A DNA stretch of 64,000 nt, from positions 30,442,001 through 30,506,000 of the forward strand of contig OX485804.1 of NCBI GenBank assembly GCA_950295325.1, given 5' to 3'. This document shows positions 1-64,000 of the stretch, in pieces. Numbering within the stretch: position 1 is the first letter of the stretch; each line of letters opens with the position of its first letter. A program made the position numbers and the translations under genes. This DNA is from Polytrichum commune. Taxonomy: Eukaryota; Streptophyta; Polytrichopsida; Polytrichales; Polytrichaceae. Under the pieces are notes generated by a model. That model was given only the letters and a program-made list of their open reading frames with translations. It had not been told where the DNA came from and did not search any database.

Positions 1-4
1 TGTA

Positions 5-612
5 GAAGATAGTGAAGTACTTATAATTATTCAATAAGTGGTAGATCTTAAGAGGATGTTCCGGTTATACCGAATTAGCAGAACACCGTGGACCGATTCA
101 AGAATCTCAAAGAAAGTAAACAGATTGCTCAAGTTGTACCAATTCATGCTGTTGATGATGAGGATTGTCTGCAGGTCCTACCTAGATCAACTTCCTCCTG
201 AAATCATGTTGTCTTCCATTGTGAATCTGGAATTCTTCGATCTCTTCTGGAGAACAGATGTGGTGTATGATGTGAATCGAAGATAGTGAAATACTTGTAA
301 TGGTTTAATAGGTAGATCAGCTTTGGAGGATGTTCCAGTTCCACCGAGCAGAAGACAGTCGTCGACTAAGTAAAGTATCTCAATGAAAGTGGACGGATTG
401 CTCAGATTGTACCAGTGGATTCAGTTGATGAGGAGATTGTCTGCCTAGGCTAGGCAACCAATCACCGGAGCAGGTCCTAAGCAGATCAACTTCCTCTTGA
501 AATCATGCAGTCTTGCATTGAGAATCTGCAATTCTTCTACCTCGCCTCAAATCTGCTGTGGTGTACTCGATACATTTACAAGATAGTAAAGTTTGTGAAA
601 TTGTTCACAAAT
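5..612. repeat. Tandem repeat, about 275-300 bp unit, 2.1 copies
   Basis: Unit 1 starts at 5 and unit 2 at 279, both with GAAGATAGTGAARTACTT; a third partial start is seen near 582. Matching landmarks in both units include GGATGTTCC, GGATTGCTCARRTTGTACCA, GATTGTCTGC and AGATCAACTTCCTC. The second unit carries a roughly 30-bp insertion around 450-470. No reading frame is kept between the units, so this looks like non-coding satellite-like DNA rather than a coding repeat. Confidence 0.75.
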
Positions 613-1977
613 CCCTTGAACAAAGCTTCCTTTCGTGGGGAAAGTGTTTAAAATGACTGTTCGATCTGTTCCAGTAAGACCGAGGTTCACCAGCTTCTTC
701 TTTCGAGCCGGCAGGAATTACAAGAGAAATTGGTGTTCAGTCATCTTAATTCTCGGTTGTACAATGCAATAGAATCAATTTGAATCCCAAACCAAAATAA
801 AAAATTTGTGAAAGGGCAGCTCCCAATGACAGCTGGTCTTCTTTTGGTGATCAAGCCGTGCAGTTATCTGAAGAATGATGAGTATCTGCCGAAAGAATGA
901 TGGGAGCAGTTTAGGTTCGGATGCTCTAGTGCCACCGATGATAGAAGTACTTGTCCTTCATTTTACGAGCACATATTGTAAACGTTTTGGTTAATCTTCA
1001 TGCCCCACGCTTCAATATAATTGTTTGGCTAACGGTGGTATTGGTAGCTCATCACATGACTTCACTACATGGCAACGTGATCTAATTCCTTCCTCAATAA
1101 AAAGGATATTCTATCATTTTCCCTTGAATATATCAGTTCTCTCCCAGCACTGTTCTTGCAAAATTAAGTCCATCTGTATTTCTTCAATCAGCTGGCCCGC
1201 GACACCGTTGTAATCTATCAGTACATATAGAGCAGAGTTAATAACGTCGCTTGTAGAGGGATATGGTCATGGAGTTCTTTTGTCTCGCGTATCAACGTTG
1301 CAGATATGTATTCATTGGATCGACCTTCGTATATGCTTAAGAAAAATCTCTCTAGTGAAAAAACATAGCGATATTAAAAATTGTCTCTGCTTTCTGCGGA
1401 TTTCAAACGTTGTGTACTCGGAGACATAAAGGACCGGCCATGGCCGGAAATATAGCGTAATCAGGTTCAAGTCCTCTCAGAATGAAGACTCTAGACAATT
1501 CTGACCTAAGCCATTCAATTCGAAGGTATCAAAGGAACATCAAGTTCATTCAAGTGCACACAATTTTATCTAGATTACTGACTCAGTAGATGTTTGTAGC
1601 CTAGATACACCCTGCCATTTCACCAGTTGACAGCAAAAAGAGTTGATCGTATGAACAGATTGAAACATTCATAACTTATCAGAAATGCGAACGTCTACTC
1701 TGAGAAGTCGGAGCTGCTACGCATGTTAAATTTCACCTCGTAATCAGCAGAATCATGCTGCACCATTCGATTATTCAAACGGCCTGATATAAAATTTGGC
1801 TTCCTCCTAGAGATTCTGCCCTCCGGTACCTCTATCTTTATCTGTAGGCTCTAACTAGATCGACCCCAAGATTTGACACCTCGATAGACGTCATGAAGGA
1901 AATAAAGTTCTTAGAAAGTCACTATTTACAGGGGGCGTAATATTAGTTTAAAACAAACCCTTCCCGCAATGCATGTA
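613..1977. other. No gene seen
   Basis: Only short unsupported reading frames and no recognisable protein, RNA gene or repeat structure. Composition is ordinary AT-rich intergenic DNA. Confidence 0.5.
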
Positions 1978-2160
1978 CGCTCTTGTTATGTTCGGGGAAA
2001 ACCGACGGCTAGTTCATCATCAGCCAATGGATTTCCCCTCATGGCTGGTCCAAATTTCCAACCATCGGATGGCAATCCGACTGTAATTTCAATCCTCCAG
2101 CAATTAGTCGATGGACCAGAAAATGTCCAGGTTATGTAGCCGATTCTTCTTGTGAGTTAG
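1978..2160 (+). repeat. Dispersed repeat, family shared with 54.8 kb and 55.6 kb
   Basis: The segment around TTCGGGGAAAACCGACGG resembles TCCGGGGAGAACCGGCGG at 54821 and GGGAGAACCAACCGCTAC at 55585, each followed by TAGTT or TATAG and a further GAACCGG/GAATTGG/CCAATGG-like block. It appears to be an old member of a dispersed family; no terminal structure can be assigned to this copy. Confidence 0.4.
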
Positions 2161-3620
2161 TGGATTTCAGCCAGAAGCATCCAGAGCGATATTTGTCTGG
2201 GGCATCTGATGATGCACTTGAGGAAGTACCCTAAACCTTAAACTTTTTGAATTATGCAACCTTTCCATGACCAAATCCAATTGCTTCTATGAAGAATTGG
2301 GAGACCCTTGGCCTTCAAGCGGTGAAGGCATTGCTAGGTTCAATTCTTGCCAAGGATATTAACTCTTCAAATTTAAAGTTTTGAACATGCCTTTCTTTTC
2401 ACTTATTCAAGATTTTGTACTAAGAAATGATTTCTAATAACTTTTCATACATTTTTTAAACAATTAGTGCCGATATGAATTCCATTTAATCGGATATTGG
2501 CCAATGAAAATATGAAAATATAGGCAATTGGCCGATTGATTTTACAAAAGACTGGCTCTTGCCGATGTAAAAAAATCCGACCCTTTGTAGCAACTACCGG
2601 CAATTAGCCACTAAGGCTTCAAAAACTTCCCAAACTCTGCTCTCTTGAACTTCACCTAAATGGTCCCATGCTTATGAGGATCAAGAATAATTCTTAATAA
2701 AAACCACACTGTCGAGACTTTGTGCATGGTATTCTATCTGACCAATTAGTGACATCAACTAAAGCACATAGATAGAAGGTCCACATGTTTCGTATGGCTG
2801 TGTCCACTACGCTCACAATATTCTAATAAATTTTCTGATAAATTCATAATAGACAGACACATTTGACCAATTAGGTCTCGTACGTGCAGCACCAGCAAGA
2901 ATTGATTGCCGACTTTGAATGTCAAACAAGTAGTGCTCAATATAATCCTACGTACAAGCGGAAAATCTTTGGAACAAATCAAAAGCACCTACTTTCTCCA
3001 GATCATAGAGTCACTCTGGAAATTCGGAGAGTCAACAACAGTAGACTACATCAATGATCCACTTGCTCCCGGTAGCATTAATTTCTGACTTCAATTGAGC
3101 CCAGGTATCACCACTATTCTCCTGTGAATCGATCCAGTTAAAACTCCAACACGAAAGTGTTTTGTGTCATGGCCACATGTCAAAGTGACCCTCCTTCCTT
3201 GTAGTGAGATGTGATCGATTCTGTGATGTTCTGAACCATACTTAAGCTTATATGGAATGAAGGCTCACCTACATATAAAATGTAAATGAAATTCATTGGA
3301 TCACTCCTATTTGGCATGCTCGTCATGTATGATGGAGATATGACGTTCCTGGTATATGCTTGTCATGTATGACATTCCTGAATCCTTCTCCTCTCCAATT
3401 TTTAGAGCAGATGAATTTGTTTCTTTCCCATCACCAAAGCATCCAACTACACTCTAACCTCCTTAATATCATGCCTGTGGCAACCAAAGTGCACGTAATA
3501 TTAAGGATGTCTAAAGTGTTAACATTGACGCGTGATAATAGAGAATTAGTGTAGCGTGTGACACAAAGTCAACATTGACAATTATGACAATGATGGCAAT
3601 GTGATGCATGCAAGCGTGCA
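2161..3620. other. No gene seen
   Basis: AT-rich intergenic DNA. Two short frames overlap near 2755-3088 on opposite strands, but neither resembles a known protein and neither has intron or start context. Confidence 0.45.
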
Positions 3621-3628
3621 GTTTACGT

Positions 3629-4043
3629 CTTGGGGAGTGCATTTAAAGTTAAAGACTAGGAATCACGTGAGTGCGTACTTTTGACCCCCCTATGTATGTA
3701 CTAAAAAATCATCTAAAATTTGTAAAAAAAATATAAAGTTGTTAAACACAATCTAAAGTTCTTGTGGAATAAATTCCAAAAAATAATCAATTGTAAATAT
3801 TTTTAAATTTATTTTTGAAGCAAAAAACAACGCATTTTAGTTCAAACTTCTATCATTTTTTAAAATAAATTTTAAAAACTTTTCGTCCTGAAATTTATAC
3901 CAAGTGATAGATATATACATAATGATTTGGCACTTAAAAAATCTTAATTTAAAAACTATTTTAAGGCCAAGTATTGTAGGGGGTATGCCATTAAAACGCA
4001 CTCACGTGTATTCCTAATCTTAACTTTAAGTGCACTCCCCGGG
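3629..4043. mobile_element. MITE with about 45-bp terminal inverted repeats and 8-bp target duplication
   Basis: The left end (GGGGAGTGCATTTAAAGTTA, from 3632) is matched in reverse by the right end (TAACTTTAAGTGCACTCCCC, ending 4040); the arms extend to the GCGT/ACGC at about 3676 and 3997. The 8-bp duplication GTTTACGT lies directly outside at 3621-3628 and 4044-4051. The 415-bp interior is very AT-rich and non-coding. An 8-bp duplication suggests a hAT-derived MITE, but the terminal bases are not a classic hAT end, so the superfamily call is inference. Confidence 0.85.
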
Positions 4044-4266
4044 GTTTACGTTCTTTGATGGATTGTTCTAATGTTAGAACTTGTAATATATGAGAGGGAA
4101 ATGTGACAACAAGGAGGGAGATTTAAACTGAGCACATCTATTCCTTAAGGATCCGAGATATAAGAGAGGGAATGACATTACGGAGGTTAGGATGTAGTAT
4201 GACGTTGTTCATGTGTACAAACAACCGATGCCTTCAATATTCTTGATCTACTCAGTATCCACAGTA

Positions 4267-5109
4267 TAGTCCACTCTCGATATGTGTTACCCTGATAAGT
4301 GTTAAAAATTACATATATTAACAAAAATTACATTCCCCAATATAATCCCCCCAAAAAACACTAGTAAGTGTTAGTTGTTAATTTTTAAGATAATTTATAA
4401 AACTTATGCTCCCCTCTTCAATGAATTCACCTTGATAAGTGTTAATTTGGATGAAAGTGAGGCTATGAATTTAATCACTTGAATGAAATTGACAAAAACC
4501 CTAAACGCTAAACCCTATGGCCTTACTAGAATGATTGGCATTAGTATCTCCAAAGAGTGAACCCACTATGCGTTCATCATTTATGAACTAGAATATGATC
4601 TAAACAATCCTACATCCCTATTGAGGAGGAAACTATAGTTATGCTTGATGAAGAGATGCTGCATCTAATAATGAACCCATTGAAAGAAGTTGACAATGTG
4701 CAAATTGGTGATGTGGTGGTAGATAGAGTAGGATTCAAGGTTGTCGAAAGTGCCTTAGTGACCTTGAAACTGATTTTGGAACAAAGACAAACTGATGGTA
4801 CTCCTCTCATCCATAGTATTCAAAAACTTCGACAAGAAATAGGATCTTGGCATGCACAAGAATCTCATCAAATTCCTATAGACTCGTTCTTCCATTACAC
4901 TTAGATGTATAATGACTTTCATATCTTATGTATTTTTGTCATTCATTAATATAAGTGTTATTATTTTTCATTCTAAAGTCACATAAGTATTATTCAATGT
5001 AAGAGTTACAAATTGTCTATGCTACCCCATGAGTGTTAAAGTGTTAACAATACATAAGTGTTACAAGTTTCCTTGCTTGAAAGTGTTAACATATATCGAG
5101 GTTGGACTA
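4267..5109 (+). mobile_element. Internally deleted pogo/Tigger-like element (copy 1)
   Basis: The left end TAGTCCACTCTCGATATGTG is matched in reverse by CATATATCGAGGTTGGACTA at the right end, with a TA on both sides (4265-4266 and 5110-5111). The outer few bases are TATA on both sides, so the exact edge is uncertain by a few bases. Subterminal AAGTGTTA words recur near both ends. The interior keeps only the 3' part of a transposase gene, homologous to that in the element at 50764-51745, and no DDE catalytic region. The element is therefore non-autonomous. Its right end overlaps the target duplication of the next MITE. Confidence 0.75.
4585..4904 (+). pseudogene. 3' remnant of a pogo-like transposase gene with a PIP-box-like tail
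   Basis: The clean frame 4641-4904 gives 87 residues that align with the 3' coding remnant at 51000-51490 through shared blocks such as VVxDxVGFxVxExxLxTLK, IxSIQxLxxE and IDSFF. Upstream, in another frame near 4585, YELEYDLNNP matches YEIEFDLNNP of the other copy, so at least one frameshift has occurred. The protein ends HQIPIDSFFHYT; residues 77-84 (Q-x-x-I-D-S-F-F) fit the consensus PCNA-interacting peptide, which is known in Drosophila pogo transposase. No catalytic residues remain. The function is lost; the identification as a pogo-class C-terminus is inference from TIRs, TA duplications and the second copy. Confidence 0.65.
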
Positions 5110-5116
5110 TACATTG

Positions 5117-5581
5117 GGGCTAGGGATTTGTGATGTCTAAGTGAACTCATCCATAGTGGATGAAGGGGCTCTAGTAAAAGCAAGTCTCCTACAAGGTCAG
5201 TGGCCCATTCATTCCAACATGATTTCTTTGGACTTATTTAGGGTCTATGTTCCTATATTCAAAGTCAAATCATCCAAAAATATTCATTTATATGCTATAA
5301 TATAACTCATTGCACTTTCACCTTCGTAATGTATTGGGCTAGGGATTTGTGGTGTCTACATAGACTCATTCATTGTGTAGGTGAAAACATAATATACTAT
5401 ATTATAGCCCATAAATAACTATTGCAAGACGAGTTGACTTCGAAAAGAGCATCAGAGTACTTAACTTAGTCCAATGGAGTCTAGGTGGAATGAATTGCCC
5501 CTCAAAACTTGTAGGAGACTAGTTTTTGCTAGAGCCCTTTCATTCATGTTCGGAGTTTACATAGATGCCACAACTCTCAAG
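5117..5581. mobile_element. Long-arm foldback MITE, 9-10-bp target duplication (MULE-like)
   Basis: The left half (GGCTCTAGTAAAAGCAAGTC near 5168 and CATTCATTCC near 5208) is repeated in reverse in the right half (GACTAGTTTTTGCTAGAGCC near 5519 and GGAATGAATTG near 5488). The inner pair GCTATAATATA / TATATTATAGC continues the stem to about 5330/5380. CTATACATTG occurs immediately outside on both sides (5107-5116 and 5582-5591). A 9-10-bp duplication with arms of about 200 bp is typical of Mutator-like foldback MITEs. It inserted across the right terminus of the neighbouring pogo-like element, so it is the younger of the two. Confidence 0.75.
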
Positions 5582-6020
5582 CTATACATTGTTGCATGGT
5601 ACTATGTAATTTAGGTGTACCGACACCCAAGTATAACATTACTCGGCACCAAGTGTTTGTTGAGTATACCCTTAGAATGTAATACCGTTGATAGGCCAGT
5701 TCGACAGTAAGGTGTCGAATAATTAATTTAATTTTTACTTTTTACATTCGACGGATGAAATAATATTTTCATCGAAATTCGACGGATGTGAGTAGTAATT
5801 TCTCATTCATTCGACTGTTCCTAACAAACTGTAACGGAATTGCACGTTTCATGATCATAATTGGTTTGTTCCAAAAATCTACTCAAGAAACTCTAAACCT
5901 TTGAGAGCATTTCCTATATTTGCTTAGGGTTTAGAACACAAACTTTCTACTATAGTGTTTCTCCTCCTTCTGCTGTAGGAAGTCATAGCTTCATAGTTTT
6001 GTGTATGTCAAGTAGGAGCA

Positions 6021-7870
6021 ATGACGCTTGGTGAGAAGAAGCAAACTATGTTGACTTCCATGTTTACTAAGATCTCACATGAGGAGAGAGAGTGTGTTGT
6101 TGCAGAAGAATTTGATCAATTAAAAGCCATAGCTACAACTAAGAAGGAGATTCAAGGAGAAATTGTAGAGAAACGCCAAGTTGGACGCCCAAGGAAAAAT
6201 ACCATGCTTATATGCCCAAGTACAAACAAACAAGAGGAGGAGGAGCATACTGCAAGGAGGAAGAAATCTCAACATTTACAAAAGAAAAGGCATTCATACA
6301 ATATGTGGTTCATCAATGACCTCTTTCTACCAATTCAAGAGGCAGTTAAGAGGTATGGAAGGATACAAGCTGCAATTCACTACTTGGAAATTTCTTTTAG
6401 AACACCTGGAGGTTCTAATCCTTACAAAAAAACTAGGAAGATCAAGTTTATATGACCGGTTTGATTAAAAAAGATAATTACAAGCTAATTACAAGGAAGC
6501 AGCAAACCTAGGACATCACCCAAAGAAACAAGATCAAAACTTGTCAATTCTAGAGAATTACCCCCATGTTCATGATCAACTTGTATCCAAGTTGCAAAAA
6601 ATAAGAAAAGTTGGACAAACTCTCCTCATTTCCATTGTACAACCCATTCTTAGAGGAATGTTTAAGGCTCTTGCTCCTCAACTTCTTGATGATAGACCTG
6701 GATGTTTCACAGTGTCAAGACAATAGACAAATGAATTCATGAAAGTCTATATGAATTGGACAATTAGAAAATGTATTACTGCTGCAAGTAAATTACCATT
6801 AGATTGGATGGAGCAAGGACTTAACATGAATTACATGGTAGCTTACCTTGCTAAAGTTTATGGCATCCCATCATCTCTTGTGGTCAATTCAGACCAAACG
6901 GGTATCCATTTGGTACCTGCAGCAGGGGGTAAAACATGGGATGCAAAAGGTACAAAGATGTCAAAATTTTAGGCATGGAGGACAAAAGGCGGATCACATG
7001 TGTTATGTCCTCTAGTGCTAGTGAAGAGTTTTTGCCAATTCAAGCAATATTCACATGGAAAACAATAAGATGTTTACCAAAACAAAGTGATGAAAAGATT
7101 AAATGCATGGAGGCATGATGGCATTTTACCTTAAGTTTTCTCCAAATCATTGGAGTACACTCCATACCTCTCAACAATTTGTTGAAGAGATTTTAGAGCC
7201 CTACTTGGCTTCCAAGATTATCCTGCACAATCTCCCAAAAGACCAGAAGTTAATATGGTTGATTGACTCATAGTCTGTGCACAAAAGTTCAGAATTTTTG
7301 GATTGGATTAAATCCAAATATGCAAATATCCTAGTGATATTTGTTCCTGCCAATTGTACTTCTAAGCTACATTCAGCTAATGTTATTTTGCAAAGGCCAT
7401 TTAAGCATGCATTTAAGTTAGAATTTCACAATTGGACAGCAACAAAGGTGAAATTACAAATTGAAGCCAATGGAGAACTTGAAGTTGATCTAAGCATGAA
7501 TAACTTGAAACCACACATCCCTGCATGGTTGTTCTCAGCTTGGGCACATGTCAAAAAGATGGAAGCTATGATACAGAAAGGGTGGTAGAAATGTGGGTTT
7601 GAGAGAGTTTTCTTACCTACATTCCAATTGAAGGCAATGGAGGTGAATGTTAAATCTCCTCTCTTTACCGTGAACCATGACTTGAAGGAGAATGTTGAAG
7701 AAGAAGATGTTTCTAATCCAACCATACCACTCATGAATGTGGTTGAAGAATGCTTGGATGCAAATGTTGAAGCACCAACATCATCATTTGTACATGGAGC
7801 AACAACAAATAAGAGAAAGAATACATCTAAAAATATTGACAAGAGAGGTAAACAGAAAACCTTAACCTAG
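6021..7870 (+). pseudogene. Broken pogo/CENP-B-class DDE transposase gene
   Basis: Successive frames give one transposase interrupted by stops and frameshifts. The N-terminus (from 6021) contains a KRQVGRPRKN AT-hook-like motif at about residues 51-60. The middle (6541-6726, 6739-6972) has VVNSDQTGIH with the first catalytic Asp. Then follow LGMEDKRRITCVMSSSASEE (from 6970) and, in a further frame, LID before a stop at 7272 where the second Asp is expected. The block PANCTSKLHSANVILQRPFK (7345-7404) has Asn where family members usually carry the third catalytic Asp. A 200-residue tail runs to the TAG at 7868. Family role: cut-and-paste transposition at TA sites. At least three frame changes plus four in-frame stops make it inactive. 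Element ends were not found. Confidence 0.8.
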
Positions 7871-7929
7871 TGAGTTTTAAGGTAGACATACTTCATAAAA
7901 TAGTTCATTTAGATGTACTATCAAACTAT

Positions 7930-8337
7930 CATTCTAAATCGGTTCATTGCACATCAATTAGAGAAACTCACAGGCGGTCCATCATCACAGAACTCGATCA
8001 CTGCACGAGCTACCACATTCCCCTATACACACATAGAGGTCAATTATCAATGGAAACATTTCAAGAAATCATGTGCACTTGATAAGATCCAAGACATTGT
8101 TCGCCTGGAAGATCACTCCAATGCTCACATTATTCCATTGAATTCCTCAGGTTCTACAGAAACAAATGTCCACAAATGCAATGACAATAAAGTTGCTCTC
8201 TCACAGTACACGACTTTCAGTCAGGAATTGCTTGATTTGCATATAAGACCTTATGTTGGGTAAGTATTTGGTGCATGCTTGTAGATAGTGTGGAGATTTG
8301 AACAAAGAACATTCTAAATCAGTTCATTGCACATCAA
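7930..8337 (+). repeat. 28-bp direct repeat flanking about 350 bp
   Basis: CATTCTAAATCRGTTCATTG followed by CACATCAA is present at 7930-7957 and 8310-8337 with one difference. Between them is an open frame of 116 codons (7913-8263) that matches nothing I recognise. The pair is too long for a target duplication and may be the residue of a local duplication or of solo repeat ends. Confidence 0.5.
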
Positions 8338-8339
8338 AG

Positions 8340-9855
8340 TCAATTTGGCATGCCAGATTGAGTTGCTAAAATGAGTTTGGTCCTTAATGGACTGGAATAG
8401 GTTGGTCTTCGATCAAATTCAAACACTACCTCTGAGCATGCACCGAAGTGGAATCAAAGGGGACCAAATCCTGACAAAGAGTCCCATTGAGTTAGCGGAT
8501 AGCTCTAATATACACTGGCTTATACAACTCAATAATGCAGTTTAGCTGTGAGGAATCATATGGCTTCAAGTGGACTAGAACGAACATACAATTGATAGTT
8601 TAAGGAGATTACTGAAACTTCTGTAATTTATTTTGAAAAATCTACTCAAATGGGTTTGACTTCCGATACCAGTGATAACCATTTCCACCAAACACTTTGG
8701 CATTTATGTGCTAAGCTGAATCACCACTTAAGAAGTGGCAAAGTGATCAGAACAAACACCTGCGATAAACCGACCATGTTGTATCCACCTTTCAGCTCTG
8801 GTATCTCTTTGACCTCTCAAAAAACTTGAGTTGGTCTCCACTTTCAGTGACTTGATGGTTAACTTTGATATCATATTTGGGACCTAATTGTGTGTATCAT
8901 AAGGATATATCAATGAATCTCTCCTAGTCAATAGATTTTGAGGCTCATAAACACATATGTGCCCAAGGGTAATGCAATGTCATTATTTGGGAGTAAGAGA
9001 GATATTTTGATTAGTACCTTGTAATGTAGAATTGACAAAAAAAAAATTTTAGATTCAAATGGTTGCTACCTTAATTTGAAATTGCTAACATCGTTTTCTA
9101 TTAATCGCGTGTTTAATACCCAAGGGGATTAGAAGCAATGGGCTAACCATATGTTGAATAACATAAGGGCTTAGGATATTCAGTTGGATAACTATAAGAC
9201 ATGTCCACCATCTGAATGTAAAGTATACTCAAACACTCAACTTTACGGTATTCAAAATCACTTGCTATTCATCAACATTTTTCAGTTTCTTCTCCACGGT
9301 CTTTTTTCATGGAATAAGTGAAGGATTATTCTTTAATAAACCTCATTGTAATCTCTAACATAAGAATTGTAGTCTAAATTCGAGATCGTTGGAGGAAATA
9401 GATGGACACTCAAAGACTCTCCCTGAAAGAAATGAATTTGTAAAGTCAAGAATAATGCTCCACTATATTGTCACAATCATAAATGAAAGGTTTAACTAGG
9501 AAATTAAGAAACACTACTAGCATACGAGTCCTACGCAATCATCCCACATCGATGAAAGAACAATGCAAGTCTACCATTATGCTAGATTTGCAAAATTTAT
9601 AATTACATGGGGCAAGTTTCTAGTAACATAGGGTCACTTTTAAAATGTTATGTCAATGATACACAATGGTATAGCTTATACATAAAATGTAGGACCCTTC
9701 TTCATTCAAGTCCAACTTTTTCATTCATTGAAGCCTTTTACGTTCTCAAATTATATCCAAACTAGGTATTTGTAAAGTATTTTTTGAATCATTTTAATAA
9801 TAGTAAAATTAGCATTGCATAATTCCAAATGGTACATAACATTATTCAACTACAT
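8340..9855. other. No gene seen
   Basis: AT-rich intergenic DNA without a supported frame, repeat or RNA gene; a short poly-A run is present near 9041. Confidence 0.45.
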
Positions 9856-9859
9856 GGTT

Positions 9860-10080
9860 GTGGTCCATTCTATATTTAGCATCCAACATGGGCGTCCACT
9901 ATCTTACCTTCATGGGAAGAAACTTAGAAAATAAGAAGAAATTGATGCCGGTACTTCTAATGAATAGTGCTTGTTGTATAGTAAGAATATTGTGAAAAGT
10001 GTTGGTATTTCCAATTTTAATGTTGTTATTAATAGTAATTATAGGGAATAATATTGGGATGAACATTCGATGTCACTAAG
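9860..10080 (+). repeat. Dispersed repeat, second copy at 58.2-58.4 kb
   Basis: GGAAGAAACTTAGAAAATAA occurs at 9915 and again at 58258, both preceded by CCACTATCTT and followed by GAAGAAAYTGAT and by similar AATAGT/AATATTRTGAA words up to GATGAACRTT. Similarity covers about 200 bp in the same orientation. The copy at 58 kb begins shortly after the hAT-like MITE. Confidence 0.6.
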
Positions 10081-10266
10081 GCGCTATGAATGGAGGGTGT
10101 GTGGTCGTGGGCAAACCACATCCAAGCTATCCATTCACAGAGCCCCAGCCTATGGTCTACAAAACTGCTCGGGCATCCCCCCAAAAAAAACTTTCAACAG
10201 ATGAAATTTTGGCAGATGAAAAATCAATGTTTGCAAGATGAAGGGGTTGATTGTTCATCCCATCGT

Positions 10267-10376
10267 ATGAGAGCATTTGTGTGGGATTTTGAAGGTTCCC
10301 AAAGGGATCCTGAAGTTCCCAATGGAGCTTACGCAACCCTCTGGGAACCTTCAAAATCCCACACAAACGCTCTCAT
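10267..10376. repeat. 35-bp-arm hairpin
   Basis: The arm 10267-10301 (TATGAGAGCATTTGTGTGGG and onward to GGTTCCCA) is the reverse complement of 10342-10376 with one mismatch. The loop is 40 bp. It is probably a decayed MITE or foldback end. Both strands show short frames here only because of the symmetry. Confidence 0.8.
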
Positions 10377-10432
10377 ATAATCGGTTAAATTTCATTTCAT
10401 TTAAAGGTTGGTCATTAAAAGGGGCTTGTAGC

Positions 10433-10778
10433 CTCGGGGGGGGGCAGTGTGTTAAAAAGTTAAGGATATAGGTGCGAACAACCACTATTTTATAGGGGGG
10501 TATTACTTTCAATTCTCTTTTTTTTTTCACATGCTATCATTATGTAAAATTCTACTTTGGGTTAATAGAAAAATGGCTTGCATTACTTATAATTCCAAAT
10601 TACCTATTATTCCGTACCCTATAGTACTTTAAAGATGTCCAGTGCCATTTTTGATACCCTATATTACTCTTAAGTCCATTTATAATTTTTAGCCCCCATG
10701 TTTTTAAAATACCCTATCATTTGTTCGCACGTATATTGCTACTCCAACCAATGACTACCCCCCCCCCCCCCCCCCCGA
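10433..10778. mobile_element. MITE ending in G/C homopolymers, 9-bp target duplication
   Basis: GCTTGTAGC is duplicated at 10424-10432 and 10779-10787. The element starts CTC plus nine G and ends with nineteen C plus GA, so the termini are inverted repeats made largely of a homopolymer. A second inverted pair inside (GTGCGAACAA near 10471 and TTGTTCGCAC near 10722) supports the same symmetry. Length is 346 bp, non-coding. A 9-bp duplication points to a Mutator-like element. Confidence 0.8.
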
Positions 10779-11320
10779 GCTTGTAGCTAATGGCAAGTAC
10801 CCTTGGTTCTACCTTTTGAGAAGGAAGAGATAGGAGTTCAAACCTCCCCATTGGCATCATCTCCTGCACAAGTCCTTTTGATGAAGGACTTAGTTTGAAA
10901 AAAATCATCCAACATTCATGAGTGGATGGAGGTGGAGATTTCATCCAATGTGAAGTCTTTCAAGCTCTACCTGAGGGGAAGAGAAGCCAGAAGTTGGGGC
11001 AACATAGGAACCTTTAGATTTGTCAGATCGCAATCGACTAGCCCCCGACCACACGGGAGACGTTCTCAGCGTCTCAATGACGCATATGGACAAAGTTTCC
11101 TTTGAATATTCCTTCAATGAACACTAAATCATGTGCACAGTGCCGGGAGCACAACTCCACCCAAATCTCCAAATTTAACCTGAATGTATGAATAATAAAC
11201 GGATATTTCCAGTTTGTTCGAGGGGCCCATGAAATATAATTGACATATTCCAGGGTCATGGAGCCGGTCCACATGGCTAATAGTGTTTAGTGAGACTTGA
11301 CACTAAAGACCATTTTAAAG

Positions 11321-12770
11321 GGCAGACACTAAAGTATACCCATCGAACTTATAGGGGAGCCAGATTCGGGCAGGGGCAGCCGTCCGCCCAAATTTTTTAA
11401 ATATTATGGATCCGACCGAAAACTGCTGCCCGCCCGCCCGACTTCAAAAAAATCATTGCCCTTGCATTCTTGAAGACCACTTATCCACAAATCCCATATT
11501 GAGTGCATTTCACCTTCAAGGTCCAAAATCCAATATATATGTTCACTTCCATTGAGTAAATAAGCGATTGACTGGGATTTCATTTTCAAAATGAAATCGC
11601 CAATAAAGCATGTAAATAACTAGGAAGTCAAAAATATTATAAAACCCTCATTAGCACCGAGGTTATGATTTTTGTGATTTGCCATTGCAAGGGTCTTTGT
11701 CATTCTAAAATGGAAATAAATTAGTGGTTTTATTTTTAGTATGTACAGTATTATAATCTCTTAGTTAATACCTTCTACTTTCACAAAGTTTCCATACACA
11801 TTTAAACTAATTAAGTGTGATTCAATGTAATTAAGTCTAGTTAATTCTAGCATAACACATTTGCAGATATGGATTGAGCGCATAACACATTTTTCAAAAT
11901 GTGGATCTAGTGCATGACACATTCGCAGACCTAGATCCAAATTTACAAACGTGTCATGCACCAGATTCATATTTATAAATACGTCATGCGTCATATTCAT
12001 ATTTACAAATGTGTCATGCATAAGATCCAGATTTACAAATATGTCATGCATCATATTCATATTTACAAATGTGTCATGCGTCATATTCAAATGTGTCATG
12101 CACTAGATCCAGATTTGTGAATGTGTCATGCATCATATTCAAATTTACACTACATCTAGGTCTGCGAATGTGTCATGCACTAGATCCACATTTTGAAAAA
12201 TGTGTTATGCGCTCAATCCATATCTGCAAATGTGTTATGCTAGAATTAACTAGACTTAATTACATTGAATCACACTTAATTAGTTTAAATGTGTATGGAA
12301 ACTTTGTGAAAGTAGAAGGTATTAACTAAGAGATTATAATACTGTACATACTAAAAATAAAACCACTAAATTTATTTCCATTTTAGAATGACAAAGACCC
12401 TTGCAATGGCAAGTCACAAAAATCATAACCTCGGTGCTAATGAGGGTTTTATAATATTTTTGACTTCCTAGTTATTTACATGCTTTATTGGCAATTTCAT
12501 TTTGAAAATGAAATCCCAGTCAATCGCTTATTTACTCAATGGAAGTGAACATATATATTGGATTTTGGACCTTGAAGGTGAAATGCACTCAATATGGGAT
12601 TTGTGGATAAGTGGTCTTCAAGAATGCAAGGGCAATGATTTTTTTGAAGTCGGGCGGGCGGGCAGCAGTTTTCGGTCGGATCCATAATATTTAAAAAATT
12701 TGGGCGGACGGCTGCCCCTGCCCGAATCTGGCTCCCCTATAAGTTCGATGGGTATACTTTAGTGTCTGCC
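11321..12770. mobile_element. Large foldback element FB-1, about 600-bp near-perfect arms, 9-bp target duplication
   Basis: The element starts GGCAGACACTAAAGTATACC and ends with the reverse complement. The flanking 9-bp duplication is ATTTTAAAG (11312-11320 and 12771-12779). The arms are so alike that the same 61-codon frame appears on the minus strand at 11404-11589 and on the plus strand at 12502-12687 with identical translation. The arms extend to about 11940 and 12170, and the loop is a 30-bp minisatellite. Mutator-like foldback elements have 9-bp duplications; no transposase is encoded. A transcript through it would form a hairpin of several hundred base pairs, a likely siRNA source (inference). 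Its inner arm sequence is shared with FB-2 at 17616-18306. Confidence 0.9.
11940..12110. repeat. 30-bp minisatellite in the loop of FB-1
   Basis: The hexamer TCATGC recurs at 11954, 11984, 12014, 12044 and 12074, exactly 30 bp apart, inside units of the type ATTTACAAATGTGTCATGC. Degenerate units continue into both arms (CATAACACATTT at 11881, TGTCATGCACTAG at 12172). Because 30 is a multiple of three, the minus strand stays open as ten-residue repeats (THDTFVNMNM type), but nothing suggests it is translated. Confidence 0.85.
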
Positions 12771-13050
12771 ATTTTAAAGAGCATAGTAGATGCCCGCACA
12801 GTAGTGTGACACATAAGGACATGACAAGTCTTCTCCGTACTTTGACATGTCTACAGTCAACTCTTTAGGCTACAACTATGCGTCACAGGGACCCCATTCT
12901 TGATTCTAATGATGTAGGAATGACTAACCATGTTGCATACCTTGCGACCCTGACAAACTTAGTCTGCACTTCACATTATAATATTATCATAAAGTGGTGG
13001 ATTCATTGAATATGCTATGTTTTCGGCACCCCTTCGTCATGATACAAACA

Positions 13051-13058
13051 TATAAATA
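13051..13058 (+). promoter_or_regulatory. Candidate TATA box of the kiwellin gene
   Basis: TATAAATA lies about 280 bp before the chosen start codon and is the best TATA match in the 5' flank. It would give a 5' leader of about 250 nt. A weaker alternative is TATATTAT near 13244. Assignment rests on motif and position only. Confidence 0.35.
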
Positions 13059-13328
13059 AATCTCAGTCCTATCGACTTTGTAACATATCCACAGCTGTGC
13101 CTAGCTCCCCTCCAAGTTTTAAGCGTGTGTCTTCCTGCTTCTTGATCCATTCTTGGCATTGGCCTGCTTTGGCTGATCACAGTGTGAGATTTTAGAATGT
13201 TGTTGTTGTCTGTTCTGGCCAACGACCTGTCTTAGATTCTGGTATATTATTGTCTTTCGGAACCCGAGCAAGTGGGTTTTTGACATCGAGTTATTACCGG
13301 CGTGCGACTTAGCGCTAAACTCTTCACC

Positions 13329-15375
13329 ATGGAGACATGGGGAGCCAGTTTTACAGTGCCGCACATGATTCTTTGTTTCCTACTGGGAGTGCTCCTGCTC
13401 GGGAGTGAATTAAGCACAGCAATTAGCGGTTGCAACCAGCAATGCAGCACCGGCAACGACTGTCAGGGGCAGCTGACTTGCATCAGCAACAAATGCAACG
13501 ATGATCCTTCTGTGGGGACACACATTTGTGGAGGTAAGTAACACTAGTATCTCTAAAGTAGGTTATTTAGATATATATAAGGAGCGTCAAGGATGTAGAG
13601 TTATTACTCAATGCATGGTTCAAATGTATATATAAGACATATCTTTTATATAAGTTTTGCAAGTACTACTGGGCCCATTCTGAATCTGAAAATGCCCTAA
13701 TTAAGTTGCCGCCACACACAGCTTGATGCAAGTTTGGTGGGCCAAGGTAAAAGCCTAATATGAACCTTTACATGGGCATGAGACGGATGTGGAGCTTTGT
13801 CTCAAGGTTGGTTCCTCCTTTCTTTGCATCGATTTTTCGAGGTTTGAATCCAAACTTGTAGAAGCTGAAGTCCGTTGTCTATCAATTCAAGTTCAGGCTT
13901 CAACTTAAAATCAATCCGGAAAAAGGAGGAATTTCAAAGCTCCACCGTTTTGAGGCACCTTGGCCCACTAAACTTGCAAGCTTGAGCCCAGCTTGAGCTT
14001 GACGTGAAGGCCCGGTCACACATATTGCTCATTGAAACACATGTGAGGGTCCAAATTCTTTTAGCTTGGCCCGCTAAACTTGTAAGCTTGAGGCCCAACT
14101 CATATTGTGGTGGAGCCCTTTTCTGGATGGATTTTCAAGTTCAAGCCCGAATTGCAAGGCGTGGCATCCCCATGGGCAATGATCTTGAGTTTCTTCATCA
14201 CAAATACCAAAAAAACCGTCAATAGTAATCTGATGCTTTGTTACAGCTCCCCCTTGCAAGGAAATTGTAGCTGACAAACGTAGATGCTCTTCATTTATGC
14301 TTGGTCCGATAGGAGCGGACATTTCTACGTATCTTGATGATGTTGCACGCCAAACTTGCAAGCACCTTGAGGTTGAGCTCAAGTTGCAAATGTGTGCGAA
14401 TCCCATGGACAATCATCATGACAAAATTTCTTCACAAAATCTCAGGACAGGCCTCAAAATTAAGATTAATGCTTTGCATCTCTTGGACCATTAATGGCCA
14501 CAGTAGCCTATGGATGCCAAAGGGACTCTTCGTAAAGACTTGATCTTTGTTCTGTTCTTTGAAATTTGTCCGTTATTTAGTAGCATCCACTCCTGTGAGG
14601 TGACACTTACATTATGGTCCACGTAATGGCCACCGCACACAGTCTTCATGCGGTGGAGTGCCCTGCGAGATTGTGCATTCCAGGGTTTTCAAGCACATGC
14701 CCGCAGGCTCGCTCCCGCCTCAGATAGTGCCCTCAACTCATGGAATGGCTCCCCTCATAGCAATCCCTCTACATTCATGCTTGCTCCAGTAGAAGATGAT
14801 ATCCCTGACGACACAAATGCATCTATCTTGACACTTTGCTCTCCCCGTCCACAGGAAGCCCGCCTCCTCCTAGCTCCAGCGGCGACACCTGCACGCCTTA
14901 CCAATACAAGAGTTGGGCCACAGTCCCCTCGGGTTGCAACACGGGCCAAATGTCCAACTGCTGCAAACCCGGACAAAAATACGCCCTCTACAAATGCTCC
15001 CCCAAGGTGACCTCCGCCACCAAGGCCATCCTCACACTCAACAGCTTCGAGGCCGGCGGCTCCGGCGGGGCGGCGTCGGCGTGCGACGGGCAGTTCCACA
15101 ACGACCAAGGGAAGTGGGTGGCCCTGTCGACGGGGTGGTACAATGGCGGAAGCCGGTGCTTGAAGAAGATCCGCATCAACGGGAACGGAAGGAGCACCAC
15201 GGCGACGGTGGTCGACGAATGCGATAGCCAACATGGGTGCGATTCGGACCACGCGTATCAACCCCCCTGCCCTTACAACGATGTGGATGCGTCGCCGGCG
15301 GTGTGGACGGCGTTAGGGGTGTCCTCCAGCGACGACCAATATGGCATGATGGACATTACATGGTCCGATGCCTAA
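13329..15375 (+). CDS. Kiwellin (secreted ripening/defence-related protein), two exons
   Basis: Exon 1 is 13329-13533 and exon 2 is 14855-15375, joined by a phase-1 GT-AG intron (donor GTAAGTA, acceptor CCACAG); the product is 241 aa. An in-frame Met lies nine codons upstream (13302); the second Met is preferred because it directly precedes a signal peptide with core [13 protein letters not shown] (about residues 11-23). The mature protein begins with a Cys-rich module (CNQQC, NDCQG, CISNKC), then a Pro/Ser linker ([10 protein letters not shown]), then the double-psi beta-barrel domain with [15 protein letters not shown] and the terminal DITWSDA. Kiwellins are apoplastic; maize KWL1 inhibits the secreted chorismate mutase of a smut fungus. 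Exon 2 is much more GC-rich than its surroundings. Two decayed copies lie downstream, and a MITE abuts the stop codon. Confidence 0.93.
13718..13985. repeat. Inverted-repeat element in the kiwellin intron
   Basis: GCAAGTTTGGTGGGCCAAGG (from 13729) pairs with CCTTGGCCCACTAAACTTGC (ending 13978), and further inner blocks (GTGGAGCTTTG / CAAAGCTCCACC, CCTCC / GGAGG) continue the symmetry. Related words CTTGGCCCGCTAAACTTGTA at 14063 and AACTTGCAAGC at 14354 suggest fragments of a second copy. This is likely an old MITE that lengthened the intron to 1321 bp. No target duplication was resolved. Confidence 0.6.
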
Positions 15376-15899
15376 GGGCCACTTCACACACGAGCCAAGA
15401 GCCGCGACCATGAGATTGGGAGAGCCCAAAAGGAAGGAAAGTGTCCAAAGGCCGTCCCAACACACCTCCCAAGTCATCTAGTGCGGTCACGGACCCTCAA
15501 GTGTAGTGTGACGTCATATGTGATTGGCCCCTCAACCAAATGCTACTTCAATGAGTTTCTATTCACGCAGGTCCTCACACATGATAAAAAAAATAAAAAT
15601 ACATCAACAGTTGTGAGCGTTCGGAGTGCCATGGTCTCCCAATAGTTTTGTGTTAGACCTAACTCCAAGAAATGGTTTTTGAATATAATCCAAGTGACCA
15701 TGAAACATGATACAATCGATGTCATGTAGGAATCCATGTAAACATTACATCCATCTTGCATTCACTCATATACTCCGTTGGTCCCTCATTTGTTGTGTGA
15801 ATCGAACTTGGACTGGCTCCGCCTTTTCCACCAAGGAGAGTGCTTGAAGTGTAATAGTCACGGACTCACGGGCTCTCAGTCTTGTGTGTGAAGTGGCCC
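15376..15899. mobile_element. Tourist/Harbinger-like MITE inserted at the kiwellin stop codon
   Basis: The element begins GGGCCACTTCACACACGAG and ends CTTGTGTGTGAAGTGGCCC (reading to 15899), giving about 19-bp inverted ends, longer with mismatches (CAAGAGCC / GGGCTCTC). The target duplication is TAA: the kiwellin stop codon at 15373-15375 and 15900-15902. GGGCC termini with a TAA/TTA duplication are the hallmark of PIF/Harbinger Tourist MITEs. The related downstream copy reads GATGCCTAGGTGTGAGAAT at 16433, the same context without the insert, so it serves as an empty-site control. The interior is non-coding. Confidence 0.85.
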
Positions 15900-16280
15900 T
15901 AAGTGTAGTGTAGTGAGAATTTTGCCAAATTGCGGTCTCCACATGGGATTCAAGTCAACTTGAATGATGGATTTGTAACTGTTTAGTTCAAGTAAAGGCA
16001 TGATAACTATTAAAAAAACATGTCAAAGACTATGAAAAAGGGTGACCCATGACACAACTTTTAGTACGCCTTATTGTGGTTGGACGCACCAAGCAATGTC
16101 AGCAATGTAGCAAATCTTCAAATATGGATCGTATTCAAAAAATAATCCGAGGACATTGCAAGGTTGATGAGGAATAATTGTTGTATGATTGTTGAAAAAA
16201 TCACGACCATTTCATATGCTGATGCATGATGGGTTCGTAACGGTTTTCAAACTTTCAATCTTTTGGTCTCCGGTTTTTCA

Positions 16281-16440
16281 ATCTCCCGAAAGGAGCACTT
16301 CTGTCATGGTGTTGGTTGAATGTGACTCTCTCCATGGGTGTGATCCTGATAAAACGGATCAACCCCCCATCCAAACGGCCTTGGTATATATCAACAACCA
16401 ATATAATGGCATGATAAAAATCACATGGTCTGATGCCTAG
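16281..16440 (+). pseudogene. Decayed kiwellin copy, 3' end of exon 2
   Basis: The frame ending at the TAG 16438-16440 reads ERSTSVMVLVECDSLHGCDP, then a shortened segment, then NNQYNGMIKITWSDA. This matches the end of the intact kiwellin ([20 protein letters not shown] and [14 protein letters not shown]) but lacks the [14 protein letters not shown] stretch, roughly 12-14 residues. The 5' part of exon 2 and exon 1 are missing. Many differences are C-to-T or G-to-A relative to the GC-rich parent, as expected for methylated, decaying duplicates. It is unlikely to be functional. Confidence 0.85.
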
Positions 16441-16795
16441 GTGTGAGAATCTTGCCGAATTTTCATTCTATGTGTGATTTGAGTGGGTACCAAGCAATGT
16501 AAGAGTGCCACATGGAAAAACTTCAAATAGGAATCAAGTTATGTGACACAAATGTAGTCCAAGGACATACGCTGCAACCTGTTAATGATGATATTTGATT
16601 GTTGCATAGTCGTTGAGAAAAACAAGTCCAAATTCTATTGCAAAAGGGCTTGAAAAGCATTTGGTAATTGGCATTGGAAGGTATTTGCAATATATTTTAT
16701 GTGGGTTTGTCTAACTATCATGCATGATGGGTGGTGTAATATATGAGTGATGTGTGATGGGTTTGTAACATCTTTTGGTCTTTTGGTCTTTTGGA

Positions 16796-16895
16796 AGCAT
16801 CGCCACACGGCTGCCGTGTTGGTGGATGCATGTGACCTTAACCATTGTTACGGTTTGGATAACTTGTATCAGCTCCCATGTCCCTAAGTTACAAT
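16796..16895 (+). pseudogene. Second decayed kiwellin fragment
   Basis: The frame from 16808 reads TAAVLVDACDLNHCYGLDNL followed by YQLPCP and a stop. It corresponds to the [20 protein letters not shown] and QPPCP segment of the intact gene. Only about 26-30 residues are recognisable. Together with the 16281 copy and the repeated flanks it shows that kiwellin was once a tandem array here. Confidence 0.7.
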
Positions 16896-16999
16896 GATAT
16901 GAAACACTCGATAAATATGAGATGGTTAACAAATTGAAATCAAGGTTGTACCCACTTTTCTCTATGATATATCTTCATTTTCAAAGCTTGTTTGTATGT

Positions 17000-17155
17000 C
17001 TTATTCATTATCGAAGTGAAGATTGTCGTGCTCATTAATTAAATGATCATATAGATCCCCCACTTATGTTGACTATTGAGTCTCGCATGGTTATTTTAAT
17101 TCAAGCACATAGTCCGATCTCTTTTGAACACTTGTCTTTTTGGTATATGTACTTG
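17000..17155 (+). repeat. Dispersed repeat family R1 (first of at least six members)
   Basis: The core is CTTATTCATTATCNAAGTGA, then GCTCATNAA, GATCAT, CCACTTATG and AATCTCTTTTGAACA. Members in the same orientation occur near 31837, 37255 (3' part), 44690 (3' part), 56133 and 63928 (cut by the window end). The 3' end of several members is TCTTAGATCCACACCTAA followed by AAATATAGGTGTCC. No coding capacity was seen. Confidence 0.6.
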
Positions 17156-17615
17156 AAGCTACACCAAACCACATATCACATAAATATAGATTTCCTAATA
17201 ATAAAAAGTAACGGAATAGGGGTTGTCTACCTTAGGCAAGAATTTTGTCGAAGATTGATCTTCACATGGGATACCAAACAATATAAGAGTGTCACATGAT
17301 AAAGATTGAAGAATAAGCTTCATCACAAGTCGAATAAGGAAGCCCTCTATGGACTAGGTAAAAAATGCGAAAGTCCCCCAAAGGGCTATAGTAGGTGCCC
17401 AACCTCCTAAGCCATGATAACAACGAGATAGATCTTGGGGTGCCTACTACAGTTGATGGCAAGGCAACACGTGTTCTTGCAACGATATGTGATTCGATTC
17501 TCTTTCTTCTCACCAACTTAAATTGATCTAAATATGAAAAACTTTAAGGTCGTTTTAAACCATCCTTGAAATAGCTGTCTAACATGATAGAACCATGGCT
17601 AGGGTGAACCGGCAC

Positions 17616-18306
17616 CTACACTCGTACCTTCGGGGGATGAAGGCCTCGCGGATGACACTGAAAACTTCATCCTTCTTTATGGGGAAGCCCGCTTGACTAC
17701 AAATCCCATATTGAGTGCACTTCGCCTTCAAGGTCTAAAATCCAATATATATATGTGCACTTCCAATTAGTAAATAAGCAATTCATTGGGATTTCATTCC
17801 GGAAGTCAAAACCATCAATGAAGCATGTAATCAACTTGGAGGTCAAATAAAATTACAAAATCCTCATTAACATTGAGGTTATAATTTTTTTGACTTACCA
17901 TTTGAAATTCTCTTTGTCATTCTAAAATGACACTTAAATTTAGTGTGCTGATTTAGTATGTATATTTTATAATATTTTAATAACGCCGCCTACTTTCACA
18001 AGTATTCATACATAAATAAATAAATAAATAACTACTGGAATTAATTAATTAATTAAATGTAATTAATTAAGTGTTTATTTGACCTCCAAGTTGATTACAT
18101 GCTTCATTGATGGTTTCACTTCCAGAATGAAATCCCAATGAATTGCTTATTTACTAATTGGAAGTGCACATATATATTGGATTTTAGACCTTGAAGGCGA
18201 AGTGCACTCAATATGGGATTTGTAGTCAAGCGGGCTTCCCCATAAAGAAGGATGAAGTTTTCAGTGTCATCCGCGAGGCCTTCATCCCCCGAAGGTACGA
18301 GTGTAG
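17616..18306. mobile_element. Foldback element FB-2, same family as FB-1
   Basis: Left CTACACTCGTACCTTCGGGG is matched by right CCCCGAAGGTACGAGTGTAG. The arms include GATGAAGGCCTCGCGGATGA and AAATCCCATATTGAGTGCAC with their reverse complements at 18205-18290, and are about 290 bp long. The loop holds (AAAT)n and TTAATTAATTAA runs (18012-18065). The inner arm (CAAATCCCATATTGAGTGCA, AAAATCCAATATATAT, TGGGATTTCATT, AAGCATGTAA) is clearly homologous to the inner arm of FB-1, whereas the outer ends differ. No clean target duplication was found. Confidence 0.85.
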
Positions 18307-19846
18307 TGTTGATTCACACTTGCAATTACTATGTCCAAGAAGCAAGAGGAATAATTCCGATGTTCGCCGAGGACTGGAGCGAATTCAGCAGTGTTTGTTC
18401 ATAATAAATCAAATCATCAATGACAGGTGACATTCGAAGGGCATCTACACAGACTAAAGAAGAATGAGAACGTCAAACTCCAGGTTCTCCATCAGGATTT
18501 CTCCAGTTGGGTTTCAACTTTGCAAACCCTAGTATGCTAAGTCAACTTGAACTTCTTGGAGGTTTCTGATTAGTATTTCTGCAATGCTGAAACGACATGA
18601 CTTGTAATCTAGTATATCAAATCATTCTTGCATTCTTGCAGCGCTAGATTCTGATGTCAGGTAGGAGTTCAGTGCATCAGTAAAGAAGGTTTATGCATCA
18701 GTGAATGCAATTTCCAAACAGGTGTGCACACAGAGTACCAATTACACACCAGGATTGTCACTTTTGGAATGGCTATTCGAAGGTTACAACCGCAATTAGG
18801 TTGTTGGTGAGTATGGGGAACGTAAGCTCCTTCGATTGACAGATGCTTTGCAATTTGCTCACAATTAATTCTTTTATGCTTCAGCCTAGGATATGAACAC
18901 TCCGTGAATGAACTAGGACACAATGGTGTAGTCATTTCGTTTCACCCTACACATTTAATGCTCCAGATTTAATAGAAACAAGGATCGTAAGCTAGGACGT
19001 AGCTTAGCAAGTTAATCTGTTGTCTGCAGGTTTAAAAGTGGAATACGTGCATCTGTGAGGTAAATAAATAATTTCAAACAGAGATGCAAACAGAGTACTG
19101 AGATTCATCATTCCTCAAATTTGACAATTAGGTACTGAGAATGACTACGAACTGACATTTGCTTTCCAAACATTGCTCACATTTAGTACCAATAGGGTGG
19201 AGAAACTCGCTGTTCGGTCCAGGTGATTGAATTCTTCATGCATGCAATCTGATACAATCGAGGCTTGGATCTTATATACCACACATCCAAGGGTCCAATA
19301 TGTAATTCGCACAGGAGGGAATTCGTAAAACATCATCATCAACTCTACTAATGAAGTCTAGTGATCCTTCTTCACCAATTTGCGAAGACTACTCCTCATA
19401 TCGCTACAAATAGGGACGAGGACTTGCAAGCAGATGTGGTGCAGCAGGTCGAGAGGAAGATATCATCAGGACGCCATGCAATGATCGCAGGGGAGAAATA
19501 ATGTTTCTTCAGAAAGTGGTTATGAAGAGAGTGCAAAGAAACAGAGGGTTCAAAAGTCGGCGATCCAGGAACCACAATCTTGATCTCTCTAGTAGATAAT
19601 GGTGGCTCCAAACAGGATCATCGTCATCACAAATTTAGTTATTCTCAGCAATCCTTTCCTGTTCATCAGAATCCAGATAGAATAGGATCATCATCATGTT
19701 CGTTTGTCTTTCGCTTACTGTACAAAGAGAGATCTCCGAATCATAAGAGTCTGGAGATCACGTCACCGCAAGTGGCCATGGAGATTGCAATACTTAGGGT
19801 TATAAGCTATCATCGACACACTTGAGCGGCATCATCCTATGCAATT
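18307..19846. other. Intergenic, weak duplicated segment
   Basis: No gene seen. The stretch around 18697-18890 (TTTCCAAACAGGTGTGCACA, ACAGAGTACC, TTGCTCACAATTA) resembles 19047-19190 (TTTCAAACAGAGATGCAAAC, AGAGTACTGAG, TTGCTCACATTTA), suggesting an old tandem duplication of about 350 bp. Confidence 0.4.
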
Positions 19847-20218
19847 TCACGCATAGTTGAGCCGGAAGACATCGTTGAAGAGGTAAAAGCTGCCCTGGTG
19901 CGATGGAACGATGTGGAAGAGCTGGCTGAAGGACAGAAGATGCTCCTCGCCTGGCAGCTGCAGATGGCCGCTCACGAACACCAACATGCCGCCTGCAGGA
20001 CCAGAGAGTTGGCAGTCGACAGTGGAGATGATGTGCTTGCATTGCTGGAATCCAAGGCTCTCGAATTTCTCGCTGATGGCCTGCACTCCGTAGATCTTCT
20101 GCCCCTCGAACGTGAGCATCGAATCCTCCTGGTACAGTCCGACCACCGATTGCCGGTTTGTGTCGAACTGCGAGTAGTAGTGCTCCACAAACTCCTTGCT
20201 TAAGCTGTCAGGATCCAT
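19847..20218 (-). CDS. NTF2: Nuclear transport factor 2 (NTF2)
   Basis: A single uninterrupted frame of 123 aa, the normal length of plant NTF2. It opens MDPDSLSKEFVEHYYSQFDT and ends FYLFNDVFRLNYA, both diagnostic of the small NTF2 fold. Other family blocks are LTFEGQKIYG (about 34-43) and the LQLPGEEHLLSFSQLFH segment (about 86-102) that carries the acidic loop contacting RanGDP. Role: a homodimer that carries RanGDP through the pore back into the nucleus and also binds FxFG nucleoporins. GC content is well above the flanks. No intron interrupts the coding region, which may indicate an intronless or retro-derived copy (inference). A stretch of CT repeats and a poly-C run (on this strand) lie about 135-180 bp upstream of the start. 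Confidence 0.92.
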   Translation of the reverse strand: MDPDSLSKEFVEHYYSQFDTNRQSVVGLYQEDSMLTFEGQKIYGVQAISEKFESLGFQQCKHIISTVDCQLSGPAGGMLVFVSGHLQLPGEEHLLSFSQLFHIVPSHQGSFYLFNDVFRLNYA

Positions 20219-20296
20219 GTTTGCTGATGATGTGAAGAAGCTTGTTGTGAAGCTTGTTGTCCAAATTTGGTCCCTCTCCCTTCTGTGCTTGCTAAC

Positions 20297-20303
20297 TTAT
20301 AAC
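20297..20303 (-). promoter_or_regulatory. Candidate TATA-like box of NTF2
   Basis: On the minus strand TTATAAG lies about 80 bp upstream of the NTF2 start codon, a spacing that would allow a short leader. Motif evidence only. Confidence 0.3.
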
Positions 20304-20359
20304 CATGGTGCCTCCGTGCGTGATATCTACGCACATACAGCGACATGGAGAGGACACAC

Positions 20360-20398
20360 TCAACGAGAGGGAGAGAGAGTGAGAGGGGGGGGGGGGGG
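20360..20398. repeat. GA microsatellite and 14-base poly-G run
   Basis: GAGAGGGAGAGAGAGTGAGA is followed by fourteen G (20385-20398). On the NTF2 strand this is a pyrimidine-rich CT tract in the promoter or leader, a common arrangement in plant core promoters. Confidence 0.75.
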
Positions 20399-22160
20399 TT
20401 AGAGAAGAAGACCGGGTTTTACACTTTGCACAAGGTCCACTGGCAGGCAGGCGGGAGGAGCAACAGCCACAACCAAATACGTTAGGCCTCGTAGTCAGGG
20501 TCCCACAGGGTTCGGGGTTAGCTTCTTTAAAATGATGATCATCATCACGTCCTATGATCTGCTGCTGCACACATTTCGAGTCATGAGAATCCTGGAATGT
20601 GGAAGAGGAGCCTCACTCCCCCCTGGGCCCCGTGGATCCATCACCGATGAGTAGGTAGGTATAATCTTTTCATACTTCACCGCCCCTACCCTAGTGATGT
20701 CAATTCTAGGAGATTCACCCGAGAGAAAAAAGAAATTGAGTAAACTGACTTGGTCATTGTACCATCCCTGTGTACTCGTCTGCGTCCATGTTACGATAAA
20801 GTAAGTAAGTATCCTTGTATCCTCATCTTTGTACATGCGCTGCTACCATAGCCAGCACAACCCCTAACCATGCAGGCAGGGTACCACGAAACCTGCTCCA
20901 TGTTCTTGATGGTGAAGTCAAATATGCCTCAGCGTTGCGTACGAAGTAAGCATCCCAGAAGCATTGAAAGTTCACCATTAGCGAAGAGTCTGTGATAGCA
21001 CTTCTGAGGCAATCAAAGCTTTACAAAGACAGGTGAAATGCCCCTCCCTCGAACTCAGTCTCGAGAGCACCTTTGGTGGGCATTGTGCGACTCCAGAAGA
21101 GCGTTGAATTTGTCGGTGGGCCAGATACTCTCCTCTCCTCTTCTCTACCCTGCCATGATGAATCTGTCAATCGCTTGTTATCTGAGAACCTTCGGTATTA
21201 TTCCTCGATTGAATTCGCCACGTTGACGTAACCCTCATACCGTATACTCTACTAAGAATATGACGTTGCAAAAAGAACCGAAGAGCATGCAACATGTGTG
21301 TAGTACTTGCTACATGTATGTAGTGCTTGCTTGACTATTCGGTTGGGTAACATGAACTTTGAGAGTTTCTCGATAGTTCTCGACGCTTCTTGGGAGCCGG
21401 CCAACTGTTCGAGTATACTCGGGCGGCTCCATCTCCGAGGTTTCGAAGTAAATTGACCTCGCCTTGTAACTTTACCCATGAATGGCGAATCCGGCACCAT
21501 AGCATGGCTGAAGGGACTGAACTGCCGAACTTCTGGCCCCAACGGAATGGTTAAAGAGTTTCTCAAAGTAAACTCAAGCAAAGCTCCGGGCTCATCATTT
21601 CATCACAAAAAATGCCGCCATCCCCTGGTCACCTGAGGACTCTGAATTGGGTGGCACCTACTCATTTTGGCTTCTATCCGAAGTTGCTCGATGCTCAATG
21701 AGCATCACTTTCACCTGGTACACTCATTCTTAACTGAATCACCTTCTTGTCAAGTTTCGGACGAAGAATGGCTGTGGAGGTGAACAGAACCCTAATCATG
21801 CATAGTTTGGAACTCTTTAGTTTCCCGCACCCGCTTTGGTTGTTAATGTCAACACACACACCGACGATACCAAGTGCAGTGATGTATTTTTAAAGTTCTG
21901 TAGAGAGGAGCAGACATTAGTCGCTGAGGAGCAATCCTTCCAACTACTTCTGCTAAAACTGCATGCTTCATGGCCAAGAATCCATCTCCAGGATTTGGAT
22001 TTGCAGGTGACTGTATGCTATTGTGCCTTCTCAACCATGTATTTTAGCAGATTTCTAGTAGGTGGGCCTAATGCAGTTATATGACAACCATGTCCTGGAG
22101 TGAGGCGACCTTTCACGGCTCTTCACCACCAAGCATGTCTACTTGCAACGGATGGGCAGT
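20399..22160. other. No gene identified
   Basis: Several frames overlap but none is recognisable; a 109-codon minus frame at 21252-21581 has no known motif, start context or intron signal. Left uncalled. Confidence 0.4.
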
Positions 22161-22255
22161 GATAAACCATCCAACTTGAGCCTTCCGATATCTTCCCAAT
22201 ATATTCAAATTCTAGCTGAGATGATTTGTTCTTCTTGAAGCTTCTTGTCGAGAAG
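22161..22255 (+). repeat. Single dispersed copy of the 42.5-43.3 kb tandem unit
   Basis: GATAAACCATCCAACTTGAG, CCTTCCGATATCTTCCC, TCTAGCTGAGATGATTTG and CTTGAAGCTTCTTG match the units at 43116-43190 and 42640-42745 in order and orientation. Similarity covers about 90 bp, less than half of the unit. Confidence 0.7.
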
Positions 22256-22447
22256 AATTCTATGGTCGATGAAAGCAGCTTCTGGCTTCTGGTGAGGCCA
22301 CGTTGCCTGTGCTTTCTCGAACGTCGGATCTGACCCTCTCCCCTAATCTCCTCTGTCCACTGCCTGTGCAGACAGACAGAGAGAGAAGACAGACAGACAG
22401 ACACTCACTCTCTTCACTTTCCCGATTCCGATTCTCGTCTATTCGAA

Positions 22448-22965
22448 GTGACGAGTGAGGAGTGCTTGGGGATATATATTTCGTGTCAGGGACGATGCAT
22501 TTCGTGGGTTCTTGATGTTTTTCAGATTCTATAGTTTTGGGTTAAGGGAGACAGGGTTCGGTGGCTTGCGATTACACATTGTCTGTTCGGAGTGACGAGT
22601 GAGGAGTGCTTGGGAATGATGTATATATTTCGTGTAAGAGACGATGTATTTCGTGGGTTCTTGATGTTTTTCAGATTCTGTAGTTTTGGGTTAAGGGAGA
22701 CAGGGTTCGGTGGCTTGATGGAAACAAAGAAGGAAACATTGAATCAGAAAATTCTCAGGAAGTGTGAACTGCAATACCCATCCGGAGTGCTTGGGGATGA
22801 TGTATATTTCATGTCAAGGACAATGTATTTCGTGGGTTCTTGATGTTTTTCAGATTCTGTAGTTTTGGGTTAAAGGGAGACAGGGTTCGGTGGCTTGAAG
22901 GAAACAGAGAAGGAAACATTGAATCAGAAAATTCTCAGGAAGTGCGAACTGCAATACCTCTGGAC
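22448..22965 (+). repeat. Three-copy tandem repeat, 144-192-bp units
   Basis: Units start at 22448, 22592 and about 22784. Each contains GAGTGCTTGGG, TTTCGTGGGTTCTTGATGTT, TTTCAGATTCT and GAGACAGGGTTCGGTGGCTT. Units 2 and 3 extend further with GGAAACATTGAATCAGAAAA. The high similarity indicates recent duplication. The 3' end of unit 3 runs into an exon-like open segment. Confidence 0.85.
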
Positions 22966-23912
22966 ACTTCCAAACACCAATGGCCTTACTCCTGATAATT
23001 CTCATTTTGGTTCATCTGGTGAGTCAATGATGCATTTTTAAGGGGTAGGGGCCGAAATAGGCTACACCAAAATCAATTTGAACTGCCTGAAGGCTTCTTT
23101 GGACGATGACATGAAATTTTGCTGATCAATATGGAGCAGGTTATGCAGAGGTAATTAGCAAATCCATGCTTCCCAGCATGTGAAGAAGATAGAAAAAGAT
23201 ACCTAATTGCAGAGGTGTTTGTTTGTGCTTTGGACAAAAACCTGCGCTGTGATTTCTTCTTCTGAACAGATTTCTAGGTGGGACTCGAACAGATCATAAC
23301 TATCTCCTTTGTAAATCTTCACACCAAATCCTCTCTTTAAAAATATATGTTGAGTAATTTGCCTCTGGAGTACGTCAATTTTGGTTCTGTCAATGTGTGA
23401 CTTCACCATACATACGGACCACAATTTCTATTCCTTTTTTCAACAAGGTACACATTTATATTATGACAATAGGTAGCAAGGTCTTTCAGTCGGATGATAT
23501 CACTCTTTCCCCTGAAAGGTGCTCATTTGAACAATTGGGTTTTTGGGTTGGGGTTTCAGCTGAAGATAGAAATGCTCAGCATGCATGGAGACGATGATGG
23601 TTCAACGGAGAATATCCTCAATCTTAGTGAAGCTGAACTTGCCATTCGTAAAGTTGACATGGTTGACATTGCATTTGATGATGTGAGTGATCAAGTCATT
23701 TTTCCTGGAAAATGATTTTTATTTTTTCAGAGTAATTACTGGGGTATATGACCCTGCACTGTTAAATTGACAGTTTAGTGCTTGTACAGGTTCCTAAGCG
23801 AGATTATAAGCTAGAACTTGATCCGAAGCTCTATAGCTCCAAGAAGTTGTGGTTTGGTGCAGTTCTTGTGCCAAACTGCTAGTACTATCAAGCTTACTAC
23901 AGTCCCCAAGCA
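22908..23912 (+). pseudogene. Exon fragments of an unidentified gene
   Basis: Three stretches look like exons bounded by good splice sites. (1) About 22908-23018 reads NQKILRKCELQYLWTLPN and ends at SGTGAGTC-type donor DNA. (2) 23560-23681 (acceptor TTTCAG at 23555-23560, donor GTGAGT) reads NLSEAELAIRKVDMVDIAFD. (3) 23791-23911 (acceptor TACAG, donor GTATGTG) reads RDYKLELDPKLYSSKKLWFG followed by a stop codon at 23880 in the middle of the exon. A further short piece near 24115-24152 reads ITTAKLSVKHHAG. I do not recognise the protein. The stop inside exon 3 and the duplicated first exon suggest a broken copy. Confidence 0.45.
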
Positions 23913-24310
23913 GTATGTGCATTTCTCATGTTACCACCGAGTTTTGGATACCGAAATTGGAGTTTGTGAAATTCTTGCTTCATAATCGTTAGTTGCTTAG
24001 CATCCGCTAGTTTTTGCACTCTACAGCGTCTTGCATAATTCAAGTGTAATTCTGTAACATGAATGTGTTGTGTTGAAAAAAAATTCATTGAATTTGTTGG
24101 TTCCTTGTTCTAGGAATCACCACTGCTAAATTGTCAGTGAAGCATCATGCAGGTATTAATTCCTCTTTATCATCTTTTAACTCTATGAATTACCTCCCAA
24201 CATTCATTAAGAGTTCTTTCACCTTAGTGTAAAGCAGGAGACAAGCACGGTCTAAGCAAGAGGACCAGATTTTCTAATCCACACATGGAATTGTGCTCTC
24301 ACATGGCAGG

Positions 24311-24389
24311 CCAGTAAACATCAACAGTCAACTTGAGCATCTACAGGCGAAGTATGTTGGAACTGGGCATGCTCATGTCAATCACTTGT
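24311..24389 (+). pseudogene. Isolated exon of splicing factor SF3B subunit 5 (SF3b10)
   Basis: The frame reads NINSQLEHLQAKYVGTGHA, a near-exact match to the highly conserved start of SF3B5, a small subunit of the U2 snRNP SF3b complex. It is preceded by an acceptor-like GGCAG and followed by a donor GTAAGT at 24388-24393. The usual next block (FEWAVNIQRDSYASYIG) is not present downstream, nor is the initial MQASDRF. This is a single orphan exon of about 26 codons of an 86-aa protein, so it is non-functional as it stands. Confidence 0.8.
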
Positions 24390-24524
24390 AAGTGTACACA
24401 TGTCCTTGGACTGGACATTCCTGTTTTCATTGTGCAGGCCTTATATACTTATATACTTATGGAGTTCAGGTACATATGTAGAACCTCTTTCTCAAAATCA
24501 GCCTTTCGTGCATTCAGAATCAGC

Positions 24525-25645
24525 CCTTTGCCTCCAGCTTGAATAGCTGCATCTCGTCGCTGCAGGCACAGGCTGCTCTGGATTGATGTGGGTAGGATGA
24601 GGAATGCCCACATCCCATTTTACTCCGCAATGTGATGAGTTTAATTGCGCACCTTATAAGTGTACATTTCCCAATTCTTCTGTTGATCCGAACCTAGAAG
24701 CTGCATTTGGGAGGAGATTGGGCAATGGACTGAATTGCTGAGAATCACATCGCTTTGAGGTTACATAAAATTAAAATTTGTACGCCCATTCCCAGCAGTT
24801 TATGTATGGATTCCTTTTGTCTCTTGAATTTTTTCACGAACTGGATCCTCGCAGACCAATTCAAAAAGACCTCGGAGTCTGAGAGAGGTAAACTTGCAAG
24901 ACAACTTGCATGTATGCAAATGTGGCAACAAAATCATCTGCAATGATGACACAGTAGTGCCAACCAGTAGTTTGCTTTTGTAACTTATATGAGTTTCACG
25001 GAATGTGGCCTGCCAATTCGAGTTGCAAACAGCTGTAATGACTCTGATTAAAACCAGCTAGAACCAGCTGATTAAGAAGTTATTTATATTCCATCAGTGA
25101 GTGATTTCGTAAATACACATATCGGAATTGATCTCTTGAGAAGGCTGCGATCATTGGTCAACATGTTTGTTGCACATCAACACCTCGCCTTGTGCTAAAA
25201 GTAGGCAGAAACCTCAATATTCGATTTGAACGGCAGGTAGTGTAGCTTGGGTCTTTTGAAGTCAAAGTATGGAGGGTAGCAATTGCGAGCCCAAACCCAT
25301 CTGATTCCTTTACTTCTGACAAAGGGAAGAGTGTAGCCAATCTTCTTGAAAGGAGGAGCGATCGGAGGGTGCACTTAGCGTTAGCGTTGTAGATTCTAAA
25401 AGTTTCTATCTAGGTTTAGAAAGGGTCATTATTGAAACCTTTTGAAGAATTCGTTAGAAAAGAGTTTGGGTTGTTCAAGTTTCAGCCAGACCAAGTTGGT
25501 TTCTTTCCTGGATCTGCCTCATTTGCCTCTAGCTTGTGAAGCTCCTGCATCTTGCCCCCTGCAGAGGCTACATTGATGTGGTTAGGATAAGGAACGACCA
25601 TCTCAATTCCCTTCACAATGTGATGAGATTGAGTCTGTTCTTTTT
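24525..25645 (+). repeat. Pair of diverged direct repeats about 1 kb apart
   Basis: 24530-24650 and 25520-25635 share GCCTCYAGCTTG, GCTGCATCT / CTCCTGCATCTTG, CATTGATGTGG / GGATTGATGTGGGTAGGAT, and AATGTGATGAGWTTRA. A weaker match (TTGAGGTTACAT / TTAAGGTTAGAT) follows. Probably an old duplication; no coding role is evident. Confidence 0.5.
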
Positions 25646-26399
25646 CAACTATTTACATAGCTTGAGAGTTGTAACCTCTTTAAGGTTAGATATTGATGAA
25701 TCTCAGGAACGTACTCTGCTTTCTGTGGCAATCAAATACAAGTGTTCAACTTACTTTGGAGCATTGAATTTCACTTGCATATATAATAAAGCTTAGATAT
25801 TGTTGTGATGTTGTCGTGATCTGTATGTGAGAATTTGTTCCATTTCCATTAAACTAGTCTTCAAACGCAGGTGTAGGGATCTTCGACATACTGGTGATCT
25901 CCCCTGACAAATTGATGGTACTTGTATTGTCCTTAGGAGCTGATTGGCTATGACCATTGCTGACCCTTTCTGAAATGTTGGCCGGCTAGGATGTGTTGGT
26001 CAGCTTCATTCTTATTCTCATGATTAATCGTTTACAGAAGCATACATAGTGAGTTGCAGCCTTGTGGCTTCTGTAGGTTAATAGCAGCTGGGTTGGAGGA
26101 TGCACTTGAGGAATCCTGGTCATGTACTGCATCCTCTTAGGTGTATTTCATGTTGCTCTGTTATCGAGCGTAGTCGCTTACTAGTCTTTAAAAGCCCTCG
26201 ATTTTCGAAAAGTAGTCAAGAAAATGTACTGGTTGTTGTTGTTGTGGTGGTGGCAGGGTTCCAACTTCTGCAACAGCGTCGGATATCAAGGAGGCCTATT
26301 ACAAATGATCGCTTAAACAGTATGTGATATTGTGCACCATAGTGCATTTGACCTTTTACACGCCAATTTTACATGAAAGATTGATATGTGGCATTTGTA

Positions 26400-26455
26400 C
26401 TTACACGTTGTATTGCACCCATCCAGATGAAATTCTGATCCAGAGACCAAGGAGA
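26400..26455 (+). pseudogene. Possible degenerate cytochrome b5 reductase exon
   Basis: LYCTHPDEILIQ resembles the LLYANVSPDDILLK block that precedes the exon found at 27995 in this enzyme family. The match is short and flanking residues do not agree, so this is a weak call supported mainly by position and strand. Confidence 0.25.
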
Positions 26456-26555
26456 ACTTTCAAAAAATTGCTATTGCTATTGAGGTACTCAAGCGCAATT
26501 GTCATCCTTCTTCCTGGATTCTGCATTTGTGCTCCAAATTGGCATCATTGAAGGC

Positions 26556-27756
26556 TTATGCTGGGCAGCTTGCATAATTGGTGGCAGTCCAAATGTTTGA
26601 GGTTATACATGACACAAATAGGAAAGGTAGCAGCGCCCACGTCTGATCACCAGCTTTTTCCATGTTACTCAAAATGCCATGTATCATAACAGCATCTCCT
26701 TCTTCAACATCAATAGCACCAACTTGACTAGCAACAGCTTTCAACCGCAGGAGATTTGGTTTTTCAGGAATTGATTTTGGAGCATGCTTTGAAAAATCTG
26801 TCAAGAGGGAGAATAAAAGAGGAGTATTGGTCCTCAAGACCTGGGCTGTGGCCTCGGCTAGGAGAGCACGCATGCTAAGCATGTGACCAATACACAATGT
26901 GTTTGACATCAAAGTTCCCAACTCTTACAACTCCTGCAACATATTCTCTCGGTGCAGTTGACTCTATGTTCCCAACTAATGATTCCAGCACCTCTTTATT
27001 TAAGCGTAAGAAAGTATCAAGAGTGTCTGTAAGTGCTGTGAGCTGTGCCACCAAGCTATCGCACAGCTTATCAACACCATAAGGACCAAAGATCCTCACA
27101 AATGCCTTCAGCTCCGCTAAATCTGCAACCGACTCTGCAGCCACACGTCCAATAGGCCTTGTGCTTCTAAAACACTTATCCAAGGGAGAGAATATGACTC
27201 CTGAAGCTTTTCCATCTTTTAGCAAGTTCTCCACAATCCAATTTGTGATTGTGCACACAGCATCACCACCTGCTCCAACTTCTCAATCATCAGGGTGCAA
27301 GTCTTGCATATGACGTGCAAAGGACTCAGTTAGGAGAACCTCCCACACACCTCGTGTTAGGTCCAACTGTACATGTTGTTCCACAAGATGCACAATGCTC
27401 ATGTGTCGCTGCAGCCTCCACTACAGATGGTCGTTGAAGATCACCATCCACCATAATTATACTAGCTAACCATGTCCGAAAGTTTTTCACAACTCGATCC
27501 CTCAAGTACTGCATCCACATCAAGGGAACCAGAATGCACAAATTATACAGATGATTTCAAAACTATTTAAGCACTCAGCAATTGCAACTTCAGCTGCCTG
27601 TCTAGTGAATTTTCCTGTACCACATAAAACATATCACCCAGGTCATCAGAAACATGTACCTCCCGTGGTACAAACGTGTGGTTGAGGACATGCAAAGGCT
27701 CCATCTCATTAAGCACCAAACAAAGACTAGTTAGTCTCTGGACTGCTGCCCCCAAC
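26556..27756 (-). pseudogene. NAP1: NAP1 (SCAR/WAVE complex subunit) pseudogene, C-terminal third
   Basis: Reading right to left: exon A 27756-27660 (acceptor ATGCAG, donor GTACATG) gives LTSLCLVLNEMEPLHVLNHT; exon B from 27508 (acceptor GATGCAG) gives YLRDRVVKNFRTW and DGDLQRPSVVEA. A frameshift near 27420 continues as HMSIVHLVEQHVQLDLTRGV, then a stop. The frame at 27258-26875 gives GVIFSPLDKCFRSTRPIG and LKAFVRIFGPYGVDKLCDSL. A last frameshift near 26900 leads to KHAPKSIPEKPNLLRLKAVA and WALLPFLFVSCITSNIW. The order matches the end of plant NAP1 (GNARLED), an Arp2/3-activating actin regulator of about 1400 aa. The intron between A and B is retained, so this is a genomic fragment rather than a retrocopy. 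Frameshifts, stops and the missing N-terminal two-thirds make it a pseudogene. Confidence 0.88.
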
Positions 27757-27994
27757 CTGCATTCACAAGAGCAATTTTATTCTAGCAGTGAGACAGCAGG
27801 ATAAAATATTGGAAATGAACATTCATATGTGCTTCTCGACCTGCTTGGCCAGATTATATTCCACATCAGCATCGCGGCCTTTGGCGCGTCTTGCTTTAGC
27901 CAATTTTTTGGACTCTGCTATATAATATTGGATGTCTTACATGGTCTTCTTGGATGAGGTTAGGTGGTAAACATCTCAATGAATTTTCTTGCAG

Positions 27995-28474
27995 GTGTTT
28001 TATGTATGTGACAGGCCTTCAGAGGATTGGAAGGGTGGTAGAGGACATATCAATAAGGATGTCCTTTTGAAAGCACTACCTTCTCCATGCAATGATTCAC
28101 TTATCCTGGTATGTATGTAGCACTTATTGTGATGATTCTCTTCTTTACATTCCTCATCTTTGGCATGTGATTGTTCAATTGTTCCATATGTTTTTTTAAA
28201 TTTTTATTACTGGTTTGATTAAATGGTAGCACCTTGCATTTAGATGTAGATATTCAGATTTGGAAAACCTTCAGTGTGATTTGTTAGTATTACAGGAATT
28301 TGGAGTATATGGTGGAACAAGCTATGCCATTTGTCCAGCCATTGTGAGGATGTTCATTGTAAGTAATTTATTTCATTTTGCTGATGCTGTGATCTACTAC
28401 AACAGGGTTGTGGACCTCCTGGGCTAATGAATTTTATTTCTGGAGACAAGGCCCCAGACAAATTTCAAGGACTG
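27995..28474 (+). pseudogene. Two exons of NADH-cytochrome b5 reductase (CBR2-like)
   Basis: Exon A 27995-28108 (acceptor CTTGCAG, donor GTATGT) reads VFYVCDRPSEDWKGGRGHIN and LPSPCNDSLIL. Exon B 28406-28474 (acceptor CAACAG, donor GTATGA) reads CGPPGLMNFISGDKAPDKFQ. These are the NAD-binding-lobe exons of plant mitochondrial-type cytochrome b5 reductase, including the CGPPG motif that contacts NADH. Both exons are 38 and 23 whole codons and keep phase. The FAD-binding exons (RxYTxxS) and the terminal exon were not found in the window, apart from a weak candidate at 26400. It could be the tail of a broken gene or a captured fragment; a functional gene is unlikely. Confidence 0.8.
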
Positions 28475-30110
28475 GTATGACTAGTTCTTGGTTTTCACAA
28501 AGAAGTGTTCAAGATAGATAGAAAGATAGATAGAAACTCCGGTCCCTTTTTAGTAAGGGGCCGGCGTGAATAAAGTGTCCGTTCGTAATGTCAATGACCC
28601 GATGCCCAGAAGAAGTGTTCAACATACTATTTGTCCTTGATTAGTGGTGATTTCTAGTGGTTTAGGGTTCAGGCTAAAGCCATTGAATTGTTTAATTATA
28701 CAAGTGAGAGGGTGGTCTAAACGTCTATACTTTTAGGCATTTTCTTAAGAATGGGTCTGATTATTTGCCACTGTGACGAACAATACTCAGGTAAGTTTAA
28801 TTTAGTCTGTACACTTTAAGAGCGCTTAGCATGTCACATTTTATGACTTATCTACAGTGCTGCAAGCATTCTGTAGGTTGGAAGGTAGAACCATGATAAT
28901 ATAGTGGTGTTGGACGCATGGTTGATCTTTTCAAAATGTACTTCATTCTTTTTTGGAAGTTGATGTGGAAAATTTAGGGTTCAGTGGCCATGTGAATTTT
29001 ATTTATTTTTTATTGCTCTATGTAGGGATTTTCATCAAACTAAACACTTCCAGTTGACATAGACAACGAAAATGTGGATGGACTTGCTCAGAACTATGGC
29101 ATTGTAATATACTGACAAATTTTCATATATTTTCAAAAAACTTCTTGTAGTTTTTTTGAGGTCGAGAGCTCATATTATAAGCCATAACTGTTTTACTATG
29201 TTTCTATGATGTTAAGTTTATGGCGGACGTCGACTTTGTAAATTATGCCGAGTTTGGACTCATCAGCTTTGGGTGCTTCCGAGCATGGAGGCCAACATTG
29301 TTTCGTTGATTTGTGGGGAAGATGGGGTTGACTCCATCGTCGCTCCTCTCTGCAAGTTTATTTTGTAGTACAAACTTTTTCAAAAGCTCATGCTAATTGT
29401 TGTTGCTGCTGCATTTTGTTTCTCAAACATTTAAAGAGGCAGTTTGGTGGTTCTTGGCAATGTCTCTGTTTTTTAAATTAACGTAACTTCAATCTATGAT
29501 AGATTCTCCACTCACAGTTACGTTTGTGGATCTATGGAGAAGATATCTCCTGTGATCTACAATGTACTTTCAAAACTTCTCAGACGAAAGAAATGCAACA
29601 CATACATTCAACGCACATTCCATCTCAACCTCACAACTCCAGTTCTCCTTCACTGAAATTTCAATACATTATATAAAACTCTCTTGCAAGAGCAATTCAA
29701 TTTGACTTATTAGTATACAAGGGAGTCTATCATGACATCCTCATGTTCCTAAAGCACTTCATCTAGAAAACTACTTTTGTACATTGACCAGGGAGATGTT
29801 TCAGAATAATCGGTTATGTTTCATCTCTGCGAATAATCAAGAGATTTGAAACAAAGAGAATACAAAGGCCAAATCTAAATACCTATAAAGGAACAGGAAA
29901 GTTGGTGAGGTCATAAAAGTAGTTGCATTTTTTGGAAAAGTGTCCCGACACCCACATTGGAAACGTCTTTGATACCTTTTTGAAGCTTTTATTTTTGATT
30001 TATTATCAATTCATTCACCCTTGCTTTGCAAGTTTTTCCCTGTTGTTGAGGTAATATTACGGGTACTCAATGGGTAACTTGCTAGCATTGCTACTTAATG
30101 TAATGTGGAG
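28475..30110. other. No gene seen
   Basis: AT-rich DNA with no supported frame. A small imperfect hairpin-like segment (GGTCCCTTTTTAGTAAGGGG at 28541) and a (GATA)n-like stretch near 28515 are the only local structures. Confidence 0.45.
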
Positions 30111-30111
30111 G

Positions 30112-30322
30112 TCAATGATGTTAAAAAGAACACTTAATTGATTCACCTTGTTGGGCTCTTTGCAAGAAGACAAAATTTATTGGAAGAATAAGTTTATGAA
30201 AGGAAAATAACCATGATATAATGAAAAATAAATTGCTTATTAGAAATGCCGAGTTCCTCCCCCACCCCTTGTTAGGGCAATGAAGCTACATGATTTTCAA
30301 AGCACTAGAAAAAGAAATATGG
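30112..30322 (+). repeat. Dispersed repeat, copy 1 of a pair
   Basis: GCTCTTTGCAAGAAGACAAA, GGAAGAATAAG, GAAAGGAAAATAACCATGAT and TTTTCAAAGCACTAGAA recur in the same order at 35372-35590. About 210 bp is shared, at roughly 80-85% identity by eye. No ends or coding capacity were seen. Confidence 0.8.
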
Positions 30323-30591
30323 TTACTAACTTCACGCCACTAGGTAGCTATTTCATTTCAAAGCACCAAAGTACATCAAGCAAATCACACCATAATCTCA
30401 AAAAACTATCAAGCTTTACATACATGTTCCACTTGCCCTGGTTTTTTGTTACGACAATGAGCATATCACAACAATCCATCATGTCAATCCCCATCCTTTC
30501 ATCAATCCCTCCGTTTGCAACATGTAACCTTCCATTTCAACAATCTGCAAATAAATCTAGAAACAATCTCAAGTACATGACCACATGGGAA

Positions 30592-30603
30592 GGGGGGGGG
30601 GGG
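30592..30603 (+). repeat. Poly-G run (12)
   Basis: Twelve consecutive G after CACATGGGAA. It is one of several long G/C homopolymers in the window. Confidence 0.9.
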
Positions 30604-31170
30604 TAACCGACATTCCACTAGAAAACACAATTTGATAAAAAGATAGGGTCTCAATTATTGTTTCTAGTAAGCAATATAAAAGCATTAAAAAACAAGGGTT
30701 CAATTTGACATTAAAATTAGGTTCAAAGATCTTGAATTTGTCAAGGCAAAGTCATTTGAGATGAATCAAACAAAAATGTGTAAGGGATGAAGGATGTTAT
30801 GTTGGATGGATGTCGCATGCAACACTTCCCTCTCGTATTGCATGCAGGCTTCACAGGGATGGATTGGAATGAACAATTGGTTGAGGGAGTTGTTTTTGTT
30901 GTTTTTTTCTTTAATTAATTTTTTTATATTGTAGGGTGGGTTGGTCTATTTGACATTAGATTTAGCTTCGAAGATCTTACATCTTTTAAAGACCAAGTCA
31001 TTGAGACGAATGAACCATAAACCTAGGGAGGGTAAAGTTTTTACAATGGATAGAGAAGAGGTATACCGTAGGTTGATAGCAAGTTGGGCAAAAAAATTCC
31101 GAATAATTAATTAATTTCAAGAAATTGGTTGAGGCAAACTGTAGAAACATTTACATAAAATTGGGCAAAT

Positions 31171-31203
31171 ATGTCTATGTCTATGTCTATGTCTATGTCT
31201 ATG
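31171..31203 (+). repeat. Hexanucleotide microsatellite (ATGTCT)n
   Basis: About five and a half units of ATGTCT, flanked on both sides by GCAAATATGTC-like sequence. Confidence 0.9.
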
Positions 31204-31836
31204 CAAATATGTCATTTTAATTGAGATGAATCAGCCACAAAGTGATTTCATGTCGGATGCCCGACGAGAGGATGCTACATTCGAATGTGGAGATTCACGG
31301 GGCTGGAGTGGACCAGAGATTTTTGGGCATTCATAATCGGTTGAGATCCTTAGTGTTTGCAAGCCCAACCGATCACATGTTGACATCCTCCGGTTTTCCT
31401 AGATTGTTAATTTCAGGCATATTCTATAAATTCCTCATAAAATGATGGGTCATTTTGCCACAGTCTTCAACTCCAACCCGTTATTCCTCAAACTTATTCT
31501 GGTTATTCCTCAGACTCAATGCTCCTACACTTCACTGCCGATCCCAACAGAATGAGTCCAGCAATGGATGGATGCGTTTGTGGATATAAGTATGGAGCGA
31601 TTATCATCCATCTCCACTGCAGCTTCATGCGTCCTTCCTCTATGACTAAATCTTTCTCGAGCTCGTATTTTGTTACACGCTTAAGTCATGTTGGTGAGCG
31701 GGTCTTAAGCACACACTTTTCTCTCTTGCACCCACTTCTTGGAGGGATGAAAACCCACAATTAGTGGGAGATATTCAGCAAATTCAAATTGTGTCTGTAC
31801 CCATTATCCTCATGAGATACTGAGCTCGTATGAACA

Positions 31837-32035
31837 TCTTATTCATTGTCAAGTGAGGATTGTTTTGCTCATTGGATGATCATATGGATTTCTCCACTTA
31901 TGTTCTCTATTGAACTAAGAATGGTGAACAACTTTTGAGCACGTACTCCAATTTTGTTGAGACGCATGTTTTTTTTATATCCGTTCTTAGATCCACACAT
32001 TATCACATGTCACTCAAACATAGGTGTCCATTTAC
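31837..32035 (+). repeat. Dispersed repeat family R1, member 2
   Basis: CTTATTCATTGTCAAGTGAG, GCTCATTGGATGATCATATG, CCACTTATG, GAATGGTGAACAA, TTCTTAGATCCACACATTA and AACATAGGTGTCCA follow the order seen at 17000 and 56133. Confidence 0.65.
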
Positions 32036-34695
32036 GAGGATAGTTTAGTTATACCCACTTATCTTAGTAAATATTTGAAGGTTTTGGCCTACACTAAATG
32101 TCCCAAGTAGTGAAGGTGGGCTAATAGTGAGGGGTGGGAAATAGTCAAGGTGATGCTAAATTTCTTTACGCTATGATACCACTAGTGCCACCAATTTCAA
32201 GTGCAACAATGTGCTCAACAACAACTAGAATATGTCGAAATTATGAAACACGTCTATTTTGGCACATTGTGATTGTGCATTGGAAGAATTCATGGCGCCT
32301 AGGAGTTATGAAATTGAACGACCCAAACTAGTCTTGGTGATTGTTGCCCAGTATAGACCATAATGAAGAACTATATAGCGCTAAAGACTTGGGTATTGTA
32401 GGGGTGATTATTGGGGAGAGGTGCAACCGGTGCCTTCACTATTACGTTATGGTTTTGCTTGGTCAATAAGAGCATTTGGCAACAAACCTCAAAGCGGCCA
32501 AAAGCCCACACCATGACATTGCCGAAAGCCACTCCCACTCCGTGCTCCCATCTTGCAACCCATGGGGCCCATATAAGCTTGGTTGACACTCAAGTGTCTT
32601 TCCTTCAAGTTTCTCTTTAGGTGAACCTAATATAATCTCAATATTGCCAATTGAAAGGATATATTGTCAATGCTTTTGCCATTCAAGTGACCTTGAGAAT
32701 AAAGAAAACAATAGCTGAGATCAAGTAGTTCATTACTTTCGCAAAGGCCACATCAATAAATGTGCTCGGCAACCAAGAAGGCTAGTGTGCCAACAAGGAG
32801 TGTACAAAGTCTACCCAACCACAATTTGGTAGCTAAAGCGGATGCTCATGACATGATTTCTACTCATATTCAAGAGTTTGGACTTTGTTGTCAAAGAATG
32901 CTTAGCTTCTAAATATTTGGATAGAAGATGATCGGTGCAATAATTAATTAGTTCAAAGTTATAAGGCCCACACTAAGAGAAGAAAGAGAGTAAGGTAAGT
33001 AGGCTTCACAACTAGGATGCACTCTTCATGCCATGTACAAACTACCGTGAGTGTAGAAAAGGGTTTCCCTTGAGGCATTGGAGAACATAATACATGACAG
33101 GGACGTAATATTTCATTATAGTCTCTAGAAATAAAATGCTACTGAGATTTTAAAAGTAGAGGTAGAGGTATAAAAGGTGGTCCAAAAGTTTGGAGAAAAG
33201 TTTGACGATAAATGTATTGTTTGTGTTTGATGGAATGGAGAGGGAGGTGGAGGCAACGTCTTCATTGCCCTCCATGACGATTCTAATGCTTGGGGGGCGC
33301 ACTTAGTCTTTAGTTTTGAACTCCACAAGTCCAAAGATACAACACCATAAATCCACCACCATCTAAGATTTGGTAGTATCTGTAATAGATTTTGTCAAAA
33401 TATACATACCTTGAACTATGGATTTATATCGTGAATGAATTATAGGGAAAAAAATATGAATATGTGTCTTGGGGAATATGTAGGTAAAATACATGGGTCT
33501 CCATGAAATTGGATACGAGGCCAATAATGTTGTTAAATTGCGTAAGTCTTGTAGAAGAGGGTGTGAACGGGTATGGATATTGGCGATACAGGCTTATTCC
33601 CTTGAATCCACAAATTGTATGGTTTGTATGCCTTCCTCTTCGCACTTGGAATTGCTAACATTATAGCTCCATGTTAGGGTTTTGAACAGTTGGTATTGAC
33701 AAAAACTATTGTTTAGAGGGAGATTTGTTTGAGTTAGTTGGTTGTTACATGTTTTGTGCGCCAAAAACGTGAACATCTAAAAAGGCTATTATATTTAATG
33801 AAGCAAAGGTAGATATCCAAAAAGGGGCCCTAAAGTTGAGAGACAATATTAAATATAGACATGTAAGTTTCATCAACTTCACATTTTCATCCATTGTTTT
33901 CATATGGGCATAGTCCTCAACGACTGCCATGCATCTTGTTGTTAGGTTAGATTTGGGTTCTAGGTTTTTATAAACCAAAGGCTCTTGGAGCTCTCATGGG
34001 TTTCCTTTAGTTATGCTCTTTAGATTGTGGCTAAGTTAGGGTGGGTTTCCATGTAGGCCGTCGCCCACTAGATTCTGGATAATAGTTGGTCAGAGGTGTT
34101 CACTTGTAGTTAAGCACAAGCCGCAATCCAACCACATTCGGGCAGTTTGCTAGAATGTGGAGGGCTATTGACACAAGCTGCTAGATTGTCATGTTAAGCC
34201 CACTAAAGAATCTTTCAACCTACAAGTGTCGGTCGCTAAAGAATTAAGACCAATTGATGACTCGAGAGAACCAATGATAGTCTAGAACTCCATCCTTAGT
34301 AACCGGGAGGAGGAGGTTTGTAGGCGTGCCAAATTTGAGAAGATGGGAGTAGCAAGTTGGTACATATGAACCCTACCCCACCAGGTTCCATTTGCATATG
34401 GTCGTGTTTGTTCTTATTCACACTAGAATCAGGTGGGCGAGCGGCCTACTTGGAAACTCACCCTTATTGTGTGTGCTCTTATCTTTGTTTGTTTGGTACA
34501 ATCATTGAGTTACATGCTATGAATGAAAAACATTCAACGACTTTCTCTTTGGAAAAGTGAAAGTGGATTTTGTATATATTAAAGGATCATTTAAGTCATG
34601 ATGTATAGTTTGTATATGTAATAGAGGCATTTATCACATGAAATTGAAAAGCTTAGTATAAATACATGAGTTCATTTTTCACATGTTTTTAACAT
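32036..34695. other. No gene seen
   Basis: Long intergenic stretch with only short unrelated frames (the longest about 77 codons) and no recognisable protein, RNA gene or clear terminal repeats. Confidence 0.45.
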
Positions 34696-34699
34696 GTTT

Positions 34700-34815
34700 A
34701 CATACGTTTTCCTCTATAAAATTCTCGTATATAGGGGGTTAAATTGAACAACGAGCCACGCACGTCATTTAAGGTTCCCATGAAGAGTCCACCCCCTAGG
34801 TGCATTGGACATTCC
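34700..34815 (-). repeat. Dispersed repeat family R2, inverted member
   Basis: The minus strand reads GGGGTGGACTCTTCATGGGA, then CCTTAAATGACGTGCGTG, CCCCCTATAT and GAATTTTATAGAG. Plus-strand members are at 49488, 61235 and 63815 (CTCTTCATTGG or similar, AAACCTAAATGATGTG, CCCCCTATATAGAAGAATTT). Confidence 0.65.
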
Positions 34816-35371
34816 CATATTTCCAGTAAAGAGTGGGTCACATCAAACAACCCACCTTGAGAAATTACATAAGTATAGCCCTCATCTTGAACACTAAAAG
34901 CAAAACAATAAGCTACATTTAATTCTTGGTTGCGCACACACAGTCATAAAATTTTACACCAAGTGCACCTCTTGAGTTCCATTGGGGAATTAGGAATTCA
35001 ATTGCCATGCCGTTTTCTTTGCCCATATATATATATGTACGATTTCATAAAAGGTATTAAGGCATGTTTTGCTTATTTAGGGAACTTAAAATTGAAGAAT
35101 CCCGTATGGTTGTTCGATAAATTCACCATGCTAATAGGTTTGAATGGGAAAGATATTACATATATGGATTTTTAAAAGCCCTCATAACTCATAATAAGTT
35201 CATAATAAAGCATGAAATTGTTACAAGAAAATTATCTTATGTAAAAATAAGGTACAACAAAATGTAGTTAGGCATATTTTTATTGTTGTTTATAGTTATT
35301 TATTTATATCTTTTGACCCTTGCATAATAAATTTCCTCTTTATTCCTTCATTATCCTTTGTGGTGAATATG

Positions 35372-35590
35372 GAGGTCAACCATGTTAAGAAAAAACATAT
35401 AATTAGACTCATCTTGTTAGGCTCTTTGCAAGAAGACAAAATTCATTGGAAGAATAAGATTTATGAAAGGAAAATAACCATGATATAACAAAAAATAAAT
35501 CTCTTATTATAAAAGCCGGGTTTCTCCCTCACCCCTCATTAGGATATTGACGCTGCATTATTTTCAAAGCACTAGAAGAAGAAATATGCC
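35372..35590 (+). repeat. Dispersed repeat, copy 2 of the pair with 30112-30322
   Basis: Carries the same ordered blocks as the first copy (GCTCTTTGCAAGAAGACAAA, GAAAGGAAAATAACCATGAT, TTTTCAAAGCACTAGAA). A short GC-rich segment (35593-35660) of unknown nature follows. Confidence 0.8.
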
Positions 35591-36788
35591 AACGTCGTCC
35601 TTCCGGACTTCTTCTCCCACCAGCGGTGGGCCTTTGGCCCCGAGCGGCTCGTTCCATAATGTCACATGCCACACTAATCTCTTTTAACATGCATCCATGT
35701 TAACACCATGAAACTCCTTCATATCATATGCACTTTGCCACGAGCGTGATATTATGTGTGTACATGATATTAGCCACTAAGGTTTCAATGCAGAAATGAA
35801 GAGGACTTTAGCCACTTTAGTTTGATGACTTTGCGTGCGTGTGTCTCTTATGTGTGTTCCCTGGGGTGGTTTGGTTCTGTATGCTGATGATGTTTGTGTA
35901 GGGAAGGAGGTTTGGTTCTGGTTTTGGTCGGGGATTGTGTTAGGGTTGGAGGGCATGGGGTGTGGTTTGTGGTAATGTGATGTGATGTGACTTGATGTGA
36001 TGTAATGCAATGGCCGCGGTGTTTCGATGATCGATGATATTGTTGTTGAGGTTTTTGGCGGTGGGAAAGAAATGGTGGCTGCACGATATGGATCGAATGC
36101 ATGTACGGGGCCGAGGGGTTTTCGAAGTTGTTTGTCCAGAGGTTTAGGTGACATTTGAGGGCGGGAGGGGTCAAGAATGATGTTATCTTGATGCGTCTTT
36201 GAACTGTTGCTGCATAAAATTGGTTCATCCTAGCGGGACGTAGGTCGGCAATATGTGCTGCAGGATCGGTTCAGAAGGTGTTATGTTTATGGAGGACCAT
36301 ACTGATGCGTTTTGAGGTTTGGAGAAGGAAATTGGGTATGAGAGAGATGGACAGGTGTTGACTGGCACTGAGAGGCTTTGTCGGAGGATTTGAAACTAAG
36401 AATTGCATGGAAGTGGTTGTTTTGTCGAAAGGCATTTTTATTTATCTAAAATCTGCTGTTGTCCCGCCGTATGGTGATGTCTGTACTCTCCAAAAGTGTC
36501 ATATTCGTGATTGTTGGCCGTGTGTTTGTGGGTTGTGCTTGGTAAAATGAGTGCTTCTCTTCATTGCCAACCTACAGTTGTTTGACCTTTTTGAGTGATT
36601 TTTCGGTAGTAAGTGTTTGTGAAACAGTGCTCAGCTCAATGGATAATACAAAACATTCTGATGAATGCAATGCCAAGGAATGTTGAAAGTCTATTGGATG
36701 GGTTTTAATGTATGCAATGGTGCTAAAAGCCATTCCTGGTGCGATGCTGCAGAGCCCCCATTTTGTGTAGATTCGCCTGCGTCAAGAC

Positions 36789-39700
36789 ATGGCCGACGAT
36801 TTTGAGATTCCAGATGCCGAGGAGGTTGAGGAAACAGGAGAGGAAGTTGAGTATGAGCCTCCAAAGGAAGGATCGGTGCAGGAGTTGGTGAAAGGCGGAG
36901 GGTTGAAGAAGCTTCTTGTCAAGCTTGGAGAAGGATGGGAGACTCCTGACACAGGCGATGAAGTAAAGGGTGAGTCGCGATCTTGAATTCAAGGACACTC
37001 TCATAATTCTCTGGACGTTGCTTGCAGGTAGAAATGTCTAGAAGATGGAGACTTGAGGTAGATGGGCCTTATTTGATCTCTTATGTTGTTGCTACCTTAT
37101 ACTGTTCTCATTCGCGAGGTTGAAATTCAAGTGCGTCCGCAAGTGTATTTGAAGAAGCTAGGGTCAATCTCAGAAAGTTTTGGAGCTAATTTCGAATTGT
37201 TATGAAATATCAAAGTCCACTGACATTGAGCCTTAAGAAGGCCACATATATCCTCCCCACCTATGTTTAAGATTGAGCCTAGAATGATGACCAACCTAGC
37301 CCAATCTCTTTCAAACACATGTCTTTATGGTGTCCGTTCTTAGATATGCACCTAACCATCCACCAACCAAATATAGGTGTCCAATTAAGATTAGGAACCG
37401 AATTATGCCCGCTTGCTGTAGGTTACTTCTTCGTCCTTGAGCTTCAATGGATTTCAACTATAGTCCAGTTTCCATGAGAAATGTTATTAGCACCATTTAG
37501 CGGGAAGTATGTAAAGTAGACCAGTCCATTTAGCCATTGATCTCATATGTATTGTGTTGCCCTGTAGCAGGACGATGAAAGTATATATTGAAAGAGTGCT
37601 ATTCAATAGCAATCAAAGAGTCGCGTATCATTTTCCAAGGGTGTCATTAGTCCAGCTCAATCTGTAACGTGTTGATTTACTGGTTGTGCAGTGCATTATA
37701 CTGGAACACTGTTGGATGGTACAAAGTTTGATTCAAGCCGTGACAGAGGAGAACCTTTCGTCTTCAAATTGGGCCAAGGTTTGTCTCAGAAATCTGGACA
37801 CCTCTGACTTGTTGGATTTGCGGATCTGGTGTAACTCTGCCAGATGAACTCCATATTTGTGATTTGTGCATTCCCACTGTTTTTGGCTCTTCAGTCCTTC
37901 AGTCTGGCATTTTATGTCGTTGAGAATACAGCTTTGTATTGACAGATATCAGGATGATTTCTAGGTGTATTTTCTGTGTGCACATTAAATTGGAAGTACA
38001 TTACATTGAAATGCATCTTTGTGTTCTCGAAGTGACGCGAAGTAACACGATCAAATATTGAATAAAACAGGGAATGTGATAAAGGGATGCGACAAGGGTG
38101 TGGCAACCATGAAAAAGGGCGAGATAGCCACATTCACAATCGCTCCTGCGTTTGCCTTTGGCGCATTTGGTCCCGGTCGGATTATTCCACCAAATGCAAC
38201 ACTTAAGTTCGACGTGGAGCTCCTGTCATGGGCCAGTGTGAAAGAAGTTTGCAAAGATGGTGGTATAATCAAGAAGCGACTAGTTAAAGGGAAAGAGTGG
38301 GAGATGCCCAAGGATGCAGATGAAGTGCTAGGTAAATTCTTTTGGAATGCTCGAGATAAAAGATTTCCGATTTAGTTTCTCGTTATTACTCCTTTATAAG
38401 GTGATGATGTCTTGGTTCGAACTGTGTCAATGATCAGTGGTTGGTACTTGTGAGGAGTGATGTGAACTGCAGAGGGTTTAAGACCAACTTCATGAGCAAG
38501 GTGAGGAGACGAGTTATTATTCTGAAACGATTCTATGAACATTTCTCGGAACACTTTCTGATGGTTTGGTATGCTAATTGCAGTGAGGTTTGAGGCAAAG
38601 CTGCAGGACGGGAGAGTTGTGGCCAAGTCTCCTGAAGCTGGCGTTGAGTTTACAGTAGAAAAGGGTATGTCGCTTCTTCCTCCTACCGTTTAGGTCCTTC
38701 AGCAAATCTAAACTTCTGCATATGTATATGTTGCATTTGCAAGGTTTTATATCCATCCAGTATATTGCTCAACGTGTTTGATTTGTGCTTGACAGGATAC
38801 TTCTGTCCTGCACTCAGCATCGCTGTGAAGACCATGAAGAAAGAAGAGAAAGCACTTCTCACAGTGAAACCTCAATGTAAGTGTCCACTGTACAATGCTA
38901 GTGTTATCTGGTTCTGGATTATTGTGGAGATTGACAGTAACAATATCTCAATGTAACTGTAAAAGGAAGACATGCTTTACAGCCTCTTTACCTGTATCTC
39001 GTTGTTTGACACATGTGCCTCAAGTGGCAGTTGTACATGCATGTCCGTTTTGCTAAGATGTGTCGTTCTGGTTTTGGGTAACAGATGGTTTTGGAGGGAA
39101 AGGACAAGCTCCTACTGAAGATTGCGCTGCCATTCCGGCAGAGGCTATCCTTCTGATTGAACTGGAACTAATTTCGTGGAAAGTAGTGGAGGATATTACT
39201 CCAGATAAAAAAGTGATTAAGAAAGTTTTGAAGGCTGGAGAGGGTTATGAAAAGCCCAACGATGGATCGACTGTGAAATGTGAGCCAACTTGTCGGATGC
39301 GACCCTTTTTAATTGTAGATGCGTGGATTGCTTTTGGAAGATCTCTCTAGTGAAGAGTAGTAGGGGTTCAGCTACTTTCTCAAGTTGCATGCCTATGGTT
39401 AAAATTCTGTATTGAGCAATTGCTTTCCTGGCTTATTTCTGGGTTCTAATTACCTAGAATCGATTTATCACACTCCAGTAATCAAATTGAAGTGCTGAAA
39501 AAATATGTGCAGTGAGATACGTGGCCAAGTTGGAAGATGGAACGATTTTTGACAAGAAAGGACATGATGGGGCGGAATTGTTCGAGTTTGTGACAGATGA
39601 AGGTGTTTAATGGCACTTTATTTCAATCCTCTACAACATACCATTCTTTCATAGCCAGTAAGAGGTTCCTGGATCAAACTGATTTCCATACTGCGGTGGT

Positions 39701-41432
39701 AGTGTGGAAAGTGCTGTGGTACTTTCTATTGTCGGGGTTCCTCTATTGGTGATGCTGGCCATCTCTTCTGACAGCATGTCTGATATTTTTTTGTTCTCTT
39801 TTTTTCTTTTTGGATAGAACAAGTCATTGAGGGACTCGACAAGACAGTGGCGTCAATGAAGAAGGGTGAAGTTGCCGTAGTCAGAATTTCTCCTGAATAT
39901 GGGTTTGGAGGAGCAGAGACCAAAAGGGACTTGGGAACAGTCCCTCCCAATAGTGCTCTGATTTATGAATTGGAGCTTGTGGAGTTCAGCAAGGTAAGCT
40001 TCTTAAGAAATTACTTTTATCAAGTTTCACATTGTTTTGTTGTCCTGGAAACTTGAGATTTTCAACTTTGCTCACTGTATTTGATGCAACATCACCTCTT
40101 TCAGGCCTCATTCATTTGCTAAGTAATACATGTGTCCCTTTCGGGATACATCCAATACATAGGTTATGTGTTATTCAATGCTGAGATCAGTTGGCCTATT
40201 TGGACAGGAGAAGGAATCTTGGGATTTGGAAACACCTGAGAAACTGGAAACTGCTGCATTGAGGAAGGAAGAGGGCAATGCACTTTTCAAGCTTGGGAAA
40301 TATGTTCGTGCTGCAAAGAAGTATGAAAAGGTGAGGTTGATCTGAATTTTTTCTATAATTAAGTAAAGGCTCTACGGTAGGCATTTGTGAGAGAACTACT
40401 GTGGAGAGAACTGAATAAAGTTATCACCAGCAGCTTGTTGTCTGTTTCCCTCTTGTATTCATTGGCGAGTGGTCACGAATTGTCTCCTGCATGTCACTTG
40501 TTCATGGTTGTATACTGGAGATTGAGCTTTTACTGGTTTTCTTTTTGTAAAGTAAGGTTAGAGATTCTCTGTTGTAGGTAGTGCACCCAAGTTGGGTTCC
40601 TTGTCATGTGGGATTCAGTTCATCAAATTAATTTGTGGTGTGATTTGCAACATGGTCAGGCTGTCAAGCTGATAGAGTATGATAGCAGCTTCGAAGAAGA
40701 ACACAAGAAGCAAGCAAAGGCTCTGAAGGTCAGCTGCAACCTGAACATGGCGGCATGCAAGTTGAAGTTGCACGATTACAAGGAGGCAGTGAAATTGACA
40801 ACAAAGGTGGGTTAAGCTGGCAATGTCCTGTTTTAGACAAGCAATTTGAGTACTTATTTTGTGTGCTGAAAGTGTTGTTCTTACAAACGTGAAAATGCAC
40901 TGTGCTTGATAGGTTTTGGAGCTGGAATCATCAAATGTCAAAGCCCTATTTAGGAGAGCTCAAGGATATATTGGAACTTTACATCTAGATTATGCCGAAA
41001 CAGATATCAAGAAAGCCCTGGAATTGGACCCTCAGAACAGAGAGGTCAAGTTGGAATACAAGCTGTTGAAGCAAAAGCAAGTGGAACAGAATAAGAAAGA
41101 AGCAAAGCTGTATGGGAACATGTTTGCTTGCCTCAGTAAATTGGAAGCTACAGAAAAGGTGAAGAAATAGTTGCATAGATATGAAGAGTGATCTGTTATT
41201 CCTAATAGCGTGAGTTGGTTAGGATCTACAGTTGCTACGTGAGTACGGATTAGAAACCTGCAAAGATTACAGGAGTTCATGCAGATGCTTGGTCTTGTGA
41301 AGACGACTAAATAGTTCTTGTTAAATTCAATTAACAATATTTTTGTGTGCTGGCTGACAGAAACCAGTGACAAATGGTAAAGCTGAGAAGATTGTTGAAG
41401 TTGATCCAGTGGCCATGGATACAGCTGCATAG
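36789..41432 (+). CDS. FKBP62: Multidomain FKBP peptidyl-prolyl isomerase with TPR (ROF1/FKBP62-FKBP65 type)
   Basis: Twelve exons, all GT-AG: 36789-36969, 37692-37778, 38071-38331, 38584-38664, 38796-38876, 39085-39279, 39513-39602, 39818-39993, 40208-40330, 40660-40806, 40913-41158, 41361-41432. Phases agree throughout; the product is 579 aa (Arabidopsis ROF1 is about 550). An acidic N-terminus is followed by three FKBP domains at about 60-150, 177-270 and 296-384, then three TPR motifs at about 400-520. The carboxylate-clamp residues for the HSP90 MEEVD tail are visible ([25 protein letters not shown]). The end, [10 protein letters not shown], resembles the family's EPMSIDSKA tail. Role: a prolyl isomerase and HSP90 co-chaperone in heat acclimation. 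FKBP domain 1 has Cys in place of the Trp forming the floor of the active site (VIKGCD for VIKGWD) and Phe for the conserved Tyr (AFG for AYG). Reading through exon 11 without the last splice would instead end at a TAG after VKK. Confidence 0.95.
37255..37385 (+). repeat. Dispersed repeat R1 fragment inside FKBP intron 1
   Basis: GACCAACCTAGCCCAATCTC, CATGTCTTTATGGTGTCCG, TTCTTAGATATGCACCTAAC and AAATATAGGTGTCCA match the 3' half of family R1. Its location shows that intron 1 (722 bp) was expanded by repeat insertion. Confidence 0.65.
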
Positions 41433-42520
41433 CCAATAGGTCTAGTTGAAAGCTAGTGCCTTGTCATTGAGGAAGATCAAGAAACACATGTAACAAGTGT
41501 TTTGTGCTTACAATGTAATGGTCATTTGAGGTTTAGGAGGTTATTTTGGCAGTCCTTCAGTTTTGATCTCAAGGTATAGATGCATGACCAAGTACTCCTG
41601 GAACTTAATATTCACTAACTTTTAAATGTGTATGCTTGGGTTGCTTGGAAGATTTCACCTATTATCCTCGTTGTTTCTATTATGGAGATAACTCCATGAT
41701 CAATTTTTGGCCATTGAATTGGATTGGGAATTGTTTCATTTGGTTTGCAAATCATTAACCTGGGCATTCCAAGTTTCAGTTTTGTTGCGAGGCGCAAATA
41801 TGGAGGAGGTGAAGGTGACGATTCTCCTTCCACCCTTTGAAGCCTTGTACTATTCATAGTCCAATAGAATTTACAATTTATGTATTTTTTACATTAAAAG
41901 ATGTGTTACGAAATGATGTTTCCAAGGGTCTATTAGAAATCCTGTGGCATAATTGACGATTTTGCCTCAATTCCCAAGTCACTTTGATCCTTGCAATCTC
42001 AGTTGAGACTTCCAAAGCCCGAAGGGCGAAGTGTGACGTGCATGTCTACGTGGCGGCACTTTTTGGAGGCGAGGCTTGGGACTTGTGTTGAGAGTTGGGT
42101 CGGTGCAAGTCCTGATTTTTCTTTGCATACATTAATCAGGATTCCACTTCAATGAATATGGACCATATTATAATGATTTCTTGAGGCTCAATCTTTGGAG
42201 TACTGGAATATGATCAAAGTTGGGATTGCATCTCAATCAGGCCGGAACCAATAATGCCATGACACATGTCCGTGGAGTCATGAGCAGTCATGGCAGACTC
42301 TAGATATTGGTAATGTGTTTGGGTCAATTTTTGCCTTCAAAAATCTACAGCAACATCAATTTAAGGTATGAAATGACGCAACCTACTTTATATCTATTTT
42401 CTTACACGGGAGAGTTTTGCAATGCCTTATACTTCTCCACAGCTACATGAGAAAAGATATAGAGTGTTTGATTATATTTAATGTTGTTACCACCCTACCT
42501 TGGTCAACACTAGTTTTGGA
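41433..42520. other. FKBP 3' flank and intergenic DNA
   Basis: Holds the presumed FKBP 3' UTR (TTGTCATTG to about 41600), but no strong polyadenylation signal can be pinned down. No other gene is seen. Confidence 0.4.
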
Positions 42521-42522
42521 TT

Positions 42523-43330
42523 GGTTTGTGTAATGAGGTTCATAGGAGTCATTCAAATGTTGATGTCGATGCAGAAGCTGGTTCCTTTAAATCTGGCTTC
42601 GGTAAACAAATTTAGGATTACAATCCTGGATTTCATTCAACAAGTTCCTGTTGGTAAACTATCCAAAATGAGCCCTCTTATAGCTTCCCAAAAATTCATA
42701 TTCTAGCTGAGATTATTAATTTGTTCTTGAAGCTACTTGTTTTCGATTGGTTTTACGTTAGGTTCCATAGGAGCGATCCAGATGTTGATATCGATGACGC
42801 AGAAGGCGGTTTCTCTATCTCTGGCATTGGTAGACATGGTTTAGGGCTACAATCCCGGATTTCAATCAACAGGTTCCTGTTGGTTAGCCCTCCAATTTGA
42901 GCCCTCCGATAGCTTCCCATAAATTCAAGATTCTAGCTGAGATGATTTTGTGTGTTCTTAAAGCTTCTTGTTTTCGCTTGGTTTGCATTAGGTCCACAGG
43001 AATGATTTAGGTTTCAAAATCGATGATGCAGAAGGCGTTTCTCTAACTCTGACATTGGTAAACACGGTTTGGGGTTAAATCCTAGATTGTAATCAACAGG
43101 TTCCTATTGATAAACCATCCAGTTTGAGCCCTCCGATAGCTTCCCTAAAATTCAATTTCTACCTGAGATGATTTGATCTTGAAGCTTCTTGGTTAAGATT
43201 GGTTTGCATTTAGGTCCACAGGAGTAATTTAGATGTGGATATCGATACAGAAGACGGTTTCTCCAACTCTAGCATTGGTAAACATGGTTTAGGGTTACAA
43301 TTCTGGAATTCAATTAACAGGATCCTGCTT
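42523..43330 (+). repeat. Tandem array, 221-231-bp unit, about 3.6 copies
   Basis: Units start at 42523, 42749, 42980 and 43201, each beginning GGTTTGC-like DNA, followed by TTAGGTYCAYAGGAG, GATGTTGATATCGATG, CAGAAGGCGGTTTCTC and GGTTCCTGTTGGTWA. Then come TTTGAGCCCTCCGATAGCTT and TAGCTGAGATGATTTG. A lone relative lies at 22161-22255. Non-coding. Confidence 0.85.
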
Positions 43331-45345
43331 ACACCTTTATAACGATGAAGTAGGGGATATACTATAGATGATAGTGCTGATACTTATGGTTCTCTTCTGG
43401 TTATGCAGAAATTGTGGTTTGATAGCATGGAAGAAACCGGTATGATCCATGGGTATGAATCAAACCATTCTTCAATAGGCATGTGTAAGTATTTCTCTGA
43501 TCCACTACAAGCAGCGTGTCAATGTATTTTGCCAGGTTACCTGTTTTCTGTTTTGTACGTGTAGATTTTTGCGCAGCTCAAGAAACCATAACATGTAACT
43601 TAGTGTTTTTCTCTCAGGAGCTTTCATTACACTGCCTCCCTAATACACCAATTGTGATTAACGTGCAAGACCTAACCACTTTACATGCTAATCTTCATCT
43701 GTGATCACCTTAAATTCCATTGCAATTACCCAAGTATGTAGGATTCAACATTATATTCTTTCTTCTTCTCTGGCAATGTGCTCTCAGATTGTACCAGAAA
43801 TTTATTCTTAAATTGCAGTATCGTGTCAACTTGGCTAGAGGGTGCAACTAACTACACTGAATGCTAATAATCTATAATGTCCAGACAACCGATTTGACTT
43901 TTGTTGGCAAAACAATGAGAAATACAGTAAGAATGTTATAACATGTGTAATTCCAAATGGTAAGTGACACTAAGTACAATATTTAGTGTACCTTAGTGCA
44001 GGCAGCTTGCTAAACAGTGGAAGAATACCCATGTGTGTACTTGTGCCTTTGAGAAAACACTGACCTTGTTTTTTCTTTTTCTATTTCAATGATAAATTTT
44101 AACTTGATGACTTTGACCCGACAAGACTTAGGTGTTGGCAAAATGACCTCCAAGTGAAGCCCAAAACGAAGAGGACACATCGGACTTTCACCAGTTTCTG
44201 AGCAGGTTTGAACTTTGAACTCTGGGATCTTGTGGCATCAACCCTTGGGCCGTACCACCGCCTCATCACCCTTATAATTTGTGACAGTTGATTCTGAAAA
44301 TTGCATCCCAATTGGAGACTAGGTAAGTTTCTCACAGTCCCCCCATAATATTTCTGCACAGTATGTGTGTTTGTCAGCAGTATTACAAGAACTGTTTGGA
44401 ACTGGTTCCAGCATGCCTAACATTATCAAGCTCCTCCTCCACACATCAGTTATTGTTTCTTCTCTCTCTAAGGTATGTGGCTGTTCGTCGGTTCATTTTC
44501 CATGTTCTCCAACTTCTACCGATTAGATCTACACAATGAAACTTTGTGTTGCATTAGCAACTCTACAATAATGCATCAACCACGAAATTCGGATTGAAAA
44601 TCGGACCTCCCGTGATTTAGTCATGGTTATCAGAAGTGCATGTTTGTTGATTCCTAAAATAAATACATCGATCCTCCCAATTTTGTTCACTATTTGAGTG
44701 TGGAGTAGTTAATAAACTTTGAAAACCTAGTCCAATTTTTTTGAACATGCGTCTTTATGGTGTCCTCACCTAGCCTCACGCCAAATAAATATAGGTGTCT
44801 GATCAAGAAAATTTACCATATAACACTTGCATATCTTACTTGAAGGCTTACACACATGGTTACACTCATCGAAGGTGCGCATACCTGAAACCAACACATA
44901 ACCCAAAACCCACACATTTGATGCCCCCAAATATATTACTGTGGTGCATAATGTTGGTTTCGCGTATGTTCCTCACCTACTACAAACATGAACTTTGTTT
45001 TGTTTGTGTTTGAGTCGCCATTGCTTGCAGATAACCACATGAATATCATTCAATACAGGCCATATAACCATGTCAAGGTCTCCATCACGATTGTCCTTCG
45101 CAGCATTTTGGCATTCTGTTTCCATTTTGGTTGGCATCTGGTGATATCTGACTATGAAATTTTGTTGTCTTGAGTAATAATCTGACTTCATCGTTTCATT
45201 TCATACAGGTGGACAGGAAACTTTCGTGTTGTAGATATTTCAACATGTCACAGTGTGATCAATGTTGGCATGCATTTGCCAAACCAGCTGGTGCATCATT
45301 GACTACACTGTTTTGTCTAATAAGTGTGTGTGGCAAATTCATCTG
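43331..45345. other. No gene seen; contains an R1 fragment
   Basis: 44686-44805 is the 3' half of dispersed family R1 (AACCTAGTCCAATTTTTTTG, CATGCGTCTTTATGGTGTCC, AATATAGGTGTCTGATCAAG). The rest carries no recognisable gene. Confidence 0.45.
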
Positions 45346-45349
45346 GGTT

Positions 45350-45565
45350 GGAATTTAGTGTGGCCCACATTAATTTTATAGTACTTTCCTTGGTTAATAT
45401 TAGTAATTTTATAGTACTTGCCTTGCTTTCAATTTGCATCCAAATATGTAGGCGAACAAACCCACACTAATTTGTCACACTGAAAATTACAATGGGCCAC
45501 TTCAAATTATAATCAAAGAATAGTGTGGGTAATTGGAAATTAGTGTGGCCCACACTAATGAAACA
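45350..45565. mobile_element. Probable MITE with palindromic AGTGTGGCCCACAC ends
   Basis: TTAGTGTGGCCCACATTAAT (45355) and TTAGTGTGGCCCACACTAAT (45540) bracket about 200 bp, and related words (CCCACACTAATTTGTCACAC, GAATAGTGTGGGTAATTGG) lie between. Each end is itself nearly palindromic. A further related word, AGTATGGGCCACACTAAAT, is at 46347. No target duplication was resolved, so the boundaries are approximate. Confidence 0.5.
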
Positions 45566-45948
45566 AAATTATGTAGCTAAGAACTCACCATTTTTTGTCA
45601 TCGAGATCCGGCCAATGAACATACACTTTGCTGCAAGCTCAATCTTATCAAGATTTTCATGAACTGGAGATCGAAATGAAAAATGTAGCTTCTGGACATA
45701 GAAAGTCTTTTTTATTTGTAATTCTAATCAATGCTAGACTACATTGCTATACATCTAATATATTGTGGCATTACAATTGATGTTCTATGTCAATTAGAGT
45801 GGCCTCCACGACTTGTCTTTTAGCATGATGTGTTCCATGTTCTCTAATTGCCAACCAACGAGTATGAGCATGTGCCATCCCAGCCCGTTGCATTCAATTA
45901 TGAATAAATGTCCCGGGCCATCCTCATGCCCTCCACTCAACATGTCAT

Positions 45949-46130
45949 CGTAACCGGTTGGCCGCTTTGTTTCGCCGAGGTGGCACTACACGATTGGCTC
46001 TGAGCACACAGGTTTGCAGACGATAACCTCGACATCCCAGTCGGTTATGATCATCTAAATCGGTTATGGTGACAAGTGACCCACTGTTTAGGTCACCTGC
46101 GCGGCTCAACAAAGCGGCCAACCGGTTACG
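45949..46130. repeat. Inverted repeat, 23-bp perfect arms, rich in ACCGGTTA motifs
   Basis: CGTAACCGGTTGGCCGCTTT (45949-45971 in full) is exactly reversed at 46108-46130. The 136-bp loop contains diverged GATAACC/CGGTTATG words. It abuts the perfect palindrome at 46134, and both share the AACCGGTT core. Confidence 0.9.
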
Positions 46131-46133
46131 TCC

Positions 46134-46211
46134 GGTAATCGTTTTATTGGAACCGGTTATCGGTGCAGAACCGGTTCTGCACCGATAACCGGTTCCAATA
46201 AAACGATTACC
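46134..46211. repeat. Perfect 78-bp palindrome without spacer
   Basis: Every base from 46134 to 46211 pairs with its mirror position around 46172/46173. The centre is GCAGAACCGGTTCTGC and the arms contain GGAACCGGTTATCGG. A perfect, spacerless palindrome of this size can extrude a cruciform. It lies in a GC-rich island within AT-rich DNA. Confidence 0.95.
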
Positions 46212-47077
46212 TAATACATTGACGGTTGACAGTTTTTGGAACAATAGGCAATGGTGGGGAATGGTGGGAGCTTGGGAGGGTGGCAACCACACTATGCATG
46301 CTCCATTGTTTGGTAGATGATTATAAGACCATTTAAATGAGTCCATGATGAATAGTATGGGCCACACTAAATCATAGGTATAGTGTAGTAACTATACTCT
46401 TTCTTTTTAGTATGGGCTATATTATATCAAAGAAATTTATATTGAACCAATCACATTTTATCCACATAATTTGGAGGTAGTCATTCTTTGGCAACTAGTT
46501 TCAAATCCCTATCCTTGAATGGCTCGTACCCCCCATGAATATCATGTCAATTTCCACACTAAAATGGAGAAAGAGTGAAGTTTGAAAAGTTGGAAGTTAT
46601 GTGAGTGATTTTTCCTCATACATGATGGGGAATTGGGACCCTACTGATTCCATTGTTCCTAGCCCCATAAATTATGCATTTTCTTGGCAAAAACTATTGT
46701 TGAATAGTCCACACACAATCTAGAGCTAGAGTTATCCATGTTTGTTTGGCCCATTTTCTAGTAGAGAGGCCCTATGCCACACCTTGCATCATGAAACATC
46801 ATGATCATATAAGGTGAACTACCTCCAATTCAAGGCAATGTTCACTATACTAATTTTATAAACAACTTCCACAAGCCTCACCAAGTTTAAAAATCATATT
46901 TTGTTTATATTTGGGGGTTTCAAACAATATTCAGTGCATAATAGTATGTCACCGATAAAGTCAAATATACTCATATGTGGCACCAATGTCTAAAATATTA
47001 AGAATGTATAAGCATTCAAGGGCACTAGCAAGTTGTATATTGAAATTTTGAACCTGAATCATCAATAACATCAAGGT

Positions 47078-47182
47078 ATCGATCGATCGATCGATCGATT
47101 CAAAAAGGGGCATTTGACCATATATATATATATATATATATATTGAGATAAATTAAAACACGTGTGTGCGCGCACACACACA
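47078..47182. repeat. Cluster of three microsatellites
   Basis: (ATCG)n at 47078-47099, (TA)n at 47120-47143 and alternating GT/GC/CA at 47160-47182. All are self-complementary types. Confidence 0.9.
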
Positions 47183-49470
47183 CCTTGAGCACAATCAACT
47201 TATTATTTAAGTATATAGCTTAGATACACACATTTGTGCATGGAGAGGCTCATATTGGGCCTCTCTAACGCTGAAGTTGGATTTAGATAACCTATAAGTA
47301 AAACCTTAAACACTTATAAATGTTGCATACAATATCCCAATAATGTGTTCCTTAGTGCATTGGAATCCTTTCGAACTTACCTTGAACTTACGAGGGATAT
47401 ATCTAAATGTGTCCAATCTAATGATAGAACTATGCTCATCACTTATTTTTCAATTATAAATGTGTATAGAGATAACTAGAGCTTCAACATGAATTTCGTG
47501 GACGTGATTAGTTTGGTGTTGCATGCACCTCCAGTTTTTCCATCCCCTTCTCTTGCAACCTTGCATATACATATCTCTTAAGCTAGTTTCTATTGGAATA
47601 CATCTACGATTCTTTTCCAATAACGTTCACAAAACCCACCATTGGTAATAATCACACTTGCAAACTTTTATTGTTAGAAAAAATTAAAAATTAAAAATAA
47701 TCATTGTTGGTCCAATATAGCATAAAGTTAAATCTTTGTCCCTAAACCCTGGATTGTTTTACACTTTCTTGAGTATTATGAATCATCCCTAACACGACCT
47801 CAAAAGCCTAGAAAATCATGAATAAAGCTTGGTGTACCATGACTATGATTGGTCTGAATTATTAGGATTATTAATATTATTATTAAATTATATTTAAAAT
47901 AAAAATATCATAAAAATAAAAATAAAAACACACACAAGATTCATGAAATCCACCATAGAATTATTTAGATGACATTTGTTGTTCAAATGAGGTTAGGCGG
48001 TACAAAGTTTGCTTTTATGGTTGGGAAGGTCATATCAACATGAAGCTCATAGATTCCCAGATCATAGGCAAGATCCTTGCATCTTCCCACCAAATTTGAG
48101 GGCCCATAGAACACTTGACGGATGTTTGAATAATCTTATGAAAGAACAAGGGCACCAACAACTTCCGTTAACTTCTATTTACATAAGTTGTTTCTTCTCG
48201 TTTCTTTCCCTCACAACATACAATACACTTTTTTGCAAACATATTTTAGTCCCCCCAAAAAGGTTTCAGTTGTTGTTATTTGCGCTTTCCTTTGCTTGGA
48301 GATGTTTGTTTTGAACTTTGTTCCAATATGGCAGGTTTAACCTTTACAAAGACCTCATTTTTATATTGGAGTTGAAGACAAATAACTATACCCGGAAAGA
48401 AGAGGGACCGACCTTGAAACTGAATCCCATAGTCCCTCCCTCTTCCCTTTTTATATTATGAAAGGACCAAACATGCCTAAGTTATTTCCGATGTCAACAC
48501 ACTAGGCAAAACATAGTTGAATTTCACAAACGCAAAACCTCAAAAAACCATCATTCTACAGCACATTCTTTCAATCTTCTTTGTCTGAAGAACCTTGAAA
48601 GTCAATATGATAATAAAGCAAATATGTCAAGCCGTAATTGTACCTTTTTTATTCACCTTCATAATGCTTGAGGGTTGTACGAAGTTACCTAGACACCACA
48701 AAGCTTCCCCCTTTCGTTGGTTTGATACATGTACCATCTCATGTAACTAACTTACATCCTAATTGGACAAAGAAAAACAATCAAATTCGTTCATGAAGCT
48801 CAAGTTGCACACACAGTCAATCATCCAAGTGAAGATCGACACTTCTAAACAACCCTCTTGTGTTGTCTACCCCAAGTAAAGACCATTTCATTCATTAACC
48901 TTTGGTTCTAGTTCACAAGCACATCGAGTATGCCCCATCAACAACTTTGAATCAGTGTAAGATGTTTCATTGTTACCGCAGCTCATCACCCACTCTCTCT
49001 CATCACCAACTATCTAGTCCAAAAAGAACCAAGGTCGGCCACCATTATTGGACCCGTTGCATGCATGAGCCCCCCCTTCCCCCTCCTTCCAGGTATGGAA
49101 GGAGGCCATCGCCGCTCCGGTGTGTCCATAATGCCTCGTTGTGCCTTCAAACTTCAAAGTGAGGCAAGTGACATGGGAAAAAGGCAAAGGGAAGGGAAGG
49201 GAAGGGCAGGCGGTGCCACCCACCGCAAGAGACAAGAGCATCAATAATAAGTAATAATGGTGGGCCTGCTTGGAAACCCCGCAACTTGTGACGAATCCAT
49301 CACTCTCTTATAAGCCTATCTTAATGCGTCAACTGTGAAGCCCAAGATTTTTCAAAGCCTCACACTTTCTGTCAGAGGCCACTCTACAACACTATGAGTG
49401 CGCCCGGCTGCTTTGCATGATGTGTATAATGTTGTGTTGCGTCACGTCGTTCTAAGAGCCACAACCCCGG
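47183..49470. other. No gene seen
   Basis: AT-rich until about 49000, then a modestly GC-richer stretch (49030-49220) with overlapping short frames on both strands. None has recognisable content. Confidence 0.45.
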
Positions 49471-49477
49471 GGCGCCC

Positions 49478-49610
49478 GGGGGGGGGGGGGTCCACTCTTC
49501 ATTGGAACCCTAAATGATGTGCGTGAATGACTGTAAAATAGAGCTTCTTGCATACAAGAAATGTATAGAGAAAGAACGAAGGTATGCATACAGATGAACG
49601 GTCCATTAGA
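49478..49610 (+). repeat. Poly-G run (13) followed by family R2 member
   Basis: Thirteen G (49478-49490) precede TCCACTCTTCATTGGAACCC, CTAAATGATGTGCGTGAATG and TATAGAGAAAGAAC, matching the R2 members at 61235 and, inverted, at 34700. Confidence 0.75.
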
Positions 49611-49803
49611 CACAAACTCGTGTAGTTATCCTAAGGTCTTCAATTTGATGTGATGATCGTCTTGATTCTCAAAAACTATAGACCCCAGATTGGGTTTTCC
49701 TGAATGCTTCGTACTCATCTCATGTTTCGCATTCTATAAGTAAGTGTGCTAAATTATTTCTTTATAGCACAAACAAAAGCAAAGCAAACAAACCAACCAA
49801 CCG

Positions 49804-49909
49804 TTTGAGACCTCGGTGTACCTTGCGGCATCTCAAAGATGAATTTCATCCAAACATTTGAGACCTCGGTGTACCTTACACCATCTCAAAGATGAATCTC
49901 ATCCAATTG
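49804..49909 (+). repeat. 53-bp tandem duplication
   Basis: TTTGAGACCTCGGTGTACCT starts at 49804 and 49857; each unit ends CATCTCAAAGATGAAT then CTCATCCAA-like DNA. Only a few bases differ. Confidence 0.9.
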
Positions 49910-50763
49910 CACGTGGTACAATAGTGTTGGTCACTCGAGGGCATAAACCTCTTGACACTAGTTTGCAGTTCCTCAAGGGATTCGTGCGGAGACCGTGAAC
50001 ACGAATGTGAAAAGGATGAATGAATGACTTATCAAAGACCAAAAGCCGCTGGCCTTGATGGAAATCATGCACCCATTGTTTGTGGCAATACGGACAGTGC
50101 AATTATGCAGGGCCTTGGGACCCTGCCATGGGATGCTATATACTAGGTAGTAGTACCGGCCTCTTCACTCATTGTTGTCACTACATACATAACTACTGCC
50201 GATATGAACTAAGTGTGATGTATACTTTGCATCTTAGCTCGGGCCCCCAAGTTCATTGGCGCGACTCCTTGTGATTTAGGATAGTGATTCGGCTAAAAGG
50301 GCACACTTTCATGTGAAAATCACTCCATGACAAAATCTAACTCACCATAAATCAATCAATACCCAACATCAGGCAATCTGACGTGAATCGGAGTCCATTG
50401 GTCTTACCCTGCTCAAGAATCTTCTTGGTGCAGGGTGGGGTTTATTGCCTACTTTGCGGTGGGTGGGCTCTTGACTTCCTACTTACTTAGTTGTTTTTTT
50501 CCATCAAGTAGAGAGAAGATTTCACGTTGGGAATTGAACCGCCAACCACTTCATTCGGAAATGGGTACCTCTCCACTATCACCCGGTACTTTAGGGTCAT
50601 CTCGGACATGTTCACATAACCCACCATGTCTCATCCTCTGTCCATGTTTTTTCCACATGGACATGTGTTCAATGTTTTTATCCAGAGAACATGAATCGAT
50701 AATCGGCGTGATTTTGTGGGCAACTTGGAGTTTCAAGAGGGAGGTAGCCTAAAATGAGAAGTA

Positions 50764-51745
50764 CAATCAAGACTCTATAAGTGTTACCCCTACAAGCGTT
50801 ATAATTTCATATATGTTAAGAAAATTTTACTCCCCTACAAAAACACAATTGGTAAGACTAGTGAGTGTTATGTGTTAAGTGTTATAACATGCTCTACTCC
50901 CTTCTTTGTTAAATGCACCTCTGTAAGTGTTGATTTTGAGAAAATCAAGGTAAAAATATATGAGAGCATACATTTTAAACATGTAATCACATTTATCCCA
51001 TGTTCTTTGCGAACAATTCAAAAGTTTTGGAGGCACACGGGTGTTCTTTCGATCTCTATTGAGAGGGAGATAGAGGAAGCTAGGCGCTTGGTAGAGGTTG
51101 ATGAAGTTGCTACTCTACTTCATCAACTGACATTGTTGTCATTTGATAGTGAGGTGGGTGACGTGATGAATGCTTATGAATACCTCAATTATGAGATAGA
51201 ATTTGACTTAAACAACCCTATGGACTTAACCGATGAGGAATTTTTGGATATGTATTCCTCATAACATCAAAAAATTGATGTTGACAAGGTTATGGTTGAT
51301 GTGGTAGAAGAAGTTGTAGGATTTAGTGTTTTTGAGCGTTCTCTAGAGACTTTGAAGAAATACTTTGAATAAAGACCAAATGATGCCCTATCACACATTA
51401 GGAGCATTCAATGACTCCAAAAGGAAGTTTCATCTCATCATTTGGAAGCTTCTCATCATACTACTATTGACTCTTTCTTTCAGTTAGTTTAGTTGGAAGA
51501 ATCTCGTCAACTTACTACTATATAGATTATTTCTTTGAATTAGTTTAGTTGAATTATGTATTATCATTTCTACTTTTATTTTTTATTTTTATAGAACGTT
51601 ATGTTCTTCATTTTTGGAATTTTTGAGTGTTATTCCTATAAATGTTATTAATCATCGGTATGAATTCTATAAGTGTTTTGTTATAATTCTATATATGATT
51701 TTTTTTTGCTACTCCCGACCTGTAACATTTATAGAGTCTTGACTG
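50764..51745 (+). mobile_element. Internally deleted pogo/Tigger-like element (copy 2)
   Basis: Left end CAATCAAGACTCTATAAGTG and right end CATTTATAGAGTCTTGACTG are inverted repeats of about 24 bp (two differences), flanked by TA on both sides (50762-50763 and 51746-51747). CARTC termini with a TA duplication are typical of the Tc1/mariner-pogo group. The element is 982 bp and has subterminal AAGTGTTA words, like copy 1 at 4267. It encodes only the transposase C-terminus and therefore needs a transposase in trans. Confidence 0.88.
50975..51540 (+). pseudogene. 3' remnant of pogo-like transposase gene in copy 2
   Basis: The open frame ending at 51264 contains LRTIQKFWRHTGVL, the conserved stretch that follows the DDE core in pogo/Tigger transposases, then YEIEFDLNNPMDLTDEE. 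After the stop the same frame continues VVEEVVGFSVFERSLETLKK and IRSIQ, with two more stops, and ends HHTTIDSFFQLV (51457-51480). His replaces the Gln of the PIP-box-like end seen in copy 1. A partial tandem duplication of this tail (GGAAGAATCTCGTCAACTTA) follows at 51493. No catalytic Asp remains. Confidence 0.75.
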
Positions 51746-51747
51746 TA

Positions 51748-52504
51748 CTAGTGATTTGAGTAGTACCAATTTGTAGTCTATATACCAATTTGTAAGAGTC
51801 TTCCATGACTTCATTAAGCAATACTAAGTCTTTTTTTTGTACAAGTATAGTAAGCCTATTTTATGCAAGTCATTTTTTCTTGTATACATGTGGTATGTTG
51901 TTTCCTCTTTATTGATTTTGATACTACATGCGTACTTCTTCTTATTTCTTAGCTACCACTTTGTATGTATACCTTTTTCTTTTTATCCACCAAAGAAGTA
52001 TATAAAGGTATCTAAATGAAGGTGATACACACTTTTAATGAAGGGTGCACCCCCTTGAAGAGAGAGGTTCCAATACGGTCCAAAGACCAATGATGTATGT
52101 GGAGTCTAAAGTGCCCACAATAGGACCACATTCGTTAAGGTATGTGGACCTTGTGTAGTCACTCTTCTTAATTTGGTCCCCTAGAGTTGATTGGTATATG
52201 GCAAGGCTTTCAGTCATAAAGAAACACCAAAAGTATTGTGTTACAGTAAGATTTGGACGATGTGCTCACAAGTTTAGACACCCTTATAAGCTCAATAATC
52301 AACACAATTGAGAGGGCCTATGTGATCATTAAAGAATCAAAGAATGTGTCCATTGACCTCTTATAGATTTTGCATCTAAAACTTCAATTTTAAAACTTGA
52401 GCTGACAATTTGCATAATCGCTAAGCAGATGAGAGAATCGTGGTTTGACCCACCAATCATAAATTGTCTTTGGAGTTGGAAGGTCTACAATAAGGCCAAT
52501 GCAC

Positions 52505-52540
<36 letters not shown>

Positions 52541-53965
52541 GAATTCCGTAATTTGCACAATTGGGAAGGAGTTGGTAGGGCATGCCGCCTATGTGATCAT
52601 TTTAAAACTTGGAGAATTATCACTTTCACCTCTTATAATTATTGTATAATGATGACCTCCAATGCTAAAGTTCTAATAATGACAATGTGCATGATTTGCA
52701 ATCACTAACCGCATGAGAGAATTCTCAGTTCAATCCAACGGTCATAATTTGTAAGTGGAATTGGAAGTGCCTACATTGGAAGTGCCTACATTAAAAAGGC
52801 ACATGCCTTAAGGTATGCAGGTGTTGTATAACTATTTTCTTGATTGGACTACTATAATACATTGGTGTGTGGTTAGTTGAAAATCAAAGAACAATTACCT
52901 TAAATGCAATGCTCAAAAGAGAATGGATCCATAGGGATCATGTATGTGTTTAAGGAATCAACAAAACTTGAGCTTATAGTACCCATAAATAAATAGAGGG
53001 AGGTCCAACTTTTAATTTGATCAATGTTGTTGCTTCGTCATAAATTTACTTATGGACCACAACTTTCGTTGTGTAAATATAATTGGTAGATGTTCTAGGG
53101 ATCGTAAATATGAACCACATAACAAGAAGAAAAAGAAGAAAATATGAGATGTTTGTATTCTAGCACCAACGTAAATGTGAGCCCATTGGCCTTATATTGA
53201 ACATGGTTATCCATGATGCATGATATAGTGCTTTGCCTTCCTCTCAGAAGGTGGGCTCATTAGGTATTGAGGGGGGGGGGGGGGGGGGGAGAGAGACTAG
53301 CACTTGTCGGTTGTCAATTTTCTCTTATTTAGGATTAGATGAAAGAAGATATATTATGACGTTTTGGTGTATATTTTTTTGATAATAGGTTTGAAGATTG
53401 TTAGATTATCAAGCTTTGTAATTGATTTTTCATGTATGACACCTCTTACACCTACTGTGACGGTGATGAGGGGGTTCGCTTTCAAAATTTAGGATGCTTG
53501 AAATTTGGGTGTGGAAGCAAACAACACCCACATACTAAGGTAGAAATACCATAACCCGTTAACCACCCTCTAGCCGTGCACTAGGCCGCCGCCATAATGG
53601 TGAAGTGCCATTTCTAAAACTGATCATGGCTCGGCAGCAACTTCTACGCGTGTACACTTAGTGTAGCCAATGGGAGTCAAGTGTTGATGTACTCACGAGG
53701 CAACCGATTTAAACGATGTTATGTATGGAAATGCGGATTACCGTGTTCGGTGTAGAGAGAATCTAGTGAACGAGTAGGGATTTGGACAACTTCCCACTTT
53801 GAAAAATTGTAGCAATTTTTGTATAGGGCAAAAAAATATGAAACAACTTGCATTCATTCTTCGTGAATCCTTCTCGTCTATCTTGGAAAATTATCTCATG
53901 ATTGTCAGACCAGATCTTCAATGCGAATCACCTTATTTTCACAGGTTATGGTATGACTACCTTAC
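51748..53965. other. No gene seen; microsatellite and poly-G
   Basis: Holds a (GTT)n trinucleotide repeat at 52505-52540 and a 19-base poly-G run at 53271-53289 followed by GAGAGAGA. Short frames have no recognisable content. Confidence 0.5.
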
Positions 53966-53968
53966 TAA

Positions 53969-54342
53969 GAGCATCTCCACTCTGCCGCGTCAAAGGGACT
54001 TGGCAAGCCCTTTAACGCGGCCTTGGAGAAAAACCTGCCCCACCCCTCCCCAACACCAAGGCCTTGATTGCCAGGGCTCTTCAAACTTCCGGCTCCACTC
54101 ACTATCCTTGTGGGTGAGCGTTGCTCTTGCTGCGCCCACATTCCGGGGCCTCATCCACTTGCGATTCAGTGAATCGTGCCACTTTTGGGAATTAGGAAAT
54201 ATTCTTGACAATTTTTCGGCTTGAAGAGCCAGTATGCAAGTAACGGTGGGGGAGTGCCACCCTAAAAAAATTTAGTGCATGCTTGGAGCCCTTCAAAGCG
54301 CATTTCGAGAGCCTGCCTTTCTGCCCAAGGGTGGAGATGCTC
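53969..54342. mobile_element. Harbinger-like MITE with GAGCATCTCCAC ends
   Basis: The element starts GAGCATCTCCACTCTGCCGC and ends GGGTGGAGATGCTC, flanked by TAA on both sides (53966-53968 and 54343-54345). GAGCATCTCCA termini with a 3-bp TAA duplication are common in plant MITEs. The 374-bp interior is GC-rich compared with its surroundings and non-coding, although it allows overlapping frames on both strands. Confidence 0.85.
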
Positions 54343-54420
54343 TAAGTTAACATACGAATCCTTCTGAATTCAACTGACTTGCTGATAGGGAGCAGCAGTT
54401 GTTGTCGTTGTGTGTGCACA

Positions 54421-54498
54421 TCTCTCTCTCTCTCTTTCTCGCTTGATAGACGGATCCCATAGCTACTGTATAGGTGGTAGATTGGGGGGGGGGGGGGG
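54421..54498. repeat. CT microsatellite and 15-base poly-G run
   Basis: (TC)n at 54421-54440 and fifteen G at 54484-54498, separated by about 40 bp of unique sequence. Confidence 0.9.
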
Positions 54499-54756
54499 TT
54501 GGGTTCCCACACAAGTTGTTGGGTAGTGAGCGGAAGAGCATAATAACATATCATATCATATGTGATGCCAAGGCACTTGGTGGGGCACCCACACACTGAC
54601 ACCCCCCTCCAATTATGCACATAACTCCCACATAATGCACCCTCCCGTCCGGCCTCCCAAAAGTATGTAAGGTAGATACCGGCCACTCACTACCCTCCCT
54701 TCCGCAGGGCCCATGGACTTCCCCGACTCATGTGTTGCGTATAAAGGGCCTTGATG

Positions 54757-55990
54757 TTGTTTACATCATGGACCATGAAGTTGTCTCATGTCAAAGGGCG
54801 TTTTCCCATGCTCACCCTATGTCCGGGGAGAACCGGCGGTTAGTTACAGATGAACCGGTTGAGTTGGAGAGAGGACTCACCGGTTGAAGTTGGAGACTTC
54901 ATGAGAATTACCGATCGTTTTGGAGGAATCTATAGAAGAATATACCTCGCATGAATGAAAGCCGCACCGGAAGATGTCACCATGTAACAGGTTGGATCTA
55001 GAATCACTAGGATCTTGACCGACTATATATGCCCTAAAACTTCCTGGGCGTTGTGGTCCCCTAGCTGGGTGGGAACCGAACGTGGACCAAGAGAAGTAAC
55101 CATGCATAAAAAAAGGTGGATGTGTTGATTTAATTTTTTAGTATATGTCCGAAAAGGGTAGTTTTGGGAGTTTTCTTCATGTTTGACCTTCTCCCCTTCG
55201 TCTTCCCTTCTTTCCTTGTAACCATGAGAAACACTTGGGACCAAAACAAAAAAAACAAAAAAACAAAAAAACCAAACAAACAAACAAACAAAATGTTTTA
55301 AAATGGTGTTTCTATACCATGGTCCCCTGACATCTGTAGCAAGAGAACCTCTTTTGCCTCTCCCATTACAAAACCCATCGGACCATGACAGTGGATAATG
55401 TAGGCCTTAAAATAGGCCTTTTGGGGACCTCAAGTTCCATGATCACTCTTATATGATGTAAACTAAAATGGTCTCGGGACGAGTTCAACATCTAATCACA
55501 TACTTTAGAGGAGCAAGGGATGACTTGATGGTCCATGATGAAAACAACCCCTTAAGGTAAGCAAAGCCTTCAATTCTATGACTCATGGGAGAACCAACCG
55601 CTACTTATAGATGAATTGGTTGAGTTTGAGAAATAACCAATTAAAGTTCAAGACTTTTGGACAATCATTGATCATTTTAAGGGAATCTATGGAATATCAT
55701 AACATTGTTCAACTAACTTTGTGTGCTAGGTGGGGCTGGGATTAAGTAGGATTCTATTCAAAATTATACTCTATTTATTTTGTCAGCAACGCACTGCAAT
55801 GACATATTCATGCTAAAAAACTTGGGTGAAGCAATGTATAGATATTTTTCATAATGGAATACTCGATAGCAACTGAATAATGTTATGATATCTCACATCA
55901 AGAAAGAAAATCCGAAAGATCACAACATGTAACCGATTGGACTTCGAAAGACCACGAGTCTGACCGATTATGCCCAAAATTCTCCTTGGA
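54757..55990 (+). repeat. Diverged direct duplication, about 270-bp and 460-bp members
   Basis: 54757-55030 and 55527-55990 share, in order, ACATCATGGACCATGA / GATGGTCCATGATG, GAGAACCGGCGGTTAGT / GAGAACCAACCGCTACT, GATGAACCGGTTGAGTT / GATGAATTGGTTGAGTT, GGAATCTAT and CATGTAACAGGTTGGA / CATGTAACCGATTGGA, then CTTGACCGACTATATATGCC / TCTGACCGATTATGCC. CpG-rich positions in the first copy are often TpG/CpA in the second. A third relative is at 1978. Confidence 0.7.
55239..55293 (+). repeat. A-rich (AAAC)n low-complexity tract
   Basis: Runs of A interrupted by C end in four CAAA units. On the minus strand it is a T-rich tract and creates a spurious FFVFF-type frame. Confidence 0.9.
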
Positions 55991-56094
55991 GACTAGTAAG
56001 CAAGCCTTCAATGGACATTGTTAACTTTGCACTCACTTCTCATTGTAAGACATGGAACACACACAAGATTGACAAATTTGATTGTGATCATAAC

Positions 56095-56320
56095 CATTTT
56101 CCTCATAGTTTTCAAAGTTCATAGGATTATCTTATTCATTATCCAAGTGAAGATTTTCAAGCTCATCAAAAGATCACGTAAGTATCTCCAATTATTATTT
56201 TGATTATAGAGTTGAGAATGGTTAACAAATTTCCAATACGTAGTCCAATCTCTTTTGAACATGTGTCCTTTTCAGTGTCCGCTCGTAGATCCACACCTAA
56301 GCACACCACTCAAATATAGG
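56095..56320 (+). repeat. Dispersed repeat family R1, longest member
   Basis: It begins CATTTTCCTCATAGTTTTCA, continues CTTATTCATTATCCAAGTGA, GAATGGTTAACAA, AATCTCTTTTGAACATGTGT and CGTAGATCCACACCTAAGCA, and ends AAATATAGG. The 5' block is also present at 63890. Confidence 0.65.
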
Positions 56321-57864
56321 AAAAACATCCGAGTTAGAAACATGGGCCATAGAATAGTTCAGTGTCTTGAGGTGGATCCCTTGTTTTTGTTTCCTTTTCC
56401 TACATATTTATGAAAAACTAGTGCTAGTGAATCAAGTTTCAATAGAGTATCCTAGTTCCTACGAGGTACTATAAATTCTTTTTCTTTTGTGTTTGATTTA
56501 TACAAACATGTAAGACAACCAAAAAACATCTAGTTGGTCCTCACGTGCTTTCAATCACTACTACAATTTTGGGGGAAAGGGGGTTAGTTATCCATTAGTT
56601 TGGTGTTGATAATTGTAAAGTAGACGGCTACAAAGGCTTTTGCAACTAATAAGTGAATTATTAAGCTCCCTAGTACTTAAATAGATAGTGTAGATCCAAA
56701 TGCAAATCTGACATTCAAATCATTCGTTAAAGACTGCTCCTTATGTTCTATATGTAGTATACAATCTATTCATCCTCCATTTTGACTCTCCATACTTTGT
56801 TTGTTTTACATTGTATACATTTGGATGCATCCTTATTGTCTTTCATATTTGGGAATTGGATTCGGATGCTTTGCCACGGGTACAATCTCAAACATTTGAT
56901 TTTTTGTTTTTTTGTGTTTTATGGTTGTAAATAATCGTTTCTATGTAAGTTGTTTGTCTTTCTTGTATTTTGTATCATGTAAGTTGACCTTCAAGTCCTT
57001 TAGTAGTCTCCAAATCATGAAAAAATCTCAAATTACCGAATAAAGTGTTAACTATGCTTTCTTTACACTACAATAGTTATTTTCAAAGTAACGGTAACCC
57101 TTTCTATCAACCTATTCTTTCTACTATTAGGTGGGTTGATTTGAAGAGGTCTTCAACAACATACTCTAGAATGACTGCAATATTTTAGGGGACCAACTAG
57201 TGACACCATAATGATTGTGACCCAATGTGAACCGAATTAGAATGTCATGGGGAAGTGGAGGATTGTACCAATAGACTACATTGCCACTTACAAAAGGCCT
57301 TTGCTTGAAGATAAATGGTATTAAGCACAATGTGGGGACCATAGATGTAGCTAGATGAAAGCGGGCTCGTATAAATCAAAAGACCAAAGGTTAGAGCCAA
57401 GTGAGGGAGTAGAAGATAAGCCTTTCGTGGACCCGTTAAAATGCACGCGAATATTTCACGTGCCCGATGCTATTGGATACGAGTGGACATTACTAGTGCA
57501 CATTTAAAGAAGACCATTAGATGTCAACCCAAATCGTGACAATGTTGTCAAAGAGTTACCCGAATTGGAAGAAATTAAGCATAGTAGGGTTGGACTGTTA
57601 AAGTGGCAAGAGAAGTTTGAAGGACCGATGGATGGAGCATTGAGGCAGGAAACAAAGGGACAAACGGCAAAAATACAAGTGACGATAACATTCTTTCACC
57701 CCATGCATATGAAGAAGGACATAAAATGGAGGTGAAAAACATGGTTCAAAATGATATGGGAGAAAGTGAAGGGGAAGAGGATGACGAGGAGGAGTCATTG
57801 GCGATGTTGGATTAATCTAGTAAGTAATCTCCCAAGAAACAATCACTAATCCTTTGAGTATTTG
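56321..57864. other. Intergenic; possible decayed TE coding remnant at 57420-57815
   Basis: Within 57420-57815 frames such as KPFVDPLKCTRIFHVPDA and an acidic end (ESEGEEDDEEESLAMLD then TAA at 57813) suggest an old element-borne coding region. Frames shift and I cannot name the family. The rest is AT-rich with no gene. Confidence 0.3.
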
Positions 57865-58144
57865 CAGGGGCGAAGCCATGATTTTGACCTAGGGGGGGGG
57901 TTGACCTCATAATATGGAAATATCTAGTGTGTATTTTATTTCCAAATTTCAAAAGGTGGTCGAATTTGATTATTTATTGAGAGATTTGGACTCGCCGAGC
58001 TGACATCCCCATAACCTTTTTTTTTTTTGATAATGTCATTAATATCCAAAGCTTTGGCAATAGGGACGAAGCCATGGGGGGACTTTCCTTTAATGTCAGG
58101 GGGGCTAAGCCCCTCCTAACCCCCCCCACTTGGCTTTGCCCCCA
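57865..58144. mobile_element. hAT-like MITE with CAGGGGCGAAGCCA end
   Basis: Left CAGGGGCGAAGCCATG and right TTGGCTTTGCCCCCA are imperfect inverted ends. The 8-bp flanks AGTATTTG (57857-57864) and AATATTTG (58145-58152) differ by one base, consistent with a hAT duplication. Internal G9 (57892-57900) and CCCCCCCC (58120-58127) runs are also symmetric. GGGACGAAGCCATGGGGGGA at 58065 is an internal duplicate of the end. Non-coding, 280 bp. Confidence 0.75.
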
Positions 58145-58199
58145 AATATTTGTGTGATTAAATTACACAATGTAGGCATAAAATTATTCAGTTGGATGG

Positions 58200-58420
58200 A
58201 TGTGTTCCATTTTGTGTTGAGCATCTGACATATGCCTCCACTATCTTGCTTTCATAGGAAGAAACTTAGAAAATAAGAAGAAACTGATACTCATACGAAT
58301 CATGAATAGTTCCGGGTTGAATAATAAAATATTATGAATAGTGTAGGTATGTTTAGTAGTTTCGTTGTTATGAAGAGTGTTTTAATGAATAATACCATGA
58401 TGAACGTTGATTCCTATGAA
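58200..58420 (+). repeat. Dispersed repeat, second copy of 9860-10080
   Basis: See shared block GGAAGAAACTTAGAAAATAA at 58258 and GATGAACGTT near 58401, in the same order as the first copy. Confidence 0.6.
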
Positions 58421-59600
58421 TAATGCCAAATACTCCACTGAAATTTCCAAGTGTTGACATGAATGTATGAGTAGTATATGAAAATTCTTACTTTGTTTGG
58501 GGGGGACTCACAAAATATGATTGACATATTCTAGGGTCATGGAACTGACCCACATGGCTGAATAATGTTATGGGTGCTTGCCATTGGGAAATCAACATCT
58601 ATAAATTTGTTGGATGAAATGTGCAAACAATATGGAAAAACAAACATCCAAGCTAATTATGTAGTGAAAAGGTGTACATGGACTCTTAACAAACTTATTG
58701 TGGTAAAATGGAATTGAATTTAGCATGGGTTTGTAGTAGTGGTGGTTTGGTATGTAGTCAATGCATGGGTGTCAACAATCAACATTGATATTGGATATCA
58801 AAATTGTCATATTAGTCAAATATTGATATTTGGTAAGTAATAGAATCTTTGTATACCCTACTTATTATTTGGGTCATTGCCATTTTGAACCATATTGATA
58901 CTAGGATGATATTACATGGGTATAATGGTTACATAGTTTATGACTTATATGTCAACTAATTCTACATACAAAGGTTCAATCATTTAGGAACAGAGTTTGA
59001 AATTTAACTAATAAAAAATAACCATGCGTGCTTAACACTCCTAAAGTGGAGATTTGATGTTGGAAAGGTGAGTTTAGTTTATGATTATAAAAAAAATTCA
59101 AATTCAAATAGGTTATTGTAGTAATTCATGAAAATATAATAAGATATGTAATAACTACTATAATTGGAGCACACCTTAAATTGTCCAAATGTCATAGGGC
59201 TCAAGCAAGGCAGTTTGCAAGAATGCAAGGTTGGTTTGGTTTTGGGCAAACATAAGGATGTAGTTACGGGTTATTTATACATCTTATTTGAATCCCTTAT
59301 GCAACAATTATGAGGGTCTTATTTTATTTTATTTTAATTGGGTAAAGTATCGGTATTGGTGCTGTAGAACCATTTTTTTGGCCATCGCCTGTCCGAATAG
59401 GGCCATTCTTGAATCTCAACGTCTTTCATCCGGCGGTTGGAGGTCATCCAGAGTGGCAGGCAAGGGCAATAGCCGCTAGGAAGTGGTTACAACTGCTAAC
59501 CACCTCGTCCCCTCCCTCAACGACAAGGAGGAGACTGGCCAAGTAGGAGACATGCTATTTGCATGCAGAAAAGATCTTACATGGTCTCAAAAGTAGTGTT
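58421..59600. other. No gene seen
   Basis: AT-rich DNA; GACTCACAAAATATGATTGACATATTC (58505-58531) resembles GGCCCATGAAATATAATTGACATATTC at 11225 and marks another short dispersed repeat that also shares CAGGGTCATGGAGCCGG / TAGGGTCATGGAACTGA. Confidence 0.4.
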
Positions 59601-60660
59601 AGCAATAGGCGTAGAAAGACAGCCGCTCAGTGATTGAGTTTGGCCATAGACAAGACCAAGCAAGCAACTTAAGGTCATAGTGTTAGGAGAAGAAAGGGCC
59701 GTAACAACCAGACCCAGAAAGTGGAAATACATTTTCTGTTAATAAGAAAGTTATGATCAAGTTGTGACGTGCAATTGTTTGTCCTATGAGCGGAGAGGAA
59801 TTGTCGAAGTGTGTCGTATCAGTTTTTCTTGTGAGCAATGTCTAAAGAGTAAATTTGGGCAAGTAGTATGGCGTAGCGTTGTAATGTCAATATCAGGCAA
59901 ATAGGCTGATAGGAAGTTTGCATTGGAGTGAGTCGTGACTGATTAAGTGTGAGTGGATAGAGAGGAGGTAGGAAAGGCTATTGGCAGAAGAATGTTCAGT
60001 CGTGGGAAGAGTCTAAAGAGGCTGAGTATATGATGAAGAGTTGAAAGATGTCTTGAGTCGGGTGAAACAATGAGGCCATATTTTGAGAGGGCTATTGGCC
60101 ATTGTACTCCCACGGATGGGGGAAGTCGAAGAGGCCGAGTGGCCAAGACGTGTCTGAGAGTAACGGCAAGACAAAGCCAATATGTGACAATAATATGATA
60201 GCAAGCCAGAAAGTGGCGAAGAAATTAGTCCAAGAAGGAAATTGACGGGTGATGTAAGCATGTCGAAAAGAAGGCAAGAGCTTAGCGAGCAATGATCTTA
60301 GATTTAGGCAAGTTGGCCGAAAGCAATGAGTGCAGGCAATTGGCCAAGTGAAGAAGGATGATAGCCATAGTCTTGAGAGAGGGTTGAGATAACCCTGGAG
60401 GCTGCTTAGTAGCCAACCGAGAGGGCGATAGCCCTTATTGAGGGAGGCCGACAGAGAGATTACAGAGAGGGGCCATCGCCTGGGCATGTGCCGTTAAATA
60501 ACTGGCCATTAGCTGGGGAGCCACCGAGAGAGAGAATTGGGCTAATTGCCAATGCAGGACATGGAAGGACTAGGGGCAGGCTATAGGTTGCCAAGACATT
60601 ACCTTCCCAAGAAGGAAAGATTACCCTACTGGAGTAAGACTTTACCATCTGCATGTTGTT
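59600..60660. other. Purine-rich region with recurring GGCCAA-type words
   Basis: The plus strand is strongly G/A-biased, with many short recurrences (GGCTATTGGC, TTGGCCGAAAG, AATTGGCCAAGTGAAG, GAGGCCGAGTGGCCAAG). The minus strand therefore stays open (for example 131 codons at 60092-60487) but gives an unrecognisable Leu/Ser/Pro-rich translation. It is more likely a retroelement non-coding or LTR-like region than a gene. Confidence 0.4.
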
Positions 60661-61686
60661 ATTAGTTTAAAGCAGACTAAAGCCTTAAGGAAAGGAAATA
60701 GCCTAGTTGTTGATGCATTGATTTCATATTGACAATTGGATGAACGTGGTGACTTGAGTTATGCGAAGACATGCATGATGATTGTAAGTTGTTAACAAGA
60801 AGTTAATCAAAGAACGTTGCAAGCTTTGTGTATGGCATTTCCAAGACTATGCGGTTACAAAAAAGACATTACCCCGGACTATGTCCTGACAAATTGCCAA
60901 TGATAACTTGCCAAACTGTTGAGCTTCAAGACTGAAGTAGGTCGAGCCATAGAGTGATAGGAAATTCCCTAAAGATAGGACGAGATCACTCACGATTGGA
61001 GAAGCACAAAGGAACCATAAGAGTGGAGAATAAATGGAATAAAAAAGGAATGAAGAAAGAAAGACCCTAAGTTGTTATTGTGATTCTTAATCCAAAGTGA
61101 CATTGACCCTTATAAACACTATCTCAGTCTTCCTGGAGACTTAGTTCCCTAGGTTTGTTATTTTAAGTCATAGCAAAAACCTAACTACAAGTGCATGGAA
61201 GATTTTGGATGAGGAACATGGGCAATTTGGGTCAGGGGCTGGACACTTCATTGGAAACCTAAATGATGTGTGTGGGTGACTATGAAATAAAACCCCCTAT
61301 ATAGAAGAATTTATAGAGAAAAACAAATATACGTACTAACAGTAGGCTAGAAAATGGACTCATGTATATATACTAAGCTTTCCAATCTAATGTGACAAAT
61401 GCCTCCACTACATACACAAATATATAAATCATGAAATAAATAGGTCCTTTTTATTTGAGAACTATCACCATATGACAACAATGGATGGAAATGTAAATTG
61501 GATGAAACTAGGACATCTATTGTTCATTTTCCTCTAAATCTTAGAGCCTTCTTTTGTGAATCTACATTTACTTCAAAATTCTTAATAGCCTTTTTAAATG
61601 TACACACTAGATAAATCAATACCTCTCCCTTATATATACTATGTACAATAGTGCCTCAAATAATACCCTTTATTAAACTCACATTA
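60661..61686. other. No gene seen; family R2 member at 61235-61400
   Basis: CACTTCATTGGAAACCTAAA, TGATGTGTGTGGGTGACTA, ACCCCCTATATAGAAGAAT and TTATAGAGAAAAACAAATA are the R2 blocks in order. Nothing else is recognisable. Confidence 0.5.
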
Positions 61687-63706
61687 CAGTCTAATCCCGA
61701 TCATACGACACTCAAGAATACGACACTTGATAATATGACACCTCGATTATATGACGCAACTCTTGTTGACCAAACCTTCTAGTGTTAATTTGTCCTAATA
61801 TTACGACTACGATGCTTGAAATACGAAAATTTTAGCCCCGATTTGTCATGTAATAGAGGTAATAATTGCATGCAATGATAGGACCCACATTAATTATTTG
61901 CCTTGGATATAAGGAGTTTATGATGGATTTATCAGTGGGTTAACTTAAGTTAACTTAAAGCTAATTGTTTGAGACCTTGGTTTCAAAACAAATGTTGCAC
62001 TTTTCAATCTTTGGAATTGGGTGGAGGTTGAGGGTTTAGGGATTGTTGGATCTACAAATTAGAATTCTCAAGTTGTTGATTTCTCTTCTTGATTCAAAAT
62101 TTGTCCTCAAACTTGAATATCACATTTCTTAAGATTAGAAAATTCAATCCTCACCAACTTATACTCCATGCCACTCTTCAATTTCTTGGCTTTGGAGGTG
62201 ATTGTAGTCTTGAGTGGCAGATGTTTTAATTTCATTTGGGTTATAAGTTCAACAATTTTAGTGATGATGACCACGCCCGCACACGAAACACTCTATACAC
62301 AATTTGGTAAGCACTAACCTCCTCCGTATTGCTTATGGTAGTGGAAGATGTTTACAGTATGGATGAGACTGGTTTAATTATTGTGCCCAACCAAACAAGA
62401 CATAGAGCAAGGAAAAGTTCGTGGGCGCAAAATTCAAAAGGACCGTCTCACTCTTGTTCTTGTTGTAAACACGACATGCACTTAAAACCTATAATTATTT
62501 ACAAATCTCTATGCCCAAGATGCTTTGGAAGGTAATTGCCAACATATTATGTGTGGCAGTTTGCAAACCATATAGCGTGGAGGACGTCATTTGTATTTGA
62601 GATTTGGATGATGAGCCTCAATGTACATTTCAAATCTCAAAAGCCAAAGGTATTTTTAAGCAGTCCCTTAAGCATGTTGGTAGGGGTGAAAATTTTGTTT
62701 TTTCAACGTTGCCTATTGCTTTCTTACCACCTAATGTTGCAAGTGTGGTGCAACCCTTGCATTAGGGAATAATCGTTTCATTCAAAGTTTAGTATAAGAA
62801 TTAGCTTTTGGAATGGGTTCTCTCTTAGTTTGATTCTTGTACTACCCACTAGAACTCAGGGAAAATAATGCTTGATGTAAGGCATCCTATTATGTGGTGC
62901 TCTCAAGTGTGGAAAGAGATGAATCCCATATCATACGAAATAGTCGGAGGATTCCAAGATTTTATCTACAGATAGGAGTGTTCATTTTGCCATATATAAT
63001 GACCATGAATGAAATCAAGAATGAAATAATCAACACATGAATTGGCAAGGCTCGTTGCCTCTTTGAATCTTGGAAGTGAAGAAATGCCTATTGAAGAATA
63101 TGTGCAATTGGCATGATAGAAATGTTGATGCATAGTACAACATGGTTGAGTTGGCGGATTTGGTACGGGGTAGAGAAATCCATTTGGGTTTACATTTGAA
63201 TGAAGAGCCAATGCAGGGGATTGATGTGGATGACCAACCAACACCAATAATCAAGCTTCCTCAAGCCCGTGAGCATGCCCAATGACTATCAAATTATGCA
63301 GTGGAGCATCCTTTGGAGTTTTTGGTTGTAGATGTGACGAACATGCAATATTCTATGGATAAATTGAATAATATGTCAATTTCTAACATCAACAATCATT
63401 AACAAAAAACCAATAGAATCTTACTTTTGTAGTGTGTGATATGGTGAAAATACCATCATGGAATTGTATATTTCTTTAAACTTCATATTGTGTGACATTG
63501 TGAGCGTATTTCTTAAATAAAAGTGTTCTTTCATACTTATGTATCTTCGTCGTGTATACAAAATGACATTTTACATTGAAATAGACCATTTTCTTGAAAA
63601 ACCTCCATAGTACAACATTTGAGATCAAAATGTCATATTATGTAAAATACGACAATATGATAATATGACACTTTCTTGTGCAACATGTCATATCCAAGTG
63701 GGAGAA
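61687..63706 (+). mobile_element. Decayed Tigger/pogo element with transposase remnant
   Basis: The left end CAGTCTAATCCCGATCATAC follows a TA, and TACGACAC/ATATGACAC words recur just inside (61705-61760) and again in reverse and direct form at 63640-63690. The right end is too diverged to place exactly (about 63706). The transposase remnant lies at 62329-63400. The 24-bp-type end and subterminal repeats suit a Tigger-class element. It is unrelated at its ends to the two elements at 4267 and 50764. Confidence 0.65.
62329..63400 (+). pseudogene. Tigger/pogo-class transposase pseudogene
   Basis: VEDVYSMDETGLI (from 62338) carries the first catalytic Asp. LKPIIIYKSLCPRCFGR (62482-62532) and NYVWWFAN-like DNA follow, then LNVHFKSQK. 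The segment expected to hold the second catalytic Asp (LIVDNA type) is replaced by a deletion near 62655. The QPLD position reads QPLH with a stop right after (62750-62763). Further on, YNMVELADLVRGREIHLGLH and LNEEPMQGIDVDDQPTPI (63135-63252) give the C-terminal region. With two of three catalytic positions lost plus several stops, it is dead. Confidence 0.85.
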
Positions 63707-63726
63707 AAAAAATTCATATGTGGTAT

Positions 63727-64000
63727 GAAGAGTCTACCCCCTGGGGATTTTGGGCAAGTGTCATCATAGTTTTGAAAGCCGCAAGTAGTGGGAAATACGT
63801 GGGTCTAGGGCCTGAGGGGTGGACTCTTAATTGGAAACCTAAATGACATGCAACTAGTACAAGATAGTTAGGAAATCCAAATCGAGGCCATAGTCACTTT
63901 CCTCATAATTTTTGGAGTTCATGTAAATATCTTATTCATTATCAAAGTGAAGGTTCTTGTGCTCATCAAACCACGTGCATCAAACAATCATACATTTTCC
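63727..64000 (+). repeat. R2 and R1 repeats adjacent to each other at the window end
   Basis: AAGAGTCTACCCCCTGGGG (63727) and GGGGTGGACTCTTAATTGG (63815) form an inverted pair. The latter runs into R2 (GGAAACCTAAATGACATG), and from 63890 R1 follows (CTTTCCTCATAATTTTTGGA, CTTATTCATTATCAAAGTGA) and is cut by the window edge. R2 and R1 may therefore be parts of one larger element. Confidence 0.6.

Follow-up and report, generated by a model that had tools for sequence, protein, structure and literature searches.

A Tourist-like element abutting the TAA stop of a kiwellin gene in Polytrichum commune

The kiwellin gene and the element behind it

The 64-kb stretch of Polytrichum commune DNA analysed here (hereafter the window) belongs to contig C2 in a genome of 408 Mb and carries a kiwellin gene on its forward strand. 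In the predicted gene model, whose splice sites were placed by eye from the sequence, exon 1 (13329-13533) begins with ATG, would encode a hydrophobic leader and a Cys-rich N-terminal part, and has a frame (METWGAS...THICGG) that ends at the donor GGAG/GTAAGT; the last coding exon, exon 2 (14855-15372), follows the acceptor CCACAG/GA. Joined, the two exons encode 241 aa with no internal stop codons. Exon 2 matches the Pfam KWL1 profile (PF24300) with an E-value of 2.4e-55 and 187.7 bits (curated cut-off 27) over profile positions 45-202 of 202, and aligns to solved kiwellins up to residue 188/189 in PDB 4x9u and 4pmk (the matches to PDB 6fpg and PDB 6ti2 end at 166/175 and 192/199, respectively). 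Adding exon 1 left the start of the Pfam match unchanged at profile position 45, its leader and Cys-rich stretch being recognised by eye. The frame is intact at present and ends in TAA at 15373-15375, and because the Pfam match reaches the last profile position, this TAA is most likely the ordinary terminus of a gene that is intact.

The genome yielded no other intact kiwellin gene that could have served as an empty site: a protein search returned the window locus only, and a search with the KWL1 profile returned the window locus and one sub-threshold match (E 0.74). These searches also missed a decayed paralogue lying 1 kb downstream, and other decayed copies are thus possible.

Directly after the stop codon begins a 524-bp Tourist-like MITE (15376-15899, forward strand), delimited by alignment to 41 other genomic copies. 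Its terminal inverted repeats, placed by end comparison and copy alignment, occupy 15376-15394 (forward strand) and 15881-15899 (reverse strand) and read GGGCCACTTCACACACGAG and CTTGTGTGTGAAGTGGCCC, that is, 19 nt with one mismatch and outermost GGGCC...GGCCC; the inverted arms of 23 nt that were computed take in flanking bases. TAA recurs at 15900-15902 on the forward strand, identical to the upstream TAA, and the kiwellin stop and this triplet form the two copies of the target duplication. The first-pass annotation of the locus had placed the stop, the element and the second TAA at these same positions, and all three were confirmed. The kiwellin stop is now separated by 524 bp from its old 3' flank (15903-16160, forward strand), identified by its colinear resemblance to the sequence flanking the decayed paralogue; the first-pass annotation overstated this separation in taking the entire 3' UTR as replaced.

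The window holds further inverted repeats. A near-perfect palindrome of ~1.49 kb upstream of kiwellin exon 1 (11313-12778; 92% identical to its own reverse complement, arms of ~0.73 kb) looks like a fold-back element, and parts of it match 17684-18238, where an inverted pair (17595-17851 and 18074-18326) shows 95% identity. A 78-bp perfect self-inverted stretch at 46134-46211 is possibly a simple repeat.

Copies, ends and superfamily of the element

The genome search for the element gave 44 matches, comprising the window copy, 41 other long copies and 2 short ones (40 of 5001 candidates scored), and the 39 regions fetched contain all 41 other long copies. Among these, 36 align over the full positions 1-524; three (L012, L013 and L035) are 1-2 bases short, one (L005) is without the first 9 bases and one (L011) without the last 32. 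The 40-bp outer flanks of the 36 full-length copies are unrelated to each other (mean pairwise identity 26%, maximum 50%). The ends of the MITE are therefore real, since 36 of 41 copies reach both of them and the flanks are unrelated, and a larger element or wrongly placed ends were ruled out on the same grounds; copies running past the proposed ends, which the first-pass annotation had named as evidence against its reading, were not seen among these. The copies read are ~476-524 bp long, and the 41 other copies are 93.6-97.3% identical to their own majority sequence. An exact search for the 19-nt end gives 4167 occurrences in the genome (2086 and 2081 times on the two strands; 0 times for the reversed control), and at 1478 of the genomic sites TAA stands directly before it. 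Two loci, L014 (C6:14278354-14279563) and L032 (C1:20339346-20340604), hold two adjoining MITE copies each, and at L014 only TAATTA separates the two.

A search for other TAA-flanked copies, proposed with the original description, thus revealed a family: identical TAA/TAA or TTA/TTA triplets flank 19 of the 36 full-length copies, TGA/TGA and TCA/TCA one each, and unequal triplets, which decay would explain, the remaining 15. Harbinger elements are characterised by a 3-bp TAA/TTA duplication and terminal inverted repeats of the form GG(G/C)CC (PMC4423477; PMC2213677), about 14-25 bp long in PIF/Harbinger Tourist-like elements (PMC2213677, PMC4423477), and the window element, with its 3-bp TAA duplication and 19-nt GGGCC repeat, matches both marks. 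The motif G(N)5GTT is absent from the repeat, where GGGCCACTT reads CTT; in the source consulted, this motif appears as a mining filter in Medicago and not as a stated definition of the superfamily (PMC2213677). Being short, present in many homogeneous copies and without a transposase, the 524-bp element qualifies as a MITE.

The PIF/Harbinger DDE transposase domain has at least 150 matches above the cut-off in the genome; the MITE itself is absent among the 150 best matches listed. At 19 loci of 7 kb each, picked from these 150, no transposase gene lay between a pair of MITE-family ends. At one of them (L132), ~2 kb past the transposase match, stands a lone sequence resembling an end (1 mismatch) that has no partner; four others (L131, L133, L135 and L137) have weak end-like matches with 4-5 mismatches, and a further one (L122) carries a pair of ends flanked by TTA that differ in sequence from those of the MITE. 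The element is thus best described as a non-autonomous element of probable PIF/Harbinger (Tourist-like) type, an assignment drawn from its duplication and ends and not from a parent element, with the type of transposase being putative.

Probable insertion into the stop codon

The 3' part of the decayed kiwellin paralogue (16287-16440, forward strand) has no insert at its stop, and its sequence matches across the kiwellin junction without the element (56/76, E 8e-9). When the flanks alone were compared (15903-16160 versus 16440-16620), the score was 33.0, whereas 1000 shuffles reached 28.5 at most (mean 18.1, sd 2.8) and the first 258 bases of the MITE scored 14.0; the best stretch, at ~16072-16160, is colinear and lies away from the junction itself. 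These comparisons support the view that the flank after 15902 was formerly joined to the kiwellin stop. The first-pass annotation had used the paralogue as an internal empty-site control, and this stands for the join but not for the exact target, because the stop of the paralogue is TAG (16438-16440), in the reading GCC TAG GTG with 8 bases missing close to it, so that no TAA is seen at the empty target. That the target was TAA is indicated instead by TAA on both sides of the MITE, which argues against a TAG ancestor. Besides the paralogue, the kiwellin 3' flank recurs in diverged form at 16748-16794 and 17239-17281, which suggests that 16287-17300 holds the decayed members of an old tandem array whose only intact survivor is the kiwellin gene itself.

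We conclude that, as originally proposed, the TAA stop of the intact kiwellin gene was very probably the target of a Tourist-like element, whose insertion duplicated it. A PIF/Harbinger-type transposase targeting TAA/TTA and duplicating the 3 bases would leave the element bracketed by two TAA copies, the first of which would remain the in-frame stop, so that the protein would be the same in either orientation of the element. By construction, a TWA-duplicating insertion into any TAA stop leaves the protein unchanged, and the stop is kept automatically because TAA is a preferred target of this kind of element and is duplicated on insertion.

Two other readings of the junction were weighed against this one. 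An in-frame TWA insertion anywhere places a TAA at its own edge, and the present stop could for this reason be a premature one, made when the element entered an upstream coding or intronic TAA of a once longer frame. This is highly improbable, as the profile is used to 202/202, leaving no residue of the family that could lie further on, the structural alignments to 4x9u and 4pmk run to the last residue but one, and the paralogue DNA carries a TAG stop at the matching codon; the premature-stop reading was accordingly rejected, with the extent of the Pfam match deciding. Nor is it at all likely that the element comes from a different DNA transposon superfamily that also duplicates 3 bp (e.g. CACTA-type), the TAA being incidental. 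The lack of a transposase between paired MITE-family ends at the 19 loci read and the two copies of 36 with duplicated TGA or TCA would fit such an origin; the ends, however, are GGGCC instead of CACT(A/G), TAA/TTA strongly predominates in the duplication, TCA/TGA is tolerated by mPing too (PMC4561436, as far as that source was available), and in the part of PMC6850418 consulted the mJing-like copies of rice have TAA/TTA in 67%. Both the Tourist-like identity of the element and the kiwellin stop as its target, with the frame kept, were thus upheld.

Target preference, possible effects and known systems

The window contains 2469 TWA sites in its 64 kb. Assuming 2000-8000 copies of the element and 6000-15000 TAA stops per genome, 0.8-7.6 stop-codon insertions per genome are expected by chance, and one event of the kiwellin type needs no special explanation because it falls within this expectation. 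The kiwellin insertion is well supported but ordinary, an event of a familiar type that is to be expected.

The family prefers C before TAA. A survey of the first 80 of 100 places listed from the 1478 exact TAA-plus-repeat sites, all on contig C1 and 2 of them elements already among the 41 copies, found C before TAA in 47/80 flanks versus 497/2469 (20%) of the window TWA sites (p 4e-14). The kiwellin site itself reads GCC-TAA-G, and among the 19 copies with an intact duplication C precedes TAA in 10 and G follows it in 7, with both in 1. The extended target of maize PIF is CWCTTAGWG. The C-TAA preference, which stops of the form NNC-TAA satisfy, together with an AATAAA kept in one strand of the element and the protein-silent nature of the kiwellin insertion, could mean that targeting or selection favours stop-codon insertions by this family, which would give genes new 3' ends. 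We consider this quite unlikely. None of the 80 TAA-side flanks has an in-frame open stretch of at least 80 codons, versus 4 and 2 in the control frames, and stretches of at least 40 codons are as frequent in frame (10/80) as in the controls (10 and 9), with no Pfam match (E up to 0.1) for these 10 flanks; moreover, the single kiwellin case fits chance. In the first set of copies, 29 flanks read TAA; 28 of these could be read over 32 codons, and 6 stayed open over the whole distance. No further convincing stop-codon insertion was found among the 80 TAA-side flanks on C1, in a survey that would miss short last exons.

The element could nevertheless matter for the gene it abuts. Only after the element, with its sense AATAAA and a sequence that could fold into a long hairpin, would the kiwellin transcript reach the old 3' flank. 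The AATAAA inside the MITE (15592-15597, forward strand) is a candidate poly(A) signal, 37 of the 41 other copies also have an AATAAA between element positions 170 and 240, and the predicted MITE RNA fold is strong (-157 kcal/mol, z -3.46, 0/100 shuffles as good). It is plausible, judging from sequence, that the MITE affects the end of the kiwellin transcript, and translation may be influenced as well. The window copy is 91.2% identical to the majority of the 41 others, differs at 44 of 499 aligned sites and has five insertions of 3-8 bases relative to that majority. Of its 44 differences, 18 are shared with no more than one other copy and 26 with at least two; the corresponding averages for the other copies are 10.6 and 12.1. 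The window copy appears to be either an older copy or a member of a distinct subgroup, and its age is not directly readable from these values.

These observations indicate that a target duplication can protect the gene that is struck: an insertion into a TAA stop is protein-silent and could act only on the 3' end. They also yield a prediction that can be counted in any annotated plant genome, namely stop-codon hits by TWA duplicators versus those by 2-bp, 8-bp and 9-bp duplicators. A broader possibility starts from TAA stops as the only coding target that any TWA-duplicating transposon could hit in either orientation with the protein unchanged: via the C-TAA preference and the built-in sense AATAAA, Tourist-like elements would recurrently swap gene 3' ends in one step, with kiwellin as the first example. 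We regard this recurrent swapping as unlikely.

A MITE in a stop codon is named in no title or abstract opening that we found, which does not imply its absence from print, and likewise no title or abstract opening on kiwellin and transposable elements concerned such an insertion. The stop-codon passages in the available part of PMC4423477 concern transposase frames. Tourist elements of sugar beet are reported as enriched in 3' UTRs (PMC12804786, seen in part), a tendency that the window element, lying in or near a 3' UTR, fits; the term 'stop codon' is absent from the main text of that study. According to the portion of PMC5338036 consulted, a MITE in the 3' UTR of rice Ghd2 represses translation, and it resembles the window MITE in following the stop codon of a gene that is intact and in that inverted-repeat RNA is possible; the Ghd2 element, however, is of Stowaway type and the mapped transcript end lies 340 nt past it, whereas the window MITE directly abuts the stop. 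The element is also like the rice Tourist-like MITEs mPing and mJing, which, as described in the sections available (PMC4561436, PMC6850418), are non-autonomous, have G-rich ends and duplicate 3 bp that are mostly TAA/TTA, about a third of mJing-like duplications departing from these triplets (PMC6850418); the window element differs from both in its own terminal sequence and in its copies of ~476-524 bp. Their consequences can also differ: the mJing insertion in exon 6 of a rice gene led to a premature stop (PMC6850418), whereas the window element left the kiwellin end as it was before.
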